From assembly GCA_004138175.2 (NCBI GenBank), contig RYFE02000002.1, positions 62,001 to 126,000 on the forward strand: a stretch of 64,000 nt of DNA. The letters run 5' to 3'. This DNA is from Chloroflexales bacterium ZM16-3 (GTDB taxonomy: Bacteria > Chloroflexota > Chloroflexia > Chloroflexales > Chloroflexaceae). The position numbers were made by a program, and so were the translations under genes. This document shows, in pieces, positions 1 through 64,000 of the stretch; the stretch's first letter is position 1, and each line of letters starts with the position of its first letter. Below the pieces are notes generated by a model. It was not told the DNA's origin, ran no database searches, and was given only the letters and a program-made list of their open reading frames with translations.

Positions 1-1207
1 GGGTCACGCCGGAGTCCTGCTCCATCGCCTCCAGAACCTCGCGGGTCTGGTAGGCGGTGGCCTCCAGGGCGGCGCGGGCGATGTGGCCGCGGTTGATGTA
101 GCGGGTCAGGCCGACCATGACGCCACGGGCATCGGAGCGCCAGTAGGGCGCGAAGAGGCCGGAGAAGGCCGGCACGATGTACATGCCGCCGTTGTCCTCG
201 ACGGTGAGGGCCAGATCCTCGATCTCGGGGGCGCTGGCGATCATCTTCAGGTTGTCGCGCAGCCACTGCACCAGCGAGCCGGTGACGGCGATTGAGCCCT
301 CCAGCGCCCAGACTGTCGGCTCCTTGCCGAAGCGGTAGGCCGGGGTGGTGAGCAGGCCGTTCTTCGAGTGGACGAGCTTCGTGCTGGTGTTCATCAGCAT
401 GAAGTTGCCGGTGCCGTAGGTGTTCTTGGCCTCGCCGGCCTTGAAGCATGCCTGGCCCACCGTGGCCGCCTGCTGGTCGCCCAGGATACCGGCCAGGGGC
501 ACGCCCTGGAGCACGCCGCGACACTCGCCATAGACCTCGCTAGACGAGCGGATCGTCGGCAGCATCGAGCGCGGGATGCCCATGACGCCCATGATCTCCT
601 CGTCCCAGTCCATCGTCTCCATATTCATCAGCATGGTGCGCGAGGCGTTGGAGACATCGGTGATATGGATGCCGCCGACGGTGCCGCCGGTGAGGTTCCA
701 TGCCAGCCAGGTATCCATGTTGCCGAAGGCCAGGTCGCCAGCCTCGGCGGCGGCGCGGGCGCCATCGACATTGTCGAGGATCCAGCGGATCTTCGGGCCG
801 GAGAAGTAGGTGGCCAGCGGCAGGCCGACCTTCTCGCGGAAGCGGTTCTGCCCGCCGTCCTTGGCGAACATGTTCACCAGCTGGTCGGTGCGCGTGTCCT
901 GCCAGACAATCGCGTTATAGACCGGCTTGCCGGTCTTGCGGTTCCAGACCAGGGTCGTCTCGCGCTGGTTGGTGATCCCGACGGCGGCCAGGTCGCTCGG
1001 CGTCGCGTTCGCCTTGGTCAGCGCGCCCTGGACGACGCCCTGGGTGCGCTGCCAGATCTCATCGGCGTTATGCTCAACCCAGCCCGGCTTGGGGAAGATC
1101 TGCTCGTGCTCGCGCTGATCGACTGAGACGACCTTGCCGTCGTGGGTGAAGATCATACAGCGGGTGCTGGTGGTGCCCTGGTCGATCGCGGCGACATACT
1201 TTGTCAT
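1..1207 (-). CDS. glpK: glycerol kinase GlpK (3' end outside the window)
   Basis: Phosphorylates glycerol to sn-glycerol 3-phosphate with ATP in the cytoplasm. The protein opens [16 protein letters not shown], the phosphate-1 loop of FGGY sugar kinases, followed by the GlpK-typical GITNQRET and [10 protein letters not shown] segments. Near the window edge it reads [11 protein letters not shown], also GlpK-like. 402 codons are present; the family is about 500 residues, so roughly 100 C-terminal residues lie beyond position 1. The ATG at 1207 has an AAAGGAG ribosome site just upstream. It is the last gene of the dhaK-dhaL-glpK string and sits where a dhaM gene is often found. A GC-rich hairpin at 1246-1270 lies in its leader. 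Confidence 0.96.
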
Positions 1208-1245
1208 TGGAAGACTCCTTTGTCTGTGAAACGAGAGGGAGGGTT

Positions 1246-1270
1246 CCAGGGAGGGCTATGCCCTCCCTGG
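1246..1270. repeat. leader hairpin of the CAGGGAGGGC family, copy 1
   Basis: Perfect 11-bp arms (1246-1256 and 1260-1270) around a 3-nt loop, about 40 nt upstream of the glpK start. The outer flanks are also G-rich then C-rich (from about 1234 and to about 1280) and could extend the stem. The same core recurs at 2242-2264, 50342-50364 and, shorter, 11069-11089. Confidence 0.8.
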
Positions 1271-1532
1271 ACTCTCCCTTACGGATACTCACCTTTAGGT
1301 GCGAAAGCCCAGGACGTTCACGCCTGGGATGAAGCGCCCCGCTTCAGCGGCTTCAGCCTCTTGACAGTTACGAACATACGCGCTATTCTACCTGATAGCG
1401 AATGGCACATGCATAAGTGAACGTTCGGGCGGTTGCAGCGCATAACGTCACTGGCGCGCTGCGTAAAACGTTCTGCCGAGCTCGTAACCAATGGCTGTGG
1501 GGCGGCACAGCACGGGTGCAAGACCCTTGAAG

Positions 1533-1552
1533 CCCAAGCGTTTACGCTTGGG
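1533..1552. repeat. palindrome after dhaL
   Basis: Nine-bp arms CCCAAGCGT/ACGCTTGGG with a 2-nt loop, 6 bp beyond the dhaL stop codon. A similar motif built around CGTTTACG occurs in the repeat cluster near 9140. No poly-T tract follows on the minus strand, so a simple intrinsic terminator is not supported. Confidence 0.6.
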
Positions 1553-1557
1553 AGCCG

Positions 1558-2196
1558 TCACGAGATTCCCTCCGCCACCTCAAGCATGGCCTTGGCCATC
1601 AGGAAGGCCGATGTGGCGCCGGGGTCCTGGTGGCCGATCGAGCGCTCGCCGAGGTAGGAGGCGCGGCCCTTGGTGGCCAGCATCGGTATAGTGGCCTGCA
1701 TGCCGGCCTCGCATGCGGCCAGTCCTATGCGCATCGCGCTCAGGAAATCCTCGTCGGCGGCGTTGGCCTGCTTGAGCGCGTCGATCCCCGGCCCGATTGA
1801 GTCGATCATTGTCTTCTCGCCACGGGTGGACTTCCCGCGCGACTGGATGCCCTCCAGGGCGGCCTCCAGGGCGGCGATCAGATCGGCCGGCCCGAGCTCG
1901 AAGCGGTCCCCGGTGGCCATGCCGGCGCGCAGGAAGGCGGTGCCGTAGAGCGGCCCACTGGCTCCGCCGACGGTTGACACCAGCGTGGTGCCCACCGTCT
2001 TGAGGATCGCGCCGATGTCCTTGTCGGCCACGCCGGGCAGCTTGGTGATCACCGTGCTGAAGCCCCGGTCGAGGTTCACCCCGTGGTCGGAGTCGCCGAT
2101 GGCCGAGTCGAGCTGGGTGAGGTAGTCGCGCTGCTCCTTCACGGTCGCGGCCACCCGCTCGATGAACGTGATCACGTGCGCTGCGGTGATGTGCAT
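1558..2196 (-). CDS. dhaL: dihydroxyacetone kinase, ADP-binding subunit DhaL
   Basis: The nucleotide-binding subunit that moves phosphate onto dihydroxyacetone held by DhaK. At 212 aa it matches the family length. Asp30, Asp35 and Asp37 in DSAIGDSDHG are the Mg-binding aspartates, at the same numbering as in E. coli DhaL. Later GGASGPLYGTAF is the conserved nucleotide loop. The ATG at 2196 has GGAGG seven bases upstream. It follows dhaK by 82 bp, with a hairpin repeat in the gap. In PTS-type enzymes ADP stays bound and DhaM rephosphorylates it. No DhaM is encoded here, so the phosphate donor is uncertain. Confidence 0.95.
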   Translation of the reverse strand: MHITAAHVITFIERVAATVKEQRDYLTQLDSAIGDSDHGVNLDRGFSTVITKLPGVADKDIGAILKTVGTTLVSTVGGASGPLYGTAFLRAGMATGDRFELGPADLIAALEAALEGIQSRGKSTRGEKTMIDSIGPGIDALKQANAADEDFLSAMRIGLAACEAGMQATIPMLATKGRASYLGERSIGHQDPGATSAFLMAKAMLEVAEGIS

Positions 2197-2241
2197 GGTT
2201 GCCTCCGGCTGTCAATGCAACATAGAAGAGAGGGTGAGTTT

Positions 2242-2264
2242 CAGGGAGGGCGCAGCCCTCCCTG
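2242..2264. repeat. leader hairpin of the CAGGGAGGGC family, copy 2
   Basis: Perfect 10-bp arms CAGGGAGGGC/GCCCTCCCTG with a GCA loop, 46 nt upstream of the dhaL start. It has the same core as the element in front of glpK. Confidence 0.8.
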
Positions 2265-2278
2265 GCCCTCCCTATATA

Positions 2279-3280
2279 TTACACGCCCCAGCGCAGCGCC
2301 GGTGTGTGGACGGGCGCGTCCCAGAGCTTGGTCAGCTCATCGTCCAGCTTGAGCAGGGTGAAGGAGCAGCCGGCCATGTCGAGCGAGGTGATGTAGCTGC
2401 CGACGAGGTTGCGGCTGATGGTGATGCCTTTGGCCTTGAGGATCGTGTTGAGCTCGTTGTACATCAGGTAGAGCTCGATCAGCGGCGTGCCGCCCATGCC
2501 GTTGACGAAGGCCAGCACATGGTCGCCGCTGGCGAAGGGCAGATCCTCCACGATGGGCGTGGCCAGCATCTCCGCGATCTCGGCGGCGCTGGCCAGCTTG
2601 ACCCGGCGGCGGCCGGGCTCGCCGTGGATGCCGACGCCGATCTCCATCTCGTCGTCGGGCAGCTCGAAGCTGGGCTTGCCGGCGTGCGGCACCGTGCAGC
2701 TGGTGAGCGCCATGCCCATGCTGCGGCCCTGGGCGTTCACCTTCTCGGCGATCCGCTTGACCTCGGCCAGGTCTGCGCCAGATTGGGCGGCCGCGCCGAC
2801 GATCTTCTCCAGCAGCACCGTCACGCCCACGCCGCGCCGCCCGGCGGTGTAGAGGCTATCCTTCACCGCCACGTCGTCGTTGGTGACGACGGCGGCCACC
2901 TCGATCCCTTCGGCGGCGGCCATCTCAGCGGCCATCTCGAAGTTCATCACGTCGCCGGTGTAGTTCTTGACGATGTGCAGCACGCCCTTGCCGCCATCCA
3001 CGGCCTTGGTGGCGGCCAGCATCTGGTCGGGGACGGGCGAGGTGAACATGGCGCCGGGGCAGGCCGCGTCGAGCATGCCCATGCCGACAAACCCGCCGTG
3101 CATGGGCTCGTGGCCGCTGCCGCCGCCCGAGATGATCCCGACCTTGCCTTTAACCGGGCCGTCGGCGCGCACGATAATATCGGGGTCATAGGAGACCGTG
3201 AGCAGGTCGGGGTGGGCCGCGGCCATGCCGGCCAGGGCCTCCTTGACCACATTGTCTGGCGAGTTGATCAGCTTCTTCAC
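2279..3280 (-). CDS. dhaK: dihydroxyacetone kinase, substrate-binding subunit DhaK
   Basis: Binds dihydroxyacetone covalently as a hemiaminal on a histidine. At 333 aa it is slightly shorter than E. coli DhaK (356 aa). GGGSGHEP (52-59) is the substrate loop and [10 protein letters not shown] (108-117) holds the acid. His219 in GVGIHGEPG is the covalent histidine. The start is GTG at 3280 with AAGGAG upstream. It lies 30 bp after glpF and is probably co-transcribed with it. With GlpF and GlpK next door it points to uptake and phosphorylation of glycerol and dihydroxyacetone. Confidence 0.96.
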
Positions 3281-3310
3281 TGAGGCTCTCCTTACGTCAT
3301 TGTGTGGGGG

Positions 3311-4042
3311 CTACATGCCGACGGCGTTCGCCAGCACTGCGGCGACCACGCCGCCGATGATCGGGCCGACGACCGGGACCCACGAGTAGGCCCAGTCCGA
3401 GTCGCCCTTGCCGGGGATAGGCAGGATGGCGTGCATAATGCGCGGGCCGAGGTCGCGGGCGGGGTTGATCGCGTAGCCGGTCGGGCCGCCGAGGCTCATG
3501 CCGATGCTCCAGACCAGCATGGCCACCATGTAGGGGCCGACGCCGGCGGCCGGGCTACCGGCGGTGGCGCCGTTGGCGCTAAAGATCGCGAAGATCACAA
3601 ACAGCAGGACGAAGGTGCCGACCGCCTCGGTGACCACGTTCCAGAGCGGGTTACGGATGGCCGGGCCGGTGCTGAAGCAGGCCAGCTTGAGGCCGGGGTC
3701 CTTCGTGACGCCCCAGTGCTGGTAGTAGGTCAGCCAGACCAAGATCGCGCCGATGAATGCGCCGACGAACTGGCCCGCGATCTGGATCATGGCGATGCCG
3801 AAGTCGCCGCCGGGCCGCAGGGCGGCGGCGATCGAGACGGCCGGGTTCAGTGCGGCGGGCGGGCTGCCGGTAGCGGCCGACACGAAGACGCCGCACATCA
3901 CGGCCAGGCCCCACCCGGCGGTGATCACGACCCAGCCGGCATTATTTGACTTCGACTGGTTGAGCAGCACGCCGGCGACGACGCCGTTGCCGAGCAGAAC
4001 CAGGATCATCGTGCCGAGCATTTCACCGAGAAACGGTCCCAT
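3311..4042 (-). CDS. glpF: aquaglyceroporin GlpF (MIP family)
   Basis: Inner-membrane channel for passive glycerol entry. I start it at the ATG at 4042 (MGPFLGEMLGT), which has GAGGAGG a few bases upstream and gives 243 aa. The longer open frame to 4276 adds an unlikely basic, non-membrane N-terminus. The two pore motifs are NPA at 66-68 and NPARD at 193-197. The Asp after the second NPA arginine marks glycerol facilitators rather than strict water channels. Six membrane spans plus two half-helices fit the hydrophobicity. First gene of the glpF-dhaK-dhaL-glpK string. Confidence 0.95.
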   Translation of the reverse strand: MGPFLGEMLGTMILVLLGNGVVAGVLLNQSKSNNAGWVVITAGWGLAVMCGVFVSAATGSPPAALNPAVSIAAALRPGGDFGIAMIQIAGQFVGAFIGAILVWLTYYQHWGVTKDPGLKLACFSTGPAIRNPLWNVVTEAVGTFVLLFVIFAIFSANGATAGSPAAGVGPYMVAMLVWSIGMSLGGPTGYAINPARDLGPRIMHAILPIPGKGDSDWAYSWVPVVGPIIGGVVAAVLANAVGM

Positions 4043-4626
4043 GAGAGTCCTCCTCACGATCCACAAGACGCGGTAGACAGGTTGCGGCGTATCGTCCTTG
4101 ATAGCGTTCGGGCTGCTGAGGGTTTGCCGTGCGGCGTGGCGCGGCCTACAGCTCCGTTGTGGCAACCCTCTGCTCCTGCTTATCGTCTTCAGGCAACATG
4201 CGACGCTGCGCGTTGCCGGCTCACCCCCTTTCGGGCGCACATAAATAAGGCGGGCTGCCTCTGGCGGCAGCGCCAAGTCATACTATGAGGGAACTCCGAG
4301 CCTGGGGCGAGCCGCCCTGGGCGAGAGTCAGTGATGCGAAGGTGTGGGTTGTGGTTGTGGTTTGCCGCCAGTGTCCCGTGGAGTGCCCCTCGTCATTGAG
4401 CAGACTGGTGACGCTGGTTTGTAGGATCGTATGATCAGGGCCGTGGCACCCGGCATGCCAAAGCGTTCACGAGCGACAATGCGCGTGGGGTGGAGGGTGT
4501 TGTGGAATGGTTAAGGCGGGTGACATATGTATGATAGCAGACCGCTCAAGCGGGCGTCAAGGGTGCAGGGTGTGCAAGAATAATCAAAAATGTTTCAGAA
4601 TTGAAACAACACGTCTCATGATTGTT
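4043..4626. promoter_or_regulatory. regulatory spacer upstream of glpF
   Basis: 584 bp between the regulator gene and glpF with no credible gene. It contains an imperfect stem-loop near 4117-4170 (GAGGGTTTGCC pairing with GGCAACCCTC) and the 18-bp palindrome at 4591-4608. The glpF promoter must lie here, but I could not pick a convincing -35/-10 pair. Confidence 0.55.
4591..4608. promoter_or_regulatory. candidate upstream activator site
   Basis: TGTTTCAGAATTGAAACA is a perfect inverted repeat with 7-bp arms and a 4-bp spacer. A further half-site TTGTTTCA lies at 4622-4629, across the 3' end of the regulator gene. It is about 550 bp upstream of glpF, a distance typical of enhancer sites for Fis-type HTH activators of the AcoR/DhaR group. 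That the neighbouring regulator binds it is inference. Confidence 0.5.
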
Positions 4627-6528
4627 TCACGGCGCATGGGTGGTAGGCCAAAAGTCAGCCTTGGTGATCCGGTGGTTGACCATCTTCCGCCAGAGCGTGG
4701 CCCGGCTGATGCCGAGCAGTTCGGCGGTGCGTCCGAGGTGGCCGGCGGCCTGGTGCCCAGCGCGCAAAATAGCCTCTCGCTCGCTGAGCTTATGGTTGTC
4801 GTCCAGGCTCGGGCTGTGGGGCGGGTCCAGCGGCGCGGCGACATGAATGATCGCCGGGGGCAGATCCTCCAGCCCGATCACACTCTTCTCGCTGCTGTGC
4901 AGCACCCGCTCAATGGTCAGCTCCAGCTCGCGCACATTGCCGGGCCAGGGGTAGGCGCGCATCGCCTGGAGCGCGTCGGGGGCGAAGGCCACCTGGCGGC
5001 CGAGCCGGTCGCTCAACAGCAGCAGCAGGTGGTTGATCAGCAGCAGCAGGTCGTCGCCTCGGGCGCGCAGGGGCGGGATATCGACGCTAAAGGCGCTCAG
5101 GCGGGCAGCGAGGTCGGCGCGGAAACGGCCCTCCTGGACGAGCCGCCCCATGTCGGCGGCGGTGACAACAATCCGCACATCGATCGGCAGGGGCTGCATT
5201 CCACCGGTGCGGATGATCCGCTTCATCTCGATGGCGCGGAGCAGGCCAGTCTGAAGCTCAGAGGGGAGGACGTCGGCCTCCTCCAGGTAGATCATGCCGC
5301 CGTAGGCCAGCTCAAGCTTGCCTGGGCGGCTGGTCTGATCGTCGGCGCGCGGCCCGCCCTCGACCCCGAACAGCTCGCTGGACAGCAGGGTACGCGGCAC
5401 AGCGGCGCAGTTTAGACGCACGAAGGGGCCGCGGGCGCGGCTGCTGGCGTTGTGAATGGCCTGGGCGAAGATCTCCTTGCCCACGCCCGGCTCGCCATTG
5501 AGCATGATCGCGCCGCTGGCCCCGGCAGCCATATGGGCATGGTGCAGCGCCTGGAGCATCGCCGGGCTCTGGCCGATAATGTCGTGGAAGGTGAACTGGG
5601 CCTGGGCGCCGACCACGCGCTGCACAAGCTGGTTGATGCTCTGGGATGGCCGGGCGGTGATCAGGGCTCCGAGGTAGCGCTGCTCGCTGTTCCAGACAGG
5701 GTGGACGCTACAGAGGGCGGCTAGGGCGGTTCGGCGGCCCTGCCAGAGCAGCTCCTGCTCGGCCAGCTCGGTACGGTCGTGGAGCGCCTGGCGCACCATC
5801 TCGGGCAGGGCTAGAGCCTGATCGACCGGGCGGCCCGCCACCGTTCGCGCGCTGACGCCGAGCATCTCGGCGGCCCGGCTGTTGATGCGGCGGATCTCGC
5901 CGCTCGGGCCAATAAAGATCAGCCCCTCGCTCATCGCCTCCAGCGTGGCGTAGAGCTCGGCCAGCTGGTCGTTCGCATCGGCGAGCAGCTTGTCGGCCCG
6001 CAGCTGGTTGTGTAGCGCCTGGGCCGTGGCAATGGCTAGGCCGAGGGTGTGCAGGTGGGCGCTCTCCGCGTCTGTAATGATCGCCAGCGCACCCAGGGGC
6101 TGCCCATCCACATCGAAGATCGGCGCGGCCGCAATGGCCAGCGGGCGCAGCTGGGCGCTGAAGTGCTCTACGCCGACGGTCTGGATGGGCAGCGCCTCGC
6201 GCAGCGCCAGGTCCACCGCATTGCTGCCGGCCCGCTCCTCGCTCAGATCGACCGGCGGGGCCAGGCCGCAGCTGCGGGCCAGGGCGACGGTGATCGGGTC
6301 GCCCTCGATATGCAGGGCCACCGCCTGGGCGTCGGCGAGCACGACGGCGAAGCCCGGCCCCTCGATCAGCTGGTAGACATCCTCAATCGAGGATCGGGCC
6401 AGGTCGAGCAGGCGCAGGGCCTGGCCGTCGGGGGGAGCCGTCGGCGTCGGCCCGTCTGCCGGGCGCTGGCCGCGCACCGCGCAGCGCTGCCACGAGCGCT
6501 GGATGGGCGGGGCGGGGTGGGTGTCCAT
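4627..6528 (-). CDS. DhaR-like AAA+ transcriptional activator lacking the GAFTGA loop
   Basis: 633 aa from the ATG at 6528. Nine extra N-terminal codons in the longer frame come from a short tandem repeat and are rejected. Order: a GAF-like sensor (about 45-170), PAS (195-300), AAA+ domain with Walker A GEPGVGKE (345-352) and Walker B-like GMIYLEEAD (411-419), and a Fis-type HTH (583-617). The sigma54 contact motif GAFTGA is replaced by GPRADD (392-397). E. coli DhaR likewise works without sigma54. Divergence from the canonical motif plus the adjacent dhaK/dhaL genes point to control of this glycerol/dihydroxyacetone operon. In E. coli, DhaL activates and DhaK inhibits DhaR. Confidence 0.85.
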   Translation of the reverse strand: MDTHPAPPIQRSWQRCAVRGQRPADGPTPTAPPDGQALRLLDLARSSIEDVYQLIEGPGFAVVLADAQAVALHIEGDPITVALARSCGLAPPVDLSEERAGSNAVDLALREALPIQTVGVEHFSAQLRPLAIAAAPIFDVDGQPLGALAIITDAESAHLHTLGLAIATAQALHNQLRADKLLADANDQLAELYATLEAMSEGLIFIGPSGEIRRINSRAAEMLGVSARTVAGRPVDQALALPEMVRQALHDRTELAEQELLWQGRRTALAALCSVHPVWNSEQRYLGALITARPSQSINQLVQRVVGAQAQFTFHDIIGQSPAMLQALHHAHMAAGASGAIMLNGEPGVGKEIFAQAIHNASSRARGPFVRLNCAAVPRTLLSSELFGVEGGPRADDQTSRPGKLELAYGGMIYLEEADVLPSELQTGLLRAIEMKRIIRTGGMQPLPIDVRIVVTAADMGRLVQEGRFRADLAARLSAFSVDIPPLRARGDDLLLLINHLLLLLSDRLGRQVAFAPDALQAMRAYPWPGNVRELELTIERVLHSSEKSVIGLEDLPPAIIHVAAPLDPPHSPSLDDNHKLSEREAILRAGHQAAGHLGRTAELLGISRATLWRKMVNHRITKADFWPTTHAP

Positions 6529-6537
6529 AGTGTCAAT

Positions 6538-6563
6538 GCAAAAGGCAAAAGGCAAAAGGCAAA
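6538..6563. repeat. heptamer tandem repeat (GCAAAAG)
   Basis: Three perfect 7-bp units GCAAAAG followed by GCAAA, just upstream of the regulator's start codon at 6528. One of several 7-bp-period repeats in this window. Confidence 0.85.
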
Positions 6564-6605
6564 CATTAATTACCGCACGAAAGCCGGGTCAGTGCCCTCA
6601 CGCAC

Positions 6606-7667
6606 TCAGTGGCTCAGTGATGGCACCTGCTGAGTCAGACAGTGCCATGCGCCCAGCCCCCAGATGATATCGGTGCAGTCGATGCCGACCACCCGGCGCT
6701 CGGGGAAGCAGCCCTGGATGATCGCGGCGGCCCGCTGGTCGTTGGGGTGGTTGTAGAAGGGCACCAGGACGATGCGGTTGGCGATGTAGAAGTTGGCGTA
6801 GCTGGCCGGCAATCGCTGATCCTCATACACGACTGGCGGCGGCATGGGCAGCGTCAGGATGCGCAGGGGCCGCCCGTCGAGGCCAGTCATCAGATGGAGC
6901 CGACGCAGGTTCTCCTGGAGGATGAGGTAGTTCTCGTCCTGGGGGTCGTCCTCGACAGCGGTGAGGATGGTGTCGGTGTCAACAAAGCGGCTGATGTCGT
7001 CGATATGGCCATCGGTGTCATCGCCGACAATGCCCTCGCCCAGCCAGAGGATCTTCTCCACGCCCAGGAAGTCGCGCAACCTCGCCTCGATATCCTCGCG
7101 GCTCAGCTCGGGGTTCCGATTCTGGTTGAGCAGGCACTGCTCGGATGTCAGCAGCAGCCCGGTGCCATTCACATCGATCGAGCCGCCCTCCAGGATCATC
7201 TCGGGCTTAAAGCGCGGCACGCCGAGGTGCTCGGCCATGCGGGCGGGGATCTGGTTGTCAAGGTCGGAGGGCGGGTACTTGCCGCCCCAGGCATTATACT
7301 CCCAGTCGATCGCCGCAAGCCGGGGCGCATCGCGGTGCGCCCCGGCTGTCGAATTTCTGACAACAAAGATCGCCCCGTGGTCGCGGCACCAAGCGTCATT
7401 GGTAAAGAAGTCGTGCAGGCGGATGTCGCCGGTCGCCCCGGCCTCGTCCAGGTACGCGCGGGCGCGGGCGGCCAGATCATCGTCGCATGCATTAATGTGG
7501 ACGGTCTCGGATGTTGCCAGGGCGGCGACCATACGCGCATAGACCGGCTCAATGCGGTCAAACTTGCCCGGCCAGCTGTTTCGCTTGTGGGGCCAGGAGA
7601 TCCAGGTGGCCTGGTGCGGCTCCCACTCGGCGGGCATGTGGTAGCCAAGGGATGCAGGAGTCGTCAT
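6606..7667 (-). CDS. aguA: agmatine deiminase AguA
   Basis: Hydrolyses agmatine to N-carbamoylputrescine and ammonia; cytoplasmic, of the guanidino-group-modifying (PAD_porph) fold. 353 aa. It shows the family segments MPAEWEPHQATWISWP near the N-terminus, NDAWCRDHG, EGGSIDVNG, and TDGHIDDISRF with the catalytic His. Cys343 in GAWHCLTQQ is the nucleophile. Immediately downstream of aguB in the same direction, with a palindromic repeat between them, so the pair performs the two steps from agmatine to putrescine. No arginine decarboxylase is in the window. Confidence 0.95.
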   Translation of the reverse strand: MTTPASLGYHMPAEWEPHQATWISWPHKRNSWPGKFDRIEPVYARMVAALATSETVHINACDDDLAARARAYLDEAGATGDIRLHDFFTNDAWCRDHGAIFVVRNSTAGAHRDAPRLAAIDWEYNAWGGKYPPSDLDNQIPARMAEHLGVPRFKPEMILEGGSIDVNGTGLLLTSEQCLLNQNRNPELSREDIEARLRDFLGVEKILWLGEGIVGDDTDGHIDDISRFVDTDTILTAVEDDPQDENYLILQENLRRLHLMTGLDGRPLRILTLPMPPPVVYEDQRLPASYANFYIANRIVLVPFYNHPNDQRAAAIIQGCFPERRVVGIDCTDIIWGLGAWHCLTQQVPSLSH

Positions 7668-7678
7668 ATGGTATCCTC

Positions 7679-7706
7679 GTAGGGGCGCAGCGCGCTGCGC
7701 CCTTAC
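7679..7706. repeat. GTAGGGGCG palindrome supplying the aguB stop codon
   Basis: 28 bp with half-sites GTAGGGGCGCAGCG and GTAAGGGCGCAGCG, one mismatch between arms. The outer edge on the minus strand, GTAAGGGCG, contains the TAA stop of aguB (7703-7705). The same design is seen at 12871-12898. Confidence 0.85.
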
Positions 7707-8593
7707 ATGTCATCGATATACCTTTTCGTGATCTCGCCATACGCGTCGATCCGACGGTCGCGCAGGAAGGGCCAGTGGGTGCGCTGGACATCGAGGCGGG
7801 CCAGGTCGACCGGCGCCACGAGGACATCGGGTTTGTCGATAGGTGCCTTGGCGAGGATGGTGCCGCTGGGGTCGCTGAGGAAGCTCTGGCCCCAGAACGC
7901 GATGCCGCCAGCGGGATCGCCCTCGTGGCCGGTGCGGTTCACGCTGACCACGTAGCAGCCGTTGGCCACGCCGTGCGAGCGCTGGATGGTCTCCCAGCTC
8001 TGGTGCTGGGCCTCGCCGTACTCGGCCTTCTCGGCGGGGTGCCAGCCGATGGCGGTCGGGTAGAAGAGCAGGTCGGCCCCGCGCAGGGCGGTGAGCCGGG
8101 CCGCCTCGGGGTACCACTGGTCCCAGCAGATCAGCACGCCGACCCTGGCAAACTTCGTCTGAAACACCTTGAAGCCGAGGTCGCCCGGCGTGAAGTAGAA
8201 CTTCTCGTAGAAGAGCGGGTCGTCGGGAATGTGCATCTTGCGGTACTTGCCAAGGTAGCTGCCGTCTGCGTCGATCACGGCGGCGGTGTTGTGGTAGAGC
8301 CCCTCGGCGCGCTTCTCGAAGAGGCTGGCGATGATCACCACGCCGAGCTCGCGGGCCAGGGCGCTGAAGGCTGCGGTGCTCGGGCCGGGCACGGGCTCGG
8401 CCAGGGAGAAGTTGACATAATCTTCGCTCTGGCAGAAATAGCGCGAGCGGAACAGCTCAGGCAGGCAGATGATCTGGGCTCCCTGGGCCGCCGCCGCGCG
8501 CACGCCGTCCAGGGCGGCGGCCATATTCGCCTCGGGATCGTCGCTCATCGTCAGCTGGACGAGGCCGATATGGACGATTCGGGAGGTGCTCAT
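7703..8593 (-). CDS. aguB: N-carbamoylputrescine amidase AguB
   Basis: A nitrilase-superfamily amidase that splits N-carbamoylputrescine into putrescine, CO2 and ammonia. 296 aa, the usual length. The catalytic triad is visible: Glu46 in CLPELF, Lys119 in KYRKMHIPD and Cys156 in LICWDQW. The block HQSWETIQRSHGVANG and NRTG near the end are typical of AguB rather than general amidases. The ATG at 8593 overlaps the TGA of the upstream gene, indicating translational coupling. Its own stop codon lies inside a palindromic repeat. Confidence 0.96.
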   Translation of the reverse strand: MSTSRIVHIGLVQLTMSDDPEANMAAALDGVRAAAAQGAQIICLPELFRSRYFCQSEDYVNFSLAEPVPGPSTAAFSALARELGVVIIASLFEKRAEGLYHNTAAVIDADGSYLGKYRKMHIPDDPLFYEKFYFTPGDLGFKVFQTKFARVGVLICWDQWYPEAARLTALRGADLLFYPTAIGWHPAEKAEYGEAQHQSWETIQRSHGVANGCYVVSVNRTGHEGDPAGGIAFWGQSFLSDPSGTILAKAPIDKPDVLVAPVDLARLDVQRTHWPFLRDRRIDAYGEITKRYIDDM

Positions 8594-9042
8594 TGGTTGC
8601 TCCAGTAGGTGCGGCTTTCCGAGTCGCTCTGCCAGTTGCCGCCTTCCACCTTACGCAGCACCCCGGCGCGGATCTGCTCCAGGGCCTCGGCACCGGCCAC
8701 GTAGATCCAGGCGTGGCGCGGGCCGGCGGCGGCGTCTACCGTCACCAGCAGGCGCTCATACATATTGGCCGCGCCGTCCTCGGCGTAGCCCTCCAGCGAG
8801 TCGAGCTCGTCCATAGCGGTGGCGTAGTTGGTGTCAGCGACGGTGATCAGCGCGCCGATCACCCGCTCGTCGGGCGCGGCGAGATCCTGCCCCATCACCA
8901 GGAAGGGGTAGGGGCCGGCGGTGTAGAGCGCCGCGCCGACAAGGCTGACGGGCTCCTCGCCGATGGTGCGGCCTGCCAGGAAGCGCACGTAGTTCGGCTC
9001 TCCCGGCTTGAGCGTGCCGTAGACAAAAAATGGATGGTTCAT
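8590..9042 (-). CDS. gamma-glutamylcyclotransferase-like protein (AIG2/YtfP family)
   Basis: 150 aa from the ATG at 9042; the longer frame upstream is repeat-derived. The family signature YGTLKPGEPN at the N-terminus binds the glutamyl carboxylate. MDELDSLEGYAED carries the glutamate that acts as base. These enzymes release 5-oxoproline from gamma-glutamyl amines or peptides. Its 4-bp overlap with aguB suggests it handles gamma-glutamylated polyamines, which is inference from context. The Shine-Dalgarno sequence is weak. Confidence 0.85.
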   Translation of the reverse strand: MNHPFFVYGTLKPGEPNYVRFLAGRTIGEEPVSLVGAALYTAGPYPFLVMGQDLAAPDERVIGALITVADTNYATAMDELDSLEGYAEDGAANMYERLLVTVDAAAGPRHAWIYVAGAEALEQIRAGVLRKVEGGNWQSDSESRTYWSNQ

Positions 9043-9395
9043 AGGAAAGCTCACCCGGCGGCTGAAGCCGCGGGCTATGGTCTGCGAAGCCCGGCTGCGC
9101 GGGCTGGACGAGGCCGCGCAGGCGGCCATTGTCGATTCGTAGCCCGCCCGTTTACGGGCCGGGCGCGCAGGGTGACAGCGTGACTTCTGCGGTATTGCGA
9201 AAGATGGTACTAGGTAGCGGGCACTTGATGACGGATTATACGCAATAGAGCATAAGTAACGCTGTCACCCTGAGCGAAGCGAAGGGTCCCGGCCGGGATT
9301 CTTCGCTTCGCTCAGAATGACAGGACACCTCACAGCGTTACTTCTGCGGTATTGCGATTATACTATACCAGGGCGGAGATCACCTTGCTGCGACA
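9043..9395. other. repeat-rich spacer
   Basis: 353 bp without a gene, made almost entirely of inverted repeats. 9054-9170 is a run of GC-rich stem segments such as GCGGCTGAAGCCGC and CGCCCGTTTACGGGC. A 25-bp end sequence stands at 9175-9199. 9241-9356 is a compact element with inverted ends. Confidence 0.7.
9241..9356. mobile_element. MITE-like element with nested inverted repeats
   Basis: 116 bp. The ends are imperfect 25-bp inverted repeats (9241-9265 against 9332-9356; differences cluster in the middle). Inside is a perfect 15-bp stem CTGAGCGAAGCGAAG (9270-9284) against 9301-9315. Further copies of the end sequence lie at 9175-9199 and 19589-19613. No transposase or clear target-site duplication was seen, so mobility is inferred. 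Confidence 0.6.
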
Positions 9396-10385
9396 CTACC
9401 CCGTCAGAATGGCCTCGATTGCGGCGATCTCATCGGCGCTGAAGTGCATATTGCTGGCGGCGGCCACGCTATCGTCAACCTGCCCGACCCGGCTGGCCCC
9501 GATCAGCGCCGATGTCACCACCGGGTCGCGCAGGGTCCAGGCCAGGGCCATCTGAGCCAGGCTCTGACCGCGCCCCTTGGCCAGATCGTTCAGCTGGCGC
9601 ACCTTGGTGATCTTCTCGTCGGTGATGTGGGCGGGCCGCAGGAATCCGTGGGCCTTTGATGCCCGCGATCCCTCAGGCACCCCGCCCAGGTACTTGTCGC
9701 TCAGCAGACCCTGGGCCAGCGGCGAGAAGACGATGCAGCCCACCCCCTCGTCGCGCAGGGTGTCGAGCAGGCCGTCCTCAACCCAGCGGTTAAACATGCT
9801 GTAGCTTGGCTGGTGGATGAGGCATGGCGTGCCCATGCGGCGCAGGATCTGGGTGGCCTGGCGGGTCTGCTCGGCGGGGTAGTTCGAGATACCAGCGTAG
9901 AGCGCCTTGCCGCTACGCACGATCTGATCGAGGGCACCCATCGTCTCCTCCAGCGGCGTGTCGGGGTCGGGCCGGTGGTGGTAGAAGATATCCACATAGT
10001 CCAGACCCATGCGGCGCAGGCTCTGGTCGAGGCTGGAGATGAGGTACTTACGCGAGCCCCACTCGCCATAGGGGCCAGGCCACATATTGTAGCCCGCCTT
10101 ACTAGAGATGATCAGCTCGTCGCGGTAGGGCCGCAGGTCCTCGCGCATGATCTGGCCGAAGGTCTCCTCAGCCGAGCCGGGCGGCGGCCCATAGTTATTC
10201 GCCAGGTCGAAGTGGGTCACGCCGAGGTCGAAGGCGCGGCGCAGCATGGCCCTGGCGTCCTCCAGGCGGTCCACGCCGCCGAAGTTATGCCACAGCCCCA
10301 GCGAGATCGCGGGCAGCCGCAGGCCGCTGCGCCCGCAGCGGTTGTAGGGCATCGTCCCGTAGCGCGTGTCGCTAGCCAGATACAT
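9396..10385 (-). CDS. aldo/keto reductase, YghZ-like
   Basis: 329 aa NADPH-dependent AKR of the YghZ/L-glyceraldehyde-3-phosphate reductase group (AKR14-like). The catalytic tetrad is visible: Asp and Tyr in HFDLANNYG, Lys in ISSKAGYNMWPGPYGEWGS, and His in DIFYHHRPDPD. The segment SRKYLISSLDQSLRRMGLDY and the C-terminal LIGASRVGQVDD cofactor site are typical. It stands alone. The physiological substrate is not known; detoxification of methylglyoxal or reduction of glyceraldehyde 3-phosphate is plausible from family data. Confidence 0.92.
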   Translation of the reverse strand: MYLASDTRYGTMPYNRCGRSGLRLPAISLGLWHNFGGVDRLEDARAMLRRAFDLGVTHFDLANNYGPPPGSAEETFGQIMREDLRPYRDELIISSKAGYNMWPGPYGEWGSRKYLISSLDQSLRRMGLDYVDIFYHHRPDPDTPLEETMGALDQIVRSGKALYAGISNYPAEQTRQATQILRRMGTPCLIHQPSYSMFNRWVEDGLLDTLRDEGVGCIVFSPLAQGLLSDKYLGGVPEGSRASKAHGFLRPAHITDEKITKVRQLNDLAKGRGQSLAQMALAWTLRDPVVTSALIGASRVGQVDDSVAAASNMHFSADEIAAIEAILTG

Positions 10386-10401
10386 AGCGTGTTCCTTAGT
10401 T

Positions 10402-10422
10402 GATTGCAGATTGCAGATTGCG
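10402..10422. repeat. heptamer tandem repeat (GATTGCA)
   Basis: Three units of 7 bp, GATTGCA GATTGCA GATTGCG, in the leader of the aldo/keto reductase gene. Confidence 0.85.
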
Positions 10423-10445
10423 TCAAATCTACCCGCTGCAATCCA

Positions 10446-10766
10446 TCAGAGGCTCTCCTCGCGGTCGAGGGAGAGGTAGATCGGCCCGGCGCCGAGCAGG
10501 AAGATCAGCGAGCTGGCGCAGCCGGAGCGGTTGGATGTGGTGAAGCGGGCGTGCTCGCCCTCGCCAAGCTCAAAGTCGATGCTCTTGCCGACGAGGGTGT
10601 TATGGGCGCGCAGGGTATGATGTCCCGGCCCGGCGGCCCGCGTCACCGACTGCTTGTTCTTCAGGGTGGCGATTAGCTCGCCGTCGAGCCAGACCCGCAC
10701 CTCGCGAATGCCGATGTCGCTCTCCAGGGTGCGCGCAACCGTTATCTGCGCCTGTGGTGTGTCCAA
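10446..10766 (-). CDS. small conserved protein of unknown function
   Basis: 106 aa if started at the TTG at 10766, which has AGGAGAG about eight bases upstream. An ATG at 10808 would add 14 residues but has no ribosome site. The middle reads REVRVWLDGELIATLKN, then a GHHTLRAHNTLVGKSIDFEL strand-rich segment, then a glycine-rich hydrophobic stretch LIFLLGAGPIYLSLDRE that may lie against or in the membrane. The alternating strands resemble a small beta-sandwich (PEGA-like), but I do not recognise a function. The aldo/keto reductase gene follows 60 bp downstream in the same direction. Confidence 0.7.
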   Translation of the reverse strand: MDTPQAQITVARTLESDIGIREVRVWLDGELIATLKNKQSVTRAAGPGHHTLRAHNTLVGKSIDFELGEGEHARFTTSNRSGCASSLIFLLGAGPIYLSLDREESL

Positions 10767-11050
10767 TAGGGGCTCTCCTGATCTAGGGCGTGTGGCGACA
10801 AGGCCCATGGTACACCACTTGCGCTCGGGCTGCGTACTTAATTCTCCTTTACCACGTTCACCCCAGACGCGCAGCAGCGGATCCGTGGGAAGTGTCCGCT
10901 CGAACTGGCGGGCTACGACGTGGCCAGCCTCCCCATGGCGCAGCTCTGCCGCGGCCAGATGCTCCACTGGCCCCCTGAGGCCCTTGGCGAAGTAGTCCCC
11001 AGGACGTAACGGTCTCCCCATCGGGCCGATGCCGCCCCGGTGCGGCGTGA

Positions 11051-11056
11051 TATAAT
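11051..11056 (+). promoter_or_regulatory. -10 element of the smpB promoter
   Basis: A perfect TATAAT. No good -35 hexamer is seen 16-18 bp upstream. Transcription would start near 11063 and run at once into the hairpin at 11069-11089. Confidence 0.6.
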
Positions 11057-11068
11057 ATGCGCAGCGTT

Positions 11069-11089
11069 ATGGAGGGCACCGCCCTCCAT
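11069..11089 (+). repeat. hairpin in the smpB leader
   Basis: Arms ATGGAGGGC/GCCCTCCAT (9 bp) with an ACC loop, followed by a T-rich tract TTTCTTCTTTT. It looks like a short terminator or attenuator at the 5' end of the transcript, and shares the GGAGGGC core with the leader hairpins elsewhere. Confidence 0.65.
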
Positions 11090-11116
11090 TTCTTCTTTTA
11101 TGCAGTGAGCACAGCT

Positions 11117-11593
11117 ATGAGCGGAAAAGACCAGAACCCCGGCATCGTGGCCGATAACCGCAAGGCCCGCCACGACTATGATATCGAGGAGACCTACGAG
11201 GCCGGCATTGTGCTGACCGGCAGCGAGATCAAGTCGGTGCGGGCCGGCCGCGTCAACCTGCGCGGCAGCTACGCCCGCATCTTCAAGGACGAGATCTACC
11301 TCTACGATAGCCATATCTCGCCCTACGAGCAGTCGGGCACCTACTTTAACCACGAGCCGACCCGCCCGCGCAAGCTGCTGATGCACCGCCGCGAGATCAG
11401 CCGCCTCGATGGCCTCATCCGCCAGAAGGGTCTGACCATCGTGCCGCTGAAGATCTACTTCAAGGGCCGACGGGCTAAGCTGGAGATCGGTGTGGCCCGT
11501 GGCAAGAAGAACTACGATAAGCGTGAGGATATCGCCAAGCGTGACGCGAAGCGTGACATCGAGCGGGTGATGAAGTCGCGATCCCACGACTAG
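11117..11593 (+). CDS. smpB: SsrA-binding protein SmpB
   Basis: Binds tmRNA and carries it into stalled ribosomes for trans-translation. 158 aa from the ATG at 11117; the longer frame starts inside the leader hairpin. Typical SmpB blocks: [58 protein letters not shown], and the basic C-terminal tail [19 protein letters not shown] that enters the decoding site. The next gene starts directly after the TAG. The tmRNA gene was not found in this window. Confidence 0.98.
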
Positions 11594-12874
11594 ATGAGCA
11601 CACCGTCTGTGGGATATGTCGCCCTGCTGCGGCGCAATAAGCCATTCCGTCGGCTCTGGTACGGCCAGCTCGTCAGCCAGCTCGGCGACTGGCTCGACAG
11701 CATCGCCCTCTTCACCCTGCTGCTCAACCTGACCGGCTCGGGCGAGGCGGTGGGACTGCTGCTGGTCGCGCAGTTTTTGCCCGGCGCCCTGGTCGGCCCC
11801 TTCGCAGGCGTGGTCGTTGACCGGCTGCCCCGTCGCCTGGTGCTCATCCTCAGCGACCTTGGCCGGGCGCTGCTGGTGCTGCTGCTGCTGCTCGTGCGCA
11901 GCGCGGGCGACATCTGGCTTGTCTATACGGTTGTGGCCCTGAAGGTTGTGCTGACCTCGTTCTTTGAGCCGGCCCGCTCGGCGATCATCCCCGACGTGTG
12001 CTCCCGCGAGGAGCTGGTGGCGGCCAACGCGATCAGCGGGGCCACATGGTCGGCGATGCTGGCCCTCGGCGCGGCCCTCGGCGGCCTGGTGGTGGGAACC
12101 CTCGGCATTCAGGCGTCATTCCTGATCGACTCCGCCTCGTATGTGATGTCGGCGGCGCTGATCTTTACCGTGCGGGTGGGCGAGGGCCGGGAGGCAGGAG
12201 GCAGAAAGCAGGAGGCAGGGGCCGCGCCGTCCTCGCGGGCGCTAGGCGAGCTGGCCGAGGGGCTGCGCTATATCTTCACGCACCGCGAGGTGGCCTGGAT
12301 CACCTTCTCTAAGGCGCTGTGGAGCATGGGCGGCGGGGTGCTGCTGCTGCTGGCCCTGTTTGGCCGCGAGCTATTCCCCGTGGGGCAGGGCGGCGCGCTG
12401 AGCATCGGGCTGCTCTACGCGGCGCGCGGGGCGGGGGCGGGGATCGGGCCGATCCTGGCCCAGCGGCTCTTCGGCGACGGGCAGAGCTTTATGCGCCGCG
12501 CCATTGGCCTGTCCTTCTTCTTCTCGGCACTGGGCTACATCGGCTTTAGCTACTCGCCCACGCTGGCCGTGGCCATGCTCGCCGTGGTGGTGGCCCATGT
12601 GGGCGGCAGCATCCAGTGGGTCTTTAGCACGGCCCTGCTCCAGATGCGCCTGCCCGAGCGGCTGCGCGGCCGGGTCTTCGCCATCGAGTACGCTGGGCTT
12701 ACGCTCACCACGGCCCTCTCCAGCTACCTCACCGGGCTCGCCAGCGACGCCGGGGCCGCGCCCAGGTCGCTGGCGCTCGCCCTCGCCGGGATCTTCCTGG
12801 TCGCCGGTCTGATCACCACCGCCGCGCTCTGGCACGGGCGGCCAGATCCCGTTAGCGAGCCGGCGGCGGCGTAG
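11594..12874 (+). CDS. MFS transporter (MFS_3/enterobactin-exporter-like)
   Basis: 426 aa with about 12 membrane spans. It opens LLRRNKPFRRLWYGQLVSQLGDWLDSIAL, typical of the MFS_3 exporter group. The motif A-like loop FAGVVVDRLPRR sits between spans 2 and 3. It likely exports a drug or metabolite; the substrate is unknown. The ATG abuts the smpB stop, so translation is coupled. The central cytoplasmic loop contains REAGGRKQEAGAAPSS (about 198-213), encoded by five 7-bp repeats. The TAG stop is the left edge of a palindromic repeat shared with the convergent gene. Confidence 0.88.
   Translation: MSTPSVGYVALLRRNKPFRRLWYGQLVSQLGDWLDSIALFTLLLNLTGSGEAVGLLLVAQFLPGALVGPFAGVVVDRLPRRLVLILSDLGRALLVLLLLLVRSAGDIWLVYTVVALKVVLTSFFEPARSAIIPDVCSREELVAANAISGATWSAMLALGAALGGLVVGTLGIQASFLIDSASYVMSAALIFTVRVGEGREAGGRKQEAGAAPSSRALGELAEGLRYIFTHREVAWITFSKALWSMGGGVLLLLALFGRELFPVGQGGALSIGLLYAARGAGAGIGPILAQRLFGDGQSFMRRAIGLSFFFSALGYIGFSYSPTLAVAMLAVVVAHVGGSIQWVFSTALLQMRLPERLRGRVFAIEYAGLTLTTALSSYLTGLASDAGAAPRSLALALAGIFLVAGLITTAALWHGRPDPVSEPAAA
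12189..12223 (+). repeat. heptamer repeat inside the MFS gene
   Basis: Five 7-bp units (GGGAGGC, AGGAGGC, AGAAAGC, AGGAGGC, AGGGGCC), coding for roughly residues 199-210 in the central loop. A 7-bp period in coding DNA cannot arise from a repeated peptide. Confidence 0.85.
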
Positions 12875-12898
12875 GGGCGCATCGCGATGCGCCCCTAC
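12871..12898. repeat. perfect palindrome shared by two convergent genes
   Basis: A 28-bp perfect palindrome with half-site GTAGGGGCGCATCG. On the plus strand its TAG at 12872-12874 ends the MFS gene. On the minus strand the identical TAG at 12895-12897 ends the VWA gene. It could also act as a bidirectional terminator stem, but no T-run follows on either strand. Confidence 0.9.
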
Positions 12899-15735
12899 TC
12901 ATCGCCCGAGACGCGGCGACGTGCCCGGTCGCGCGCCGCCCTGAGTCGCTCTAGCGGGTCATCGGGCGCGGCGGGCTGGGGCTGGGGCTGCGGGGGCGTG
13001 GACGAGGGCGGCGCGGGCGCGCCGCCGATGCGCGCGCCGACCCGGCGCTTGGCCGCTGCCAGGCGCTCCAGCGGGTCATCGGGCGCGGCGGGGACGGGCG
13101 CGGCGCGGGCGGCCTGCCGGGCGGCCCACCACGCGCCCGCCGCGCCGAAGTCGCTCCGGCGCAGCATCAGGCGGCGCAGGGCGATGTCGAGCGGCAGCAG
13201 CAGCAGGGCCAGCAGCGCCAGGGTCAGGCCGATCTCGCGGGCCGAGGTGACCTGCATATCCACGTGGGCGAAGGCGTCGGCGGGCTGGCTGATCTGTGAC
13301 CCGCCGGTGATGCTTGCCAGCTCGCCGAGCAGAGCCGGGTTGCCCTGCGACGAGCGGTACTCCGAGGAGTAGGGCACCACTAGGCCGGCCGTCTCCTGGA
13401 TGATCGTTCGGTCGCCCTCTGCGCCGCTGATCTGCACCAGGTAGGTGCCGGGCGCGGGATTCTCGACTCGGCCCTGGTAGCTGCTCGGCCCAACCTGGGT
13501 CAGCGGCAGATCATGCTTGCTGCCGTCGCCGCCGATCAGGGTCGCGGTCACGGCCATGCCCTGCGAGCTGAGGGCGCCCGTATCCAGGCTCACCGTCGTC
13601 TCGCCGCCAGAGACAATCACGTCGGTGCTGATCTCCTGGCCGCCGCGCACAGGCAGCACCGAGTCGAGCAGCTGACCCATAAAGCGCGGGAAGCTCTCCC
13701 ATGTCAGCCAGTCCTTCGCCCACTTCCCACTGGCGTCGCTCATCCAGGCCGCACTGTGGCCCAGGCCGTACTGCCAGGTGGCCAGCAGCGGCTGGTCGTC
13801 GTCGGTGGACATCATCAGGCGCGCAGTGTCCTTGAGAGTGCTGCCGTTAAATCCGTAGAGCGGGGGCGTGGCGGATATCCCGGCGAGCAGCGGGCTCTGG
13901 CCAACGGCCACCGGGGTGAAGGGGCGCTCGATGATATAGTTGCCGACGCTGGTGATCGTCTCTTGGACGAAGATCTGTGGCACGTCGGCCATGTCCTGGG
14001 CCGCGTAGTAGCGCCCGCCGCCGTCCAGGGCCAGCTGCTCCAGGTAGTCGGCCGATCCGCCGCCAGCCGCCACCACGCTCAGGGTGATCCCCTCGCTACG
14101 CAGGCGCTCGGCGATGTCGTTCTGGCTGCCGCCGCCGCCCCAGCCGTCGGTGAGCAGGATCATATGCTTGATCCGGGCGTCCGCCCCGTTCAGCAGCTCC
14201 TCGGCCTTGAGCAGGCCGGCCCGCACATTGGTGGAGCCGCGCGGCTCCACGCCCGACACCGCGCTGATTACCTGATCGACGGTGGCCCCCTGGGTGATCG
14301 CCATTGTCGAGAATGCCTGGCCGTCGAAGGTGACAATGCCCATCTGGTCGTGCTCGCTGAGCAGGGCTGACGCCTGGGCGATCGCGTCCTTGGCGATGTC
14401 CACCTTGCGGTCGCCAGATGCGTTCATCTGGGTGCTGCTGCGATCAGAGCTGCTACAGTGGCAGGCATCCATGCTGCCAGACTTGTCGATCACGAAGACG
14501 ATCGCCAGGTCGGGGCGCTCCTCGCGGTTGCGCACGTCCATGTACACGGGCATGGCCTCCTCGACGGGGGTGCGCCCGTAACCGCCCACGCCGAAGCTCT
14601 TATCGCCGCCGATCATGAGCAGGCCCTTGCCGAGGTCGCGCACATAGGATGGCATGGCCGCCATCGCGCCGACGGGCAGGTCGCGGGCGGGTGTGTTCAC
14701 CAGAATAATTGCGTCGTAGACGCTGAGGCCAGCCAGATCGGTGGGGATGGCCCCAGGGGCGAGCGGCTCGGCCAGCACATTCGTGGCCGACAGGGCAGCG
14801 ACCAGGGCGGACGAGTCACGAGAGTTGGGTGAGACGACGAGCACCCTGGGCGGCCCCTGCACCTGGATGAGCGCGGACGCCTCGTTATTCTGCGCCCGGC
14901 CGTCGCGATCAGGCTGCACCTGGACGCGGTAGCGCTGGAAGCCGGAGCCGCTGACCGCCACCTCGAAGGGGATGATCGTGGCCCCAGGCTGGAGGTCGAT
15001 CTGGCGCTCGGCGATCACGCCGCCGTCACCCACCAGGCGCACCGTGGCCCGCTGGGCGATAGTGCTCTCGATAGTGGCCTTGAGCGTGGCCAGCTGGCCG
15101 TCGCGCACGCGGGTGGGAGCCTCAAGCTGGCCAACCAGCGCCTCGGCGTCGCCGCTGGGCAGGGCCAGGTTCACCACCGAGATCGGGATGCCCCTGGCGA
15201 CGGCGAGGCGGGCGGCATCAACGGCCTGCCCGCTGTTCTCAGCCCCATCCGAGAGCAGCACCAGGCGCTTCTCGGAGTCGCCAGGGAAGAGGGCAAGGCC
15301 AAGCTGGATGGCGTCGGCGATGTTGGTGCGGGTGGCCACCGGCACCGAGCTGACCCGGCCCAGGCGACGGACATCGCTCGGGGCGCGCTCGACCAGGGCA
15401 CCGCCCCCGAAGACCACAATCGCCGCCTGGTCGCCCTCGGGCATGGCGGTCAGAGACTCCTGGATGAAGGACTCTGCCTGGGCGCGCAGCGATGGGGCGA
15501 GCGAGTCGCTGCCGTCGAGCAGGAAGACAGTGGTGAGCTGGTCGACGGGGAGGACGAGCTGGGCACCGGCCACAGAGAGCACCAGCGCCAGGCCAATCAG
15601 GCTGCGCACCGCCAGCCCGCCCCAGAAGCGCCAGGGGCTCAGGCGGCGCGGCGCAAGCAGAGCCACGGCCCAGATTAGGGCGAGCGCGCTGAGCAGCCAG
15701 AGCATCTCGGGGTAGATGAAGGAGAGACGGGGCAT
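12895..15735 (-). CDS. large membrane protein with two von Willebrand factor A regions
   Basis: 946 aa. Two N-terminal membrane spans (LWLLSALALIWAVALLA and a second to about residue 65) resemble BatA/aerotolerance proteins. A first VWA domain has MIDAS DGSDS (74-78). Next comes a region like a class-I glutamine amidotransferase fold without a visible catalytic Cys (about 290-400). A second VWA has MIDAS DKSGS (417-421) with a Cys/Ser-rich insertion CHCSSSDRSS. Beta-rich domains and a last membrane span (LALLALLLLPLDIAL) follow, then an Ala/Pro-rich tail holding two copies of APDDPLERL. It most likely sits in the membrane with VWA domains outside. Function unknown. Confidence 0.85.
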   Translation of the reverse strand: MPRLSFIYPEMLWLLSALALIWAVALLAPRRLSPWRFWGGLAVRSLIGLALVLSVAGAQLVLPVDQLTTVFLLDGSDSLAPSLRAQAESFIQESLTAMPEGDQAAIVVFGGGALVERAPSDVRRLGRVSSVPVATRTNIADAIQLGLALFPGDSEKRLVLLSDGAENSGQAVDAARLAVARGIPISVVNLALPSGDAEALVGQLEAPTRVRDGQLATLKATIESTIAQRATVRLVGDGGVIAERQIDLQPGATIIPFEVAVSGSGFQRYRVQVQPDRDGRAQNNEASALIQVQGPPRVLVVSPNSRDSSALVAALSATNVLAEPLAPGAIPTDLAGLSVYDAIILVNTPARDLPVGAMAAMPSYVRDLGKGLLMIGGDKSFGVGGYGRTPVEEAMPVYMDVRNREERPDLAIVFVIDKSGSMDACHCSSSDRSSTQMNASGDRKVDIAKDAIAQASALLSEHDQMGIVTFDGQAFSTMAITQGATVDQVISAVSGVEPRGSTNVRAGLLKAEELLNGADARIKHMILLTDGWGGGGSQNDIAERLRSEGITLSVVAAGGGSADYLEQLALDGGGRYYAAQDMADVPQIFVQETITSVGNYIIERPFTPVAVGQSPLLAGISATPPLYGFNGSTLKDTARLMMSTDDDQPLLATWQYGLGHSAAWMSDASGKWAKDWLTWESFPRFMGQLLDSVLPVRGGQEISTDVIVSGGETTVSLDTGALSSQGMAVTATLIGGDGSKHDLPLTQVGPSSYQGRVENPAPGTYLVQISGAEGDRTIIQETAGLVVPYSSEYRSSQGNPALLGELASITGGSQISQPADAFAHVDMQVTSAREIGLTLALLALLLLPLDIALRRLMLRRSDFGAAGAWWAARQAARAAPVPAAPDDPLERLAAAKRRVGARIGGAPAPPSSTPPQPQPQPAAPDDPLERLRAARDRARRRVSGDE

Positions 15736-15910
15736 GGGCGCAGCTCCTGGGGGCGAAAGTGCGAAAGGGCAAAAGCTGTAGGGTTTCTGTCATTGTACCC
15801 AATCGCAGGGGCAGAGGCAAGGCAGGGGACGCCCAGGACGTTGCAACAGCCATGCCCCCAACCCCCTGGTATAATACCCCCAGCTGTAATGTAGCCTACC
15901 CGAGGATAGC
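15736..15910. promoter_or_regulatory. valS promoter region
   Basis: Divergent spacer. A perfect TATAAT at 15870-15875 on the plus strand is 35 bp before the valS ATG. No strong -35 is seen; TTGCAA at 15841 is too distant. Degenerate GCGAAAG/GCAAAAG repeats lie at about 15753-15775. Confidence 0.6.
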
Positions 15911-18703
15911 ATGACCAACCCCGAGACCCCGCCCGCGCGCCCGGCGGAGATGGACAAGGCATACGAGCACCAGCCGGTCGAGCAGAATCTCTATACGTGG
16001 TGGGAGCGCAGCGGCTTCTTCGCGCCCCGCGCCGATGCGCCGCGCCCGCCCTTCGTGATCTCCATCCCGCCGCCCAACGTCACCGGCGAGCTGCACCTCG
16101 GCCACGCCATGTTTGTGACGATTGAGGATCTGATGATCCGCTGGCGGCGTATGCAGGGCTTCCAGACGCTCTGGGTGCCCGGCACCGACCACGCCGGGAT
16201 CGCGACCCAGTCCCAGGTCGAGAAGCTGCTGCGCAGCGAGGGCACCACCCGCGAGGCCGTCGGCCGCGAGGAGTTCCTGCGCCGCACCTGGGAGTGGAAG
16301 GAGAAGTACGGCGGCGAGATCCAGAACCAGCTGCGCCGCCTCGGCGCATCCTGCGACTGGGAGCGCGAGCGCTTCACCCTCGACGCCGGCCTCTCGCGCT
16401 CGGTCCACACCGCCTTCAAGCGGCTCTACGACGACGGTCTGATCTATAAGGGCACCTACCTCGTCAACTGGTCGCCCACCCTCGGCACCGCCGTGAGCGA
16501 CCTTGAGGTCGAGTATGAGACGCGGAATGTCTCGATCTGGTATGTGCGCTACCCGGTGGTGCCCCAGGAGTCGGGGGACGGGAGTCAGGAGCCGGGAGCC
16601 GGGCCGTTTGGCCACGCATGGGGCAGCGGCAGGTGGGCCGAGGGGGTGACGGAGTGGATCACGGTGGCGACGACCCGCCCCGAGACGATCCTGGGCGATA
16701 CGGCGATCGCGACCGCCCACGGCGACGAGCGCTTCGCGCACCTGCTGGGCCGCCAGGCCATCCTGCCCGCCCTCGGCCGGGCTATCCCGATCATCGCCGA
16801 CGAGTATGTGGACAAGGAGTTCGGCTCCGGCGCGGTCAAGATTACCCCCGCCCACGACAAGAACGACTACGAGGTCGGCAAGCGCCACGGCCTGGCGCAG
16901 ATCAATATTCTCAACCGGGACGCCACGGTTAACGCCGAGGGCGGCCCCTACGCCGGGATGGACCGCTTCGCCGCCCGCAAGGCGATGCTGGCCGACCTTG
17001 AGAAAGAGGGGCTGCTGGTAAGGACCGAGCCGCACACCATGAGCGTCGGGATCAGCCAGCGCGGCGGCGAGGTGATCGAGCCGCTGCTCTCCGAGCAGTG
17101 GTTTGTGAAGGTGCGCCCCCTGGCCGACATGGCCCTGGCCGCCGTGCGCGAGGGCCGCACCAAGATCATCCCCGAGCGCTTCGAGCGGGTCTACTACAAC
17201 TGGATGGAGAACATCGAGGACTGGTGCATCTCGCGCCAGCTCTGGTGGGGGCACCGCATCCCCGTCTGGTACATGCCCGACGGCACCATGGTCGTCCCCG
17301 GCCCCGACGAGGCCCCGCCCGAGGGGGCAACGCAGGACCCGGACGTGCTCGACACCTGGTTCTCCTCGGGCATCTGGCCCTTCAGCACCCTCGGCTGGCC
17401 CGACGAGACGCCCGACCTCAAGGCGTTCTACCCGACCAGCGTGATGGAGACAGGCTACGACATTATCTTCTTCTGGGTGGCCCGTATGATGATGATGGGC
17501 TGCTACCTGACCGGCACCGAGCCCTTCCACACGATCTACCTGCACGGCCTGGTGCGCGACGAGCATGGCCGCAAGATGTCCAAGTCATACGGCAATGTGC
17601 TCAACCCGCTTGAGATTATGGACGCGCAGGGCACTGATGCGCTGCGCTTCACCCTGGCCACATCGGGCACGCCTGGCCAGGACATGAACCTCAACCCGCA
17701 GCGCATCGAGTCTGCCCGCAACTTCGCCAACAAGATCTGGAACATCACGCGGTTTGTGATCAGCAAAGGCGTTGGGCAGGCACAAGGCGCTGCCCCAACA
17801 AACTCAACGTACGGGCAGCGCCTTGTGCCTGCCCCTACTACCCTCGCCGACCGCTGGATCATCTCGCGCTACAACCGGCTCTGCCTGGACGTGAACCGGC
17901 TGCTGGAGGGCTACAACTTCGGCGAGGCTGGCCGCCAGCTGCAGGATTTCCTCTGGGGCGAGTTTGCCGACTGGTATGTGGAGATCGCCAAGGTGCAGCT
18001 TGAGGGCGACGCCGTAGGGGCGGACCTGAGTGTCCGCCAGCAGACCACCCGCGCGGTGCTCTACACTGTGCTGGAGGGCGCGCTGCGCCTGCTGCACCCT
18101 TACATTCCATACGTCACCGAGGAGGTCTGGCAGTACCTGACCCGCGTGGAGGGCCGGGAGCCCGCGCCGGACCACAGCCTGATGCTGGCCAGCTACCCGA
18201 CGGGCGACGAGGCTCTTGTGAGCGATCAGGCCGAGGCGAACTGGGGGCTGGTGCAGGAGCTGATCGTGGCCATCCGCAACATTCGCAGCGAGTACAAGGT
18301 GGAGCCTGCGCGCTGGGTGGCGGCCACAATTGTGGCTGGGGAGCGGGCGGGGATGCTGCGCGAGCAGGCGGCCCTGATCGCCCGCCTGGGCCGCGTGGAC
18401 GCCGAGAAGCTGACCATCGTCGAGTCGCTGGAGTCCAAGCCCGGCCAGTCGGCGGCGATTGTGATCGGCACGCTGGAGGCGTACCTGCCGCTGGCCGGCC
18501 TGATCGACCTGGCCGCCGAGCGCGCGCGCCTGGCCAAGGAGCTGGAGCAGGCCGAGGCCGACGTGGCCCGCCGCGAGGCAAAGCTGGCAAACGAGGGGTT
18601 TGTGGCCAAGGCCCCGGCCAACGTGGTGCAGCGCGAGCGCGATAGCCTGGAGCAGGCCCGCGCCGCGCTGGCCGCGCTGCGCGGGCGGCTGGCTGAGCTG
18701 TAA
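15911..18703 (+). CDS. valS: valyl-tRNA synthetase ValS, with repeat-derived insertions
   Basis: Charges tRNA-Val with valine; class Ia synthetase. 930 aa. HLGH (62-65, the HIGH motif), the CP1 editing domain with TRPET, GSGAVKITPAHD and KMSKS (555-559) are present. The C-terminal coiled-coil domain AERARLAKELEQAEADVARRE closes the protein. Three stretches look foreign: residues about 219-230, encoded by 7-bp repeats; about 622-642, encoded by a palindrome with perfect 22-bp arms; and about 702-710, encoded by a shorter GTAGGGGCGG palindrome. All keep frame and fall in variable connecting parts, so the enzyme is probably active. Confidence 0.97.
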   Translation: MTNPETPPARPAEMDKAYEHQPVEQNLYTWWERSGFFAPRADAPRPPFVISIPPPNVTGELHLGHAMFVTIEDLMIRWRRMQGFQTLWVPGTDHAGIATQSQVEKLLRSEGTTREAVGREEFLRRTWEWKEKYGGEIQNQLRRLGASCDWERERFTLDAGLSRSVHTAFKRLYDDGLIYKGTYLVNWSPTLGTAVSDLEVEYETRNVSIWYVRYPVVPQESGDGSQEPGAGPFGHAWGSGRWAEGVTEWITVATTRPETILGDTAIATAHGDERFAHLLGRQAILPALGRAIPIIADEYVDKEFGSGAVKITPAHDKNDYEVGKRHGLAQINILNRDATVNAEGGPYAGMDRFAARKAMLADLEKEGLLVRTEPHTMSVGISQRGGEVIEPLLSEQWFVKVRPLADMALAAVREGRTKIIPERFERVYYNWMENIEDWCISRQLWWGHRIPVWYMPDGTMVVPGPDEAPPEGATQDPDVLDTWFSSGIWPFSTLGWPDETPDLKAFYPTSVMETGYDIIFFWVARMMMMGCYLTGTEPFHTIYLHGLVRDEHGRKMSKSYGNVLNPLEIMDAQGTDALRFTLATSGTPGQDMNLNPQRIESARNFANKIWNITRFVISKGVGQAQGAAPTNSTYGQRLVPAPTTLADRWIISRYNRLCLDVNRLLEGYNFGEAGRQLQDFLWGEFADWYVEIAKVQLEGDAVGADLSVRQQTTRAVLYTVLEGALRLLHPYIPYVTEEVWQYLTRVEGREPAPDHSLMLASYPTGDEALVSDQAEANWGLVQELIVAIRNIRSEYKVEPARWVAATIVAGERAGMLREQAALIARLGRVDAEKLTIVESLESKPGQSAAIVIGTLEAYLPLAGLIDLAAERARLAKELEQAEADVARREAKLANEGFVAKAPANVVQRERDSLEQARAALAALRGRLAEL
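16566..16600 (+). repeat. heptamer repeat inside valS
   Basis: Five 7-bp units: AGGAGTC, GGGGGAC, GGGAGTC, AGGAGCC, GGGAGCC. They code for residues of about 219-230 at the edge of the editing domain. Confidence 0.85.
17774..17834 (+). repeat. in-frame palindromic element inside valS
   Basis: Perfect 22-bp arms (17774-17795 and 17813-17834) with a 17-nt loop. The right edge continues GCCCCTAC, the same end as the GTAGGGGC palindromes between genes. It lies between the catalytic-domain segment WNITRFV and LADRWIISR. Confidence 0.9.
18014..18038 (+). repeat. second palindromic fragment inside valS
   Basis: Starts GTAGGGGCGGAC and folds back through GTCCGCC (7-bp arms 18019-18025 and 18032-18038). 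It looks like a truncated copy of the same repeat family, encoding about VGADLSVRQ. Confidence 0.65.
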
Positions 18704-18720
18704 GAAGCCCCAGACTCCGC

Positions 18721-18765
18721 TTTTTGTTTGGTGTTAGCGGCTCTTTCTCCAGCACCAAACAAAAA
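18721..18765. terminator. inverted repeat after valS
   Basis: 13-bp arms TTTTTGTTTGGTG (18721-18733) and CACCAAACAAAAA (18753-18765), 18 bp after the valS stop. AT-rich stem; may contribute to 3'-end formation of valS. Confidence 0.5.
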
Positions 18766-18791
18766 AAACGGGGGCGGTCAAACCGCCCCCG
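18761..18791 (-). terminator. intrinsic terminator for the minus-strand antitoxin gene
   Basis: Read on the minus strand: a 10-bp GC stem (18782-18791 with 18769-18778, 3-nt loop) followed by eight T residues (18761-18768). A textbook intrinsic terminator, 75 bp after the antitoxin stop. Confidence 0.85.
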
Positions 18792-18802
18792 CATCCCACC
18801 AA

Positions 18803-18853
18803 GCGGGCCATGGCAACATCACTCCTCCGAGGAATGACGTTGCCATGGCCCGC
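18803..18853. repeat. inverted repeat with 15-bp arms
   Basis: Perfect arms GCGGGCCATGGCAAC (18803-18817) and its complement (18839-18853) around a 21-nt loop holding CCTCCGAGG. It lies between the antitoxin stop and its terminator. Confidence 0.75.
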
Positions 18854-18865
18854 TCTTGGGCGAGG

Positions 18866-19129
18866 CTACTCCTCAGTCTCAGCGTCCGTCTCGACATCCA
18901 GTTCATCACTCTCGCCACCCTCGACCTGCTCAGCAAGTGCGCGCAGGGCGCTGAAGAGTTCGACATCGATGATCACACCCGTCGGGTAGCCCTTCTGGGT
19001 GACAATGATCGGCTGGTGTTGCGCTCGCGAGCGCTTGATCAGCGCTGCCAGCGACGATGCGGCTTTGGAGATGGGCACAACGCCCTGCTTGAGATCGACG
19101 TCCAGCGTGTACTTCTTCAGATCGACCAT
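18866..19129 (-). CDS. Phd/YefM-type antitoxin, no toxin partner found
   Basis: 87 aa. The core ISKAASSLAALIKRSRAQ followed by PIIVTQKGYPTGVIIDVELFSAL matches the Phd/YefM N-terminal DNA-binding fold. The acidic tail EGGESDELDVETDAETEE replaces the usual toxin-wrapping segment. The ATG at 19129 has GGAGG upstream. Neither side shows a RelE, Doc or PIN toxin: valS lies downstream and an AT-richer gene-free region upstream. It may be a solitary DNA-binding regulator or a leftover of a toxin-antitoxin pair. Confidence 0.85.
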   Translation of the reverse strand: MVDLKKYTLDVDLKQGVVPISKAASSLAALIKRSRAQHQPIIVTQKGYPTGVIIDVELFSALRALAEQVEGGESDELDVETDAETEE

Positions 19130-19656
19130 GATTGGCCTCCATTAATCTAGGCGCACAATACGCCAGTATAGGCAATACCGCGTTTAGGTTCCATTCTGCC
19201 AGTGACCACTGCATACCCTCTACTTTCACATGTGTCCCATTTCTGTGACAATCATAACAAAGAATCGAGAGTTTGTGGATTATAACACAGTTAGGGTGTG
19301 TTCGCTAGTCTGAAACCTACCATAGAGGGGGCAGCTTTTGTGCAGGTTCCTGTAGGTAGAGCAACCCCATACTCTCTACACAGCCACACCTGTGAACACT
19401 CCTATATTACCATTTTTTTACAATTTTGACTAGAGCCAGTATTGACAAGAATACATACCATCCGCATTTTGTTTTTGCGCTTTAGGTCGATCTAAGATTC
19501 GGTGCAGATGCATGCATTGCCTCCGAGGATGGCAAAGCCAAGGCACTGCGCTCAGGCATGCGCTATAGCGGCGGGCAGAACCATTGAGCGCAGTAGAGCA
19601 TAAGGAACGCCGTCAGGTGTCCGCTCAGTGCTGTAGTATGGCGCAAGGCTATAGCC
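19130..19656. other. AT-richer spacer with a truncated repeat
   Basis: 527 bp, clearly lower in GC than its surroundings, with no credible gene. 19589-19613 matches the end sequence of the 9241-9356 element, and a degenerate partner lies at 19631-19644. ACCTAC/GTAGGT arms lie between about 19315 and 19360. Confidence 0.6.
19589..19644. repeat. short relative of the 9241-9356 element
   Basis: The left end matches 21 or so of the 25 bases of the 9241 end. The right end CTGTAGTATGGCGC resembles the opposite end in reverse. The internal part is reduced. Confidence 0.55.
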
Positions 19657-20016
19657 TCAGCTCCCGATCAGCTCGCGCACGGTTGTGAGCAGGCCACTGA
19701 GGTTGCCATTCTTAGAAACGTAGGCGCTAAACCCTTGTGACACAAATTCGCCTGAGGATTGCTCGGTACGGGCGGTATATGCGATGACGGGACATACGAC
19801 CCCCAGGGTGCGCAGCTGCTGAAGCGTATGCAGGCCATCCATGCCAGCCATACTAATATCCAGAATGATCACATCGGGCAGATTCGCCTTCGCGGCGGTG
19901 ATCGCCTCGTGGCCGCTATCTACCGAATAGACTTCGTAGCGCCCGACGTGACGCAGGATGCGCTCAGTCATTGAGCGAGCGGTATAGACATCATCAACAA
20001 GCAAGATCTTTGCCAT
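19657..20016 (-). CDS. single-domain response regulator (CheY-like)
   Basis: 119 aa receiver domain only. Asp8/Asp9 bind Mg, Asp53 in VIILDISMAGMDGL is the phosphoacceptor, and a Thr in AYTART and Lys in YVSKNG complete the switch. No output domain. It follows the histidine kinase gene by 115 bp in the same direction and is presumably its partner or a phospho-relay shuttle. The ATG at 20016 follows a modest ribosome site (AAGGATCG). Confidence 0.93.
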   Translation of the reverse strand: MAKILLVDDVYTARSMTERILRHVGRYEVYSVDSGHEAITAAKANLPDVIILDISMAGMDGLHTLQQLRTLGVVCPVIAYTARTEQSSGEFVSQGFSAYVSKNGNLSGLLTTVRELIGS

Positions 20017-20131
20017 GAGTCGATCCTTGTTCTGTCGGCATTGGGCTATCGGGAAGGGTGCAGTAGCACCGCTCTGCTGCGCCCTTCCTGGGCTGGCTCC
20101 ATCCTCGCAGGATCAGTATGGTGCCCCGCTA

Positions 20132-21571
20132 TTAATCTGGCTCTGTTGTGTGTACTGCATTCCCGTTTAGGGCAGGCTGGACACGTGGCAGCGTGAAGGA
20201 GAAGATACTCCCTTTACCCAACTCGCTCTCGACCCACATCTTGCCACCATGCAAATCTACGAGCCAGCGGCAGATCGAGAGGCCGAGTCCTGTTCCGGTG
20301 TGCTGCTTGGCATCGTGGCTTTCCACCTGCTCGAACTGGTTAAAGATGCGGGTCTGGTCTCCATCGGCGATACCGATCCCGGTATCGCGCACCCAGATGA
20401 TCACCTCGTAGTCCTCAACCCGAGCGCCGATGGCGACCTCGCCGATCATGGTGAACTTGCAGGCATTCGACACAAGGTTGAGGAGCACCTGGCGCACGCG
20501 GACAGCATCGATGAGGACGCTCGGCAGCGGGTTTGCGTACTCGCGTCGGAGCAGCACCGGCCGATCTTTGAGCAGGCCACTGGCCGTGCGTATGGTCTCG
20601 TCGAGCAGGGGCACGAGGGGCACTGCGGCCTTATTGAGCTCAAGGCGACCGGCCTCGATGCGGGCGAGGTCGAGGATATCATTGATCAGGCCAAGGAGGT
20701 GCTGGCCGCTGCGCTTGATCTCGACGATATCTGCGGTGATCGCCTCGGAGATCGGTTGTCCATCGTACATCTCGGGATGATCAATCATCGCGCTGCTAAA
20801 GCCGATGATGATATTGAGCGGGGTGCGCAGCTCGTGCGACATGGTGGCCATAAAGCTCGACTTCGAGCGATAGGCCGCCTCTGCCTCGGCGCGAGCTGTC
20901 TCAAGATCTAGGGTCAGCTTATAGAGGCGATCATTGAGCTGATCGCGCTCGCGCAGGGTGCCCTCAAAATCGGCCTGGGTGGCGCGGAACAGCTTCTCAC
21001 GCCGCTCCGACTTTCTAGAGGTCTCCAGCGCCCAGCCGATGGTGCCGTGGATCGCATAGCCGGCCGCCCAGGTCAGCGCCGCTGCGCTGAGCAGCAGGAC
21101 GACCATGGTCATGCCGACGGCGATGTTGAGCCCTGGCTCGGCACGCTCGTGGCCAAGCAGGCCGGGGAAGGCGAGCAAGATCAGCAGTACGCTCAGGGCG
21201 ACGCGCGCGACGCGGAGCGGGGCCTGGGGCGAGATCAGTACGCCAGCGGCGATGACGCCGGTGGTAGCGAGGTAGATCAAGGTGTTGTTGGCTAGGCCGA
21301 ACGGGATGATGCTACAGATCGGCAGAAGGGCGAGGGTGTAGGAGATTACGGCCCCGGCCTGGCGCAGCCGACCGCGCTGGAAGAGCGAACTGCTGGCCCA
21401 GACGCTGAGAACCAGGGTGCAGACGAGGAGGTAGGGCGATAGACTGGATCGCCATTGGGCGAGGAGGAGGAGGCCGAAGGACATGGCGGCGATGGTGCCG
21501 ATCACCGCAAGCAGCGGGGGCAGCACTTCGGCGGCGAGGTTCTCGTCGGGAAGCGTATTGGTGCGTTGCAT
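20132..21571 (-). CDS. membrane sensor histidine kinase
   Basis: 479 aa. About six membrane spans in residues 18-180 form the input domain, with no large extracellular loop. A coiled-coil linker (185-235) leads to HisKA with His246 in MSHELRTPLN, then HATPase_c with the N box NLVSNACKF, G1 DTGIGI, F box FNQFEQ and G2 GTGLGLSI. It likely senses a membrane or lipid-borne signal or a partner protein. Its position after the two solute-binding proteins and the coiled-coil protein suggests they feed it information; that is inference. Confidence 0.95.
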   Translation of the reverse strand: MQRTNTLPDENLAAEVLPPLLAVIGTIAAMSFGLLLLAQWRSSLSPYLLVCTLVLSVWASSSLFQRGRLRQAGAVISYTLALLPICSIIPFGLANNTLIYLATTGVIAAGVLISPQAPLRVARVALSVLLILLAFPGLLGHERAEPGLNIAVGMTMVVLLLSAAALTWAAGYAIHGTIGWALETSRKSERREKLFRATQADFEGTLRERDQLNDRLYKLTLDLETARAEAEAAYRSKSSFMATMSHELRTPLNIIIGFSSAMIDHPEMYDGQPISEAITADIVEIKRSGQHLLGLINDILDLARIEAGRLELNKAAVPLVPLLDETIRTASGLLKDRPVLLRREYANPLPSVLIDAVRVRQVLLNLVSNACKFTMIGEVAIGARVEDYEVIIWVRDTGIGIADGDQTRIFNQFEQVESHDAKQHTGTGLGLSICRWLVDLHGGKMWVESELGKGSIFSFTLPRVQPALNGNAVHTTEPD

Positions 21572-21711
21572 GGTGTGTGGTCGCGGTCGTGGCGGCCACT
21601 CGTGCGAGGGCCTGCGGCAGCTTATAGTTTGGGTCTACCATCACAATATTGATCGTAGGTGCCGCCGCAGGCTCTGTCAATACGTCTACATTTCAGTTCG
21701 GTGAATATTTG

Positions 21712-22446
21712 CTAAATACCAGTCATCGCGCTGTCGAGCACCCGCTGGAAGGCGTCCATATCGGCCTTGATATCGCGCAGCCGGTCGGCCACTTGTCCGC
21801 TCATCGAGCTGGCAGCCACCGCATCGGCAGTGCGCAGGCGCACGGTCTCGGCCAGCACATTGTCGAGGCTCGCGTCGATATTGGCGAGCTGGGCGTTGAT
21901 CCGGCCGATGTAGGTCTCCAGGTCGGTCGCGTTGCGCTGGCGGTCGGCTAGGGCGGCGCGGGTCTCCTGGAGCTGCTGGAGGGTGTAACTGTCCCTGGTA
22001 TTGGCGATCTGGATGTCGATGCCGTTGATCTGATCCTGGATCTGGCGGGCGTTAGCGGTGGCGAGGTACTGCTCGATGATCTGGCCCTTGCTGGCCAGGT
22101 CGTGGGCCTCGGTCACCAGCTCGCGGCTCTGGTCGACGACGGGGCGCAGGGCGTTGGCCAGGGGTGCCGGGGCGGCCACCGCCGACTTCTCAACCTCGCG
22201 CTGCGAGCGGTCGATCTCACCGACAACAGCGCGGAAGGTCGGGCTGGTGAGCTTCGGCAGCGGCGCCGGGCGGGGCGCGGCTACTGCGGCCAGGCCAGGG
22301 TCGCGGGCGGCCAGGGCCACGGCGGCGGCGTAGGCCAGCAGTCCCAGGGGCAGCAGCCAGATCGCGACGGTGCTCCCGGCGATGACCGATGCCACCAGGA
22401 CGATGATGTTGAGCGGCCGGGTTGCGGCAATGGTGAGGTTATTCAT
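21712..22446 (-). CDS. membrane-anchored coiled-coil protein of unknown function
   Basis: 244 aa. Two adjacent hydrophobic segments at the N-terminus (about 11-47: LNIIVLVASVIAGSTVAIWLL and LGLLAYAAAVALAA) are followed by a Pro/Ala linker and a long, charged helical region. Heptad patterns run from about residue 75 to the end, for example VDQSRELVTEAHDLASKG and RQIQDQINGIDIQIANTRD. I do not recognise a family. It sits between the SBP-VWA gene and the histidine kinase, all in one direction, and may be a scaffold of that system. Confidence 0.75.
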   Translation of the reverse strand: MNNLTIAATRPLNIIVLVASVIAGSTVAIWLLPLGLLAYAAAVALAARDPGLAAVAAPRPAPLPKLTSPTFRAVVGEIDRSQREVEKSAVAAPAPLANALRPVVDQSRELVTEAHDLASKGQIIEQYLATANARQIQDQINGIDIQIANTRDSYTLQQLQETRAALADRQRNATDLETYIGRINAQLANIDASLDNVLAETVRLRTADAVAASSMSGQVADRLRDIKADMDAFQRVLDSAMTGI

Positions 22447-22449
22447 AGA

Positions 22450-22512
22450 GGTTGGGGGTTAGGGGTTGGGGGTTGGGGGTTGGATCCAACCCCCAACCCC
22501 CAACCCCCAACT
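22450..22512. repeat. inverted heptamer array, G-rich then C-rich
   Basis: Nine consecutive 7-bp units: five of GGTTGGG type (one GGTTAGG), then four of the complementary CCCAACC type, meeting at GGATCC. It can form a long hairpin, and the G-rich strand could form a G-quadruplex. It fills the whole gap between two genes of the cassette. Confidence 0.9.
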
Positions 22513-22513
22513 C

Positions 22514-24136
22514 CTAGAAATAGCGACTCAGGTTCTCGAAGATCTGGGCGATGTCGCCGGTGTCGCCGGCGACGACGATTGTGCGCGAGAACTCGGCGAT
22601 CGCATCCAGGATGGATCGGTCGGCGTCGGCTCCGTAGGCCACTGGGAAGATGCTCACGCCGGTCTCATCGAAGCTTGCCTGGAGCTGCTGGAGGGTGAGT
22701 TGGCTGGAGTTGTCCGCGCCATCGGAGAGCAGGACGATCGCCTTGATGCGCTCCTCGCCGGTCTCGGGCAGGCTGGCGAGGGACTGGCGAGCTAGGTCAA
22801 CGGCGTCGAAGACGGCGGTCTTCCCAGAGGCGCGCATGTTGCCAATCGCCGTCTGGAGCGGGATGCGATTATCGCTCAGCGCCGCAGGGGGGACGACCTC
22901 GGTGGCCGTGTTGGAGAAGGTGATCAGGCCGATGCGGTCGTCGGGGAGGATTCTGAGCAAGAAGCTCTCTAGCCCGGCCTTGGTCAGCTCTAGTTTATCG
23001 CCCTCCATTGAGCCAGACGTATCGACGACGAGAATGATGTCGGCGCGCTTGCGGTTGAGCGCCCACGAGTTCTTCACAGCCACGATCACATCGGCCTTGG
23101 GTGCTTCGAGGATGCTCTGGACGCCCTGGGGCTGCACACCATAGGCAGCGCTGATCGGGTCGGCCAGGGGCACGTTCACATTGGCCGGGCGGAAGCCGAA
23201 TCCCATGGCGAGGCGCTGGCTCTCATCGGTGAGCAGGAAGTCGTAGAACACCTTGGCGGCCTGCTGCTCCTCGGCGGTGGCCGATGCCATCACGATGTAG
23301 GGGTCGTCGTGCCAGAAGGTGCCCTCCTTGGGGTAGATCGCCACGAGGGGAGTGGCTGGCGGATCGACCTTGTTGAAGTCGATCAGGGTGATCTCCTCCA
23401 TGGGGAAGGCCGAGATGTAGCTCATCCCGAACTTCTTCATGTTCTGGCTGAAGACGAGCGTGTTGTAGCCGTAGTGCTTAATGCCCTGGCCGAGGTCGCG
23501 GACAAACTGCTGAGATTGGGCGCTCTGCACATCGGCGGCGGTGAGGCCGCGCTGCTTCCCTGTCGCGGCGTAGAACTCGGCGATCAGGGTGCTCAGTGCG
23601 CTCGTGCTGATCTCAGGGTCGGTGTGGCCCCAGGAGAAGCGGCCCCACTCGGGGTGGCCAAACTTGCCCCAGCCCTGCGGGTCCTGGATCAGGTCGAGCA
23701 TATCGCCCCAGCCGATCGGCTTGTTGGGCCAGCCAAGCGCTTCGGCCATGGGCCGCCACATGCCGATCACCACCGGGGTCAGCACGAGCGGCTCGTTGGA
23801 GACGGCCACGCCCTGGTTCCCGGTCTCCTGGCGCAGCACCTCAAGCCAGGTGCTGGCCGAAGGGCTCCAGACGGTGGGCGTCAGGTTACCGTTCTTGATC
23901 TCGGTGCGGGCGGCGCCGGACGACTTGTTGACGCCCTCGACGAAGATGGTCTGGTCGCCGACCTTGGCGTTCTGGCTGTTGAAGGTGGCGATGCGCTCGG
24001 TGAGCCAGCTCTCCTTCTCGGGGCTGTAGGCGATGCTGATGCGCAGGGCGTTTGAGGGGGTGCCGCCGGAGTCGCCGCAGGCGGAGAGAACCCCGGCGAT
24101 CATGGCAAGCAACAGCAGCATAGAGAGTCGTCGCAT
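22514..24136 (-). CDS. lipoprotein with fused solute-binding and VWA domains
   Basis: 540 aa. A lipoprotein signal peptide ends at Cys20 (GVLSAC). Residues about 30-330 form a type-2 periplasmic binding fold of the SBP_bac_11 kind (LRISIAYSPEKESWLTERI start, WGHTDPEISTSALSTLI, then YPKEGTFWHDDPYIV). Residues about 365-540 are a VWA domain with intact MIDAS DTSGS (372-376), a Thr in SGKTAVFDAV and Asp in LLSDGADNS. It should be displayed on the outer face of the membrane. The paralogous SBP encoded just upstream lacks the VWA part. Ligand and partners are unknown. Confidence 0.9.
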   Translation of the reverse strand: MRRLSMLLLLAMIAGVLSACGDSGGTPSNALRISIAYSPEKESWLTERIATFNSQNAKVGDQTIFVEGVNKSSGAARTEIKNGNLTPTVWSPSASTWLEVLRQETGNQGVAVSNEPLVLTPVVIGMWRPMAEALGWPNKPIGWGDMLDLIQDPQGWGKFGHPEWGRFSWGHTDPEISTSALSTLIAEFYAATGKQRGLTAADVQSAQSQQFVRDLGQGIKHYGYNTLVFSQNMKKFGMSYISAFPMEEITLIDFNKVDPPATPLVAIYPKEGTFWHDDPYIVMASATAEEQQAAKVFYDFLLTDESQRLAMGFGFRPANVNVPLADPISAAYGVQPQGVQSILEAPKADVIVAVKNSWALNRKRADIILVVDTSGSMEGDKLELTKAGLESFLLRILPDDRIGLITFSNTATEVVPPAALSDNRIPLQTAIGNMRASGKTAVFDAVDLARQSLASLPETGEERIKAIVLLSDGADNSSQLTLQQLQASFDETGVSIFPVAYGADADRSILDAIAEFSRTIVVAGDTGDIAQIFENLSRYF

Positions 24137-24222
24137 AGCGTAATCCTCACGGGCGTCTGGATCGCGAAAGACGCGAAGCCGAGCGAAAGACAGGAAGGCG
24201 AAGGGCGCGGACAGTGATGCTC

Positions 24223-25377
24223 TTAGGGCCGGGCTGCGCTCCAGGTGGACACCAGTGCGTCGATCACATCGCCGGAGGGCACGGCCACCTGCGGGGGGAT
24301 ATCGATCTGGATGCCGCTGGCGGCGTAGCGCCCGAAGGGGCTGGCCGGGTCATTCGGGCTGATCTGCACCTGCGGGCTGGCCGGGCGGAAGCCGTACTGC
24401 TGGAGGGCGAGCTGCTGCATCTCGCGGGAGAGCAGGAAGTCGCGGAACTGATCGGCTGCCTGGCGCTGCGCAGATGTGACCCAGGGCGCGCTGAGCACGG
24501 CGTAGGGATGGTCGCTCAGGATGGTGGCTGGCGGGTAGATGGCGCGCATGCCACCGTAGTTCTTAGCGGCCGGGCTGGCCATAGCCTCGATGGCTAGGTT
24601 CTCGTAGACGGTGACAAAGTCGTAGGTGCTCGGGCCATAGCGCAGCATGTCGGTCATCAGGGTGCCGGTGCTGTCGTCGGGCTGGGGAACGGCCTGCTCG
24701 ATGCCGCTAAGCCAGTCGCGGAAGCCAAGATCCTGAGCCTGGGCGGCGCTAAGCTGGGCGGAGCCGCTATAGCCGTAGGCGAGGAGTAGCAGGGTCTGCG
24801 TGCCGCTGTTGGATGTCTCGGGGTTGGTGTGGCCGAACTTCAGCCGGCTGTCGGGCGCGCTCAGGGTGGTCTGGATGTCCTTCCAGAAGGTGGCAGGGTT
24901 GGCTTCCTCGATCTGCTGTGCGGGCTCACCCCAGGCCAGCAGCACCAGCGGGGTGATCACCAGGGGTCTGGGGGCGTCGGCACCATCGCCGATGATTGTG
25001 CCGCCCTTACTGGCCGCCCACGAGCTGCGCAGCTGCTCGATCTGCACCATGCTGGCCGGACTGACGACCGTGGGCTGGTAGCCACTCTGCACAATGTCGG
25101 TGACGATCTCGCGGGAGCCACGGCCCTGCAGCACGATCTGGACGGGCCGCCCGCCGACGCGGGGGTTGCTGGCGGCGAAGCGCTCGGCGGCGGCCTTCAG
25201 CCACTGCTCCTTCTCGCTGCCGTAGGCGATCGTTATGACGACGGACGCACCGCCGGGGCCAATGGTGGCGATCTGGAAGGGTGCCCAGCCAAGTGGGCCG
25301 ACGAACAAGGTCAGGAGGGTGATGATCAGGGCTAACAGAAGGTAGCCGCCGGACAGCATCCGTGAGAGACGCAGCAT
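24223..25377 (-). CDS. membrane-anchored solute-binding protein (SBP_bac_11-like)
   Basis: 384 aa. One N-terminal membrane span or uncleaved signal (about 11-35) without a lipobox is followed by a periplasmic-binding fold. It shares the start pattern ITIAYGSEKEQWLKAAAERF with the IAYSPEKESWL of the next gene, as well as GHTNPETSNSGTQTLLLL. The two are paralogues. No ABC permease or ATPase is nearby, so a signalling or capture role is more likely than transport. The following gene starts 86 bp downstream; an operon is likely. Confidence 0.88.
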   Translation of the reverse strand: MLRLSRMLSGGYLLLALIITLLTLFVGPLGWAPFQIATIGPGGASVVITIAYGSEKEQWLKAAAERFAASNPRVGGRPVQIVLQGRGSREIVTDIVQSGYQPTVVSPASMVQIEQLRSSWAASKGGTIIGDGADAPRPLVITPLVLLAWGEPAQQIEEANPATFWKDIQTTLSAPDSRLKFGHTNPETSNSGTQTLLLLAYGYSGSAQLSAAQAQDLGFRDWLSGIEQAVPQPDDSTGTLMTDMLRYGPSTYDFVTVYENLAIEAMASPAAKNYGGMRAIYPPATILSDHPYAVLSAPWVTSAQRQAADQFRDFLLSREMQQLALQQYGFRPASPQVQISPNDPASPFGRYAASGIQIDIPPQVAVPSGDVIDALVSTWSAARP

Positions 25378-25526
25378 TGGGAGCCTCAGCGCATTGGGGT
25401 GCGGTTTCTACCGTCACTATCTTAGCATGTGGAAGGGTTTCGTGCTATTCAGTCTGGGTTGCGTGCTATAGCTTTGCCTCTATGTACGCGGGGGAGGGCG
25501 ATCAGGTTGCAGGGGCGGGTGCCTAT

Positions 25527-28500
25527 TTAGCCTGGTGCGGCAGGCATGCCAAGCAGCGCCTGGCGCAGATCCTCGATCTGCATCGGCTTGCTCAGGTAGG
25601 TGTCCATCCCGGCCCGCAGGTACTTATCGTGTTCGTCCATCACGTCGTGGGCGGTCAGGGCGATGATATAGGGCTGGTGGACGGTCGCGCCGAGCTGGCG
25701 GATCTGCTGCGTCGCCTGGATGCCATCGATTTCGGGCATCTCCACGTCCATCAGCACCACGTCGTAGGGTCTCTGGCGAATCGCATCCACGGCCAGGATG
25801 CCGTCCTTGACCATATCAGCCTGGTAGCCAAGCCGATCAAGGAAGCGCATGATCACCAGTTGGTTGATCGGGTTGTCTTCGGCCACAAGCACGCGCAGCG
25901 GGCGGGGGGCGACCGCTTCTCTTGGCGTGTCAATGGAGGTTGGCGTGACAGGCGCGTCTACTGGCTGGAGCGGTACCACAACCGTGAAGGTCGAGCCGCG
26001 ATGGGGTGTGCTTATAGCGCTGATCATACCGCCCATCAGTTCGACAAGCTGTCGGCAGATCGCGAGGCCGAGGCCGGTGCCTCCGTAGCGGCGGGTGGTG
26101 GCGCTGTCGGCCTGGACAAACGGCTCGAAGATCTGCGCGATCTGCTCCTGTGCGATGCCAATGCCTGTGTCGCGCACCTCAAAGACAATGGCAGATTGGA
26201 GATTGGAGATGGCAAGTTGCGTTGCTGTGGCATCCGAATTGGCAATCGGTCGGACGCGCAGCGTCACCGTGCCTTGGGCGGTGAACTTCACGGCGTTTGC
26301 CAGCAGATTGATCAGCACCTGACGTAGCCGGACGACATCGCCGATGACGGTGTGGGGCAGGCTGGCTCTAATGTCCTTTGCGAAGGCCAGCCCCTTGCGC
26401 TTGGCCTGATAGGAAACCAGGGCGCAGGCATCGTCGACACAGGCGACAAGGTCGAAGGGCTGTGACTCAAGCTCCACTCGGCCCGAATCGATCTGTGAGA
26501 AGTCGAGGATGTGCGAGATCACCGCGAGCAGTGTCTCTCCCCCGGTGCGGATCGTCTCCACATAGGCGCGCTGCTCCTGGCCGAGCGAGGTCTCGGCCAG
26601 GAGGCTAGCCATGCCAAGCACCGCGTTGAGCGGCGTGCGGATCTCATGGCTCATGGTTGCCAGGAACGAGGATTTGGCCCGGTCGGCGGCCTCGGCGGCC
26701 TCCTTGGCCCGCAGCACCGCATCGGCAGACTGACGGGCCTCGGTGATATCGCGCACGACACAGAGGATCTGCGCGGGGCTAATCGGTAGCAGGCGGGCCT
26801 CGTAGATGCGCAGCTCGCCTGCCAAGGGCAGTGCGTACTCGATGATCTGCATCTTGCTGACGCTGCGCGTCTCACGGATCGCACGTATCAGTTGCGGCCC
26901 GATCGGGTCGGGCAGCACGGCATCGACCTTGCGCCCCAGGAAGGACTCCGGCGGGAGGTAGAGATTCTCGATATTCGGCGCGTGGTAGTTCACAATCACC
27001 GCTTCGTTATCCATCACAAAGAGCAGGTCGGGCAAGGCATCGCGCAGGGCGCGCAGGCTGGCCTCGCTGGCAGCCAGCGCCTGTTCGGCCTCCCATCCCT
27101 GGTTGAAGCTGACGATCATCTCGGCGGCGGTATGCAGCATCTGGACGGCATCATCGTCCCAGATACGGTCATCGGTGTGGTTGTTCACACTGATATGGCC
27201 CCACCAGAGATCGCCCACGACGATTGGCTGGAATACCACCGTCCGAATGCCATTATCGGCCTGGTACTGCTCAAAGATTGGGTTGTTGGGGAATCGCTTG
27301 GCGATGACGCCGCTGAAGCTTTTGCCCTGTGCCAGGCACCAGCTCAGCTCATCGGGGATGTCGCGTACCTCTGCGAGGGTGGCCATGCGCTGCGGCCGCA
27401 GAGTCGGTGCGTTCACCGCGCCGATCAGGCGCATCATCGTCGATATCCGCGCCAGCCCCTGCTCCCAGTCGGGATAGGAGTAGACGGCGACGCGGTCGGC
27501 CCCCACTGCGACCCGCAGTACCTCCAGGGCATTGGCCAGGGTCTTACGATAGGCATCGTCATCCGCACTGCGGGTGAGCAAGATGCGTGAGCAGCTGGCC
27601 AACGCCTCGGCGTAGCGCAGCTGGCGGGCCAGCGCCAGCTCGGCCTCTTTGCGCACCGTGATGTCGCGGGAGAGGCCGACCAGCCCGATCAAGGCACCGG
27701 CCTCATCGTAAATGGGGGTGCGGCTGCTGTCGAACCAGCGCATCGTGCCGTCCTTCCCGCCGACGGCGCGCTCGTTATAGTAGGGCTGCCCGTCGAAGAC
27801 TTTCTGATCGCCCTTGGCAATAAAGGCAGCGAGATCCGCGTCGTACAGCTGATCTGCGGTGCGGCCGATCATATCTTCGGGGCGATAGCCGTGGTAGGTG
27901 GCGAGAACATCGCTGGCCATCATGTAGCGGCCCTGGCGATCTTTGAGCCAGAACTGCTCGGGGATGGTGCGCAGGATCAGCTGGAGGTGGCGATGGGCCT
28001 CATTGAGGCTGGCGGTGCGCTCGACCACGCGGCGCTCCAGATCCGCGTTGGCCGCCTCGGTGAGCAACAGGCTCTCGCTCAGCCGGTTGATCAGCGAGGC
28101 GACCATCGCCAGCACGAGCCAGATGGTATAGATGGTGAACATCACGTTCACCGCCAGCAGAGTCGGATCGGCCAGGCTCGCGGCCATGTTGGGAGTGAAG
28201 GCCAGCCAGCCCGCGCCGATGGCGAAGAAGACCGCGATAACGGTGGCCGTGACCAGCGCCGCTACGCCCAGCGCCTGCTGCCAGTGGCACAGCAAGGCCG
28301 CCATAATCGTGGTCAAGAAGAGGAGCAGGATGCCGATGTCAGCGATCCCGTTCTGGATGATCAGAAGTGTCCCGACCAGATAGCCAAACGCAATCAGCAC
28401 CTGCGCGCGGATCTGCACTGAAACCTGGGGCAGCAGGGCGACGGCGACGATGATGATGTAGCCGCTACAGGCGAAGAAGGCAAAGAAGATCCTCCCGCCG

Positions 28501-28640
28501 CGCAGATCTTGGATGGTACTGACGACGACAATCGGCAGGGCGAAGGCCAGGGAGATCCGCAGAAAGAAGTTCAGGAGTGTGCGACGCCACTCCTGAAGGG
28601 CTGGCAATTCGGGGGGGCGCACAAATGGATTGCTATTCAT
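25527..28640 (-). CDS. hybrid sensor histidine kinase (membrane, PAS, GAF, PAS, HisKA, HATPase, REC)
   Basis: 1037 aa. Six or so membrane spans in residues 20-190, then a PAS domain (about 215-335, FWLKDRQGRYMMASD). A GAF domain (about 350-520) is followed by a second PAS (about 530-635). HisKA has His665 in MSHEIRTPLN; HATPase_c has NLLANAVKF, DTGIGIA and GTGLGLAI. A C-terminal receiver carries Asp965 in VVLMDVEMPEIDG. The stretch QLAISNLQSA (about 808-817), just before the G1 box, is encoded by 7-bp repeats and looks inserted. The target regulator is not evident. Confidence 0.95.
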   Translation of the reverse strand: MNSNPFVRPPELPALQEWRRTLLNFFLRISLAFALPIVVVSTIQDLRGGRIFFAFFACSGYIIIVAVALLPQVSVQIRAQVLIAFGYLVGTLLIIQNGIADIGILLLFLTTIMAALLCHWQQALGVAALVTATVIAVFFAIGAGWLAFTPNMAASLADPTLLAVNVMFTIYTIWLVLAMVASLINRLSESLLLTEAANADLERRVVERTASLNEAHRHLQLILRTIPEQFWLKDRQGRYMMASDVLATYHGYRPEDMIGRTADQLYDADLAAFIAKGDQKVFDGQPYYNERAVGGKDGTMRWFDSSRTPIYDEAGALIGLVGLSRDITVRKEAELALARQLRYAEALASCSRILLTRSADDDAYRKTLANALEVLRVAVGADRVAVYSYPDWEQGLARISTMMRLIGAVNAPTLRPQRMATLAEVRDIPDELSWCLAQGKSFSGVIAKRFPNNPIFEQYQADNGIRTVVFQPIVVGDLWWGHISVNNHTDDRIWDDDAVQMLHTAAEMIVSFNQGWEAEQALAASEASLRALRDALPDLLFVMDNEAVIVNYHAPNIENLYLPPESFLGRKVDAVLPDPIGPQLIRAIRETRSVSKMQIIEYALPLAGELRIYEARLLPISPAQILCVVRDITEARQSADAVLRAKEAAEAADRAKSSFLATMSHEIRTPLNAVLGMASLLAETSLGQEQRAYVETIRTGGETLLAVISHILDFSQIDSGRVELESQPFDLVACVDDACALVSYQAKRKGLAFAKDIRASLPHTVIGDVVRLRQVLINLLANAVKFTAQGTVTLRVRPIANSDATATQLAISNLQSAIVFEVRDTGIGIAQEQIAQIFEPFVQADSATTRRYGGTGLGLAICRQLVELMGGMISAISTPHRGSTFTVVVPLQPVDAPVTPTSIDTPREAVAPRPLRVLVAEDNPINQLVIMRFLDRLGYQADMVKDGILAVDAIRQRPYDVVLMDVEMPEIDGIQATQQIRQLGATVHQPYIIALTAHDVMDEHDKYLRAGMDTYLSKPMQIEDLRQALLGMPAAPG
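26192..26219 (-). repeat. heptamer repeat inside the hybrid kinase gene
   Basis: Units CAGATTG, GAGATTG, GAGATGG, CAAGTTG on the plus strand, 7-bp period. Related to the GATTGCA repeat at 10402-10422. Confidence 0.7.
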
Positions 28641-28718
28641 CGAGGGAGTGGCATGTGATTTGAACGATCAAGCGCCTATCGAGAGCGCATTGCGCAGATG
28701 AAAGCCATTCTCAGCCGC

Positions 28719-29768
28719 TCACTGGACGATAAACTGCGCGTTACGGTACTGGCTATCGCGGGCGTCCTTAATCACCCCCTGGTCGAGGACATCGCGCACC
28801 TCGCAGATACCCTCTTCGACCGTGATGCGCGGCACGAAGCCGAGGACACGCTGCACCTTAGCGAAGGAGACCCTGATGTCGCGCATGTCACCGCCGAAGG
28901 TCAGATCCTTATACTCGACGCGCGTGCCCTCAACGTGGCGCTGGATCATGGCGACGATCTCGTCCTTGGTGTAGTTACCGTTATCGGCACCGGCGTTAAA
29001 GATCTGGCGCGACACCGACTCGGCGGGGGCATCAAGGCTGAGCATAATCGCATCGCAGATATCGCGGACGTGGACGAAGGAGCGGGCATAGCCGCGCTGG
29101 TAGATCACCAGCTTGCCCTTGGTGATGGCTTCGAGCACAAACTGGTTGATAATCAGGTCGAAGCGGGTGCGTGGCGAAACCCCGTAGAGCGTGGCGAAGC
29201 GGAAGACGACCGGCACTGTGGGCGCCCCGTCCGTCTCATTGACCAGAAACTGCTCAGAGGCGATCTTCGTCTCGGCATAGAGCGACTGCGGGGTCAGCGG
29301 GGACTCCTCGGTGACTGGGGCGCCATCGGCCGAGAGGCCATAGTTGCTATAGGTGGAGCTGAACACAAAGCGGGGCACGCCCGCCTCAGAGGCGGCGCTG
29401 AAGACGCGCCGGGTGCTCTCATAGTTGTAGCGCCAGGCCACCTGTGTCCCTACCGTCTGGCAGGCGGGGAAGCCGACGATCGCGGCCAGATGGATGACAG
29501 CATCAAAGCGGGCCGGCGGCAAATTGGCGACACGGATCATGCCATCGCTAGACTGAAGCATCGTCGCGTCGCAGACATCGGCCTTGGCGAAACGAAAGCG
29601 CGGGTGGTGCCAGTAGCCAAGCAGAGATGATCCGCCAAAGAGCAGGTCGTCCACCACCGTCACCGCCCAGCCGGCGTTCAGCATGACGCCGGTTAGCAAT
29701 GACCCGATATAGCCTGCCCCCCCGGTGATCAGGACGTGGGGGGTCGGGGTATGTTGCTCTGTATTCAT
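28719..29768 (-). CDS. NAD-dependent sugar epimerase/dehydratase (extended SDR)
   Basis: 349 aa. GGAGYIGS near residues 16-23 is the NAD-binding glycine motif, DDLLFGG binds the ribose, HLAAIVG is conserved, SSTYSNYG supplies the Ser/Thr, and YAETK is the catalytic YxxxK. It probably interconverts or dehydrates a nucleotide sugar for the polysaccharide locus. The exact substrate cannot be read from sequence. It is the last gene of the minus-strand locus, 205 bp after the 4,6-dehydratase gene. Confidence 0.9.
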   Translation of the reverse strand: MNTEQHTPTPHVLITGGAGYIGSLLTGVMLNAGWAVTVVDDLLFGGSSLLGYWHHPRFRFAKADVCDATMLQSSDGMIRVANLPPARFDAVIHLAAIVGFPACQTVGTQVAWRYNYESTRRVFSAASEAGVPRFVFSSTYSNYGLSADGAPVTEESPLTPQSLYAETKIASEQFLVNETDGAPTVPVVFRFATLYGVSPRTRFDLIINQFVLEAITKGKLVIYQRGYARSFVHVRDICDAIMLSLDAPAESVSRQIFNAGADNGNYTKDEIVAMIQRHVEGTRVEYKDLTFGGDMRDIRVSFAKVQRVLGFVPRITVEEGICEVRDVLDQGVIKDARDSQYRNAQFIVQ

Positions 29769-29850
29769 AGAGATATCTCCCTGATGCGCTGTTATCCGCC
29801 GCTTGCGGAGCTTGCTCTCAACTATACATCAAAATGGCTGGAACATGTTT

Positions 29851-29882
29851 GCAGGGCTGTCGCAGAGCAGGGCTGTCGCAGA
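29851..29882. repeat. 16-bp direct tandem repeat
   Basis: Two perfect adjacent copies of GCAGGGCTGTCGCAGA (29851-29866 and 29867-29882), next to a long hairpin. Confidence 0.85.
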
Positions 29883-29890
29883 GTCACCCA

Positions 29891-29943
29891 CATAATAATG
29901 CGGACATGTGCCAGTGAAGCTGGCACATGTCCGCATCATTATG
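29891..29943. repeat. 24-bp-arm hairpin after the 4,6-dehydratase gene
   Basis: Arms 29891-29914 and 29920-29943 pair with one mismatch around a 5-nt loop. It sits 30 bp beyond the stop of the dehydratase gene. No T-run follows on the minus strand, so it is a stable hairpin repeat rather than a clear intrinsic terminator. Confidence 0.8.
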
Positions 29944-29973
29944 CGACATCCTGGTGGCCTGCGCCCCTCGCAC

Positions 29974-31929
29974 CTATTGGCCGACGGTGCGCGCCCGGAG
30001 CGGCAGTTCGCCGACAGCGCGCTCTTCGAGGGGTGGGGGCATCAGCACCAGATCGGTGCGGAACGTCGGGATCATCGACTGCAGGCCACGCATGATCATC
30101 GGCAGGTTATCGTGTCGGGCGGCGAGCTCAAACACGCGGATCTGGTCGTCGAGGCTATGCGGCACCAGCTTGCTGGCATTGCGGGCGATAAAAATCTTCT
30201 CGTGGATAGTGCGCTGGTAGTCCTCGCCGGGGATGAACAGCTCCTCGTAGAGCTTCTCGCCCGGGCGCATCCCGCTGAAGGTAATGTCGATATCGTGGCC
30301 GACCTCAAGCCCAGAGAGCTCGATCATGTCGCGGGCGAGGTCAACGATTTTCACTGGCTCACCCATATCGAGGGTGAACACCTCGCCGCCGTGCCCAAGC
30401 GTGGCCGCCTGGAGGGTCAGCTGCACCGCCTCGGGGATAGTCATAAAGAAGCGCACCATGTCGGGGTGGGTCACTGTCACCGGGCCGCCCGCAGCGATCT
30501 GCTGCTTGAATGTAAGCACAACGCTGCCGCGTGAGCCGAGAACATTGCCGAAGCGCACCGCGACGTAGGGCATGCCGCTGCGGCGCGATGCCTGATGCAC
30601 CAGCAGTTCGGCGATCCGCTTCGATGCGCCCATCACGCTGGTGGGATTCACCGCCTTATCGGTCGAGATCATCACAAACTGCTGCACGCCGACATCGAGG
30701 GCGGCATTGAGCAGGTTGCGCGTGCCGATCACATTGTTCGTGATCGCCTCCACCGGGTTGCTCTCCATCAGTGGCACGTGCTTATGGGCGGCCGCGTGGA
30801 AGATGATCTCGGGGCGGTAGCGGGCGAAGACAGACTGGATGCGCTCGGCGAAGCGAATGTCAGCGATGACGCTGCTGATCCGGGTGGGCGAGTCGGCGGG
30901 CAGCTTCTTACGCAGCTCGTTCTCAATCAGAAAGACCGAGTTCTCGCCGTGGCCGAGGATGATCAGCTCGGCGGGCTGCGAGCGCAGCACCTGGCGGCAG
31001 ATCTCGCTGCCGATCGAGCCGCCGCCGCCGGTGATCATCACGCGACGCCCGCGCAGCAGATCGCCCACCGCCGTGGTATTGGTGCGCACCGGCTTGCGGC
31101 GCAGCAGATCTTCGATCTGGACATCGCGCAGCTGGGTGATGCTCACCTTGCCATCAAGCAGATCGAAGATCGCGGGGATGATACGAGCGCGCACGTCAAC
31201 CTTCTCGCACTGGGTCACAACCGCGCGGATCGTCTTCCCAGGGGCAGTCGGCATCGCGATCAGCACCTGGCTGATGTCATGCTCATGAACCAGGCTAGAG
31301 ATGTCCTCACAGCAGCCCAGCACCGGCAGGCTGTAGATGATCATTGAGCGCTTGATCGGATCGTCGTCCACAAACCCCACTGCATCAAGCCCGAGTTGGG
31401 GGTTGTCGCGCAGCTCGCGAGCGAGCATTGTGCCGGCGCTGCCCGCCCCGACGATCAGCACGCGACTCGCCTTGGCGCTGGTCTCGCTAGCGCTCCTGCG
31501 GGCGATCATGTGACGATTCCAGAGCAGCCGAGCGATCAGGCGCGGCCCGGCGATCACCAGCGACCCGAAGGACATATAGACCAGCGGGATCGAGCGAGGG
31601 ACAATGATCATGGGGAGCAGGGTAGAGGTAACAAGTGCGAAGGAACTAATTACCACCGTGGATGTTAGCATCGCGCCTGCCAGCAGGGCGAGCTCGTCGA
31701 TCGATGCGTAGCGCCAGTAGCGCGAGTAGATGCCCACTTGCTTGAAGATGAGTGGTGTGATCAGCACGCTGAGCAGGCAGAAGAGCGCGAACCCAACCCA
31801 GTATGTGCCAAGATTGAAGGAGTCCAGGCGGGTCACAAAACCGAGGTAGACGGCAATCGGTAGCAGCACCATGTCGAGCATGAAGAAGTAGCGGTTGCGA
31901 ACAGGTGGATCGACTACGGGTATTCGCAC
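29974..31929 (-). CDS. membrane nucleotide-sugar 4,6-dehydratase (PglF/WbpM/CapD type)
   Basis: 651 aa. Four N-terminal membrane spans (about 14-130), then a CoA-binding-like Rossmann segment (VLIVGAGSAGTML), then the catalytic SDR with ITGGGGSIGSEICRQ. The active-site block STDKAVNPTSVMGASKR has Met in place of the usual catalytic Tyr before Lys, the hallmark of the PglF/WbpM/FlaA1 group. It converts UDP-GlcNAc to the 4-keto-6-deoxy sugar at the membrane. Start is GTG at 31929 with AAAGGAA upstream. It is the first step of the bacillosamine-type route whose other enzymes are encoded at 34.9-37.5 kb. Confidence 0.94.
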   Translation of the reverse strand: MRIPVVDPPVRNRYFFMLDMVLLPIAVYLGFVTRLDSFNLGTYWVGFALFCLLSVLITPLIFKQVGIYSRYWRYASIDELALLAGAMLTSTVVISSFALVTSTLLPMIIVPRSIPLVYMSFGSLVIAGPRLIARLLWNRHMIARRSASETSAKASRVLIVGAGSAGTMLARELRDNPQLGLDAVGFVDDDPIKRSMIIYSLPVLGCCEDISSLVHEHDISQVLIAMPTAPGKTIRAVVTQCEKVDVRARIIPAIFDLLDGKVSITQLRDVQIEDLLRRKPVRTNTTAVGDLLRGRRVMITGGGGSIGSEICRQVLRSQPAELIILGHGENSVFLIENELRKKLPADSPTRISSVIADIRFAERIQSVFARYRPEIIFHAAAHKHVPLMESNPVEAITNNVIGTRNLLNAALDVGVQQFVMISTDKAVNPTSVMGASKRIAELLVHQASRRSGMPYVAVRFGNVLGSRGSVVLTFKQQIAAGGPVTVTHPDMVRFFMTIPEAVQLTLQAATLGHGGEVFTLDMGEPVKIVDLARDMIELSGLEVGHDIDITFSGMRPGEKLYEELFIPGEDYQRTIHEKIFIARNASKLVPHSLDDQIRVFELAARHDNLPMIMRGLQSMIPTFRTDLVLMPPPLEERAVGELPLRARTVGQ

Positions 31930-32365
31930 GGTTGGTTCCTTTCGGTGCTTTGCTGAGACACAGGCGACTATCTCGCCGGGAAAAGCTCCCGGCCAGTCAT
32001 ACGAGTGCCGATTGCGAGCTGGTAGGCGAGTGATCGCAGATGGATGCCGCGTAGTGTGAGCGTCAGCGTGCTGGCCAGTGCTCAGAGGGGTGACGCCAAA
32101 ACGCCATCAGTTGCGATTACTGAGCATGGTGTCGTTTCAGGGGTGGGATGAGTGTTGCATTGTGATCAATTTATGCACTAGGATGGTACTACGGGTGTGT
32201 GAAAAGCATATGAACGCGACCTCATTATCTCCCCACCACAATGACAATCGTGTCATTATAAGAATTGCTCAGGCAGACTCCTAAATAGCACCACACATAT
32301 GCTCCAATAGGAAGAGGGGTAGGGACTCCCTGGCCCTCCCTCCCGAGGGGACTATCTGATTCTAT
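31930..32365. promoter_or_regulatory. spacer upstream of the dehydratase gene
   Basis: 436 bp with no gene. It contains the palindrome at 32240-32257 overlapping a minus-strand TATAAT, and a degenerate GGGAGGGC/CCTCCCT repeat at about 32315-32350. Confidence 0.55.
32240..32260 (-). promoter_or_regulatory. putative promoter with overlapping operator
   Basis: AATGACA-ATCG-TGTCATT is a perfect 18-bp inverted repeat (32240-32257). It overlaps a minus-strand TATAAT box (32255-32260). The -35 side is poor, suggesting an activated promoter. The dehydratase start lies about 310 bp downstream. Confidence 0.45.
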
Positions 32366-34690
32366 TTAGCGAACCACAAGTGGCAGGTACTCCTTATTGT
32401 AGGGCGGCTGATTCTGCGGTGTCGCGGTCGTCGTGGTCGCGGTCGCGGTCGTCGTGGTCGCGGTCGTCGCGGTTGGGATCGGCTCAACCGGCAGGGCCGA
32501 CGAGCTACACAGAACCTGCGCCCAGCGATCAGCCATCAGGTTATAGCCGGCCTGCGTCGGGTGAAGCTGGTCGGCATCCATTAGCCCGGCGTTGACGCCA
32601 TCGGTGAATGTCGTGTAAAGATCTGGCCCCAGATAGGTCGGAGCGCCCAGACTGCTCACCAGCGAGCTAATCTTGAGGTTGTAGCTCTGGGTGCGCTGCT
32701 GGCGCAGAGTAGCATCGGCCAGCGTCCCATCGTTGCGCCAGGGCAGGTAGGGCATCCAGATATTCAGCGCGCTGTTATTCTGGCGCAGGGCGGTGACCAC
32801 ATCACTCAGATCGCTCACGTAGAGCGTGTCGGGGCGCTCCTCAAGGATGTTCGTCGGCGCAAAATTCGACGAGGCATCGTTGGTGCCGAGCTGGAGCAAC
32901 ACATTGTCGGCGCCGAGCTGGGCCATGTGGCTGCGGTAGACCGCAGCTTTGCCCAGGGCATTGACGCGCCCGTACATGCCATAGCGATTGACTATATTAT
33001 CCGCGCCAGACGTATACCGATCGCGCGCGGTGTAGAGCCCGCTGATGCCCTCGTTGAGCAGAAAGACCGGTGAGTTCAGGCACTGGGCGAGCTTGTTGTT
33101 TAGTGACACCTCGTAGCCGGTGTAATAGATGTTCTCATAAGACTCGATCCCGCCCACCAGGTCATCAAGGCTATTCTGTGACTGGTAGTAGTTGCGTCCA
33201 TCGTTGCTGACGATTGGCTGTAGGGGCGTGGTGTGGCCGATATCGGCACCGGTGGTCGGCGGCGAGGTCATCGGGTAGCCGGTATCGCCGGGCTGCAAGA
33301 GATTGCCCTGCTTACCGGCGGTGATCGAGTCGCCAATGCTCAGCAGCACCCGCCCGTAGGCCACCTGGGCCACGCTCAGGCTGGGCGCGGCGGGCGATCC
33401 GCCCACCAGGGCGCTCACGCTCAGGCTGTAGTCGGCCCGCCGGGGCAGCGTGACCAGCGCACCGAAGGTGCTGTCGCTCAGGTCGGTGTCATCGATGCTC
33501 TGGCTAAAGCCAGGGCCGCTGACGCTGAAGCGCACCCCGCTCAGGCCCGCCGGCGCGCTGCTCAATGTCGCTCGCAGCTGGAGCTGCGGCCAGGTCTGAA
33601 TATAGGGTATGTCGAAGACATCTTTGGTCGTGATGACCCCGGTATAGACGCCGCTAACCGCCGTCTCAGACGAGGGTAGGTTTGCATCGACGGTGAGCAG
33701 ACCGGCGGCGGTTAGGCTACGGGCGGACGTGCCGGCCGCGTTGAGGATCTCCAGGCCGATCGTCGGGTCGGCCTGGAGCGCCGCGAAGCTGAAGGTGCGC
33801 GCGACCGGGTCGCCGGGCGGCAGCAGGCCGAGGTACTGCACGTCGAGCGTGCTGCTGGCGGCATCGTAGGCGGCCAGATAGTGGACGTCGGCCACCAGCG
33901 GTGCGCCACCGAGGCTCAGGCTGAGATCGGGGCCGGGCCAGCCGGTGATCTGGAAGCGCGGCTGGCGCACCACGCTATCGGGCGGGGTCAGGTCGATCTG
34001 TCCGCCGGCGGCGTCGGCGACGAGGGTGTTCTGTGCATTGAGGGTAGGCACCGCGGCCAGGGTCGCGCCGCCACTAGCGAGCGCCCCTACATCGCCGGGC
34101 TGCGCCGCATCGACCGTCCATGCGTTCAGGTAGAGCATCAGGGTCTCGACGCGCTGGCCGCCGAGGTCGACGACACCGAGCTGGTCGAGGGTTGCCCCCG
34201 TGCTCGCCGCCGGGTCGAGGTCAAGCTGCGAGCTGAGCGCCACAGGCGAGCGCAGCTCGACGATCAGCTGGCCGCCTGCCCAGATCGTATAGGTGGCGCG
34301 CACCGGGTGCGCCCCGACGAAGCCGCTCAGCTCGATGCGGGCGCGCACCGTCGAAGACTCGACCGACCCCAGCGTGCCGACGAACGGCTCGGCGCCGGGG
34401 CCGCTGTGGGCGATCAGGCGCTGGCCGGGCCTGGTCAGCTCGGCACCGCTGGCGAGATCTTGCCAGCCGATAATACCGTCGCCAGTGATCGTCAGCGCGA
34501 AGCGCTCGGGCGAGACAACCCGGACGGCCGGGCCGCGCGGGCTCTGCACCCGGCTGAGGCTGATCCCGCGGCTGACGCTGGTACTCTGGGCAGAGGCAGC
34601 GGGTTGATCGAGAGATACGCCGAGGCTAAACAGGGCAAGGATCACGCTGAGCGATACGAGCATCTTGATTGTCTGCGACTTGATGTTCAT
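32366..34690 (-). CDS. secreted SGNH/GDSL-type hydrolase with C-terminal YLPLVVR
   Basis: 774 aa from the ATG at 34690, which gives a clean signal peptide (MNIKSQTIKMLVSL... to about ASA); longer starts add up to eight residues. Residues about 40-440 are beta-rich and unassigned. The SGNH domain follows: Ser455 in SIGDSITAG, Asn in LQLGTNDAS, and DQLHPTQAGY with the Asp/His pair. A Thr/Ala linker (about 745-762) leads to the terminal YLPLVVR. It is probably an esterase or deacetylase acting on the surface polysaccharide. Its gene lies between the aminotransferase and 4,6-dehydratase genes. Confidence 0.85.
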   Translation of the reverse strand: MNIKSQTIKMLVSLSVILALFSLGVSLDQPAASAQSTSVSRGISLSRVQSPRGPAVRVVSPERFALTITGDGIIGWQDLASGAELTRPGQRLIAHSGPGAEPFVGTLGSVESSTVRARIELSGFVGAHPVRATYTIWAGGQLIVELRSPVALSSQLDLDPAASTGATLDQLGVVDLGGQRVETLMLYLNAWTVDAAQPGDVGALASGGATLAAVPTLNAQNTLVADAAGGQIDLTPPDSVVRQPRFQITGWPGPDLSLSLGGAPLVADVHYLAAYDAASSTLDVQYLGLLPPGDPVARTFSFAALQADPTIGLEILNAAGTSARSLTAAGLLTVDANLPSSETAVSGVYTGVITTKDVFDIPYIQTWPQLQLRATLSSAPAGLSGVRFSVSGPGFSQSIDDTDLSDSTFGALVTLPRRADYSLSVSALVGGSPAAPSLSVAQVAYGRVLLSIGDSITAGKQGNLLQPGDTGYPMTSPPTTGADIGHTTPLQPIVSNDGRNYYQSQNSLDDLVGGIESYENIYYTGYEVSLNNKLAQCLNSPVFLLNEGISGLYTARDRYTSGADNIVNRYGMYGRVNALGKAAVYRSHMAQLGADNVLLQLGTNDASSNFAPTNILEERPDTLYVSDLSDVVTALRQNNSALNIWMPYLPWRNDGTLADATLRQQRTQSYNLKISSLVSSLGAPTYLGPDLYTTFTDGVNAGLMDADQLHPTQAGYNLMADRWAQVLCSSSALPVEPIPTATTATTTTATATTTTATPQNQPPYNKEYLPLVVR

Positions 34691-34751
34691 AGCCTCCATT
34701 GGGTGCATGATCACTAGTACAAGGTTTCAGAAATCCCTTTCAAGTTCTGAT

Positions 34752-34814
34752 GACGAACGACCAACGGCCAATGATCAATCACGCCCTTCGTTGTTCGTCG
34801 TTCATCGTTCGTTG
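34752..34814. repeat. double heptamer array upstream of the SGNH hydrolase gene
   Basis: Four 7-bp units GACGAAC, GACCAAC, GGCCAAT, GATCAAT (34752-34779). A short break follows, then TTCGTTG, TTCGTCG, TTCATCG, TTCGTTG (34787-34814). The second set is roughly the complement of the first, so the whole can fold back. Confidence 0.85.
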
Positions 34815-34919
34815 AATCCAACGGGTAACGAACTTCTGGAGCGCTGTACTAGCTGCCGCGCCAGAGTGCACGCACCTGATCAAACGCTGATACACCCCAT
34901 GACGTTACGGCAGATATGA
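34815..34919. other. short gap between aminotransferase and hydrolase genes
   Basis: No gene. The nearby heptamer arrays occupy 34752-34814; the rest shows nothing recognisable. Confidence 0.5.
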
Positions 34920-36104
34920 TCAGTTATCGGCCAGTGCCACCCGCAGCTGCGCGCAGACATAGTCGACCTGGGCCTCGGTCATCACCCCCGAGAAGGGCAG
35001 CGCCAGCGAGATCTCACCCAGCCGCTCGGTGATCGGGAAGTCGCCCAGATGGTAGCCAAAGGTCTGGCGGTAGAAGGGCTGTAGGTGGATGGGCGTGAAG
35101 TAGGGTCGGCTCGGCACCCCCACCTCGGCCAGTCGCGCCATCAGCACGTTGCGGTCGGCCGGCGGCATAATCCTCACCACATAGACGAACCAGCTCATGC
35201 GGGTGGTGTCTGGCACAATCACAGGGGATTCGACTAGGGCGATATCAGCGAGGCGCTGGTTATACCAGGCGGCCACCTGGGCGCGCCGGGCCAGCAGTTC
35301 GTCGATGCGCTGGATCTGGGTCAGGCCGAGGGCTGCGCTCAGCTCGTCGAGCCGATAGTTATAGCCCAGCCGGGTGTGGTTCAGCCAGGCGTCGAAGACA
35401 TCCCTGCCCTGGTTGCGCAGCGAGCGGAAGAGGTTTGCCCAATCCTCACGATCAGTCACGATCATCCCGCCCTCGCCAGTGGTCATCTGCTTATTCGGAT
35501 AGAAGGCGAACACCGCCGCGTCGCCGATAGTGCCGGCCCGGCGACCGAGGTACTCGGCGCCGATCGCCTCGCAGGCATCCTCGATCACCGCCAGATCGTG
35601 GCGGCGGGCCGTCTCAAGGATGGGGTCCATATCGGCGGGCTGGCCGAAGGCGTGGACGGGCAGGATCGCGCGCAGCCGCCCGACCGTGGACGGGTCGACC
35701 ATGCGCGGCAGCCAGCGCCGTGCAGCCGAGCCGCCCCGGCTGAGATCATCGGCAGCCTGCGCCGCCAGCGCCGGGTCAATATTGCCGGTGACCGGGTCGA
35801 CATCAACAAACACCGGGATGGCACGCTCGTAAAGGATGCTGTTGGCCGAGGCGATGAACGAGAACGGTGTCGTGAGCACCAGGTCGTTCGGGCCGACCTC
35901 GGCGGCGATCATACACAGGTGCAGACCGCTGGTTCCCGAGTTGACCCCAGCGGCATAATCGACGCCGGTGTAGCGGGCGATCGCCTGCTCGAAGGCGACG
36001 ATCTGCGGGCCAATGCTGAGGATAGGCGTGCGCAGCACTGCGTTGACGGCGGCGATCTCGGCGTCGGTAATATCGGGCGAGGCCATTGGGATCTGCTGCC
36101 CCAT
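34920..36104 (-). CDS. PLP-dependent sugar aminotransferase (DegT/DnrJ, PglE-like)
   Basis: 394 aa from the ATG at 36104, with AGGAAAG eight bases upstream; an in-frame GTG at 36128 is less likely. Transfers an amino group to C4 of a keto sugar. NSGTSGLH (55-62) binds the phosphate of PLP, EDACEAIG (175-182) holds the Asp that pairs with the pyridine nitrogen, and Lys205 in FYPNKQMTTGEGG forms the Schiff base. Residues about 121-143 look like an insertion. With the adjacent acetyltransferase and priming transferase it fits PglE of UDP-diNAc-bacillosamine synthesis. Confidence 0.92.
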   Translation of the reverse strand: MGQQIPMASPDITDAEIAAVNAVLRTPILSIGPQIVAFEQAIARYTGVDYAAGVNSGTSGLHLCMIAAEVGPNDLVLTTPFSFIASANSILYERAIPVFVDVDPVTGNIDPALAAQAADDLSRGGSAARRWLPRMVDPSTVGRLRAILPVHAFGQPADMDPILETARRHDLAVIEDACEAIGAEYLGRRAGTIGDAAVFAFYPNKQMTTGEGGMIVTDREDWANLFRSLRNQGRDVFDAWLNHTRLGYNYRLDELSAALGLTQIQRIDELLARRAQVAAWYNQRLADIALVESPVIVPDTTRMSWFVYVVRIMPPADRNVLMARLAEVGVPSRPYFTPIHLQPFYRQTFGYHLGDFPITERLGEISLALPFSGVMTEAQVDYVCAQLRVALADN

Positions 36105-36155
36105 AGGGTTCACTTTCCTGATTAGCACGACCGCAGAATCACATTCGCGGAGCGA

Positions 36156-36853
36156 TTACCTGCGCTCGTTCACCGCACGCTCCTTGAGCGTATGCATGGC
36201 GTCTTGCCAGCCGTCTGGGCGCTCGCGGATTACCTGGGCCGGTACGCCGACCACGGTGGTGTTGGCGGGTACATCGCGCACAACTGTGGCCCCAGCGCCG
36301 ACAATGCTCCAGTGGCCGATCCGCAGGCCCTGGATCACCGTGCTGCCGATCCCGAAGTCGCAGCCAGCGCCGACATGGAGCGTGCCGGCCAGGTGCGCCC
36401 CCGGCGCAACTGTCACCCAGTCGCCAAACACACCGTCGTGGCCGATCGTGACGCCGGTGTTCAGCACCGCGTGCGCGCCGATCTGCACATCGGGGTCGAT
36501 CAGCGCGCCGGGGCAGATCATGCTGCCGGGGCCGATCGTAGTGTACTGGCCGACCCATGCCCGAGGATGGATCAGGGTCGCAAAGTTGCTGAAGCCTTCC
36601 GCCTGGAGGTCGTCGGCGATCCGGCGGCGGGTCACGGGGTTGCCAATCGCGATCACGGTCGCCACATCGCGGTGTTCGAGCAGCCAGCCGACCCCGCCAG
36701 TGATCGGCACGCCATGAACCCGCTCGCCGTGGCGGGCCGGGTTATCATCAAGAAAGCAGCGCAGATCCCAGGTGGGCGTAGACAGATTGATATCGGCCAC
36801 AACATCGGCGACAACTCGGCCGAGACCACCAGTTCCGATTATTGCAATCGGCC

Positions 36854-36857
<4 letters not shown>
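36156..36857 (-). CDS. sugar O/N-acetyltransferase (NeuD/PglD family)
   Basis: 233 aa. An N-terminal Rossmann-like nucleotide-sugar domain (IAIIGTGGLGRVVADVV) is followed by left-handed beta-helix hexapeptide repeats (about 100-215). TIGHDG supplies the catalytic His, as in PglD. It would acetylate the 4-amino group made by the aminotransferase. Its start overlaps the stop of the priming transferase gene by 4 bp, and the aminotransferase gene follows after 51 bp. Confidence 0.92.
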
Positions 36858-37477
<620 letters not shown>

Positions 37478-38009
37478 AGCCGTTCTCCTCAGAACCTTGC
37501 AAGCAGGGGACAGCAACGATCACCCGCCTATGCGTGGGCGTCGTCACAGAACCATCGTGCGAATACGCTGGTAGCCGAGCGCGCCAGGCGAGCTAGCGCT
37601 CCGGTCTAAACACAAGAGGTATGACTGGGGTGTAGAGTGAGTTGAGCTTGTTGCTGGTTCATAGTAGCGAACCTTTATGAGCAATATATGAACCGGGTCT
37701 GCGCGTGGTTCATCCCTGGCATCGGCACGCCCCCGCCTAGCTTGAGCTTTCGAGGTTCGCCCAAGACCGCTTCTGAGGCTTTCTGATGCGGCCTTTTATC
37801 TCAGATGCCCTGAGTTATGACAAACTGCCACAGGTGTTTTGCGCGCACACTCAACCCACGCCCACATCTCTTACCGAATGTAGTTAGAATCCGGCAAGGG
37901 CGGCGATGACAATCCATTCATTTTGTACACGTTAGATGACGGGATGATTACGGGATGATGAACGAATAAAAATCTGCTATATTCTCAAACGCTGCCACGC
38001 GACGAGAAG
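37478..38009. other. AT-richer spacer
   Basis: 532 bp without a credible gene. The part next to 37940-37990 is AT-rich. Two or three promoter-like stretches (for example around 37674-37690) are too weak to assign. This is the largest gap inside the polysaccharide locus and probably holds the promoter of the pglC-D-E-like genes. Confidence 0.5.
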
Positions 38010-39245
38010 TTACGCACCGGGCAAAGCCTGGGCAAACACATCGAGCAGCTGCGCGGCCAGCTGCTGCCGATCAAACTGCTGTTCAGCCAGGCGGCGGGCA
38101 TTCTGCCCATAGCTCAGGCATAGCTCAGGGTGATCGCGCAGGTGCAAGATCTGGTCGGCCATATGCTCAGGGTCATCGGGGCGGGCGAAGACGCCGCACT
38201 CGTGTTGCTCGACCAGCGACTGTAGCCAGCCCGGTGTATTGACCAGGGCCGGCCGGCCGGCGGCCAGGGTGTCGAAGAACTTATTCGGCGAGCAGGTGTA
38301 GAGCACCGGCACATTCTTGAAGATCGTCAGCCCGAGATCGGCGGCGGCGACCAGCGCGGCCACCTCGCCCTTGTTGCCGAAAGGGTCGAGGAAGTACACA
38401 TTGCGCAGGCCCAACTCGGAGGCCAGCGCCTCAAACTGCGGCCGCCGCCGCCCCTTCCCGGCCAGCACAAAGGCGATATCGTCGGCACCGCGATCTTGCA
38501 CGATCCGTGCCGCCCGCAGCACCTGGCTGAGATCGTTGGCCTCGCCCATCGTGCCAAAGTAGGCGCAGATGAAGGCCCGCTCCAGGCCAAGCCGGGCGCG
38601 TATCGCGCTGCCATCGATCGTGGGAGAGAAGAGGTCGAGGTCGGCCGCGTTGGGGATCACCGCAACCCGCTCGGCCGGGTAGCCGGCGTCAACCACGCCG
38701 ACTCGCATGCCGGGCGAAAGGGCGACCACGCGGGCCGAGCGGCGGTAGATCGCCCGCTCAAGCCAGCGGGCGGCCAGCACCGCCGCCGGGTGACGCAGTG
38801 CCCCCATCTGGATCGGTGCCTCGGGCCAGAGGTCGCGCACCTCGAAGACCAGCGGGGCGCGGTGCCAGCGGCTGGCGAGCATCCCCGGGATGCCGATCGT
38901 CAGCGGGGTTGAGGTGGCGAAGACCACGTCGGGGCGCGGCAGGCCCAGCACAGCCAGGTTGCTCGCCAGCGCGAAGCGGGCAAAGTTGAGGATGCGCCGG
39001 CCGTAACGCACCGTCGTCGCGCTCTGATAGTCGCTTGATCCGGCGTACAGCTCGACCACCTCGATCCCCTCGACGCTGCGCCGACGGGTGCGGTCACGGG
39101 CCTTCCAGGGGATGCTTGGGTCGGCGGCGGTGAGCACCGTCACCCGGTGTCCAGCCCGCACGAAGTGGCGAGCAAACTCGTATGATCGCGTGCCCCCGGC
39201 CCCGGCGCGAGTGATGAAGTACTGGTGTAGGTAGAGGATGTGCAT
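38010..39245 (-). CDS. glycosyltransferase, GT4 family (WbuB-like)
   Basis: 411 aa, GT-B fold. It opens MHILYLHQYFITRAGAGGTRSYEFARHF, typical of WbuB-like GT4 enzymes. Further on come FVLAGKGRRRPQFEALASELG and the donor-binding stretch CSPNKFFDTLAAGRPALVNTPGW. Adds a sugar to the growing lipid-linked glycan; donor and acceptor unknown. It follows the GT39-like gene by a few bases. Confidence 0.92.
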   Translation of the reverse strand: MHILYLHQYFITRAGAGGTRSYEFARHFVRAGHRVTVLTAADPSIPWKARDRTRRRSVEGIEVVELYAGSSDYQSATTVRYGRRILNFARFALASNLAVLGLPRPDVVFATSTPLTIGIPGMLASRWHRAPLVFEVRDLWPEAPIQMGALRHPAAVLAARWLERAIYRRSARVVALSPGMRVGVVDAGYPAERVAVIPNAADLDLFSPTIDGSAIRARLGLERAFICAYFGTMGEANDLSQVLRAARIVQDRGADDIAFVLAGKGRRRPQFEALASELGLRNVYFLDPFGNKGEVAALVAAADLGLTIFKNVPVLYTCSPNKFFDTLAAGRPALVNTPGWLQSLVEQHECGVFARPDDPEHMADQILHLRDHPELCLSYGQNARRLAEQQFDRQQLAAQLLDVFAQALPGA

Positions 39246-39249
39246 AGCG

Positions 39250-40530
39250 TTAGCGTGGCTCAGATCGGTGCTGCCTCAGCCTCACCCGCAGGCCAGACGC
39301 CCACGCATAGGCCCTGGCGGGCAGCAGGGCGGGCAGGGTCGTGAGCGCCAGACCGATCACCGGCGTCATATAGCGCAATATCGAGAGCACGAGGAAGGTC
39401 ATACCCCAGGTTGCCAGGAGCATAAGCGCGATCAGCACCGCGTAGAAGCGCTTATCGCCCCCGGCGTGCAAGAGGAGTCCGCAGGACGCCAGCAGCGCCA
39501 GAAACACCGAGATCTGCATCAGCAGCGCAGGCACCTCAAAGCGCTCGCTATCGGTGGCGTACCAACTCCGGGCGGCCTTGATGCCGAGCAGTTTCAGCAC
39601 GGCGGCCGGGTCGCGCTGGAATTCTTCGCCGAGCATGCGCACCACATCGCCGTACGAGCGGATCTCGCCACCGTGATCGCGGATGCGGCTCATCGTCGCG
39701 ATGACATCGTCGGGCAGCGAAACGCCCTGACGCTTCTCACGCTTATTGACCGCGAAGGTCAGCCCGTCACGCATACTGCTCGGGCCGCCGGTGCTCAGCA
39801 GCACGGTTCGGCCGGTCTGGGTGTAGATCCAGATCTGCCAGGGCATGATCGGGGTAAGAAAGCCAGCGAGCAGCAGGGCAACCATCGCCCAGCGCCGCCC
39901 TGCTGCGACGCGCCACATGAGCAGTAGGGTCAGCGCCATCACCGGGGCGATCACGATCCCGATCGGGCGGGTGAGTGCCGCTAGGCCGGCGAGTAACCCG
40001 GCGACGAGGAAGAGTGGCCAGGCGCGGGGCCGACGCAGCACGGCATACCAGAAGGCCAGCACCGCAGCATAGAAGAAGACCATAAAGGGCGTCTCGCTAT
40101 TGGCCTGCTTCGACACCCAGAGCACCGGCGGGTAGCAGGCCCAGGCCAGCGTGGTCAGCGCGGCCGGCAGTGGTGCCCAGAGTAGCCGTGCAATGGTATA
40201 GAGCAGGGCGCCCGAGGTGCCAGTACAGAGTAGAATAAACAGATTGATTGCGATCGGGTCAGGAAGTTGCACTAGCTGAGCCAGACCAAATATGGCTGCC
40301 AGCAGAGCCGGGAAGGCCGGCGGGTAGCGCACGGCGGGGTTGCCTTGGGTGTCGATCATTCCGGACCCGCCCAGCAGGTTGCGGGCCACCGGCTCGTAAT
40401 AGAGCTGGAAGTCGCTATGTATGGTGCCGCGCTGCGAAGCCGGCAGGACGGCCCAAAACAGCAGGGTGATTAGAATCGCCCCCGCGCCAGCGATCAGCAC
40501 GGGCAACTGATGAACCACAACTCGACGCAT
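39250..40530 (-). CDS. membrane glycosyltransferase, GT39/ArnT-like
   Basis: 426 aa from the ATG at 40530 with GGAGGG upstream. About ten membrane spans. The first periplasmic loop has an acidic pair-like region (HSDFQLYYEPVARNLL) and RYPPAFPALL, as in PMT/ArnT enzymes that use polyprenyl-phosphate sugars. LARPIG-type LTRPIGIVI occurs mid-protein. It may add a side sugar to the glycan or to a protein on the outer face. Its gene ends 4 bp before the GT4 start. Confidence 0.85.
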   Translation of the reverse strand: MRRVVVHQLPVLIAGAGAILITLLFWAVLPASQRGTIHSDFQLYYEPVARNLLGGSGMIDTQGNPAVRYPPAFPALLAAIFGLAQLVQLPDPIAINLFILLCTGTSGALLYTIARLLWAPLPAALTTLAWACYPPVLWVSKQANSETPFMVFFYAAVLAFWYAVLRRPRAWPLFLVAGLLAGLAALTRPIGIVIAPVMALTLLLMWRVAAGRRWAMVALLLAGFLTPIMPWQIWIYTQTGRTVLLSTGGPSSMRDGLTFAVNKREKRQGVSLPDDVIATMSRIRDHGGEIRSYGDVVRMLGEEFQRDPAAVLKLLGIKAARSWYATDSERFEVPALLMQISVFLALLASCGLLLHAGGDKRFYAVLIALMLLATWGMTFLVLSILRYMTPVIGLALTTLPALLPARAYAWASGLRVRLRQHRSEPR

Positions 40531-40651
40531 AGAGGTATCCCTCCATCTAACACGGCCACGACAGGGGAGGGCCAGGGAACCCTCTCTGAACCTACCCTGT
40601 AGAATTAGACGTTTATGCGCGGGGCGCACACTGCCGCGATGAGAACCGAAT

Positions 40652-40681
40652 CGGAGGGGGCGTCACGATGCGCCCCTATCC
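40652..40681. repeat. degenerate GTAGGGGCG palindrome
   Basis: GGGGGCG...TGCGCCCCTA around a short core, a decayed copy of the palindromes at 7679 and 12871. A degenerate CAGGGAGGG-type repeat lies at about 40562-40600. Confidence 0.5.
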
Positions 40682-40694
40682 ACCCATTTGTACA

Positions 40695-41375
40695 TCAGGG
40701 CTCACAACTGAAACTGTTCACGCCGTAGGCGTACCAATAGTAGAAGATCGCCGGGATCTCGCGGCGCAGCGCCCAGATCCCGCTCGGCGAGTACCACCAA
40801 CTCTGCGGCGCGTAGCTGCGCGGTGGCGCGGCAGCAAACGTGGCCACGATCCCACTTCCGGCTAGGTGCAGCCGGATCACGCAGAGCGCCCGCCGACTGT
40901 GCGTCCAGTCGGTCACGATCAACAACCGATGCACCCCGCGCTCGCGGGCCAGGGCCGCGATCACCTGGCCATCTTCCCAGGTACTATGGGTCGCCAACAC
41001 CGTGAAGGCATCAGCGGGCACGCCGCGCCTCTGGCCGATCAGCTTCGCCCGGTCGGCAAGCGAGAGCTTTGCGCCGGGCGGCGGGATATCGCCGGTGTGC
41101 CAGACCTCGGGTGCCAGGCCGCGGTCGTAGAGGTCGAGACCGGCGTAGATCCGCTCGGGGTAGCCGCCGCCAAGCACCACGATCACGTCACCTGGGCGGG
41201 CGTCAACTGGCAGTGCCAGCCAGGCACCGATTGTGCGGCCGAGCAGCGGGATGCTGATGATAAGCAGGGCCAGCGACAGCAGCAGATACGGGCGGCCAAA
41301 GCTAAGTAGTAAACACATCCGGCGACAGAGTGGTGCGAGCACACGCGGCGCCTTCTCGCGCCATAGATCAGACAT
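40695..41375 (-). CDS. DUF218 (YdcF/SanA/ElyC family) membrane protein
   Basis: 226 aa. One N-terminal membrane span (LLLSLALLIISIPLL) precedes the DUF218 fold: DVIVVLGGGYPERIYAGLDLY, then ATHSTWEDGQVIAALARERGV and LIVTDWTHSRRALCVI. Relatives are linked to envelope polysaccharide or undecaprenyl-phosphate metabolism. Its start overlaps the end of the CapK-like gene by 8 bp, so the two are coupled. Confidence 0.85.
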   Translation of the reverse strand: MSDLWREKAPRVLAPLCRRMCLLLSFGRPYLLLSLALLIISIPLLGRTIGAWLALPVDARPGDVIVVLGGGYPERIYAGLDLYDRGLAPEVWHTGDIPPPGAKLSLADRAKLIGQRRGVPADAFTVLATHSTWEDGQVIAALARERGVHRLLIVTDWTHSRRALCVIRLHLAGSGIVATFAAAPPRSYAPQSWWYSPSGIWALRREIPAIFYYWYAYGVNSFSCEP

Positions 41376-42756
41376 ACTCGCGCACCACGTGGCGCAGCTT
41401 CCCCGAGCGCGTGCGCGGCAGCCGCTCGACCTGCTCCCAGCTCACCTGCATCGCGCTGCCCAGGTAGCGGTGCGCGGCGGCAGCCACTGCCTCCATCGCA
41501 GCCGGGTCGAAGTTGACATCCGGCACCACCCGGATCACCACCTGATCGGGCGCCACCTGCGCCACCTGGCTCTCGGCAACGCCCACGGCGCCCTTGATCA
41601 CATGACCGCCCACCCGGATCCAGCGCCCATCGGGGGTATGTACCCGGTCATCGACTCGACCCTCGATCGCCAGCCACGAGGGGCTGTGCCAGCCACAGGC
41701 GCAGTCGTCGGCGGCGAGGGTGGCTAGATCGCCGGTGCGGTAGCGGATGAGCGGTGTGTTGAATCCGCCCAGGCTTGTGGCGATGATCTCGCCGGTCTCG
41801 CCAGGCATCACCTGTCGGCCCTGGTCGTCGACAATCTCCAGGATGACCGCCCGGGTGAGCACATGGTAGCGTTTGTGTGGGCACTGCCAGACCACCTGGC
41901 CGATCTCGCCGGTGCCGTAGGTCTGGTAGACCGGGCAGCCGAATGCGCGCTCGACCACGGCCTGCTGCTCAAGGCTGATGCCCTCGCTATCGGTGATGAT
42001 CGCCCGCAGCCGGGGCGCTTGCGCACCGCTCTCGATCAGGTAGGTGGCCAGCAGGTGCCACGAGGTTGGGTAGCCGGTGCCGTACGATACGCGGGCGTCG
42101 CGCAGCGCCCGCAGATAGTGCGAGTAGAACTGCGGTGCCAGGTGGTAGGCCGAGCACTGGAACTGGCGGTAGTAGTCGACATAGATCCAGAAGGGCGGCT
42201 CAGTCTGCTCGTAGGGCGTCACGTAGGCCCCCGAGAAGCGCGCCCGGCGCTCGCCAAAGCGGCAGCTGTAGTAGGCCAGCATGGCATCGGCGGCGGCCTG
42301 GTGGTGGCGAGTGGCCTCGCGGTCAAGGTAGAAGGTGAGCGGCGTGCCGGTGGAACCACTGGTTTTGCGCGCCCAGAGGCTGCGCCGACTCGCCTGCTCA
42401 GAGACGACCGCGAGCGGCGCGCGACGGATGTCGGCCTTCTCCAAAATCGGCAGACGTTGCAGGTCGCCCATCGTGCGGATCGTGATATCGGGAAGGTTGG
42501 CCCGATAGTGTGGCACATGGCACCGCGCAGCGGTGAGCAGCTGATTCAGGCGGTCGATCTGGAAAGCCTCTTGCTCGACACGGGATTGCCGGTAAAAAGC
42601 CGGGTCATAGGCCCGCACGAGTTTCTGGTAGTTGCCGCTACGGCGGAACCACTCGCGGCGCAGGGCCTCGGCATTCACCAGCAGCCGCTGGAGCCAGCGC
42701 GGCGAGCGATCATAGAGCTGCTGCTGGCTGGGTATACGTCGGGTGAGCATCGTCAT
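41368..42756 (-). CDS. adenylate-forming CapK/PaaK-like protein
   Basis: 462 aa. The phosphate loop TSGSTGTPLTFYLD and the A5-like YGTGEIG and RYRTGDLA segments belong to the phenylacetate-CoA ligase branch of the ANL superfamily. The C-terminal Lys-bearing SGKLRHVV is present. CapK-like members in capsule loci are thought to activate an acyl or amino-acid group for glycan decoration. There is no carrier-protein gene nearby. It is coupled to the DUF218 gene and follows the ChbG-like deacetylase gene. Confidence 0.88.
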   Translation of the reverse strand: MTMLTRRIPSQQQLYDRSPRWLQRLLVNAEALRREWFRRSGNYQKLVRAYDPAFYRQSRVEQEAFQIDRLNQLLTAARCHVPHYRANLPDITIRTMGDLQRLPILEKADIRRAPLAVVSEQASRRSLWARKTSGSTGTPLTFYLDREATRHHQAAADAMLAYYSCRFGERRARFSGAYVTPYEQTEPPFWIYVDYYRQFQCSAYHLAPQFYSHYLRALRDARVSYGTGYPTSWHLLATYLIESGAQAPRLRAIITDSEGISLEQQAVVERAFGCPVYQTYGTGEIGQVVWQCPHKRYHVLTRAVILEIVDDQGRQVMPGETGEIIATSLGGFNTPLIRYRTGDLATLAADDCACGWHSPSWLAIEGRVDDRVHTPDGRWIRVGGHVIKGAVGVAESQVAQVAPDQVVIRVVPDVNFDPAAMEAVAAAAHRYLGSAMQVSWEQVERLPRTRSGKLRHVVREYV

Positions 42757-42795
42757 ACGGCATTTTCCATAGTGGCGGAAGCCACGCCAGGCACA

Positions 42796-43650
42796 CTACA
42801 GCACTTCAAATCCCACGCTCTCGACCCCGGCGGCGGACAGATGCCCGCGCAGTGCGGGGTCGCGGAAGGTGGCATACTCGCGCAGACGCGACTGCGTGAG
42901 GCTGCCAAACAGCTCGGGAACCACACTGGTGGCCGGGTGGATGATCAGCTCAGCAGTGCGATCTACACGATCCCAATGGACACGACGCACGATCTGTTCG
43001 ACATCAGCCTTACCGCCGAGGTAGCCGGGGGAGTGAACAATCCCTGCCGGCGTAAGCGCCCCGCGGGCCTCAGCCCGGGTGATCCAGCGGCTGATCAGCA
43101 GCCCCTTCAGCCAGTAGAGCGGGTGGCGCAGGTTGTAGGCCAGCGGGCTCATGGCCCGCGGCGCGGTGATCCGGCGGTGCGATCGCATCGCTCTGATGCC
43201 CAACTGGAGGGCTAGATCGACGCAGACGGCGAAGATCTGCGGAGAGACATGGGCGTTCTGATGGGTATTCCAGAAGTCGGGCTGACCGGCCACATGTGTG
43301 AATTGGACGTACTGGGCGGTCAGTTCGGCCCGCAGCTGGCCCATATCGACAGCCCGGGCTAGCAGGCGTCGGCGCAGCTCGGCAAAGCGTACAAAGTGGC
43401 CGTCGGGGCCAACCAAGCTGGACACCTTTTTGGCCGGCAACACTGGTCGGCCGAAGGTGAGCGTCCAGTGGATGCCGATCGATGCATGAGGGAAGCGTGC
43501 CCGCAGTTCGGCGGTGTCCTCATAGGCGTCCATATTCGTCATGACACAGGTGGAGCGGATGCTCTCGGCGGCTATGCACTCCTCGATCGCCCGATTCACC
43601 TCAGGGCACAGGCCGTAGTCGTCGGCGGTGATAATCAGCTTGTGGCTCAT
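42796..43650 (-). CDS. ChbG/HpnK (YdjC-like) carbohydrate deacetylase
   Basis: 284 aa. TADDYGLCPEVN carries the metal Asp, IGIHWTLTFGRPVLP and HQNAHVSPQIFAVC carry the metal histidines, and the fold is the irregular TIM barrel of this family. Removes an acetyl group from an N-acetylated sugar, probably on a lipid-linked intermediate or breakdown product. Its ATG overlaps the stop of the upstream GT4 gene by 4 bp. Confidence 0.9.
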   Translation of the reverse strand: MSHKLIITADDYGLCPEVNRAIEECIAAESIRSTCVMTNMDAYEDTAELRARFPHASIGIHWTLTFGRPVLPAKKVSSLVGPDGHFVRFAELRRRLLARAVDMGQLRAELTAQYVQFTHVAGQPDFWNTHQNAHVSPQIFAVCVDLALQLGIRAMRSHRRITAPRAMSPLAYNLRHPLYWLKGLLISRWITRAEARGALTPAGIVHSPGYLGGKADVEQIVRRVHWDRVDRTAELIIHPATSVVPELFGSLTQSRLREYATFRDPALRGHLSAAGVESVGFEVL

Positions 43651-44882
43651 CGGTGGGTCAGCTCCGCATACAGGTCAAGCAGAATCTGCGACTCGCGTTG
43701 CCAGTTGAACTGCTGCTCGACCCGTCGTCGGCCCTCGGCGCCCATGCGTCGGCGCAACTCAGGGTTGTCCAGCAGGTGAATGATCGCGTCGGCGTAGGCC
43801 GCCACATCGTCAGGCGGCACCATAATCGCGCAGGCTCCATCGCCCACGAAGGGCCGGCTGGGCGGCAGGTCGCTCAGCACGGTGGGCAGGCCCAGGGCCA
43901 TAAACTCGAACAGCTTGGTCGGGATGTTGTGCTGAAACTTGGGCAGGTCGGGCAGCGGGATGAAGCCGACCTTCGCCTGTCGCACCCGCGCCGCCACCTG
44001 CTCGTGCGGCAGCAGGTTCGGATCGATTATGAAGTCGTCTTCCAGGCCGCGGCGGGCCAACTCAGACTGCGCCCATGCGGCCTCGGGGCACTTGCCAAAG
44101 AAGAGCCAGCGCGCCCGCACGCCGCGATTCCGCAGCTCCTCGGCCACGGCGAAGGCGATCTCAAGGTGGTAGCGCGGGATCGTCCCGTGGTACACCAGGT
44201 CGTAGGGCTGGGCGACCGGGTCGAGCGGCTGGGCCAGAAACAGGTCGAGCTGCGGGAAGTTATGCACCGTTATCACCCGCCGTGCGCCGAATCGCGACTG
44301 GTAGAGGCCGGCCACCCCCACATCGGCGGTGATAATCGCGTCGAAGCAGCGCGCGGCCAGGCGCTCCATGCCGGCCATCGCCAGCGTCAGCCCGGCGCGC
44401 AGCGGCCCCGGCAGATGGCGCTTCTGGCGCAGGTAGGCCGTGTTGTTCTCATGACAGTCGAAGATTACCCGTGCCCCGGTGGTCGCCTTTAGGTAGAGGC
44501 CCAGCGGGATGAGTTCCGGGTCGTGCAGATGGTAGACGGCGGCGCCCAGGGCCTGGGCGCGGGCGGCGGCGCGCACCATACGGCTCAGACGGCGGCCCAA
44601 ATGCAGGCCCAGGCTGGCCCGCGCCATAGCGCCCACCGTGTGAATGCGCACCCCCTCGACCTCACGAAAGTCGTCGCTGAGTTGCACCAGCAGGTGGGTA
44701 TCGTAGCCGGCCCGCGCCAGGCTCACGCACTCGCGGTGAAAGATCCGCTGGTCGAAGCTCTGGTGGACGGTCGAGATATGGGCTACAGCCGGGGCACCGG
44801 CTAGATCCCGCTGGCCCGACCGCGCAGCCGCTCTGGCAGCAGCGGGTAGATCAAGGGGTAGACGAGCGTGCGGTTGAGCCAT
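43647..44882 (-). CDS. glycosyltransferase, GT4 family
   Basis: 411 aa with a start at 44882. This start has GGGGGA five bases upstream but overlaps the preceding GT2 gene by 82 bp. No other ATG lies before the conserved AHISTVHQSFDQRIFHRE segment, so the start is uncertain. GT-B signs include HLHDPELIPLGL, VYHGTIPRYHLEIAFAVAEE and IPTKLFEFMALGLPTVLSD with the donor-binding Glu. Part of the glycan assembly set. Confidence 0.88.
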   Translation of the reverse strand: MAQPHARLPLDLPAAARAAARSGQRDLAGAPAVAHISTVHQSFDQRIFHRECVSLARAGYDTHLLVQLSDDFREVEGVRIHTVGAMARASLGLHLGRRLSRMVRAAARAQALGAAVYHLHDPELIPLGLYLKATTGARVIFDCHENNTAYLRQKRHLPGPLRAGLTLAMAGMERLAARCFDAIITADVGVAGLYQSRFGARRVITVHNFPQLDLFLAQPLDPVAQPYDLVYHGTIPRYHLEIAFAVAEELRNRGVRARWLFFGKCPEAAWAQSELARRGLEDDFIIDPNLLPHEQVAARVRQAKVGFIPLPDLPKFQHNIPTKLFEFMALGLPTVLSDLPPSRPFVGDGACAIMVPPDDVAAYADAIIHLLDNPELRRRMGAEGRRRVEQQFNWQRESQILLDLYAELTHR

Positions 44883-45631
44883 TTCATTCCCCCGAAGACA
44901 GCCTGGTAGATTCCTAGTTCGATCGGCGAGTAGCTATGTGCGAGGGCGCGGGCGCGCTCGGCGTCGCGGCGCTGGCTCGCCTGGGTGCTTAAGCCGCCGC
45001 CATCGAAGATCACCACCACCTCGGCGAGGTGAGCGTAGCGCGCCCGCCGACGCAGCAGCAAGTCGAGCAGATAGTCGTAGTCAGCCAGAATACAAAAGCT
45101 GGTATCAAAGGGCTGGGCCGCATAGATCTCGCGCCGCACAAACCATGCCTGATGGCAGATCATCTTGCGATAAAGCCAGAAGCGGCCAACCCGGTCGGGG
45201 TAGCGGATGAGCCGCCCGGCTGCGGGTTGCTCGGCGGCCGACAGAAAGGGGTGGCGCACTAGCGAGCGGATGTCGCCGAAGAGCAGATCGGGGTGTCCAG
45301 CGTCCGTGATCGCCTGCGCGACCGCCCGCAGCACCCCTGGGCCGACAAACTCGTCGCCCGCGTTCATAAAGCAGACGTAGCTGCCCCGGCAGCGGGCGAT
45401 CGCCTGGTTCATCGCGTCATAGATCCCGCCGTCAGGCGCCGAGACAATCTCGGTCACGCCAAGGGCCATCAGCCGCTCAGGGGTGCCATCGGTTGATCCG
45501 CCGTCCTGCACGAGATACTCAACATCGGGGTAGTCCTGGGCGAGCACGCTGCGCGCGGTGCGCTCGGCGTCATCGGCGCAGTTGAGCGCGATCGTCACAA
45601 CACTGAACAGCGGCGGGGAGGCAGAGGTCAT
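44801..45631 (-). CDS. glycosyltransferase, GT2 family
   Basis: 276 aa from the ATG at 45631 with GAGGAG upstream. GT-A fold: FSVVTIALNCADDAERT, DGGSTDGTPERLMAL, and CFMNAGDEFVG, where Asp replaces the last position of the usual DxD. Resembles WcaA-type enzymes that transfer the first or branching sugars. It lies directly after the O-antigen ligase gene. Confidence 0.9.
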   Translation of the reverse strand: MTSASPPLFSVVTIALNCADDAERTARSVLAQDYPDVEYLVQDGGSTDGTPERLMALGVTEIVSAPDGGIYDAMNQAIARCRGSYVCFMNAGDEFVGPGVLRAVAQAITDAGHPDLLFGDIRSLVRHPFLSAAEQPAAGRLIRYPDRVGRFWLYRKMICHQAWFVRREIYAAQPFDTSFCILADYDYLLDLLLRRRARYAHLAEVVVIFDGGGLSTQASQRRDAERARALAHSYSPIELGIYQAVFGGMKWLNRTLVYPLIYPLLPERLRGRASGI

Positions 45632-45644
45632 AGCAGGCAACTCC

Positions 45645-46988
45645 TCAGGCGGTCTGCGATTGCGAGGTTCGGGCGGAAATAACCCGCGAGGCGAAGGGCA
45701 GGGCTGGGATGGCCGACGGGCGAACCATCTCACACTGCCACCAGAGCAATGCGCCGGCCCAGTAGAGGTGCCGCACGCTCACCGGCGAGCCCGAGGCCAG
45801 GCCGTGGGCCATACCAAACACAATAATGCCGAAGAAGGTCATGCGCCAGATCGCGCGCTCATCTTCGCCGCGCCCGTTAAACACCACCTGGCTCTGTAGG
45901 AGCAGGAAGTAGAAATAGCCGAGCATAAAGACCGCGCCGACCACGCCCTGCTCGGCAAGGACACTGACGAACATATTATGCGAGTAGGGGTAGACAAAGC
46001 CAGTGCCCCACATCGGCGACTCGATGAATGCCTCCCAGCCAGAGATCCAGAGGTGGCTGCGGTCGCCCACCAGGTCGAATGCCTCGAACAGGCCCGACTC
46101 GCCGGAGCGAACCACCAGGTTGGGCGCGAGCAGATAGATCGGTATGCCAACGCCGAGGATCGTCGAGAGCAGCAGGAGCAGGCGCGGCTTGCTGCTGGAG
46201 GGGTGGAAGAGACCCCAGATCGCAAAGAGTAGAACCACAAACAGTGCGCCGCCGATCGACTGGCGCGAGCCGGCGAGCAGCAGAAATTGGGCGCAGTAGG
46301 CTGCCGCGCCGAGCAGGCCGATCAGCCAGAGCAGCCCGCGCGTCTGCGCGAGCATGCCGACGATCATGATCAGCGCGATCGCGAAGTTATAAGCGAAGAG
46401 GTGATAGTTTGCGATCCGCAGGTGGCTCGCCGGGTAGCCGCCGAGGGTCGGGTCGAAGATCAGCGCCGACAGCGGGATCTTCAGCGCGGCCAGGGCCGCG
46501 TAGCCGCCGATAATCGTCGTAATAATGTAGGTCACCGCAAAGATCTTCAGGCGATCCAGGCTCTTGGCAAATGTCAGCAGTGCCGATAGCGGCGCGATCA
46601 GGAAGACATACAGCTGCGGGCGCAGGTTCGCCAGCTTGGGCGGATGGAACTCTTGGAGCAGCACCGCCATCCAGATCCACCAGAGCAGCATCCAGAGGAT
46701 GATCGCCCGGTTATGGCGCGGCAGCCACTCACCGATCTCCTTGGGCCGGTGGTAGAAGCGCACCAACACGGCGGCGTAGGTGGTGGCCAGCAGCAGGTAG
46801 TTCTGCACAATCGGGCCGAGCATGACGTTGCGCGTCCAGCCGGCGATCGAGAGAAACATCGCCACGCTGATCTCGGGGCGGCCTTTGAGGATGGCGTAGG
46901 CGCACATGCCCAGGTAGAGCGCCAGCCAGACAGGGTTCAGAAAGATCTGGTTATTAGCGTTGAAGCTCAATCTGCTCCCCTTCTCCAT
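45645..46988 (-). CDS. O-antigen ligase/polymerase family membrane protein (Wzy/WaaL-like)
   Basis: 447 aa from the ATG at 46988, overlapping the upstream GT4 gene. A TTG at 46970 with AGGGGAG just upstream is an equally good start. About eleven membrane spans. The long periplasmic loop of the Wzy_C domain includes SHLRIANYHLFAYN and later GTGFVYPYSHNMFVSVLAEQG, where the conserved SHN region lies. It would polymerise repeat units or join glycan to an acceptor outside the membrane. Confidence 0.85.
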   Translation of the reverse strand: MEKGSRLSFNANNQIFLNPVWLALYLGMCAYAILKGRPEISVAMFLSIAGWTRNVMLGPIVQNYLLLATTYAAVLVRFYHRPKEIGEWLPRHNRAIILWMLLWWIWMAVLLQEFHPPKLANLRPQLYVFLIAPLSALLTFAKSLDRLKIFAVTYIITTIIGGYAALAALKIPLSALIFDPTLGGYPASHLRIANYHLFAYNFAIALIMIVGMLAQTRGLLWLIGLLGAAAYCAQFLLLAGSRQSIGGALFVVLLFAIWGLFHPSSSKPRLLLLLSTILGVGIPIYLLAPNLVVRSGESGLFEAFDLVGDRSHLWISGWEAFIESPMWGTGFVYPYSHNMFVSVLAEQGVVGAVFMLGYFYFLLLQSQVVFNGRGEDERAIWRMTFFGIIVFGMAHGLASGSPVSVRHLYWAGALLWWQCEMVRPSAIPALPFASRVISARTSQSQTA

Positions 46989-48297
46989 ATGCGGCGCGCA
47001 GCTCGGCGAACCAGTCAAGGTAGGCCCCGGCCTGCCGACCCAGGTTATAGTGGGCCGCCGCCCAGGCCGCACCGGACTGCCCGGCTCGCTCAACGGAAGC
47101 CCGGTCGGCGAGCAGCGCCAGCAGCTGGAGGGCCATCGCCGCGGCGTCGCCGCCGGGCACCAGCCAGCCGCAGCGCCCGTCGCCCAGCATCTCGCCGATG
47201 CCGCCCACATCGGTTGCCAGCACCGCAGTGCCGCAGGCCAGCGCCTCGGCGATCACGCAGGGCGCATTATCGGCGCGGGTGGCGTGCAGCAGCAGATCGG
47301 CGGCCTGGTAGTACAGGGCCAACCGGGCCTGGTCGGCGATGTAGCCGGGGGCGATCACCTGCGGGTCATCGTCGCGGGCCGGGCCGCGCCCGACGCAGAT
47401 AAAGCGTAGGTCAGCATGGGGGGCCTGGGCGGCAGCCAGCGCCACCGCCCGCTCGACGGTGGTCAGGTCTTTGTAGGGGTTGCGGGTCGATGCCCCGTAG
47501 GCCACAAAGATACAGATGAAGGCATCGCGGGGCAGGCCGAGGGCCGCCCTCGCCGCCGCCCGGTCGCCCGGCCGGAAGGTCGCTAGATCGACCCCGTTGG
47601 CAATCACGCGGCGCTGCCAGGGGCGTAGCTGCGACTGCTCAACCAGACCCATGAGCCACTGGCTCGGCGTGGCCACGGCCAGCCGGCTGGCCGCATAGAT
47701 CCGGCCCTTACGCGCATAGTTCGCCGCCGTGCCATCGCGCATGATCGCCGGTGGGCGGTGCAGGTCGGGGCAACTCCCGCAGCCTGCGCGCCAGCGCTCG
47801 CAGTTGATCGGGTAGGCGCAGTGGCCGGTGATCGCCCAGGCGTCGTGCAGCGTCCAGATCACCGTCATCGCACGGCTAAGCGGCGCCAGAGCAGCCAGGT
47901 CGAAGAAGTCGCCGGTCAGGTTATGCAGGTGGATCACATCGGGTCGCCAGGCACCCGCGAGCATGCGCCGGGTGTAGGGCGCGTGGCCCAGATCGCGACC
48001 GAGCAGGTGGTCGGCCCAGCGGGCCGGGATAGCGCTGCGGCGCAGCCAGGCCATCGCCCGCGCCCGACCGCGCACCCTGGGCAGCCGACGCAGGCCGGAC
48101 TCGGCCCGCGCGCAGAGATCGGCCCAGGCCCCCGGCCCATAGTGGTCGCACTCCTCGACATCGGCCTGATCACCGCGACGGTCGCCCACCAGCATGCGTG
48201 CGTCGTGGCCGGCCGCGCGGTAGGCCCCGAGCAGATCGAGGGCCATGCGCGAGGCGCCGCCGCCGCGGTCATTGCTGTTGACGAGCAAGATCCTCAT
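46954..48297 (-). CDS. glycosyltransferase, GT4 family
   Basis: 447 aa GT-B enzyme. The N-terminus MRILLVNSNDRGGGASRMALDLL has the glycine-rich acceptor loop. LHNLTGDFFDLAAL and the Cys-rich region CAYPINCERWRAGCGSCPDL resemble WcaC-type transferases. ADNAPCVIAEALACGTAVLATDVGG binds the donor sugar. The ATG overlaps the stop of the preceding GT2 gene by 4 bp. Confidence 0.92.
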   Translation of the reverse strand: MRILLVNSNDRGGGASRMALDLLGAYRAAGHDARMLVGDRRGDQADVEECDHYGPGAWADLCARAESGLRRLPRVRGRARAMAWLRRSAIPARWADHLLGRDLGHAPYTRRMLAGAWRPDVIHLHNLTGDFFDLAALAPLSRAMTVIWTLHDAWAITGHCAYPINCERWRAGCGSCPDLHRPPAIMRDGTAANYARKGRIYAASRLAVATPSQWLMGLVEQSQLRPWQRRVIANGVDLATFRPGDRAAARAALGLPRDAFICIFVAYGASTRNPYKDLTTVERAVALAAAQAPHADLRFICVGRGPARDDDPQVIAPGYIADQARLALYYQAADLLLHATRADNAPCVIAEALACGTAVLATDVGGIGEMLGDGRCGWLVPGGDAAAMALQLLALLADRASVERAGQSGAAWAAAHYNLGRQAGAYLDWFAELRAAYGEGEQIELQR

Positions 48298-49358
48298 TTG
48301 ACTAAGTGCCCCAGGCGCGACGGCTCCAGGCGGATCGCGGGCTTCTGACGACCGGTCGCTCTGGCCAGCAGCCGATGCGCCGCCAGCTGCGCGGTGTAGC
48401 GCAGGCTGCCGTATAGGCGCAGGGCCAGGCGGCCCGCCTGGTAGCCCGGTCGGGCCAGCAGTTGATCGATATCCTGGCTGGGGCGCAGCTCAACCGGCAG
48501 CCGCCCGGCCCGAATATCGTCCCAGAGCGCCGCGATCTGTGGAGGGTGACCGCCGCGGTATGCCTCGAGCCAGCTCGGGTAGCGCGTCACGTTATGCACG
48601 CGGTAGATTCGGCGCAGTGTGGCAAAGTTGCTCTCGGCATAGTCGGCCGGGCGACCGAAGATCGAGCTGTAGTAGCCGCTCTTCGCCCAGACCTGCTGCG
48701 GGAAGACTAGCGAGTAGTGGTACATGTAGATTCCGCGCCGGATCAGGTCGCGGCTGCGCACCCAGCCCAACTGGCGCAGGTCGACCCCGTCGCGGTTTAC
48801 CACGGTGGCCGGGCGGTGCGAGGTATAGCGATAGCCCGGCCCCCAGCGAAAGATTCGCGGGATCTCGTCGCCGCCGTAGTGGCGCTGATACCAGCCATCG
48901 ACCAGGTAATTGATCCCGCCCCAGAACTGGAGCTGATGCACCGAGAGCACTGCCACCTCGGGGCGCGGCAGCAAGTTCTCGATGATCCAGCACATATCAT
49001 TGGGCTGGTAGAACTCATCGATATCGACCTGCCAGAGCCAGTCGCCGGTGGCCCGGCGGGCATATGCCTGGCTCTGCTCGTCCTTCTCGCCCGGCCAGAA
49101 TCCGTTGGGGTAGCCCTGATCTTCAGCGGTGATCAGCACTACTTTGCCCTCAGGATCCTCCTCGGCCTGAAAGCGGCGCAACACGTTGAGCGTGCCATCG
49201 TGCGAGTGACCGTCGGGCGTAGCCGAGGTGGCCGAATGTGGGCTCGCGCCCTCGACCACAATAATCTCATGAGCGAACGGGTAGATCGCCCGCAGGGTAT
49301 AGCGCGTAAAGGGCTCGCCGTTAAGCACAATGACGCCGAAGCTAATTCGAGGCTGCAC
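48294..49358 (-). CDS. glycosyltransferase, GT2 family
   Basis: 354 aa. Starts at a GTG (49358) with AAGGAGG five bases upstream. GT-A fold with ISFGVIVLNGEPFTRYTLR, a long loop with a His/Thr cluster (SATSATPDGHSHDGT), and the metal site QVDIDEFY. It resembles glycan-modifying GT2 enzymes that recognise a branched acceptor. Coupled to the downstream GT4 by a 4-bp overlap. Confidence 0.88.
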   Translation of the reverse strand: MQPRISFGVIVLNGEPFTRYTLRAIYPFAHEIIVVEGASPHSATSATPDGHSHDGTLNVLRRFQAEEDPEGKVVLITAEDQGYPNGFWPGEKDEQSQAYARRATGDWLWQVDIDEFYQPNDMCWIIENLLPRPEVAVLSVHQLQFWGGINYLVDGWYQRHYGGDEIPRIFRWGPGYRYTSHRPATVVNRDGVDLRQLGWVRSRDLIRRGIYMYHYSLVFPQQVWAKSGYYSSIFGRPADYAESNFATLRRIYRVHNVTRYPSWLEAYRGGHPPQIAALWDDIRAGRLPVELRPSQDIDQLLARPGYQAGRLALRLYGSLRYTAQLAAHRLLARATGRQKPAIRLEPSRLGHLVK

Positions 49359-49389
49359 CAGATCCTCCTTCCGCGCCTGAGATTGACCT

Positions 49390-50286
49390 TCAGGCTAGCT
49401 CGAAGCCGAATCGCTGGTGCAGCCAGCGCCGGGTCCGCGAGGGCCAGCGGTAGACACGCCAGTAGCGGCGCAGGAGCCCTGGGGCACGCCGCAGCAGTGG
49501 GTGGCCATAGCGCTCGATCAGCATCCCACTCTCGCGGGCAGCAACGTCGAGGATCGTCGACGACTTGGCCGCCTCGTGCTCGCGAAAGTCGGCTGTGGGT
49601 GGGCCGGGCATACGGCCCACTGATCCGCTGCCCATCAGCCGAATGAACAGATCGCGATCCATACAAAAGCGCAGGCTGGGGTCTACCCCGCCGACGCGCT
49701 CGTATGCCTCGCGACGCCAGAAGCAGCCCTGCTGCACCAGCATATGTCGGCCAAGGTTCGCGGCCACCATCTGGCTCGGCGCGGCCACATAGTAGCGGTG
49801 GCGCAGGGCGCCGTCGGCCAGAATATGGTTCACATCGCTATTAATAAAGACTAGCGCGGAGTTGCGGGCCATAAAGCGGCCAGCCCGCAGCAGCGCCCCG
49901 GGCTGATAGCGGTCGTCGGAGTTGAGCCATGCCAGGATATCGCCGCTCGCCTGGTTGAATCCGGCGGCGATCGCCGCCGCCTGCCCGCCATCGGGGCCGA
50001 TATGCACATGAGCCAGCCAGGGCCGGTAGCGCTCGATAATCTCGACGCTCCCATCGGTGCTGCCACCGTCCATCACGATATATTCGAGGTTGGGGTAGCC
50101 CTGGAGCAGCACCGAGCGCAGCGTCTCTTCTAGAAATGATGCCTGGTTATACGAGGGCGTGACGACCGTTATCTTCGGCCATGGGTGATCGGTCGGCTTC
50201 AGCTTCGGCAAGGTCTCAACAGCCCAGGGCCAGCCATCGCGGCCTGCGGGCGGGGCTGGGATCTCGTGGAGGCGCGGGCAGCCCAT
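49390..50286 (-). CDS. glycosyltransferase, GT2 family
   Basis: 298 aa from the ATG at 50286 with AGGAAGG upstream; the longer frame to 50325 lacks a ribosome site. WPKITVVTPSYNQASFLEETL, MDGGSTDGSVEII and WLNSDDRYQPGAL (DxD-like) define a WcaA-type GT2. A hairpin repeat (50342-50364) sits in its leader. Confidence 0.9.
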   Translation of the reverse strand: MGCPRLHEIPAPPAGRDGWPWAVETLPKLKPTDHPWPKITVVTPSYNQASFLEETLRSVLLQGYPNLEYIVMDGGSTDGSVEIIERYRPWLAHVHIGPDGGQAAAIAAGFNQASGDILAWLNSDDRYQPGALLRAGRFMARNSALVFINSDVNHILADGALRHRYYVAAPSQMVAANLGRHMLVQQGCFWRREAYERVGGVDPSLRFCMDRDLFIRLMGSGSVGRMPGPPTADFREHEAAKSSTILDVAARESGMLIERYGHPLLRRAPGLLRRYWRVYRWPSRTRRWLHQRFGFELA

Positions 50287-50341
50287 AACGACAACCTTCC
50301 TGCAATTTAGCAAGAACCAATACACCCGGAAGGGTCGGTGT

Positions 50342-50364
50342 CAGGGAGGGCTTTGCTCTCCCTG
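50342..50364. repeat. leader hairpin of the CAGGGAGGGC family, copy 3
   Basis: 10-bp arms with one G-T pair and a TTT loop, about 56 nt upstream of the GT2 start at 50286 and 18 bp after the HlyD-like gene. Confidence 0.75.
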
Positions 50365-50381
50365 AACCTCCCTTTGTTAAA

Positions 50382-51929
50382 TTACTGGCTCTGCGTCAAG
50401 ATCTCTACCGTCGCGGTCATATCCCAGCGTAGCCGATCATCCCATGTTTCGGGCGCGATCAGCACCTGGTAGCGCGCGCCGATCTGGCGGTCGGCCCGCT
50501 GGCCGATTGCCTCGATCTGGCTCACCTTGCCGCTGATCTGGAAGCCGGGCAAGGCCATAAATGAGATCATCGCGCGGTCGCCCTCGCGGATCTCGACCAC
50601 ATCCAGCTCGTTCACCTCATCGATCTGGATGGTCCAGTTCGAAAGGTCAGCGATCACGATAGCCAGCCGGTCGGCATTCGCGTAGACACCAACGTCGACA
50701 CCGACCTGGACGACCTGCCCGGTGATCGGCGAGCGCACCACCAGGCGGTCGAGGTTATACTTGGCCCTATCCAGCGCTGCCTCGGCATTCGCGATCCGGG
50801 CCTCGGTGCGCGCCAACTCCGAGGCGCTCGGGTCAGACGAGAGCTGCGCTAGCACCGCCTCGTTATAGGCCAGGTTCGCGCGCGCCTCATCGAGCGTGCT
50901 CTGATAGCGGTCGCCCTTGAGCTGATTGAGCTGGATCTGGGCCTCATCGACTTGCTTCTGGGCGGCCTCGATCTCATTCGGGTCGGCTGGCTCATACAAC
51001 AGATTCAGCTGCGCCTGGGCCTCTGAGACCGCGGCCTCGCTGGCCTTGATCACCTCGACTTCATTTTTCTGCGCTTTGTCGTAGTTCAGCTGAGCGATCT
51101 GTAGATCGAGCTGGGTGTTATCAAGCTGTAGCTTGGCGAGCTGCTCGTCCTGGAGCTCACGGTCAGTGAGATTGCCACCGCCGTTCTCAATATTGCGGTT
51201 GCGCCAGTAGATATTCTCATAGGCGAGCTGAAGCTCGCGCACATGATTTGCCGCCTTCTCGAGATCTGCCTTGGACTCATTCTTTGTCGCCGACCAGCTA
51301 TCGCGCACCGACTGAAGATTCGCCTTCGCGTTATCGAGCTTGGCCTGCTTCACCGCAATATCATCGGCGTTTGGGCTCTTCTGGAGTCTGACGAGTTCGG
51401 CGCGCGCGCTGGCGAGCCGCGACTCGGCGGCCGCCACCTCTCCGGGTGTCACCTTCAGCTCTGTCTGGCGCAGCTGGGCCTGAGCCCGGGCGACCTGCGC
51501 TTTCGCAGCATTGATCTGCGCGGGCGTCGCGCTCGCGCGCAGGGACTCGTAGTTCGCCCGCTCTTCGCGGAGCATCGCCTCGGCCTGCTGGACGACAATC
51601 TGGATCTCGCTTGGATCGTAGCTCAGCAGTGGGTCGCCCGCCTGCACCATGTCACCCTCGCGGACGAACACCTCGCTGACCATCTGGGCCAGGGTCGGGT
51701 AGATATTGACGCTGCTGGCGGGTACCACATGCCCGCTCACCTGGATACCACCCTCGCGGGTGCGCGGCAGTGGGGTGGGCATACTGAGCGCGCTATCGGG
51801 CACGGGCGAGGCGACCGCCGTTGGTGCCAGCGTTGGCTCTGTAGGCGGAGGTGGGCTGGCGCATGCCGCCAGCAGCGAGGCGCTGACTAGCAGTAGCCCC
51901 ATGCCTGAATATATGCTGGAGGATTTCAT
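50382..51929 (-). CDS. HlyD-like lipoprotein (membrane-fusion/adaptor type)
   Basis: 515 aa. Lipobox at LLAACAS puts the lipid on Cys23. A biotinyl-lipoyl half (about 60-110, VSGHVVPASSVNIYPTLAQM) is followed by a very long coiled coil (about 115-375). The second lipoyl half (VRSPITGQVVQVGVDVGVYAN) and a beta-barrel (MISFMALPGFQISGKV) follow. Such adaptors join ABC exporters of the MacB or HlyB kind, but no such exporter gene is adjacent. Its place between a GT2 and the Wzz-kinase gene suggests a role in glycan export or assembly. Confidence 0.88.
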   Translation of the reverse strand: MKSSSIYSGMGLLLVSASLLAACASPPPPTEPTLAPTAVASPVPDSALSMPTPLPRTREGGIQVSGHVVPASSVNIYPTLAQMVSEVFVREGDMVQAGDPLLSYDPSEIQIVVQQAEAMLREERANYESLRASATPAQINAAKAQVARAQAQLRQTELKVTPGEVAAAESRLASARAELVRLQKSPNADDIAVKQAKLDNAKANLQSVRDSWSATKNESKADLEKAANHVRELQLAYENIYWRNRNIENGGGNLTDRELQDEQLAKLQLDNTQLDLQIAQLNYDKAQKNEVEVIKASEAAVSEAQAQLNLLYEPADPNEIEAAQKQVDEAQIQLNQLKGDRYQSTLDEARANLAYNEAVLAQLSSDPSASELARTEARIANAEAALDRAKYNLDRLVVRSPITGQVVQVGVDVGVYANADRLAIVIADLSNWTIQIDEVNELDVVEIREGDRAMISFMALPGFQISGKVSQIEAIGQRADRQIGARYQVLIAPETWDDRLRWDMTATVEILTQSQ

Positions 51930-52089
51930 GGCATAGCTCTCCTAGTGCCGGGCGCACACAAGGTGCAGAGGTTTCACCACGACCGGACGATGGATGATCT
52001 CCCACCGACGGCCTCCGAGCACCCGGCTTATTGCCACGACAGCGTCGGCGTGGGGCAAGCGGCCCCGCGCCACGCGGATCTCATCGCTA
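51930..52089. other. gap between the Wzz-kinase and HlyD-like genes
   Basis: 160 bp. No credible gene or strong promoter seen; the HlyD-like gene may be read from the same transcript. Confidence 0.45.
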
Positions 52090-53511
52090 TCAGTCGCCGC
52101 CCGGCACCACGCTACTATCGCCATTTGCAAACGTCAGCCCCTGGGTAGAGGAGCCACGGCTGATCTTATGGCGCAGCTGCTGATAGTAGCGCTTGTCGCG
52201 CAGGCGCGGCTTCGCCACTGCGTTGAACAGGACGCCCAGGATGCTCTGGCCCGACTGCTGAAGCTGGGCGTAGGCCCGCTTGAGCGTCTCGGCCGAGGTC
52301 GCGTTGGCTCGCGCTACCACCAGGGCCACATCGCAGGTACGCATTAGCAGGGTCGCGTCAACTACTGCTAGAAGCGAGGGCGTATCGAAGATGATCAGGT
52401 CGGAGATCGCCTTTAGCTCCTCGGTCATATGCTCAAGCTGCTCGCTGCCGATCAGCAGCGATGGCGTCTGGCTGAAAGCGCCGCCGCTGAGCAGCTGGAG
52501 ATTCGGCAGCGACGTCTTTTGGAGCAGAGGCAGCGCGCTCGGCTCGCTCCCGCTCAGCACCTCGGTGGCCCCGGCGCTGTTCGACAGCCCAAAGTAGGCG
52601 TGCAGCGTCGCGCTGCGCAGGTCGGTATCGACCAGCACCACCCGTCGGCCAGTCTGGGCCAGGGCCACCGCCAGGTTGGCGGCGGTGGTGCTCTTCCCGT
52701 CGCGCGGGCTGCCGCTGGTCACCGCAAGCGTGCGAATGGTGCGCCCAAGCGGGAAGGTGTCGATATGCGACCGCATCATGCGGTAGGTCTCGGCGTCAGG
52801 CGAGAAGCTGTCTCGCTCGACGACCAGCTTCTCAGAGGGAAGATCGCCCTTCAGCACACTGATGCTATCGAGCGGAATGAAGCCCGTCAGGCGCTGCATA
52901 TCGGCCTCGGTCTTCATCTTCGTGTTGAAGAAGTCGTACAAGAAGCCGACCGCCAGCGCCGCAAAGGCCGCGACCATCCCAAGCAGCAAGGCGTTCCGCT
53001 GCGGATCGGGGCTGACCGGTTTACCCGAGGCTCGGGCTGGCTCGATGATTACAACGCTCGACTCGCGGTCGTAGGGGTTATCGATCAGATAACCCTCGTT
53101 CGACATGAACACCTGGACGATCTGGTCTGCAATGGCCACCGCCCGCGCTTTGTCAGCGTCCTGGACGGTCAGGTTAAACAGCTGGGTGTCGGCGATCGGG
53201 CTAGCGGTGAGCCGTACGCTGTAGTTCGGCCCGAGGCCAAGTTGCTGCGTCGCCTCGCTGACCACTGGCCGCGAGCGCATCAACTCCATCACTGTATAGG
53301 CGAGGAGCGAGCCAACCCGCAGGTCGTCCATGGTCTGGGTAGGCGTGCCCAGCGAGCCACGCTTCTGGTTCACCAGCAGCTTTGTCGTCGCCGCGTAAAT
53401 CGGCTGCTCGCGACTCGCCGCGACAAACACCAGTACCACGGCGAGTAGTACCATGCTGGCAACAAGCCACCACCAGCGCAGCACAAAGTTGATGTATTGC
53501 CGAAGTTCCAA
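52090..53511 (-). CDS. Wzz-BY-kinase fusion (capsule chain-length/tyrosine-kinase-like)
   Basis: 473 aa, start TTG at 53511 with GAGGAAAG upstream. An N-terminal membrane span (14-31) and Wzz domain with PVSPDPQRN before the second span (175-192). The cytoplasmic P-loop domain has Walker A GSPRDGKSTT (267-276), Walker A-prime LVDTDLRS (293-300) and Walker B LIIFDTPS (372-379). The C-terminus (430-473) has only Tyr442 and Tyr443, not the usual tyrosine cluster, so autophosphorylation may be reduced or absent. It controls glycan length and couples to the O-antigen polymerase. Confidence 0.92.
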   Translation of the reverse strand: MELRQYINFVLRWWWLVASMVLLAVVLVFVAASREQPIYAATTKLLVNQKRGSLGTPTQTMDDLRVGSLLAYTVMELMRSRPVVSEATQQLGLGPNYSVRLTASPIADTQLFNLTVQDADKARAVAIADQIVQVFMSNEGYLIDNPYDRESSVVIIEPARASGKPVSPDPQRNALLLGMVAAFAALAVGFLYDFFNTKMKTEADMQRLTGFIPLDSISVLKGDLPSEKLVVERDSFSPDAETYRMMRSHIDTFPLGRTIRTLAVTSGSPRDGKSTTAANLAVALAQTGRRVVLVDTDLRSATLHAYFGLSNSAGATEVLSGSEPSALPLLQKTSLPNLQLLSGGAFSQTPSLLIGSEQLEHMTEELKAISDLIIFDTPSLLAVVDATLLMRTCDVALVVARANATSAETLKRAYAQLQQSGQSILGVLFNAVAKPRLRDKRYYQQLRHKISRGSSTQGLTFANGDSSVVPGGD

Positions 53512-54000
53512 ACCTGTCGTCTTTCCTCAGTATGACGCAATGCGCTCCCCCCGACGGTGTCACCACCGTCGACGTCATTAGCGCCGGGCTAATACGCCAA
53601 TTGAGCGGATGCGAAGCAAGAGGAGAGTGGGAGGATGCAGAGGAGGAGTTTCTTACTTGCTAAAGCATTATACTGGATTGTCATCGAGATGTAAGCTGTT
53701 TATAGTATGACTATATGAAATCCATATGTCAGGATCAAGTGGTCATCTTGAACAATCTGTTATTCTGGCGCACAGCCATCACCTGCACCGGTCGGGGCAC
53801 CGCCGGGCTATGGCGAAATATCCGGCCCGATGAGCCGCCGCTGATCACTGTGCAGGCCATCGCAGAGCCATGGAAGCGATCACCCACGGTATCAGCAATG
53901 CATCGTCTCAGGAGGCGGGCTACCTGATAATGATAATTTTCTATTCATTTGGGCGGGGGCCACGCATCTGCCGACTTAGGACCATGGTCCTGTTCGCGTA
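53512..54000. promoter_or_regulatory. regulatory spacer upstream of the Wzz-kinase gene
   Basis: 489 bp with no gene. Contains the promoter at 53667-53695, several short palindromes upstream of it (TATAGT-ATG-ACTATA at 53701-53715; ATATG/CATAT at 53713-53727), and a perfect 14-bp palindrome AGGACCATGGTCCT at 53978-53991 just after the upstream GT4 stop. Confidence 0.6.
53667..53695 (-). promoter_or_regulatory. sigma70-type promoter of the Wzz-kinase transcript
   Basis: On the minus strand: -35 CTTACA, 17-bp spacer, -10 TATAAT. The start of transcription would be near 53660, giving a leader of about 150 nt. Best promoter match in the locus. Confidence 0.65.
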
Positions 54001-55290
54001 TCACCTACCCTGAGCAGCGTGCATAGTACGTGCGGTCAAGAGTCGTGTATACAACTCGACATAACGCATTGACTGCCGCAACTGGTCGTGTTCTGCAAGC
54101 GCGATCCGCCGGCAGTGCTGCGCCATCGTATCGCAGCGGCCCGCGTCAGCGAGCAAGGCCCGGATCTGATCCGCCAGCGCGGCGCTATCCTCGGGCGGCG
54201 CGAGCAGGCCGGTCACCCCAGGGCGCACCATGTCGGGCACCCCGCCAACGGCGAATCCCACCGTCGGCGTGCCGCAGGCCATTGCCTCGATCACCGTGTT
54301 TGGCAGATTATCCTGGCGCGAGGGGATCACATACACATCGGCCGCGCTATAGGCCAGCGCGAGTCGCGCGTCATCATTCACAGCGCCAAGCTCCAGGAGC
54401 GGGATTGCCGAGTCAATCCCCGCCCCGCCCCGGCCGATAGTGACGAGAAAAAGCCTGGGCAGGTCGCGCAGCGCGGCCAGCGCCTGAACCAGCAAGTCGA
54501 AGCCTTTACGGCGGTTCGTCACCGAGGCGGCCACAAAGAGCACCACCCGCGCGTCGTGCGGTATCCCGAAGGCAGCGCGGGCGGCGGCCTTATCCTGCGG
54601 GGCGAAGGTCGCGATATCGAGCCCATTCGCGATCACGCTGATCGGCACATCGCGCAAGAGCGAACTGCGCCGCACCTCGGCGGCGATCCAGCTGTTCAGG
54701 GCCACAATATGCAACTGGCCGGGCGCCAGGCGCGCAAAGGCGGCCCGCTTACGCCCCCAGATCTTCTGCGAGAGGTCGTGCGGGGCCAGCGAGCCAAGCT
54801 GCGGGCATGCCCCGCAGGCGTCGATGTAGCGCCCGCAGAACTCATCGTAGTGACAGCCGCCGGTGAATGCCTGCATATCGGGCAGCCGCCAGGCCACCGG
54901 CGTCCCGCGTGGCAAGCGCGCAAAGAAGCTCGCGTAGTCGAGCAGCCCGGCGGCATAGTGCAAATTGACCACATCGCAGGGCGGGAGCGCGCGGATCAGC
55001 TCGTGGCCATAGGCCGTCCGATCATCGCTGAAGCTCTCCAGGCCGGTCGGGCGGGTGGCCTGGTAGGGGCGAAAGTCGCGCTTGATCAGATCGCGGCGCA
55101 GCCGACGACGCAGCCGCGTCGCCAGGCTGCCCGGCCAGGGCAGCCCGATCACGCTTGGGTCGTCAGAGGTCTTTCTGGCCACCAGCATGCGCGAGTCATG
55201 GCCCAGGGCGATCAGGCTGCGGTGCAGGCGGTAGGCGGCGCGAGCGGCACCGCCTGCAATATCGTTATGACTAATATGGACGATACGCAT
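54001..55290 (-). CDS. glycosyltransferase, GT4 family
   Basis: 429 aa from the ATG at 55290. MRIVHISHNDIAGGAARAAYRLH holds the acceptor loop, and a Cys-rich stretch (CHYDEFCGRYIDACGACPQL) is like the one in the GT4 encoded at 46954. DNLPNTVIEAMACGTPTVGFAVGG binds the donor. The start is 4 bp from the stop of the upstream GT2 gene. Probably a paralogue of the 46954 gene. Confidence 0.92.
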   Translation of the reverse strand: MRIVHISHNDIAGGAARAAYRLHRSLIALGHDSRMLVARKTSDDPSVIGLPWPGSLATRLRRRLRRDLIKRDFRPYQATRPTGLESFSDDRTAYGHELIRALPPCDVVNLHYAAGLLDYASFFARLPRGTPVAWRLPDMQAFTGGCHYDEFCGRYIDACGACPQLGSLAPHDLSQKIWGRKRAAFARLAPGQLHIVALNSWIAAEVRRSSLLRDVPISVIANGLDIATFAPQDKAAARAAFGIPHDARVVLFVAASVTNRRKGFDLLVQALAALRDLPRLFLVTIGRGGAGIDSAIPLLELGAVNDDARLALAYSAADVYVIPSRQDNLPNTVIEAMACGTPTVGFAVGGVPDMVRPGVTGLLAPPEDSAALADQIRALLADAGRCDTMAQHCRRIALAEHDQLRQSMRYVELYTRLLTARTMHAAQGR

Positions 55291-55294
55291 CGGC

Positions 55295-56290
55295 TCAGGA
55301 GGCCCGCGCCCGGCTGCCGCGCAGCGCGCGGGCCAGACCGGCCAGTGAGGGTTGATCATAGAACAGATGCGCAGCTACCTGGCGATAGTAGGCCGGGATG
55401 AAAGGCAGGGCGAAGCCGCCGCGAACCCACTGCCAGTAGGCGCCGCGCTGACGATAGAGGTTCTTCCAGCGCGCCAGGTAGGTGCCCCAGATCATTGAGC
55501 GGACAGCTTCGCGCAGGGACGGCCACTCGTCGGGGTGCGCCCGTGCAAAAGCCCGCAGCTGCGGGTCGCGGTCGAGGAAGCTGAGAAACTGTCGGCTTGC
55601 CAGCGCCAGCCCCTGCCAGCCCACAGCCTTGCCGAAGCTGACGTCATCAATGCGGTGGCGAAACAGCGCCTGCGGACTGAACACCACCTCGCGGCCAAGC
55701 GCCAGCTTCATTAGCAGCGCATTGTCGAAGCCATTGCCGCGCTCGAAGTCGGGGTACTTGCCCACGGCGCGTAGCGCCGTGGTACGGGCCACATTTGTCG
55801 TAAATGAGACATAGCGGTGGCGCTGGGCGCACCACGAGTGGAGCAGTTCGCTGCCGCTCATCCGCTCGGGCGGCAGCGGCTGGTGGGTGGTCGCGCTGAC
55901 GATCCGCCCATCCTCGGCGGCGAATGCCTCGACGCTACCGATGCCCACGTGGGCACCGGGGGTGCGCTCCAGCCGCTCCACCAGCGACGAGACGAAACTC
56001 GGCCCAATCTCATCGTCGTCGCTCAGCAGCACATAGTAGTCGCCCTCAGCGGCATCGATCAGCTGGTTGTAGTGCTCGGTGATCGGCACCGTGCGCGGGT
56101 TGCGCCGAAAGCGGTGCGGGCGCGGGTAGTGCTCGGCCACTAGCGCCGGTAGCTCGGGGCCGTTCTCGCCATTATCCGACACCAGCAGATCGATCACCGG
56201 GTAGTCCTGGGCGAGCACGCTGCGCAGCGCCCCAGGCAGATAGTGCAACCGCTTATAGACGGGGATCGCAATTGTAACGACAGGGTTCAT
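55295..56290 (-). CDS. glycosyltransferase, GT2 family
   Basis: 331 aa. TIAIPVYKRLHYLPGALRSVL, SDNGENGPELPAL and LLSDDDEIGPSF mark a GT2 with an acidic metal site. The C-terminal 100 residues are basic and may bind the membrane. Follows the acyltransferase gene by 2 bp. Confidence 0.9.
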   Translation of the reverse strand: MNPVVTIAIPVYKRLHYLPGALRSVLAQDYPVIDLLVSDNGENGPELPALVAEHYPRPHRFRRNPRTVPITEHYNQLIDAAEGDYYVLLSDDDEIGPSFVSSLVERLERTPGAHVGIGSVEAFAAEDGRIVSATTHQPLPPERMSGSELLHSWCAQRHRYVSFTTNVARTTALRAVGKYPDFERGNGFDNALLMKLALGREVVFSPQALFRHRIDDVSFGKAVGWQGLALASRQFLSFLDRDPQLRAFARAHPDEWPSLREAVRSMIWGTYLARWKNLYRQRGAYWQWVRGGFALPFIPAYYRQVAAHLFYDQPSLAGLARALRGSRARAS

Positions 56291-56292
56291 GC

Positions 56293-57009
56293 TTATGTCT
56301 CCTGATCAGCTGCGTGGGCGATAGCGGCAGCCAGCGTGGGCAGCTCATCGCGCATCTTCACCACCCGCGCCGGCGTCCCGACCGCGATCGCCCCGGCCGG
56401 GATGTTGCGACTCACCACTGCGCTGGCCCCAATCACCGCGCCGGCACCAATTCGCACCCCGCCAAGAACAACCGCCCCATACCCGAGCCATGCGTCATCG
56501 TCGACCACGATCGGCCCGCGGCTGGTCAGCGGCTGCTCGATCATGGGGATGCCGGGGGCCATTCCGTGGTCGTAAGGGTAGAAGGCGCAGGCCGGCGCGA
56601 TCTGCACCCGCGCGCCGATCATGATCGGGGCCACGTAGGCCGCGAACTGGCAGCGCGGCTGCACGCCGGTGCGTGCGCCGATGCTCAGGCTGCCGCCCGA
56701 GCCATTCTCGATGATCACATCGCGGTGTAGTTCCACATAGTCGCCGAGAGCCACCGGCCCGGCATTATGGCGCTGGTAGATCACCACCCGATCGCCGATG
56801 AAGATGTGTCGTCCAAGCTGTAGGCGGCTGTGGCTCACGCTAGCGCTCGGCGCGATATAGCCGCGCTCAAAACGATGCGCCAGGGCGACCCGGCCTTTGT
56901 AGGGCGGCGTGAACACGCCGGCCAGCAGAGAAGCCAGCCGGCCAGCGCGGCCCGGCCCCATGCGCTGCATCCAGAAGCGCACCCACCCCTGTTTGAATCG
57001 CTGCCTCAT
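56293..57009 (-). CDS. hexapeptide-repeat acyltransferase (WbbJ/maltose-acetyltransferase-like)
   Basis: 238 aa. A left-handed beta-helix from about residue 55, with AYVAPIMIGARVQIAPAC, YPYDHGMAPG carrying the catalytic His, and IVVDDDAWLGYGAVVLGGV. The end NIPAGAIAVGTPARVV is the usual coil closure. It most likely O-acetylates a sugar of the glycan. Overlaps the deacetylase gene by 4 bp. Confidence 0.9.
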   Translation of the reverse strand: MRQRFKQGWVRFWMQRMGPGRAGRLASLLAGVFTPPYKGRVALAHRFERGYIAPSASVSHSRLQLGRHIFIGDRVVIYQRHNAGPVALGDYVELHRDVIIENGSGGSLSIGARTGVQPRCQFAAYVAPIMIGARVQIAPACAFYPYDHGMAPGIPMIEQPLTSRGPIVVDDDAWLGYGAVVLGGVRIGAGAVIGASAVVSRNIPAGAIAVGTPARVVKMRDELPTLAAAIAHAADQET

Positions 57010-57734
57010 AGCGCCTCCCGATACCAGCTCACCCGCACAGGTCGGCCCTGGCGCATCAGCTCAGGCAGGGTCACAAACTGGTAGCGCCTGTCCAGGCGAT
57101 CAAAGAGCAACTCCAGGCCAGCGATCATAGCCCCGCGATCCTCAAGGCTGCCTGGGCGCGCCCCGGCCAGCGCATCGTGGAGAAGAATAATTGCGCCGGG
57201 CTGCAGCGCCCGCTCGACCCGATCAGCGACCACGGCCGGGTCAGCGACCCGCCAGTCCTCGGCGTGGGCGCTCCAGGTTACCACCTGGTGGCCGAGCAAG
57301 AACGCATCAAGCCGCGAGGCAAGCGACTGCCCGCCAAAGGGCGGCCGGAAGAGGCGCACACCGTAGGGTTTTAGGGCCTGGGCGCAGCGGCGGATCTCGG
57401 CGCGACGCTGTCGCCCGCGCACCTCAGGCATACGCGCGTGGCTCCACGTATGGTTAGCCACCGTGTGACCAGCCTCGGCCACCTGGCGCACCAGATCGGG
57501 CCGGGCGGCAGCGCTCTGTCCAAGCATAAAGAAGGTCGCCCGCGCATCGTAGCGACCAAGCAGGTCGAGCAGGCGCGGCGTAAAGGTCGGGTGAGGCCCA
57601 TCGTCAAAGGTGAGCGCGACCAGCGGTGCTGCGGTGCGTACCCCGATAACCGTCCCCATCAGCTCGCGCTCAATGCGCCAGAGTATCCGGCCGGGCAAGC
57701 TCCTCGGTCGGACGATCGGGCTAGTGCCTGTCAT
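57006..57734 (-). CDS. polysaccharide deacetylase (NodB/CE4 family)
   Basis: 242 aa from the ATG at 57734. An in-frame TTG at 57758, overlapping the TGA of the GT2 gene, would add eight residues and give translational coupling; both are possible. LTFDDGPHP has the catalytic and metal Asp (44, 45), NHTWSHARM the metal His pair, and RLFRPPFGGQS the third motif. No signal peptide, so it probably acts on a lipid-linked intermediate inside the cell or at the membrane. Confidence 0.9.
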   Translation of the reverse strand: MTGTSPIVRPRSLPGRILWRIERELMGTVIGVRTAAPLVALTFDDGPHPTFTPRLLDLLGRYDARATFFMLGQSAAARPDLVRQVAEAGHTVANHTWSHARMPEVRGRQRRAEIRRCAQALKPYGVRLFRPPFGGQSLASRLDAFLLGHQVVTWSAHAEDWRVADPAVVADRVERALQPGAIILLHDALAGARPGSLEDRGAMIAGLELLFDRLDRRYQFVTLPELMRQGRPVRVSWYREAL

Positions 57735-57747
57735 CTTGAGCCATCCA

Positions 57748-57761
57748 TCAAATCTCAAATC
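57748..57761. repeat. two heptamers at the GT2-deacetylase junction
   Basis: TCAAATC TCAAATC on the plus strand. This repeat contains the TGA stop of the GT2 gene (57755-57757) and a possible TTG start of the deacetylase (57756-57758). Confidence 0.65.
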
Positions 57762-58636
57762 TGCGGCGGTGGGATTCGCTCGGCGATCCCGCCCTCGGTG
57801 AGCCCGAGCAGCCAGCCAAAGCGGCGAATCCAGAGCGCGCGATCATCTGGTCGCATCAGGGCCAGCGCCCCAAACAGCAACCGTCGCCAGCGCCGGGCCA
57901 GGTTGAGCCAGCCGCGCAGCATATCACGCGGACCGGCGGGGGCGGGGCGATACTTGCGAGCCAGGCGCACGTTGTAGCGGGCGAAGCGTCGGGCCTGGCG
58001 AAACATATTCTGCGGCGTGTCGCGGTAGCGCATATGCACTAGCGCATCGGCGGCAAAGACAAGCGGCGTGCCGGCGAGCTGCACCCGAATGCAGAAGTCG
58101 GTATCCTGCAAGTAGCGCATCTCCTCGTCGAAGCCGCCAACAGCCATGAAAATATCCCGCCGCACCCCCATGCCGCTGCCGCCAGCGTGGGGGAGATAGG
58201 GCGGGTAGTTCAGCTTCTGGAGGCTCTGGCCCTGCGTGTTTGGTCGGCTGCGCACAACCCACTCAGGGTTAAGCCTAGCGATATCGAAGCGCGAGGCAAC
58301 AAAGCTGTGCGCCTCAATCGCCGCGCCGATCACGGCCACCCAGCCCGGAGCGATCACATCGTCGGCGTCAACAAAGGCCAGGGTCTGCCCACGCGCCACG
58401 CTCACGCCCACATTCCGGGCGTGGGCCGCGCCCCGCCGCCCCGCCGCCTCGACAAAGCGCAGGCCAGGTATCCGCGCCTGGTATGACTCGACCAGCGCCC
58501 GTGTCTCATCGGTCGAGCCATTGTCGGCGATGATCAGCTCCCAGGGCTTTTCCCAGCGCTCATGGCTGAGGGCCTCTAGCTGTTCAGCCAGCAGCTGGCC
58601 AGCGTTATAGGTCGGCACGATCACGCTGAGTTGCAT
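57755..58636 (-). CDS. glycosyltransferase, GT2 family
   Basis: 293 aa from the ATG at 58636 (GAGAG upstream); the longer frame overlaps the Wzt gene end and is rejected. LSVIVPTYNAGQLLAEQLEAL, ADNGSTDETRALV and AFVDADDVIAPGW give the DxD site. GGFDEEMRYLQDTDFCIRVQ supplies the catalytic ED motif typical of inverting GT2 enzymes. Confidence 0.92.
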   Translation of the reverse strand: MQLSVIVPTYNAGQLLAEQLEALSHERWEKPWELIIADNGSTDETRALVESYQARIPGLRFVEAAGRRGAAHARNVGVSVARGQTLAFVDADDVIAPGWVAVIGAAIEAHSFVASRFDIARLNPEWVVRSRPNTQGQSLQKLNYPPYLPHAGGSGMGVRRDIFMAVGGFDEEMRYLQDTDFCIRVQLAGTPLVFAADALVHMRYRDTPQNMFRQARRFARYNVRLARKYRPAPAGPRDMLRGWLNLARRWRRLLFGALALMRPDDRALWIRRFGWLLGLTEGGIAERIPPPQI

Positions 58637-58746
58637 AGCGAGCTCTCTGGCACTCTCTGGTGCATATACAGATTGTAGATGAGGCGTAGCGCGCCGTGGG
58701 CTGCGCGGCCATCTGTCATGCTGGCCACGACACCATCGGCGCCAGA

Positions 58747-60051
58747 CTACAGCTTGGTCGAGATCCGCCGGTTCTCCCACTTGAGCATCGGGCGCACTAC
58801 GCCGCCCATCTGCGAGCCGTAGTCTCCGCGGGCCGAGTCGCCGTCCATTGTGTCATAGACCTGGAAGGCGACCGCCTCGCGCTCGTGGAACTGCGGGATC
58901 ACCGGGTCGTTGGTGATCATCGAGACGTTGACGAAATGGGTGCCCTCGGCGAGCAGGTTGCCGGGGATCTGAGCCCGGCTGACCCAGCGCCCGGCTGGCC
59001 GCTGCCGATGGCGCCACTCCGGGTCTACGTCAATTGTGGTGAAGAGGTGGGTGCCCTGATCGTTATAGAGGTGCATATTCGGCATCAGCACAAAGCCGTC
59101 GCGCAGCACATCGTACTCCATCTCAAGAGACACCGGCTGCCGGATGTCGATGCTCTCGCTCACATTCCCATCAGGGCCACAGATCCGGGCCGCCCGCAGG
59201 CGGGCCACCTCAGCGCCGGGGGACTGCGCGGGATCGTCCCAGATGCGCTCGGCGGTGCTGCTGGAGCCGCCGCTCAGATAGTCGCTCACCACCTGGTCAG
59301 ACGGCCCATCGGCCAGCACCTTCCCGCTATCGAGCAAGATCGTGCGCTGGCACATACGCATGATCGCCGACATGCTGTGCGAGACAAAGAGCACTGTGCG
59401 CCCCTGAGCGCCCACATCCTGCATCTTATTTAGGCACTTGCGCTGAAAGCGCGCATCGCCCACTGCCAGCACTTCATCAATGATCAGGATATCCGGCTCC
59501 AGGTGCGCCGCAACCGCAAAGGCCAGCCGCACATACATGCCGCTTGAGTAGAACTTGACCGGCGTGTCAAGAAACTTCTCTACCTCGGCGAAGGCGACAA
59601 TCTCATCGAATTTACGGTCGATCTCGTGCTTATGCATGCCGAGGATCGCGCCATTCAGGTACACGTTCTCGCGCCCGCTCAGCTCGGGGTGAAAGCCGGT
59701 GCCCACCTCAAGCAGCGAGGCCATTCGCCCGTAGATCGTGGCCCGTCCGCGAGTCGGCGCAGTGATCCGCGAGAGCACTTTGAGCAGCGTGCTTTTGCCA
59801 GCGCCATTGCGGCCAATGATGCCGACCACCTCGCCGTGGGTGATATCAAACGAGACATCATTGATCGCGTGCAGCGTGCTGTGGGTCATGCCAGAGCCAC
59901 CCAATGTACCGAAACCGCGCAGTATGCCCGAGGCCACCCCGGCGATCTGGTCGCGCAGCGTACGGTACTGTGCGTTATTCAGCTGTGTCTGGGCATGGTG
60001 GATAAGGTAATCTTTCGAGAGCCCCTCTGCGCGAATAGAGTAATTGCTCAT
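58747..60051 (-). CDS. wzt: polysaccharide ABC exporter ATPase with C-terminal Wzt domain
   Basis: 434 aa. The ATPase half (to about 255) has Walker A GRNGAGKSTLL, ABC signature-like YSSGMYVRLAFAVA, Walker B DILIIDEVLAVGD and the switch His in VSHSMS. The second half (about 280-434) resembles the Wzt_C beta-sandwich that recognises the finished glycan end. With the permease it exports lipid-linked polysaccharide. The permease gene lies 60 bp upstream in the same direction. Confidence 0.95.
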   Translation of the reverse strand: MSNYSIRAEGLSKDYLIHHAQTQLNNAQYRTLRDQIAGVASGILRGFGTLGGSGMTHSTLHAINDVSFDITHGEVVGIIGRNGAGKSTLLKVLSRITAPTRGRATIYGRMASLLEVGTGFHPELSGRENVYLNGAILGMHKHEIDRKFDEIVAFAEVEKFLDTPVKFYSSGMYVRLAFAVAAHLEPDILIIDEVLAVGDARFQRKCLNKMQDVGAQGRTVLFVSHSMSAIMRMCQRTILLDSGKVLADGPSDQVVSDYLSGGSSSTAERIWDDPAQSPGAEVARLRAARICGPDGNVSESIDIRQPVSLEMEYDVLRDGFVLMPNMHLYNDQGTHLFTTIDVDPEWRHRQRPAGRWVSRAQIPGNLLAEGTHFVNVSMITNDPVIPQFHEREAVAFQVYDTMDGDSARGDYGSQMGGVVRPMLKWENRRISTKL

Positions 60052-60111
60052 AACCTACTTATCAGATAGGACGGGTTCAGCGCGGGCATGCCCGCGCCGA
60101 CCATGCCCTTA

Positions 60112-60987
60112 CTAAATGACATCGGCGAACTTCGACTCGACGCGCTGGAAGTAGACAACCCCGCTGAAGAAGACGATCAGCGCGATTATCGTCGAGAGCG
60201 CGATCATCGCCGTGGGCGGGTTGGTGCCGAGCAGCGCCCAGCGGAACCCCTCGACCACACCAACCATCGGGTTCAGACCAAAGATTGTGCGCCAGGGCTC
60301 AGGGAGCAGGCTGCTCGGGTAGACAACCGGCGTTGCGAAGAGCCAGAACTGCACCAGGAACGGCGCGGCATGGCGCACGTCGCGGTACTGCACGTTGAGC
60401 GCCGAGAGCCAGAGTCCTACGCCGCCGGCGGTTACCACTGCCAGCAGCAGAAAGAGCGGCAGCAGCAGTATGCTCAGGGTCGGCACGATCTGGTAGAACA
60501 CCATCAGCCCGATCAGCACCACAAAGGCGACCGCAAAATCTACCAGGCCGGCGATTGTCGTCGCGAGCGGCACCATAATGCGCGGGAAGTAGACCTTACG
60601 CACCAGGCCAGCGCTCGCCACCAGGCTATTTGACGTTGAGGTCAGCGCGAGCGAGAAGTACTGCCAGGGCAGTAGGCCGGTGTAGTTGAATATCGGGTAG
60701 GGCAGACCCTCAGAGCTAATCTTTGCCAGGCCACCAAAGAAGATCGTAAAGACGACCATCGCCATCACCGGCTGGATGATCGCCCATGCCGCGCCGAGTA
60801 TCGTCTGCTTATAGCGCACCTTCACGTCGCGCCAGATGAAGAAGTACAACAGCTCTCGATACGCCCACAGGTTCTTCAGACTCAGCTGAAACCAGCCGCG
60901 AACGGGCTGAATAATAATTGTCGGCCTCTCATCATCCGCCTTCGGGGCAAGCGACTCGGGGGCTTGCCGAGTATCAGCGAGCGACAA
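60112..60987 (-). CDS. wzm: polysaccharide ABC exporter permease
   Basis: 291 aa, ABC-2 type with six membrane spans. The N-terminal amphipathic stretch WFQLSLKNLWAYRELLYFFIWRDVKVRYKQT is typical of Wzm/TagG. Start is TTG at 60987 with GGAGG about seven bases upstream. It leads the wzm-wzt pair at the beginning of the minus-strand locus. Confidence 0.95.
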   Translation of the reverse strand: MSLADTRQAPESLAPKADDERPTIIIQPVRGWFQLSLKNLWAYRELLYFFIWRDVKVRYKQTILGAAWAIIQPVMAMVVFTIFFGGLAKISSEGLPYPIFNYTGLLPWQYFSLALTSTSNSLVASAGLVRKVYFPRIMVPLATTIAGLVDFAVAFVVLIGLMVFYQIVPTLSILLLPLFLLLAVVTAGGVGLWLSALNVQYRDVRHAAPFLVQFWLFATPVVYPSSLLPEPWRTIFGLNPMVGVVEGFRWALLGTNPPTAMIALSTIIALIVFFSGVVYFQRVESKFADVI

Positions 60988-61312
60988 TGTGACACCTCCA
61001 GATCCGGGCGTACTTTACAGCACTCCACGAGACCATACAAGATCGCACGCAGTGGCCGCAGCGCATGAGTACGTATACGCGCATACATATATTTTGCAGC
61101 ATAGTAGTAGAAAATGCACTTGCAGCATACGCGACCGCTGCATGAATCGCAATTACAATAAGTTCACTCCCCACGCTCCTCTAGCAAAGGATAGCACAGG
61201 TTACGTCGTCGATGGGGCGGGGCACCCAGCTGATTTGATCCACATTGGACGCACCCCTCCAAGATAATGGTACTATACAGACACCACAGCGACAGAAAGA
61301 AAGGCAGCTCCG
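60988..61312. promoter_or_regulatory. divergent spacer between wzm and the CoxL-like gene
   Basis: 325 bp, AT-richer in its middle (61060-61130), where ATGCTGCA is repeated on the minus strand. TTGGAC at 61245-61250 with TACTAT at 61271-61276 is a poor plus-strand promoter match (20-bp spacer). No gene. Confidence 0.5.
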
Positions 61313-63646
61313 ATGGCATACGCCGCCCTGATCGGCGCAGAGGTGAAGCGTAAGGAAGATCCGCGGCTCATCCGTGGCACCGGCACCTATGTCGGCGACC
61401 TGAAGCTCCCCGGCATGCTCTACGTGGCCCTGGTGCGTAGCCCCTACCCCCACGCCCGCATTGGTGTGATCGACCGCTCTGCCGCCGAGGCCATGCCCGG
61501 CGTGGTGGCCGTGATCACTGGTGCAGATCTTCAGGACAGCTACGATCTGATGCCTAGCGCCAGCTCGGGCGAGGGCGGCGGCGGCGCTGTGCAGACGACC
61601 CGCACCCGCTACCCGCTCTCCGTAGGCGTCGTGCGCCACGCTGGTGAGGCCGTCGCCGCTGTGATCGCGTCCAGCCTGCCCGAGGCCATCGACGCCGCCG
61701 AGGCCGTCCAGGTGGACTGGGAGCCCCTGCCCAGCGTGGCCGACCCGCTGCGCGCCCTTGAGCCCGACGCGCCGATTCTCTTCGCGGGCATGCCGAATAA
61801 TATCGACCACTCGCGCAAGCGGGTTAAGGGCGACGCCGATGCCACCTTCGCTGCGGCCCACCGCGTTGTGAAGCAGCGCATAGTCAGCCAGCGCCTCTTT
61901 GGCATGCCCATGGAGGGCCGGGCTGTGGTCGCCGCCCCCGACGCCGCCACCGGCGGGATCACCCTCTGGTCGAGCACTCAGACCCCGCACCAGATTCGCG
62001 GCGAGGTGGCCGCCGTCCTGCGTATGCACGACAGCCAGGTGCGGGTGATCGCCCCCGATGTGGGCGGCGGCTTCGGCGTGAAGATCGGCGTCTACCCCGA
62101 GGAGCCCCTGCTCGGCATCCTGGCCGTGCGCCTGAACACGCCCATGCGCTGGGTCGAGAGCCGCCTTGAGCATGTCTTCGCCACCACCCACGGCCGCGCC
62201 CAGGTGGCCGATCTGGAGGCCGCCGTGTTGGCCGACGGCACGATCAGCGCTCTGCGCATGCGGCTGGTGGCCGACCTCGGTGCCTACCCGCTGGCCCCCG
62301 GCCTGCCCGACCTGACCACCGCCATGGCCACTGGAGTCTACAACATCCCGGTCGTCGATCTGGAAGCCATCTGCGTCTACACGAACACGACGCCGGTGGC
62401 CGCCTACCGTGGTGCCGGTCGCCCCGAGGCCGCCTACTACATCGAGCGCATGATCGACCTTGTGGCCGCCGAGCTTGATCTGGACCCGGCCCAGGTGCGC
62501 CGCGTGAACTTTATCCCGCCCGACGCCTTCCCCTACAAGACGGCCACCGGCCTGAAGTACGACAGCGGCGACTATGACCGGGCGCTGACGAAGGCGCTGG
62601 AGATCGCCGACTACGAGGGGCTGCGCGCCGAGCAGGCGGCCAGGAGGGTACAGGGGGACAGTGCTGGTGCAGCTCCTGTCCCCTTGCTTGGCATCGGCAT
62701 GTCCTGCTACGTCGAGATGTGCGGCTTCGGCCCCTATGAGAGCGCCCAGATCAAGGTCGATCCCAGCGGCAGCGTCACTGTCAACACCGGGATCTCGCCC
62801 CACGGCCAGGGCACCGGCACCACCTTCGCCCAGATCGTGGCCGACCAGATCGGGGCCGATTTCGAGCGCATTGTCGTGCGCCACGGCGACACGGCCACCA
62901 CCCCGATGGGCGTCGGCACCATGGGCTCACGCTCGCTGGCCGTGGGCGGTGGCGCTCTCTCCCGCGCGGCCACCCGCCTGCGCGCAAAGATCTGCAAGAT
63001 CGCCGCCTATATGCTAGAGGCCAGCGAGGCCGACGTCGAGCTGATCGAGGGCAGCTACCAGGTGCGCGGCGCACCTGAGTCGCGCCTGACCCTGGCCCAG
63101 ATCGCCAAGCGCGCCCATAGCAGTAAACTGCCCGCCGAGATCGAGAGCGGCATGGAGGAGACCGACTTCTTCCGCCCGAGCGACCTGATCTACCCCTTCG
63201 GCGCTCACGTCGCCGTGGTCGAGATCGACCCGGACACCGGCGATGTGCGGGTGCGGGCCTACTACTCGGTGGACGACTGCGGCCCACGGATCAGCCCGAT
63301 GATCGTGGCCGGGCAGGTACACGGCGGCTTGGCCCAGGGTATTGCCCAGGCGCTGCTTGAAGAGGTTGTCTACGACGAGGGCGGCCAGCTGCTCAGCGGC
63401 TCGCTGATGGACTACGCCCTGCCGAGGGCCGACTTCTTCCCGACCTTCACCCTCGACGAGACGGTCACGCCCACGCCGCTCAACCCGCTGGGTGTCAAGG
63501 GCATCGGCGAGGCGGCCACGGTCGGCTCCACGCCAGCGATCGCCAACGCGGTAATCGACGCCCTGCGCCACATTGGCGTGCGCCATATCGACATCCCCAT
63601 GCGCTCGGAGAAGGTCTGGCACGCTCTGCAAATTAGGAGAGGCTAG
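61313..63646 (+). CDS. molybdopterin-binding hydroxylase large subunit (form II CoxL-like)
   Basis: 777 aa, xanthine dehydrogenase/CO dehydrogenase family. IGAEVKRKEDPRLIRGTGTYVGD at the start, PDVGGGFGVKIGVYPEE mid-protein, the active-site loop AYRGAGR (364-370), which marks form II rather than true CO dehydrogenase (AYXCSFR), and Glu733 in GIGEAATVG. It would hydroxylate an aldehyde or N-heterocycle with Mo-pterin cytosine dinucleotide. The iron-sulfur and FAD subunits are not next to it in the window. Residues about 446-456 come from a small inverted repeat (62654-62683). Confidence 0.92.
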   Translation: MAYAALIGAEVKRKEDPRLIRGTGTYVGDLKLPGMLYVALVRSPYPHARIGVIDRSAAEAMPGVVAVITGADLQDSYDLMPSASSGEGGGGAVQTTRTRYPLSVGVVRHAGEAVAAVIASSLPEAIDAAEAVQVDWEPLPSVADPLRALEPDAPILFAGMPNNIDHSRKRVKGDADATFAAAHRVVKQRIVSQRLFGMPMEGRAVVAAPDAATGGITLWSSTQTPHQIRGEVAAVLRMHDSQVRVIAPDVGGGFGVKIGVYPEEPLLGILAVRLNTPMRWVESRLEHVFATTHGRAQVADLEAAVLADGTISALRMRLVADLGAYPLAPGLPDLTTAMATGVYNIPVVDLEAICVYTNTTPVAAYRGAGRPEAAYYIERMIDLVAAELDLDPAQVRRVNFIPPDAFPYKTATGLKYDSGDYDRALTKALEIADYEGLRAEQAARRVQGDSAGAAPVPLLGIGMSCYVEMCGFGPYESAQIKVDPSGSVTVNTGISPHGQGTGTTFAQIVADQIGADFERIVVRHGDTATTPMGVGTMGSRSLAVGGGALSRAATRLRAKICKIAAYMLEASEADVELIEGSYQVRGAPESRLTLAQIAKRAHSSKLPAEIESGMEETDFFRPSDLIYPFGAHVAVVEIDPDTGDVRVRAYYSVDDCGPRISPMIVAGQVHGGLAQGIAQALLEEVVYDEGGQLLSGSLMDYALPRADFFPTFTLDETVTPTPLNPLGVKGIGEAATVGSTPAIANAVIDALRHIGVRHIDIPMRSEKVWHALQIRRG
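62654..62683 (+). repeat. small inverted repeat inside the CoxL-like gene
   Basis: Arms GGGGACAG (62654-62661) and CTGTCCCC (62676-62683). It encodes about GDSAGAAPVP, a stretch not expected between the helical region and GIGMSCYVEMCG. A possible in-frame repeat insertion. Confidence 0.5.
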
Positions 63647-63647
63647 G

Positions 63648-64000
63648 ATGCACACTGATCGCGCCCGCGAGACCCTTTATGAATGGGTGACAACCGAGAG
63701 TCTGCGCAAGCACTGCGAGGCGGTCGCCGCCTGCATGGGCCACTTCGCCCAGCGGGCCGGTGCCGACGCTGACCTGTGGATGGCGGTGGGCCTGCTGCAC
63801 GACCTCGACTACGAGCGGTTTCCCGACATGCCCGGCGAGGGGCCGGAGATCGTCGCCGTCTCGCACGCCCTGATCGCTGGCGCGCCCCTGTCCGACCCGC
63901 TGCCCGGCCACCCCTTCGTCGGCGTGGCCCACCTGCGCGCGCAGGGCTGGTCGCCCGAGGTGTTGCGGGCCATCCTTAGCCACGCCGACTACAGCGGCAT
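63648..64000 (+). CDS. HD-domain phosphohydrolase (3' end outside the window)
   Basis: 117 codons are present. ACMGHFAQRAGAD is followed by GLLHDLDYERFPDMPGEGPEI, the HD metal site, and ILSHADYSG near the edge. It resembles the HDIG-type hydrolases that sit beside Mo-hydroxylase genes. The ATG is 1 bp after the stop of the CoxL-like gene, so the two are coupled. Substrate unknown. Confidence 0.88.
   Translation, partial: MHTDRARETLYEWVTTESLRKHCEAVAACMGHFAQRAGADADLWMAVGLLHDLDYERFPDMPGEGPEIVAVSHALIAGAPLSDPLPGHPFVGVAHLRAQGWSPEVLRAILSHADYSG

Follow-up and report, generated by a model that had tools for sequence, protein, structure and literature searches.

Sensing by a solute-binding protein (SBP) that acts together with a protein kinase is already known from the HptASR, GlnH-GlnX-PknG and CuaDSR systems. 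According to the passages cited here, HptASR of Staphylococcus aureus comprises the secreted SBP HptA, the kinase HptS and the regulator HptR (PMC8774646, PMC8534201), and excerpts of a 2005 survey record fusions of Ser/Thr kinases with extracellular solute-binding domains in Streptomyces coelicolor and Nostoc (PMC1262709). The PspA/Snf7-AAA+ operons are described, in the passages cited from Ravi et al. (2024, PMC11237479), as including an ABC transporter and a PBPB-OmpA protein; neither 'vWA' nor 'SBP' appears as a term in the main text of that paper. In searches of PMC text available under CC0, CC BY or CC BY-SA no description of SBP-VWA proteins with kinases or PspA was found.

In this work we have analyzed five genes in a 64,000-nucleotide stretch of contig RYFE02000002.1 of the phototrophic Chloroflexales bacterium ZM16-3 (the window). 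A preliminary description had placed five minus-strand genes in a row there, and all five open reading frames were confirmed on that strand at 19657..25377 in the order SBP, SBP-VWA, CC, HK, RR (Table 1). Each starts with ATG and the successive intergenic gaps are 86, 67, 140 and 115 bp. The hybrid kinase gene at 25527-28640 was rejected as a member of the unit, with just low-identity kinase matches (27-35%) near the module elsewhere. An anti-phage role was likewise set aside (a PADLOC scan of three proteins gave weak matches only), as was carriage on plasmids (3 of 72,556 records).

Table 1. Coordinates and predicted products of the five genes in the window
Gene	Position	Strand	Predicted product
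SBP	24223..25377	-	Type-II solute-binding protein (SBP_bac_11); one N-terminal TM anchor; lipobox not seen
SBP-VWA	22514..24136	-	Lipoprotein; type-II SBP domain (~29-364) and C-terminal VWA (~364-540) with complete MIDAS
CC	21712..22446	-	TM hairpin, then a coiled-coil helical domain that is probably cytoplasmic; belongs to a conserved partner family
HK	20132..21571	-	Six-TM histidine kinase (HisKA + HATPase_c) without large extracytoplasmic domain; predicted phospho-acceptor His246
RR	19657..20016	-	Receiver-only (CheY-like) regulator; D8/D9, D53, T81 and K102 present

The Pfam match of SBP to SBP_bac_11 has a value of 1e-22, and the hydropathy scan gives this protein one N-terminal span. 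The same holds for 16 of the 19 relatives listed; the relative at locus L190 has none, and in those at L152 and L252 the span is internal, behind a kinase-sized region. SBP-VWA matches SBP_bac_8 (3.9e-18), SBP_bac_11 (8e-13) and VWA (4.1e-19). Its lipobox cysteine, Cys20, is invariant in 16/16 sequences of alignment A2 and absent from the 90% list of alignment A6, and the intact MIDAS claimed in the preliminary description, which put VWA forward as a possible metal-dependent adhesion switch, was located at D372-x-S374-x-S376, T440 and D472. In structure searches the AlphaFold model of SBP-VWA (pLDDT 91.2) gave fold matches both to SBPs and to VWA domains, the top Foldseek row being the sugar-phosphate binding protein AfuA. 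Chain 6lkg_A, which we take to be HptA and whose title reads 'two-component system protein mediate signal transduction', aligned with Z 24.2 and rmsd 3.4 over 269 positions, a result tied by many other SBPs.

CC has no Pfam match over the curated cut-off. It had been described as a two-span coiled-coil protein; its AlphaFold model shows a hairpin of helices 11-26 and 29-47, and the hydropathy scan scored one span. The coiled-coil domain is probably cytoplasmic, so that direct contact with SBP-VWA is unlikely. Comparison of profiles with one another united distant members of the family (prob 99.8 over 252 columns); the ORF taken as CC at locus L234 looks frame-disrupted in its second half. Several identities for CC were tried and rejected: a PspA-like protein (profile-profile prob <=1.7), a BAR- or ESCRT-like fold (best Foldseek E 0.09, none at E <= 0.001) and TelA/XpaC (no Pfam match to either). 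BAR-domain chains recur at VIA Z of ~9-11 and the best Z, 13.9, belongs to a designed protein, which is the range expected for helical bundles; TelA was found in 2 of 41 genomes searched and not in that of the window. Proteins of 261-277 amino acids from L240, L256, L268 and L241, in which two hydrophobic spans and a coil are seen by eye, were not accepted as CC homologues (prob 36-53 over 51-67 columns).

HK matches HisKA and HATPase_c, and its six hydrophobic spans lie at residues 20-166 with loops of a few residues; as judged by hydropathy only, there is no large outside domain, in keeping with the six-span kinase without a large sensory loop reported before. The regulator was also correctly read as receiver-only, Response_reg being the sole Pfam domain of RR, in which T81 and K102 were located by eye count.

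The conserved unit is made of three genes, those for the TM-anchored SBP, the SBP-VWA lipoprotein and CC. Groups of two or all three of them recur across Chloroflexota and also in records whose titles name other phyla, organism names being taken from record titles, some of them of MAGs. In 61 of 79 named loci SBP-VWA has SBP, CC and/or HK as same-strand neighbours within four genes, which is more than chance. SBP-VWA is partnerless in 18 of the 79 loci by the tally, or in 16 when the SBP fusions at L249 and L253, which the script dropped (overlapping ORFs), are counted. Among the mapped loci, those outside Chloroflexota that carry all three genes in one run are L266 and L267 only. The SBP/SBP-VWA profile matches 69 of 400 genomes, and all 40 CC-bearing genomes (40/40) match it as well, G088 through SBP only. 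Solo SBP-VWA genes are common, for example in Herpetosiphon, whose SBP and CC genes sit elsewhere, and the operon is split in G032, G056, G086 and G112, with an SBP-CC pair at one site and SBP-VWA and HK at another. The relatives scan comprised the best 80 of 427, a set in which phyla distant from the window are under-sampled and in which the nearest named relative of SBP-VWA is that of Oscillochloris sp. ZM17-4 (Chloroflexota), at 93%. The G-labelled genome loci and the contig-fetched loci are partly from the same genomes, so the counts are not additive; genes of fetched loci were called by a simple ORF picker that scores composition, which may have left GC-rich shadow ORFs among them.

Two-component genes are a lineage-specific addition, of HK and CheY, to this three-gene module. 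Orthologues of HK (E <= 1e-85) occur in 19 of 150 genomes of the class, all 19 of them positive for SBP-VWA, and in 14 of the 19 HK lies at most ~3 kb from SBP-VWA, which disposes of the objection that the kinase and the binding proteins are never neighbours. In G149 and G048 HK is on a different contig from the window-type SBP-VWA, though the contig of the latter runs on; in G010, G143 and G148 a contig end prevents judging the linkage. Of the 52 genomes of the class that are positive for SBP-VWA, 33 yielded no HK; the module must therefore have some function without it, a point against the receptor model set out below. The five-gene cassette proposed at the outset thus proved real as a gene order in the window's genus g1 and in g2 (the genus holding Chloroflexus islandicus), the only two genera whose mapped loci showed the full order (seen in G060, G070, G038, G022, G058, G050, G030 and G066, and in G040 with an extra SBP-VWA copy), but was overstated as a unit.

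Other kinases stand beside the module elsewhere. A fusion at L152 (Ktedonobacteria) with the layout zinc ribbon-Ser/Thr kinase-TM-SBP (Pkinase 83-331, TM 421-439, SBP_bac_11 461-754) adjoins SBP-VWA, and the same layout was recognized by eye at L151 and L154. A response regulator and an sCache-HAMP-PAS histidine kinase lie beside the module at L265 (Anaerolineae), a HAMP-GAF-PAS histidine kinase follows CC at L056, and L179 carries a REC-HisKA protein, PspA and CC, the corresponding SBP-VWA being on a separate contig, L159. In lineages other than that of the window the module is also linked to PspA, AAA+ and type-I PBP genes. This link did not figure in the preliminary description.

On balance we think it probable that SBP, SBP-VWA and CC make up a receptor module that signals from outside to inside, is not a transporter and feeds interchangeable cytosolic outputs. 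The observations behind this reading are the domains, the conserved neighbourhoods, the SBP-Ser/Thr kinase fusion in one lineage, the varied adjacent kinases and the rarity of permease domains nearby, and from them we infer the following route. SBP and SBP-VWA would be exposed on the outer side of the membrane, where a small ligand would bind to them; VWA, through a metal presumably bound at its MIDAS, would probably keep both binding proteins, or some other surface partner, together in a manner governed by the ligand; and the state of the complex would be relayed through the membrane to an interchangeable cytosolic output, in Oscillochloris/Chloroflexus the six-TM histidine kinase with its CheY-like regulator, beside which CC may serve as an inner-membrane hairpin adaptor. 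It counts against the receptor model that HK, by hydropathy, has no sizeable outside domain on which an SBP could dock; with CC predicted to be cytoplasmic, outside and inside would be connected by the SBP anchor and the spans of HK alone. A wider proposal is advanced tentatively, as one that may well fail: a receptor module so far undescribed and shared among phyla, its outputs being two-component systems, Ser/Thr kinases or PspA/AAA+ machinery for membrane remodelling, would couple a metal-dependent, VWA-gated small-molecule signal to envelope maintenance.

The SBP/SBP-VWA module probably serves sensing and not nutrient uptake, as proposed earlier for the locus. No permease or ATPase domain was found in the eight window proteins scanned with Pfam, and BPD_transp_1 occurs in just 2 of 135 flanking proteins of 42 loci (flanking genes only, with ABC_tran not among the 25 families listed for them), so that the binding proteins do not always pair with an ABC permease. 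This rarity and the L152 fusion of an SBP behind a kinase both back sensing. They also make it quite improbable that orphan SBPs here serve an unlinked ABC importer, with HK and RR as unrelated neighbours or as the importer's regulator, even if orphan SBPs with shared permeases are known and receptors of ABC importers have this fold (AfuA and thiamine-, sulfate- and ferric-binding proteins); the conserved linkage is to CC and SBP-VWA, not to transporter genes. Still harder to credit is that SBP-VWA is chiefly an adhesin or assembly factor with a MIDAS-dependent grip on surface polymers or complexes, its SBP domain being a structural relic. The five MIDAS residues are invariant in 40/40 sequences of A6 (the window's included) and VWA resembles BatB, inter-alpha-trypsin inhibitor chains and the LapA vWFA domain, but conservation in the SBP half is no lower than in the VWA half (of the 47 columns invariant across these sequences, 31 precede residue 320), 48 of 79 named loci have a second SBP gene no more than four genes from SBP-VWA, and at L054 SBP-VWA carries a further fused SBP_bac_3 domain.

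The PspA genes bring in an envelope-homeostasis module, in which SBP and SBP-VWA would watch or tether the envelope, CC would aid PspA- or ESCRT-like proteins at the inner membrane and the kinases would be lineage-added regulators; we regard this as rather unlikely. A local PspA profile matched at 12 distinct loci of 179, in each case co-oriented with a module gene at a distance of one or two genes, and Pfam PspA_IM30 is above cut-off in 10 of the 12 (L160, L163, L177, L178, L179, L185, L233, L240, L256 and L268). In a position test the mean distance was 224 bp vs 2527 bp (p = 7e-5, n = 6), the six loci that had supplied the profile being omitted; an earlier version with all 12 loci (p = 2e-5) was biased, as those six had been chosen as flanking genes. 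Runs with PspA and AAA+ genes point the same way, in the order SBP-VWA, SBP, PspA, an unknown 277-aa protein and AAA+ at L240, and PspA, an unknown 261-aa protein and AAA+ downstream of SBP-VWA at L268, as does a Band_7_1 (SPFH) gene upstream of the module at L265, with a 77% identical protein in L254. Against this, 12 of 179 loci are a minority in a set that contains some genomes twice, the match at L165 is under the Pfam cut-off and L166 is without one, and CC itself is not PspA-like. PspA/IM30 is not among the eight window proteins scanned, and a search of the window's genome found a single PspA, encoded on a different contig (G000:C51).

If the receptor reading is right, one receptor design drawn from transport-type binding proteins would be coupled to at least three kinds of cytosolic output. 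It would open a testable way to find what activates some orphan kinases of Chloroflexota and might supply PspA systems with a signal from outside; among genes annotated as binding proteins of ABC transporters, some may encode sensors.

The arrangement seen in HptASR and CuaDSR, an SBP gene adjacent to those of a histidine kinase and a response regulator, is present in the window; an extracytoplasmic SBP-docking domain of the kinase is, by hydropathy only, not seen in HK. As the cited passages have it, in HptASR the binding protein passes its ligand state to a membrane histidine kinase, as proposed here, but the periplasmic domain of HptS docks HptA, whereas HK consists of six short-looped spans only ahead of its kinase domains; those passages do not mention VWA or CC, and the regulator here is receiver-only (PMC8774646, PMC8534201). 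In CuaDSR of Ruminiclostridium cellulolyticum the SBP gene likewise adjoins the two-component pair and the SBP binds the kinase, the excerpted account modelling the extracellular domains of CuaS with CuaD (PMC10384115); HK is without such a domain, and the present locus has two SBPs, VWA and CC. For GlnH-GlnX-PknG of Actinobacteria, with its co-conserved genes, the excerpts propose that a lipoprotein SBP signals via a TM helical protein to a kinase, and mention no VWA (PMC6069109, PMC9769921). The window encodes an SBP-VWA lipoprotein along with a TM coiled-coil protein, but the kinase is of the histidine type; GlnX is given four TM spans and two periplasmic four-helix bundles (PMC9769921), whereas in CC the TM hairpin is followed by a helical domain that is predicted to be cytoplasmic and probably lies on the opposite side of the membrane. 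The PspA/Snf7-AAA+ operons, as excerpted, bring together PspA, an AAA+ ATPase and a solute-binding protein like L240 (PMC11237479), and at L164 the NMT1-type binding protein encoded between CC and SBP-VWA resembles PBPB-OmpA in having a stretch that is OmpA-like, though below cut-off; no ABC transporter gene stands out in the modules here. Set beside the fusions in the cited part of the 2005 survey (PMC1262709), that of L152 is distinguished by an SBP of the module's own SBP_bac_11 type and by its place next to SBP-VWA.

The five genes of the cassette lie on the minus strand between 19657 and 25377, separated from SBP to RR by gaps of 86, 67, 140 and 115 bp. The domains named in the preliminary description were borne out by Pfam: two type-II solute-binding domains, a VWA domain, HisKA with HATPase_c, and a lone receiver; the coiled-coil protein CC gave no Pfam match above any cut-off. 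SBP-VWA carries the lipobox cysteine Cys20, and its MIDAS, described earlier as intact, is indeed complete, D372, S374, S376, T440 and D472 being invariant in 40/40 aligned sequences, the window's own included. Hydropathy indicates one N-terminal hydrophobic span in SBP and six in HK, with short loops between them. Short C-rich repeats (CCCCCAA-like) are found at 22447-22513, ahead of the CC start, where no ribosome-binding site is obvious by eye.

Genes of the cassette in transcriptional order
Gene	Product	Coordinates	Strand	Order
SBP	membrane-anchored solute-binding protein	24223-25377	-	first
SBP-VWA	lipoprotein, type-II solute-binding domain and C-terminal VWA	22514-24136	-	second
CC	TM-hairpin/coiled-coil protein	21712-22446	-	third
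HK	six-TM histidine kinase	20132-21571	-	fourth
RR	receiver-only (CheY-like) regulator	19657-20016	-	last

Directly upstream of SBP lies a hybrid histidine kinase (25527-28640, minus strand; MASE11, PAS, GAF, HisKA, HATPase, REC), for which only kinase matches of low identity occur near the module (SBP, SBP-VWA and CC) in other genomes. One gene away from the cassette, a large minus-strand protein (12895-15735) shows by Pfam two stretches of VWA type as well as a region resembling GATase1; the convergent gene between them, 15911-18703, is presumably ValRS.

The AlphaFold models of SBP-VWA and CC have pLDDT values of 91.2 and 87.9. The best Foldseek row for SBP-VWA is the ABC-type binding protein AfuA (4r74; E 5e-12, 14% identity), and the model superimposes on thiamin-binding 2qry (VIA Z 26.3, rmsd 3.1, 282 aligned) and on the VWA domain 4fx5 (Z 25.2, rmsd 1.9, 175 aligned). 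A fold search with CC returned no significant match. Its model begins with a TM hairpin (helices 11-26 and 29-47) followed by more helices; by column mapping the hairpin turn has two residues in 25/25 rows, with an eight-residue insertion a few residues past it in the CC of locus L233 and longer turns in more distant members. The N-side flank holds at least one basic residue in all 25 rows, and on the C-side basic residues exceed acidic ones in 22, equal them in two and are fewer in one (L266). By the positive-inside rule, the helical domain of CC probably lies in the cytoplasm.

SBP-VWA was matched in 52/150 genomes of the class (E <= 1e-30) and its profile in 69/400 of the phylum (E <= 1e-40); CC was matched in 40/400, all inside the 69 profile-positive genomes (one of them, G088, profile-positive through an SBP match only). 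A genome collection scan gave 427 SBP-VWA relatives, of which the best 80, representing 79 distinct loci, were retained. Among these 80 the closest named relative is from Oscillochloris sp. ZM17-4 (93%), and records titled Solirubrobacteraceae, Betaproteobacteria, Kuenenia, Planctomycetota, Myxococcales, Blastocatellia and Verrucomicrobia are included. Counting partners on the same strand within four genes of SBP-VWA, 28 of the 79 loci have CC and SBP (six of these also HK), 20 SBP only, nine CC only, four HK only and 18 none, although L249 and L253, tallied among the 18, do carry an SBP fusion whose ORF was left out for overlap. Beyond Chloroflexota the three module genes form one run in L266 and L267 only among the best 80; the others have two or one. 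Distant CC proteins (other classes and Actinobacteria-titled records) match CC with prob 99.8 over 252 columns. Several Chloroflexales genomes hold, beside the window-type SBP-VWA, a second SBP-VWA subfamily (~36-44% identical), accompanied by a separate SBP and CC, at L040, L041, L074 (= L206), L076 (= L226) and L077 (= L227). In Oscillochloris sp. ZM17-4 an SBP ORF (L190:4775-5893) has a different N-terminus before the conserved part in place of the usual anchor region, and a single protein at L054:2060-4753 (minus strand) fuses SBP_bac_3, SBP_bac_11-type and VWA domains.

HK is an add-on to this module. Its orthologues occur in 19/150 class genomes (E <= 1e-85), all 19 SBP-VWA-positive, and lie within ~3 kb of SBP-VWA in 14; in G149 and G048 the two are on separate contigs though the SBP-VWA contig runs on, and in G010, G143 and G148 a contig end bars judgement. 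The operon is split in G032, G056, G086 and G112, with SBP-CC at one place and SBP-VWA-HK at another. No HK orthologue was detected in 33 of the 52 SBP-VWA-positive class genomes, some of them incomplete, which counts against a strictly HK-specific role.

Other kinases accompany the module elsewhere. In L152, from the family holding Dictyobacter and Ktedonobacter records, the gene immediately preceding SBP-VWA encodes a Ser/Thr kinase that has SBP as its C-terminal portion (zinc ribbon, Pkinase, TM, SBP_bac_11); on inspection by eye, L151 and L154 have the same layout. The Anaerolineae-titled L265 encodes SPFH, SBP, SBP-VWA, CC, a 236-aa response regulator and an sCache-HAMP-PAS histidine kinase; L056 has the three module genes with a HAMP-GAF-PAS histidine kinase. 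L179 brings together a REC-HisKA protein, PspA and CC, the SBP-VWA of that genome being on another contig.

PspA/IM30 is the most frequent Pfam family in 135 flanking proteins (8 matches). With a local PspA profile, 12 distinct loci out of a set of 179 gave a match, and in each of them the PspA gene shares the strand of a module gene and lies one or two genes from it; the Pfam cut-off was passed in 10 of the 12, L165 falling below it and L166 giving no match. When the six loci from which the profile was built are omitted, PspA lies on average 224 bp away, compared with an expectation of 2527 bp (p = 7e-5). L240 runs SBP-VWA, SBP, PspA, an uncharacterised 277-aa protein and an AAA+ ATPase; in L268 PspA, an uncharacterised protein and AAA+ lie downstream of SBP-VWA. 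What reads as a type-I periplasmic binding protein follows CC, or its stand-in, at four places (L049/L233, L160, L165, L166); Peripla_BP_6 was matched in 4/135 flanking proteins, Pfam having been run by name on L165 alone of the four places. Between CC and SBP-VWA of another locus (L164:3164-4795, plus strand) lies a protein with an NMT1-type binding domain and an OmpA-like stretch (E 1e-4, below the Pfam cut-off), which resembles the PBPB-OmpA protein that PspA operons encode according to the part of the source consulted (PMC11237479).

As to transport, BPD_transp_1 was matched in 2/135 flanking proteins from 42 loci, and ABC_tran is not among the 25 families listed for them, a listing that gives no count for it; in the locus maps no conserved transporter partner stands out beside the module. 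The most economical reading of the cassette is a receptor module. Ligand would be bound outside by SBP and SBP-VWA, VWA would probably clamp the complex through a metal, and the state of the complex would be read by whichever cytosolic output a lineage has attached, which in the window would be the six-TM HK with the CheY-like RR. Having no effector domain, RR would have to act by protein contact. The signal may reach HK where its short loops or its spans are contacted, or via the SBP anchor helix; of all steps in the model, this crossing to a kinase that lacks an outside domain is the weakest.

To the extent that the consulted parts of the sources describe them, the cassette would work like HptASR (PMC8774646, PMC8534201), CuaDSR (PMC10384115) and GlnH-GlnX-PknG (PMC6069109, PMC9769921). 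In contrast, the kinase docking domain that defines HptASR and CuaDSR in those parts is missing from the window's HK as far as hydropathy shows. The PspA/AAA+ versions of the module resemble the operons of PMC11237479, but these contain an ABC transporter, and the main text of that paper makes no mention of vWA. Kinase-SBP fusions, according to the part of the source consulted, were already noted in 2005 (PMC1262709). The likeness to known systems, taken together with the differences from them, leads us to class the cassette as a variant of SBP-kinase sensing.
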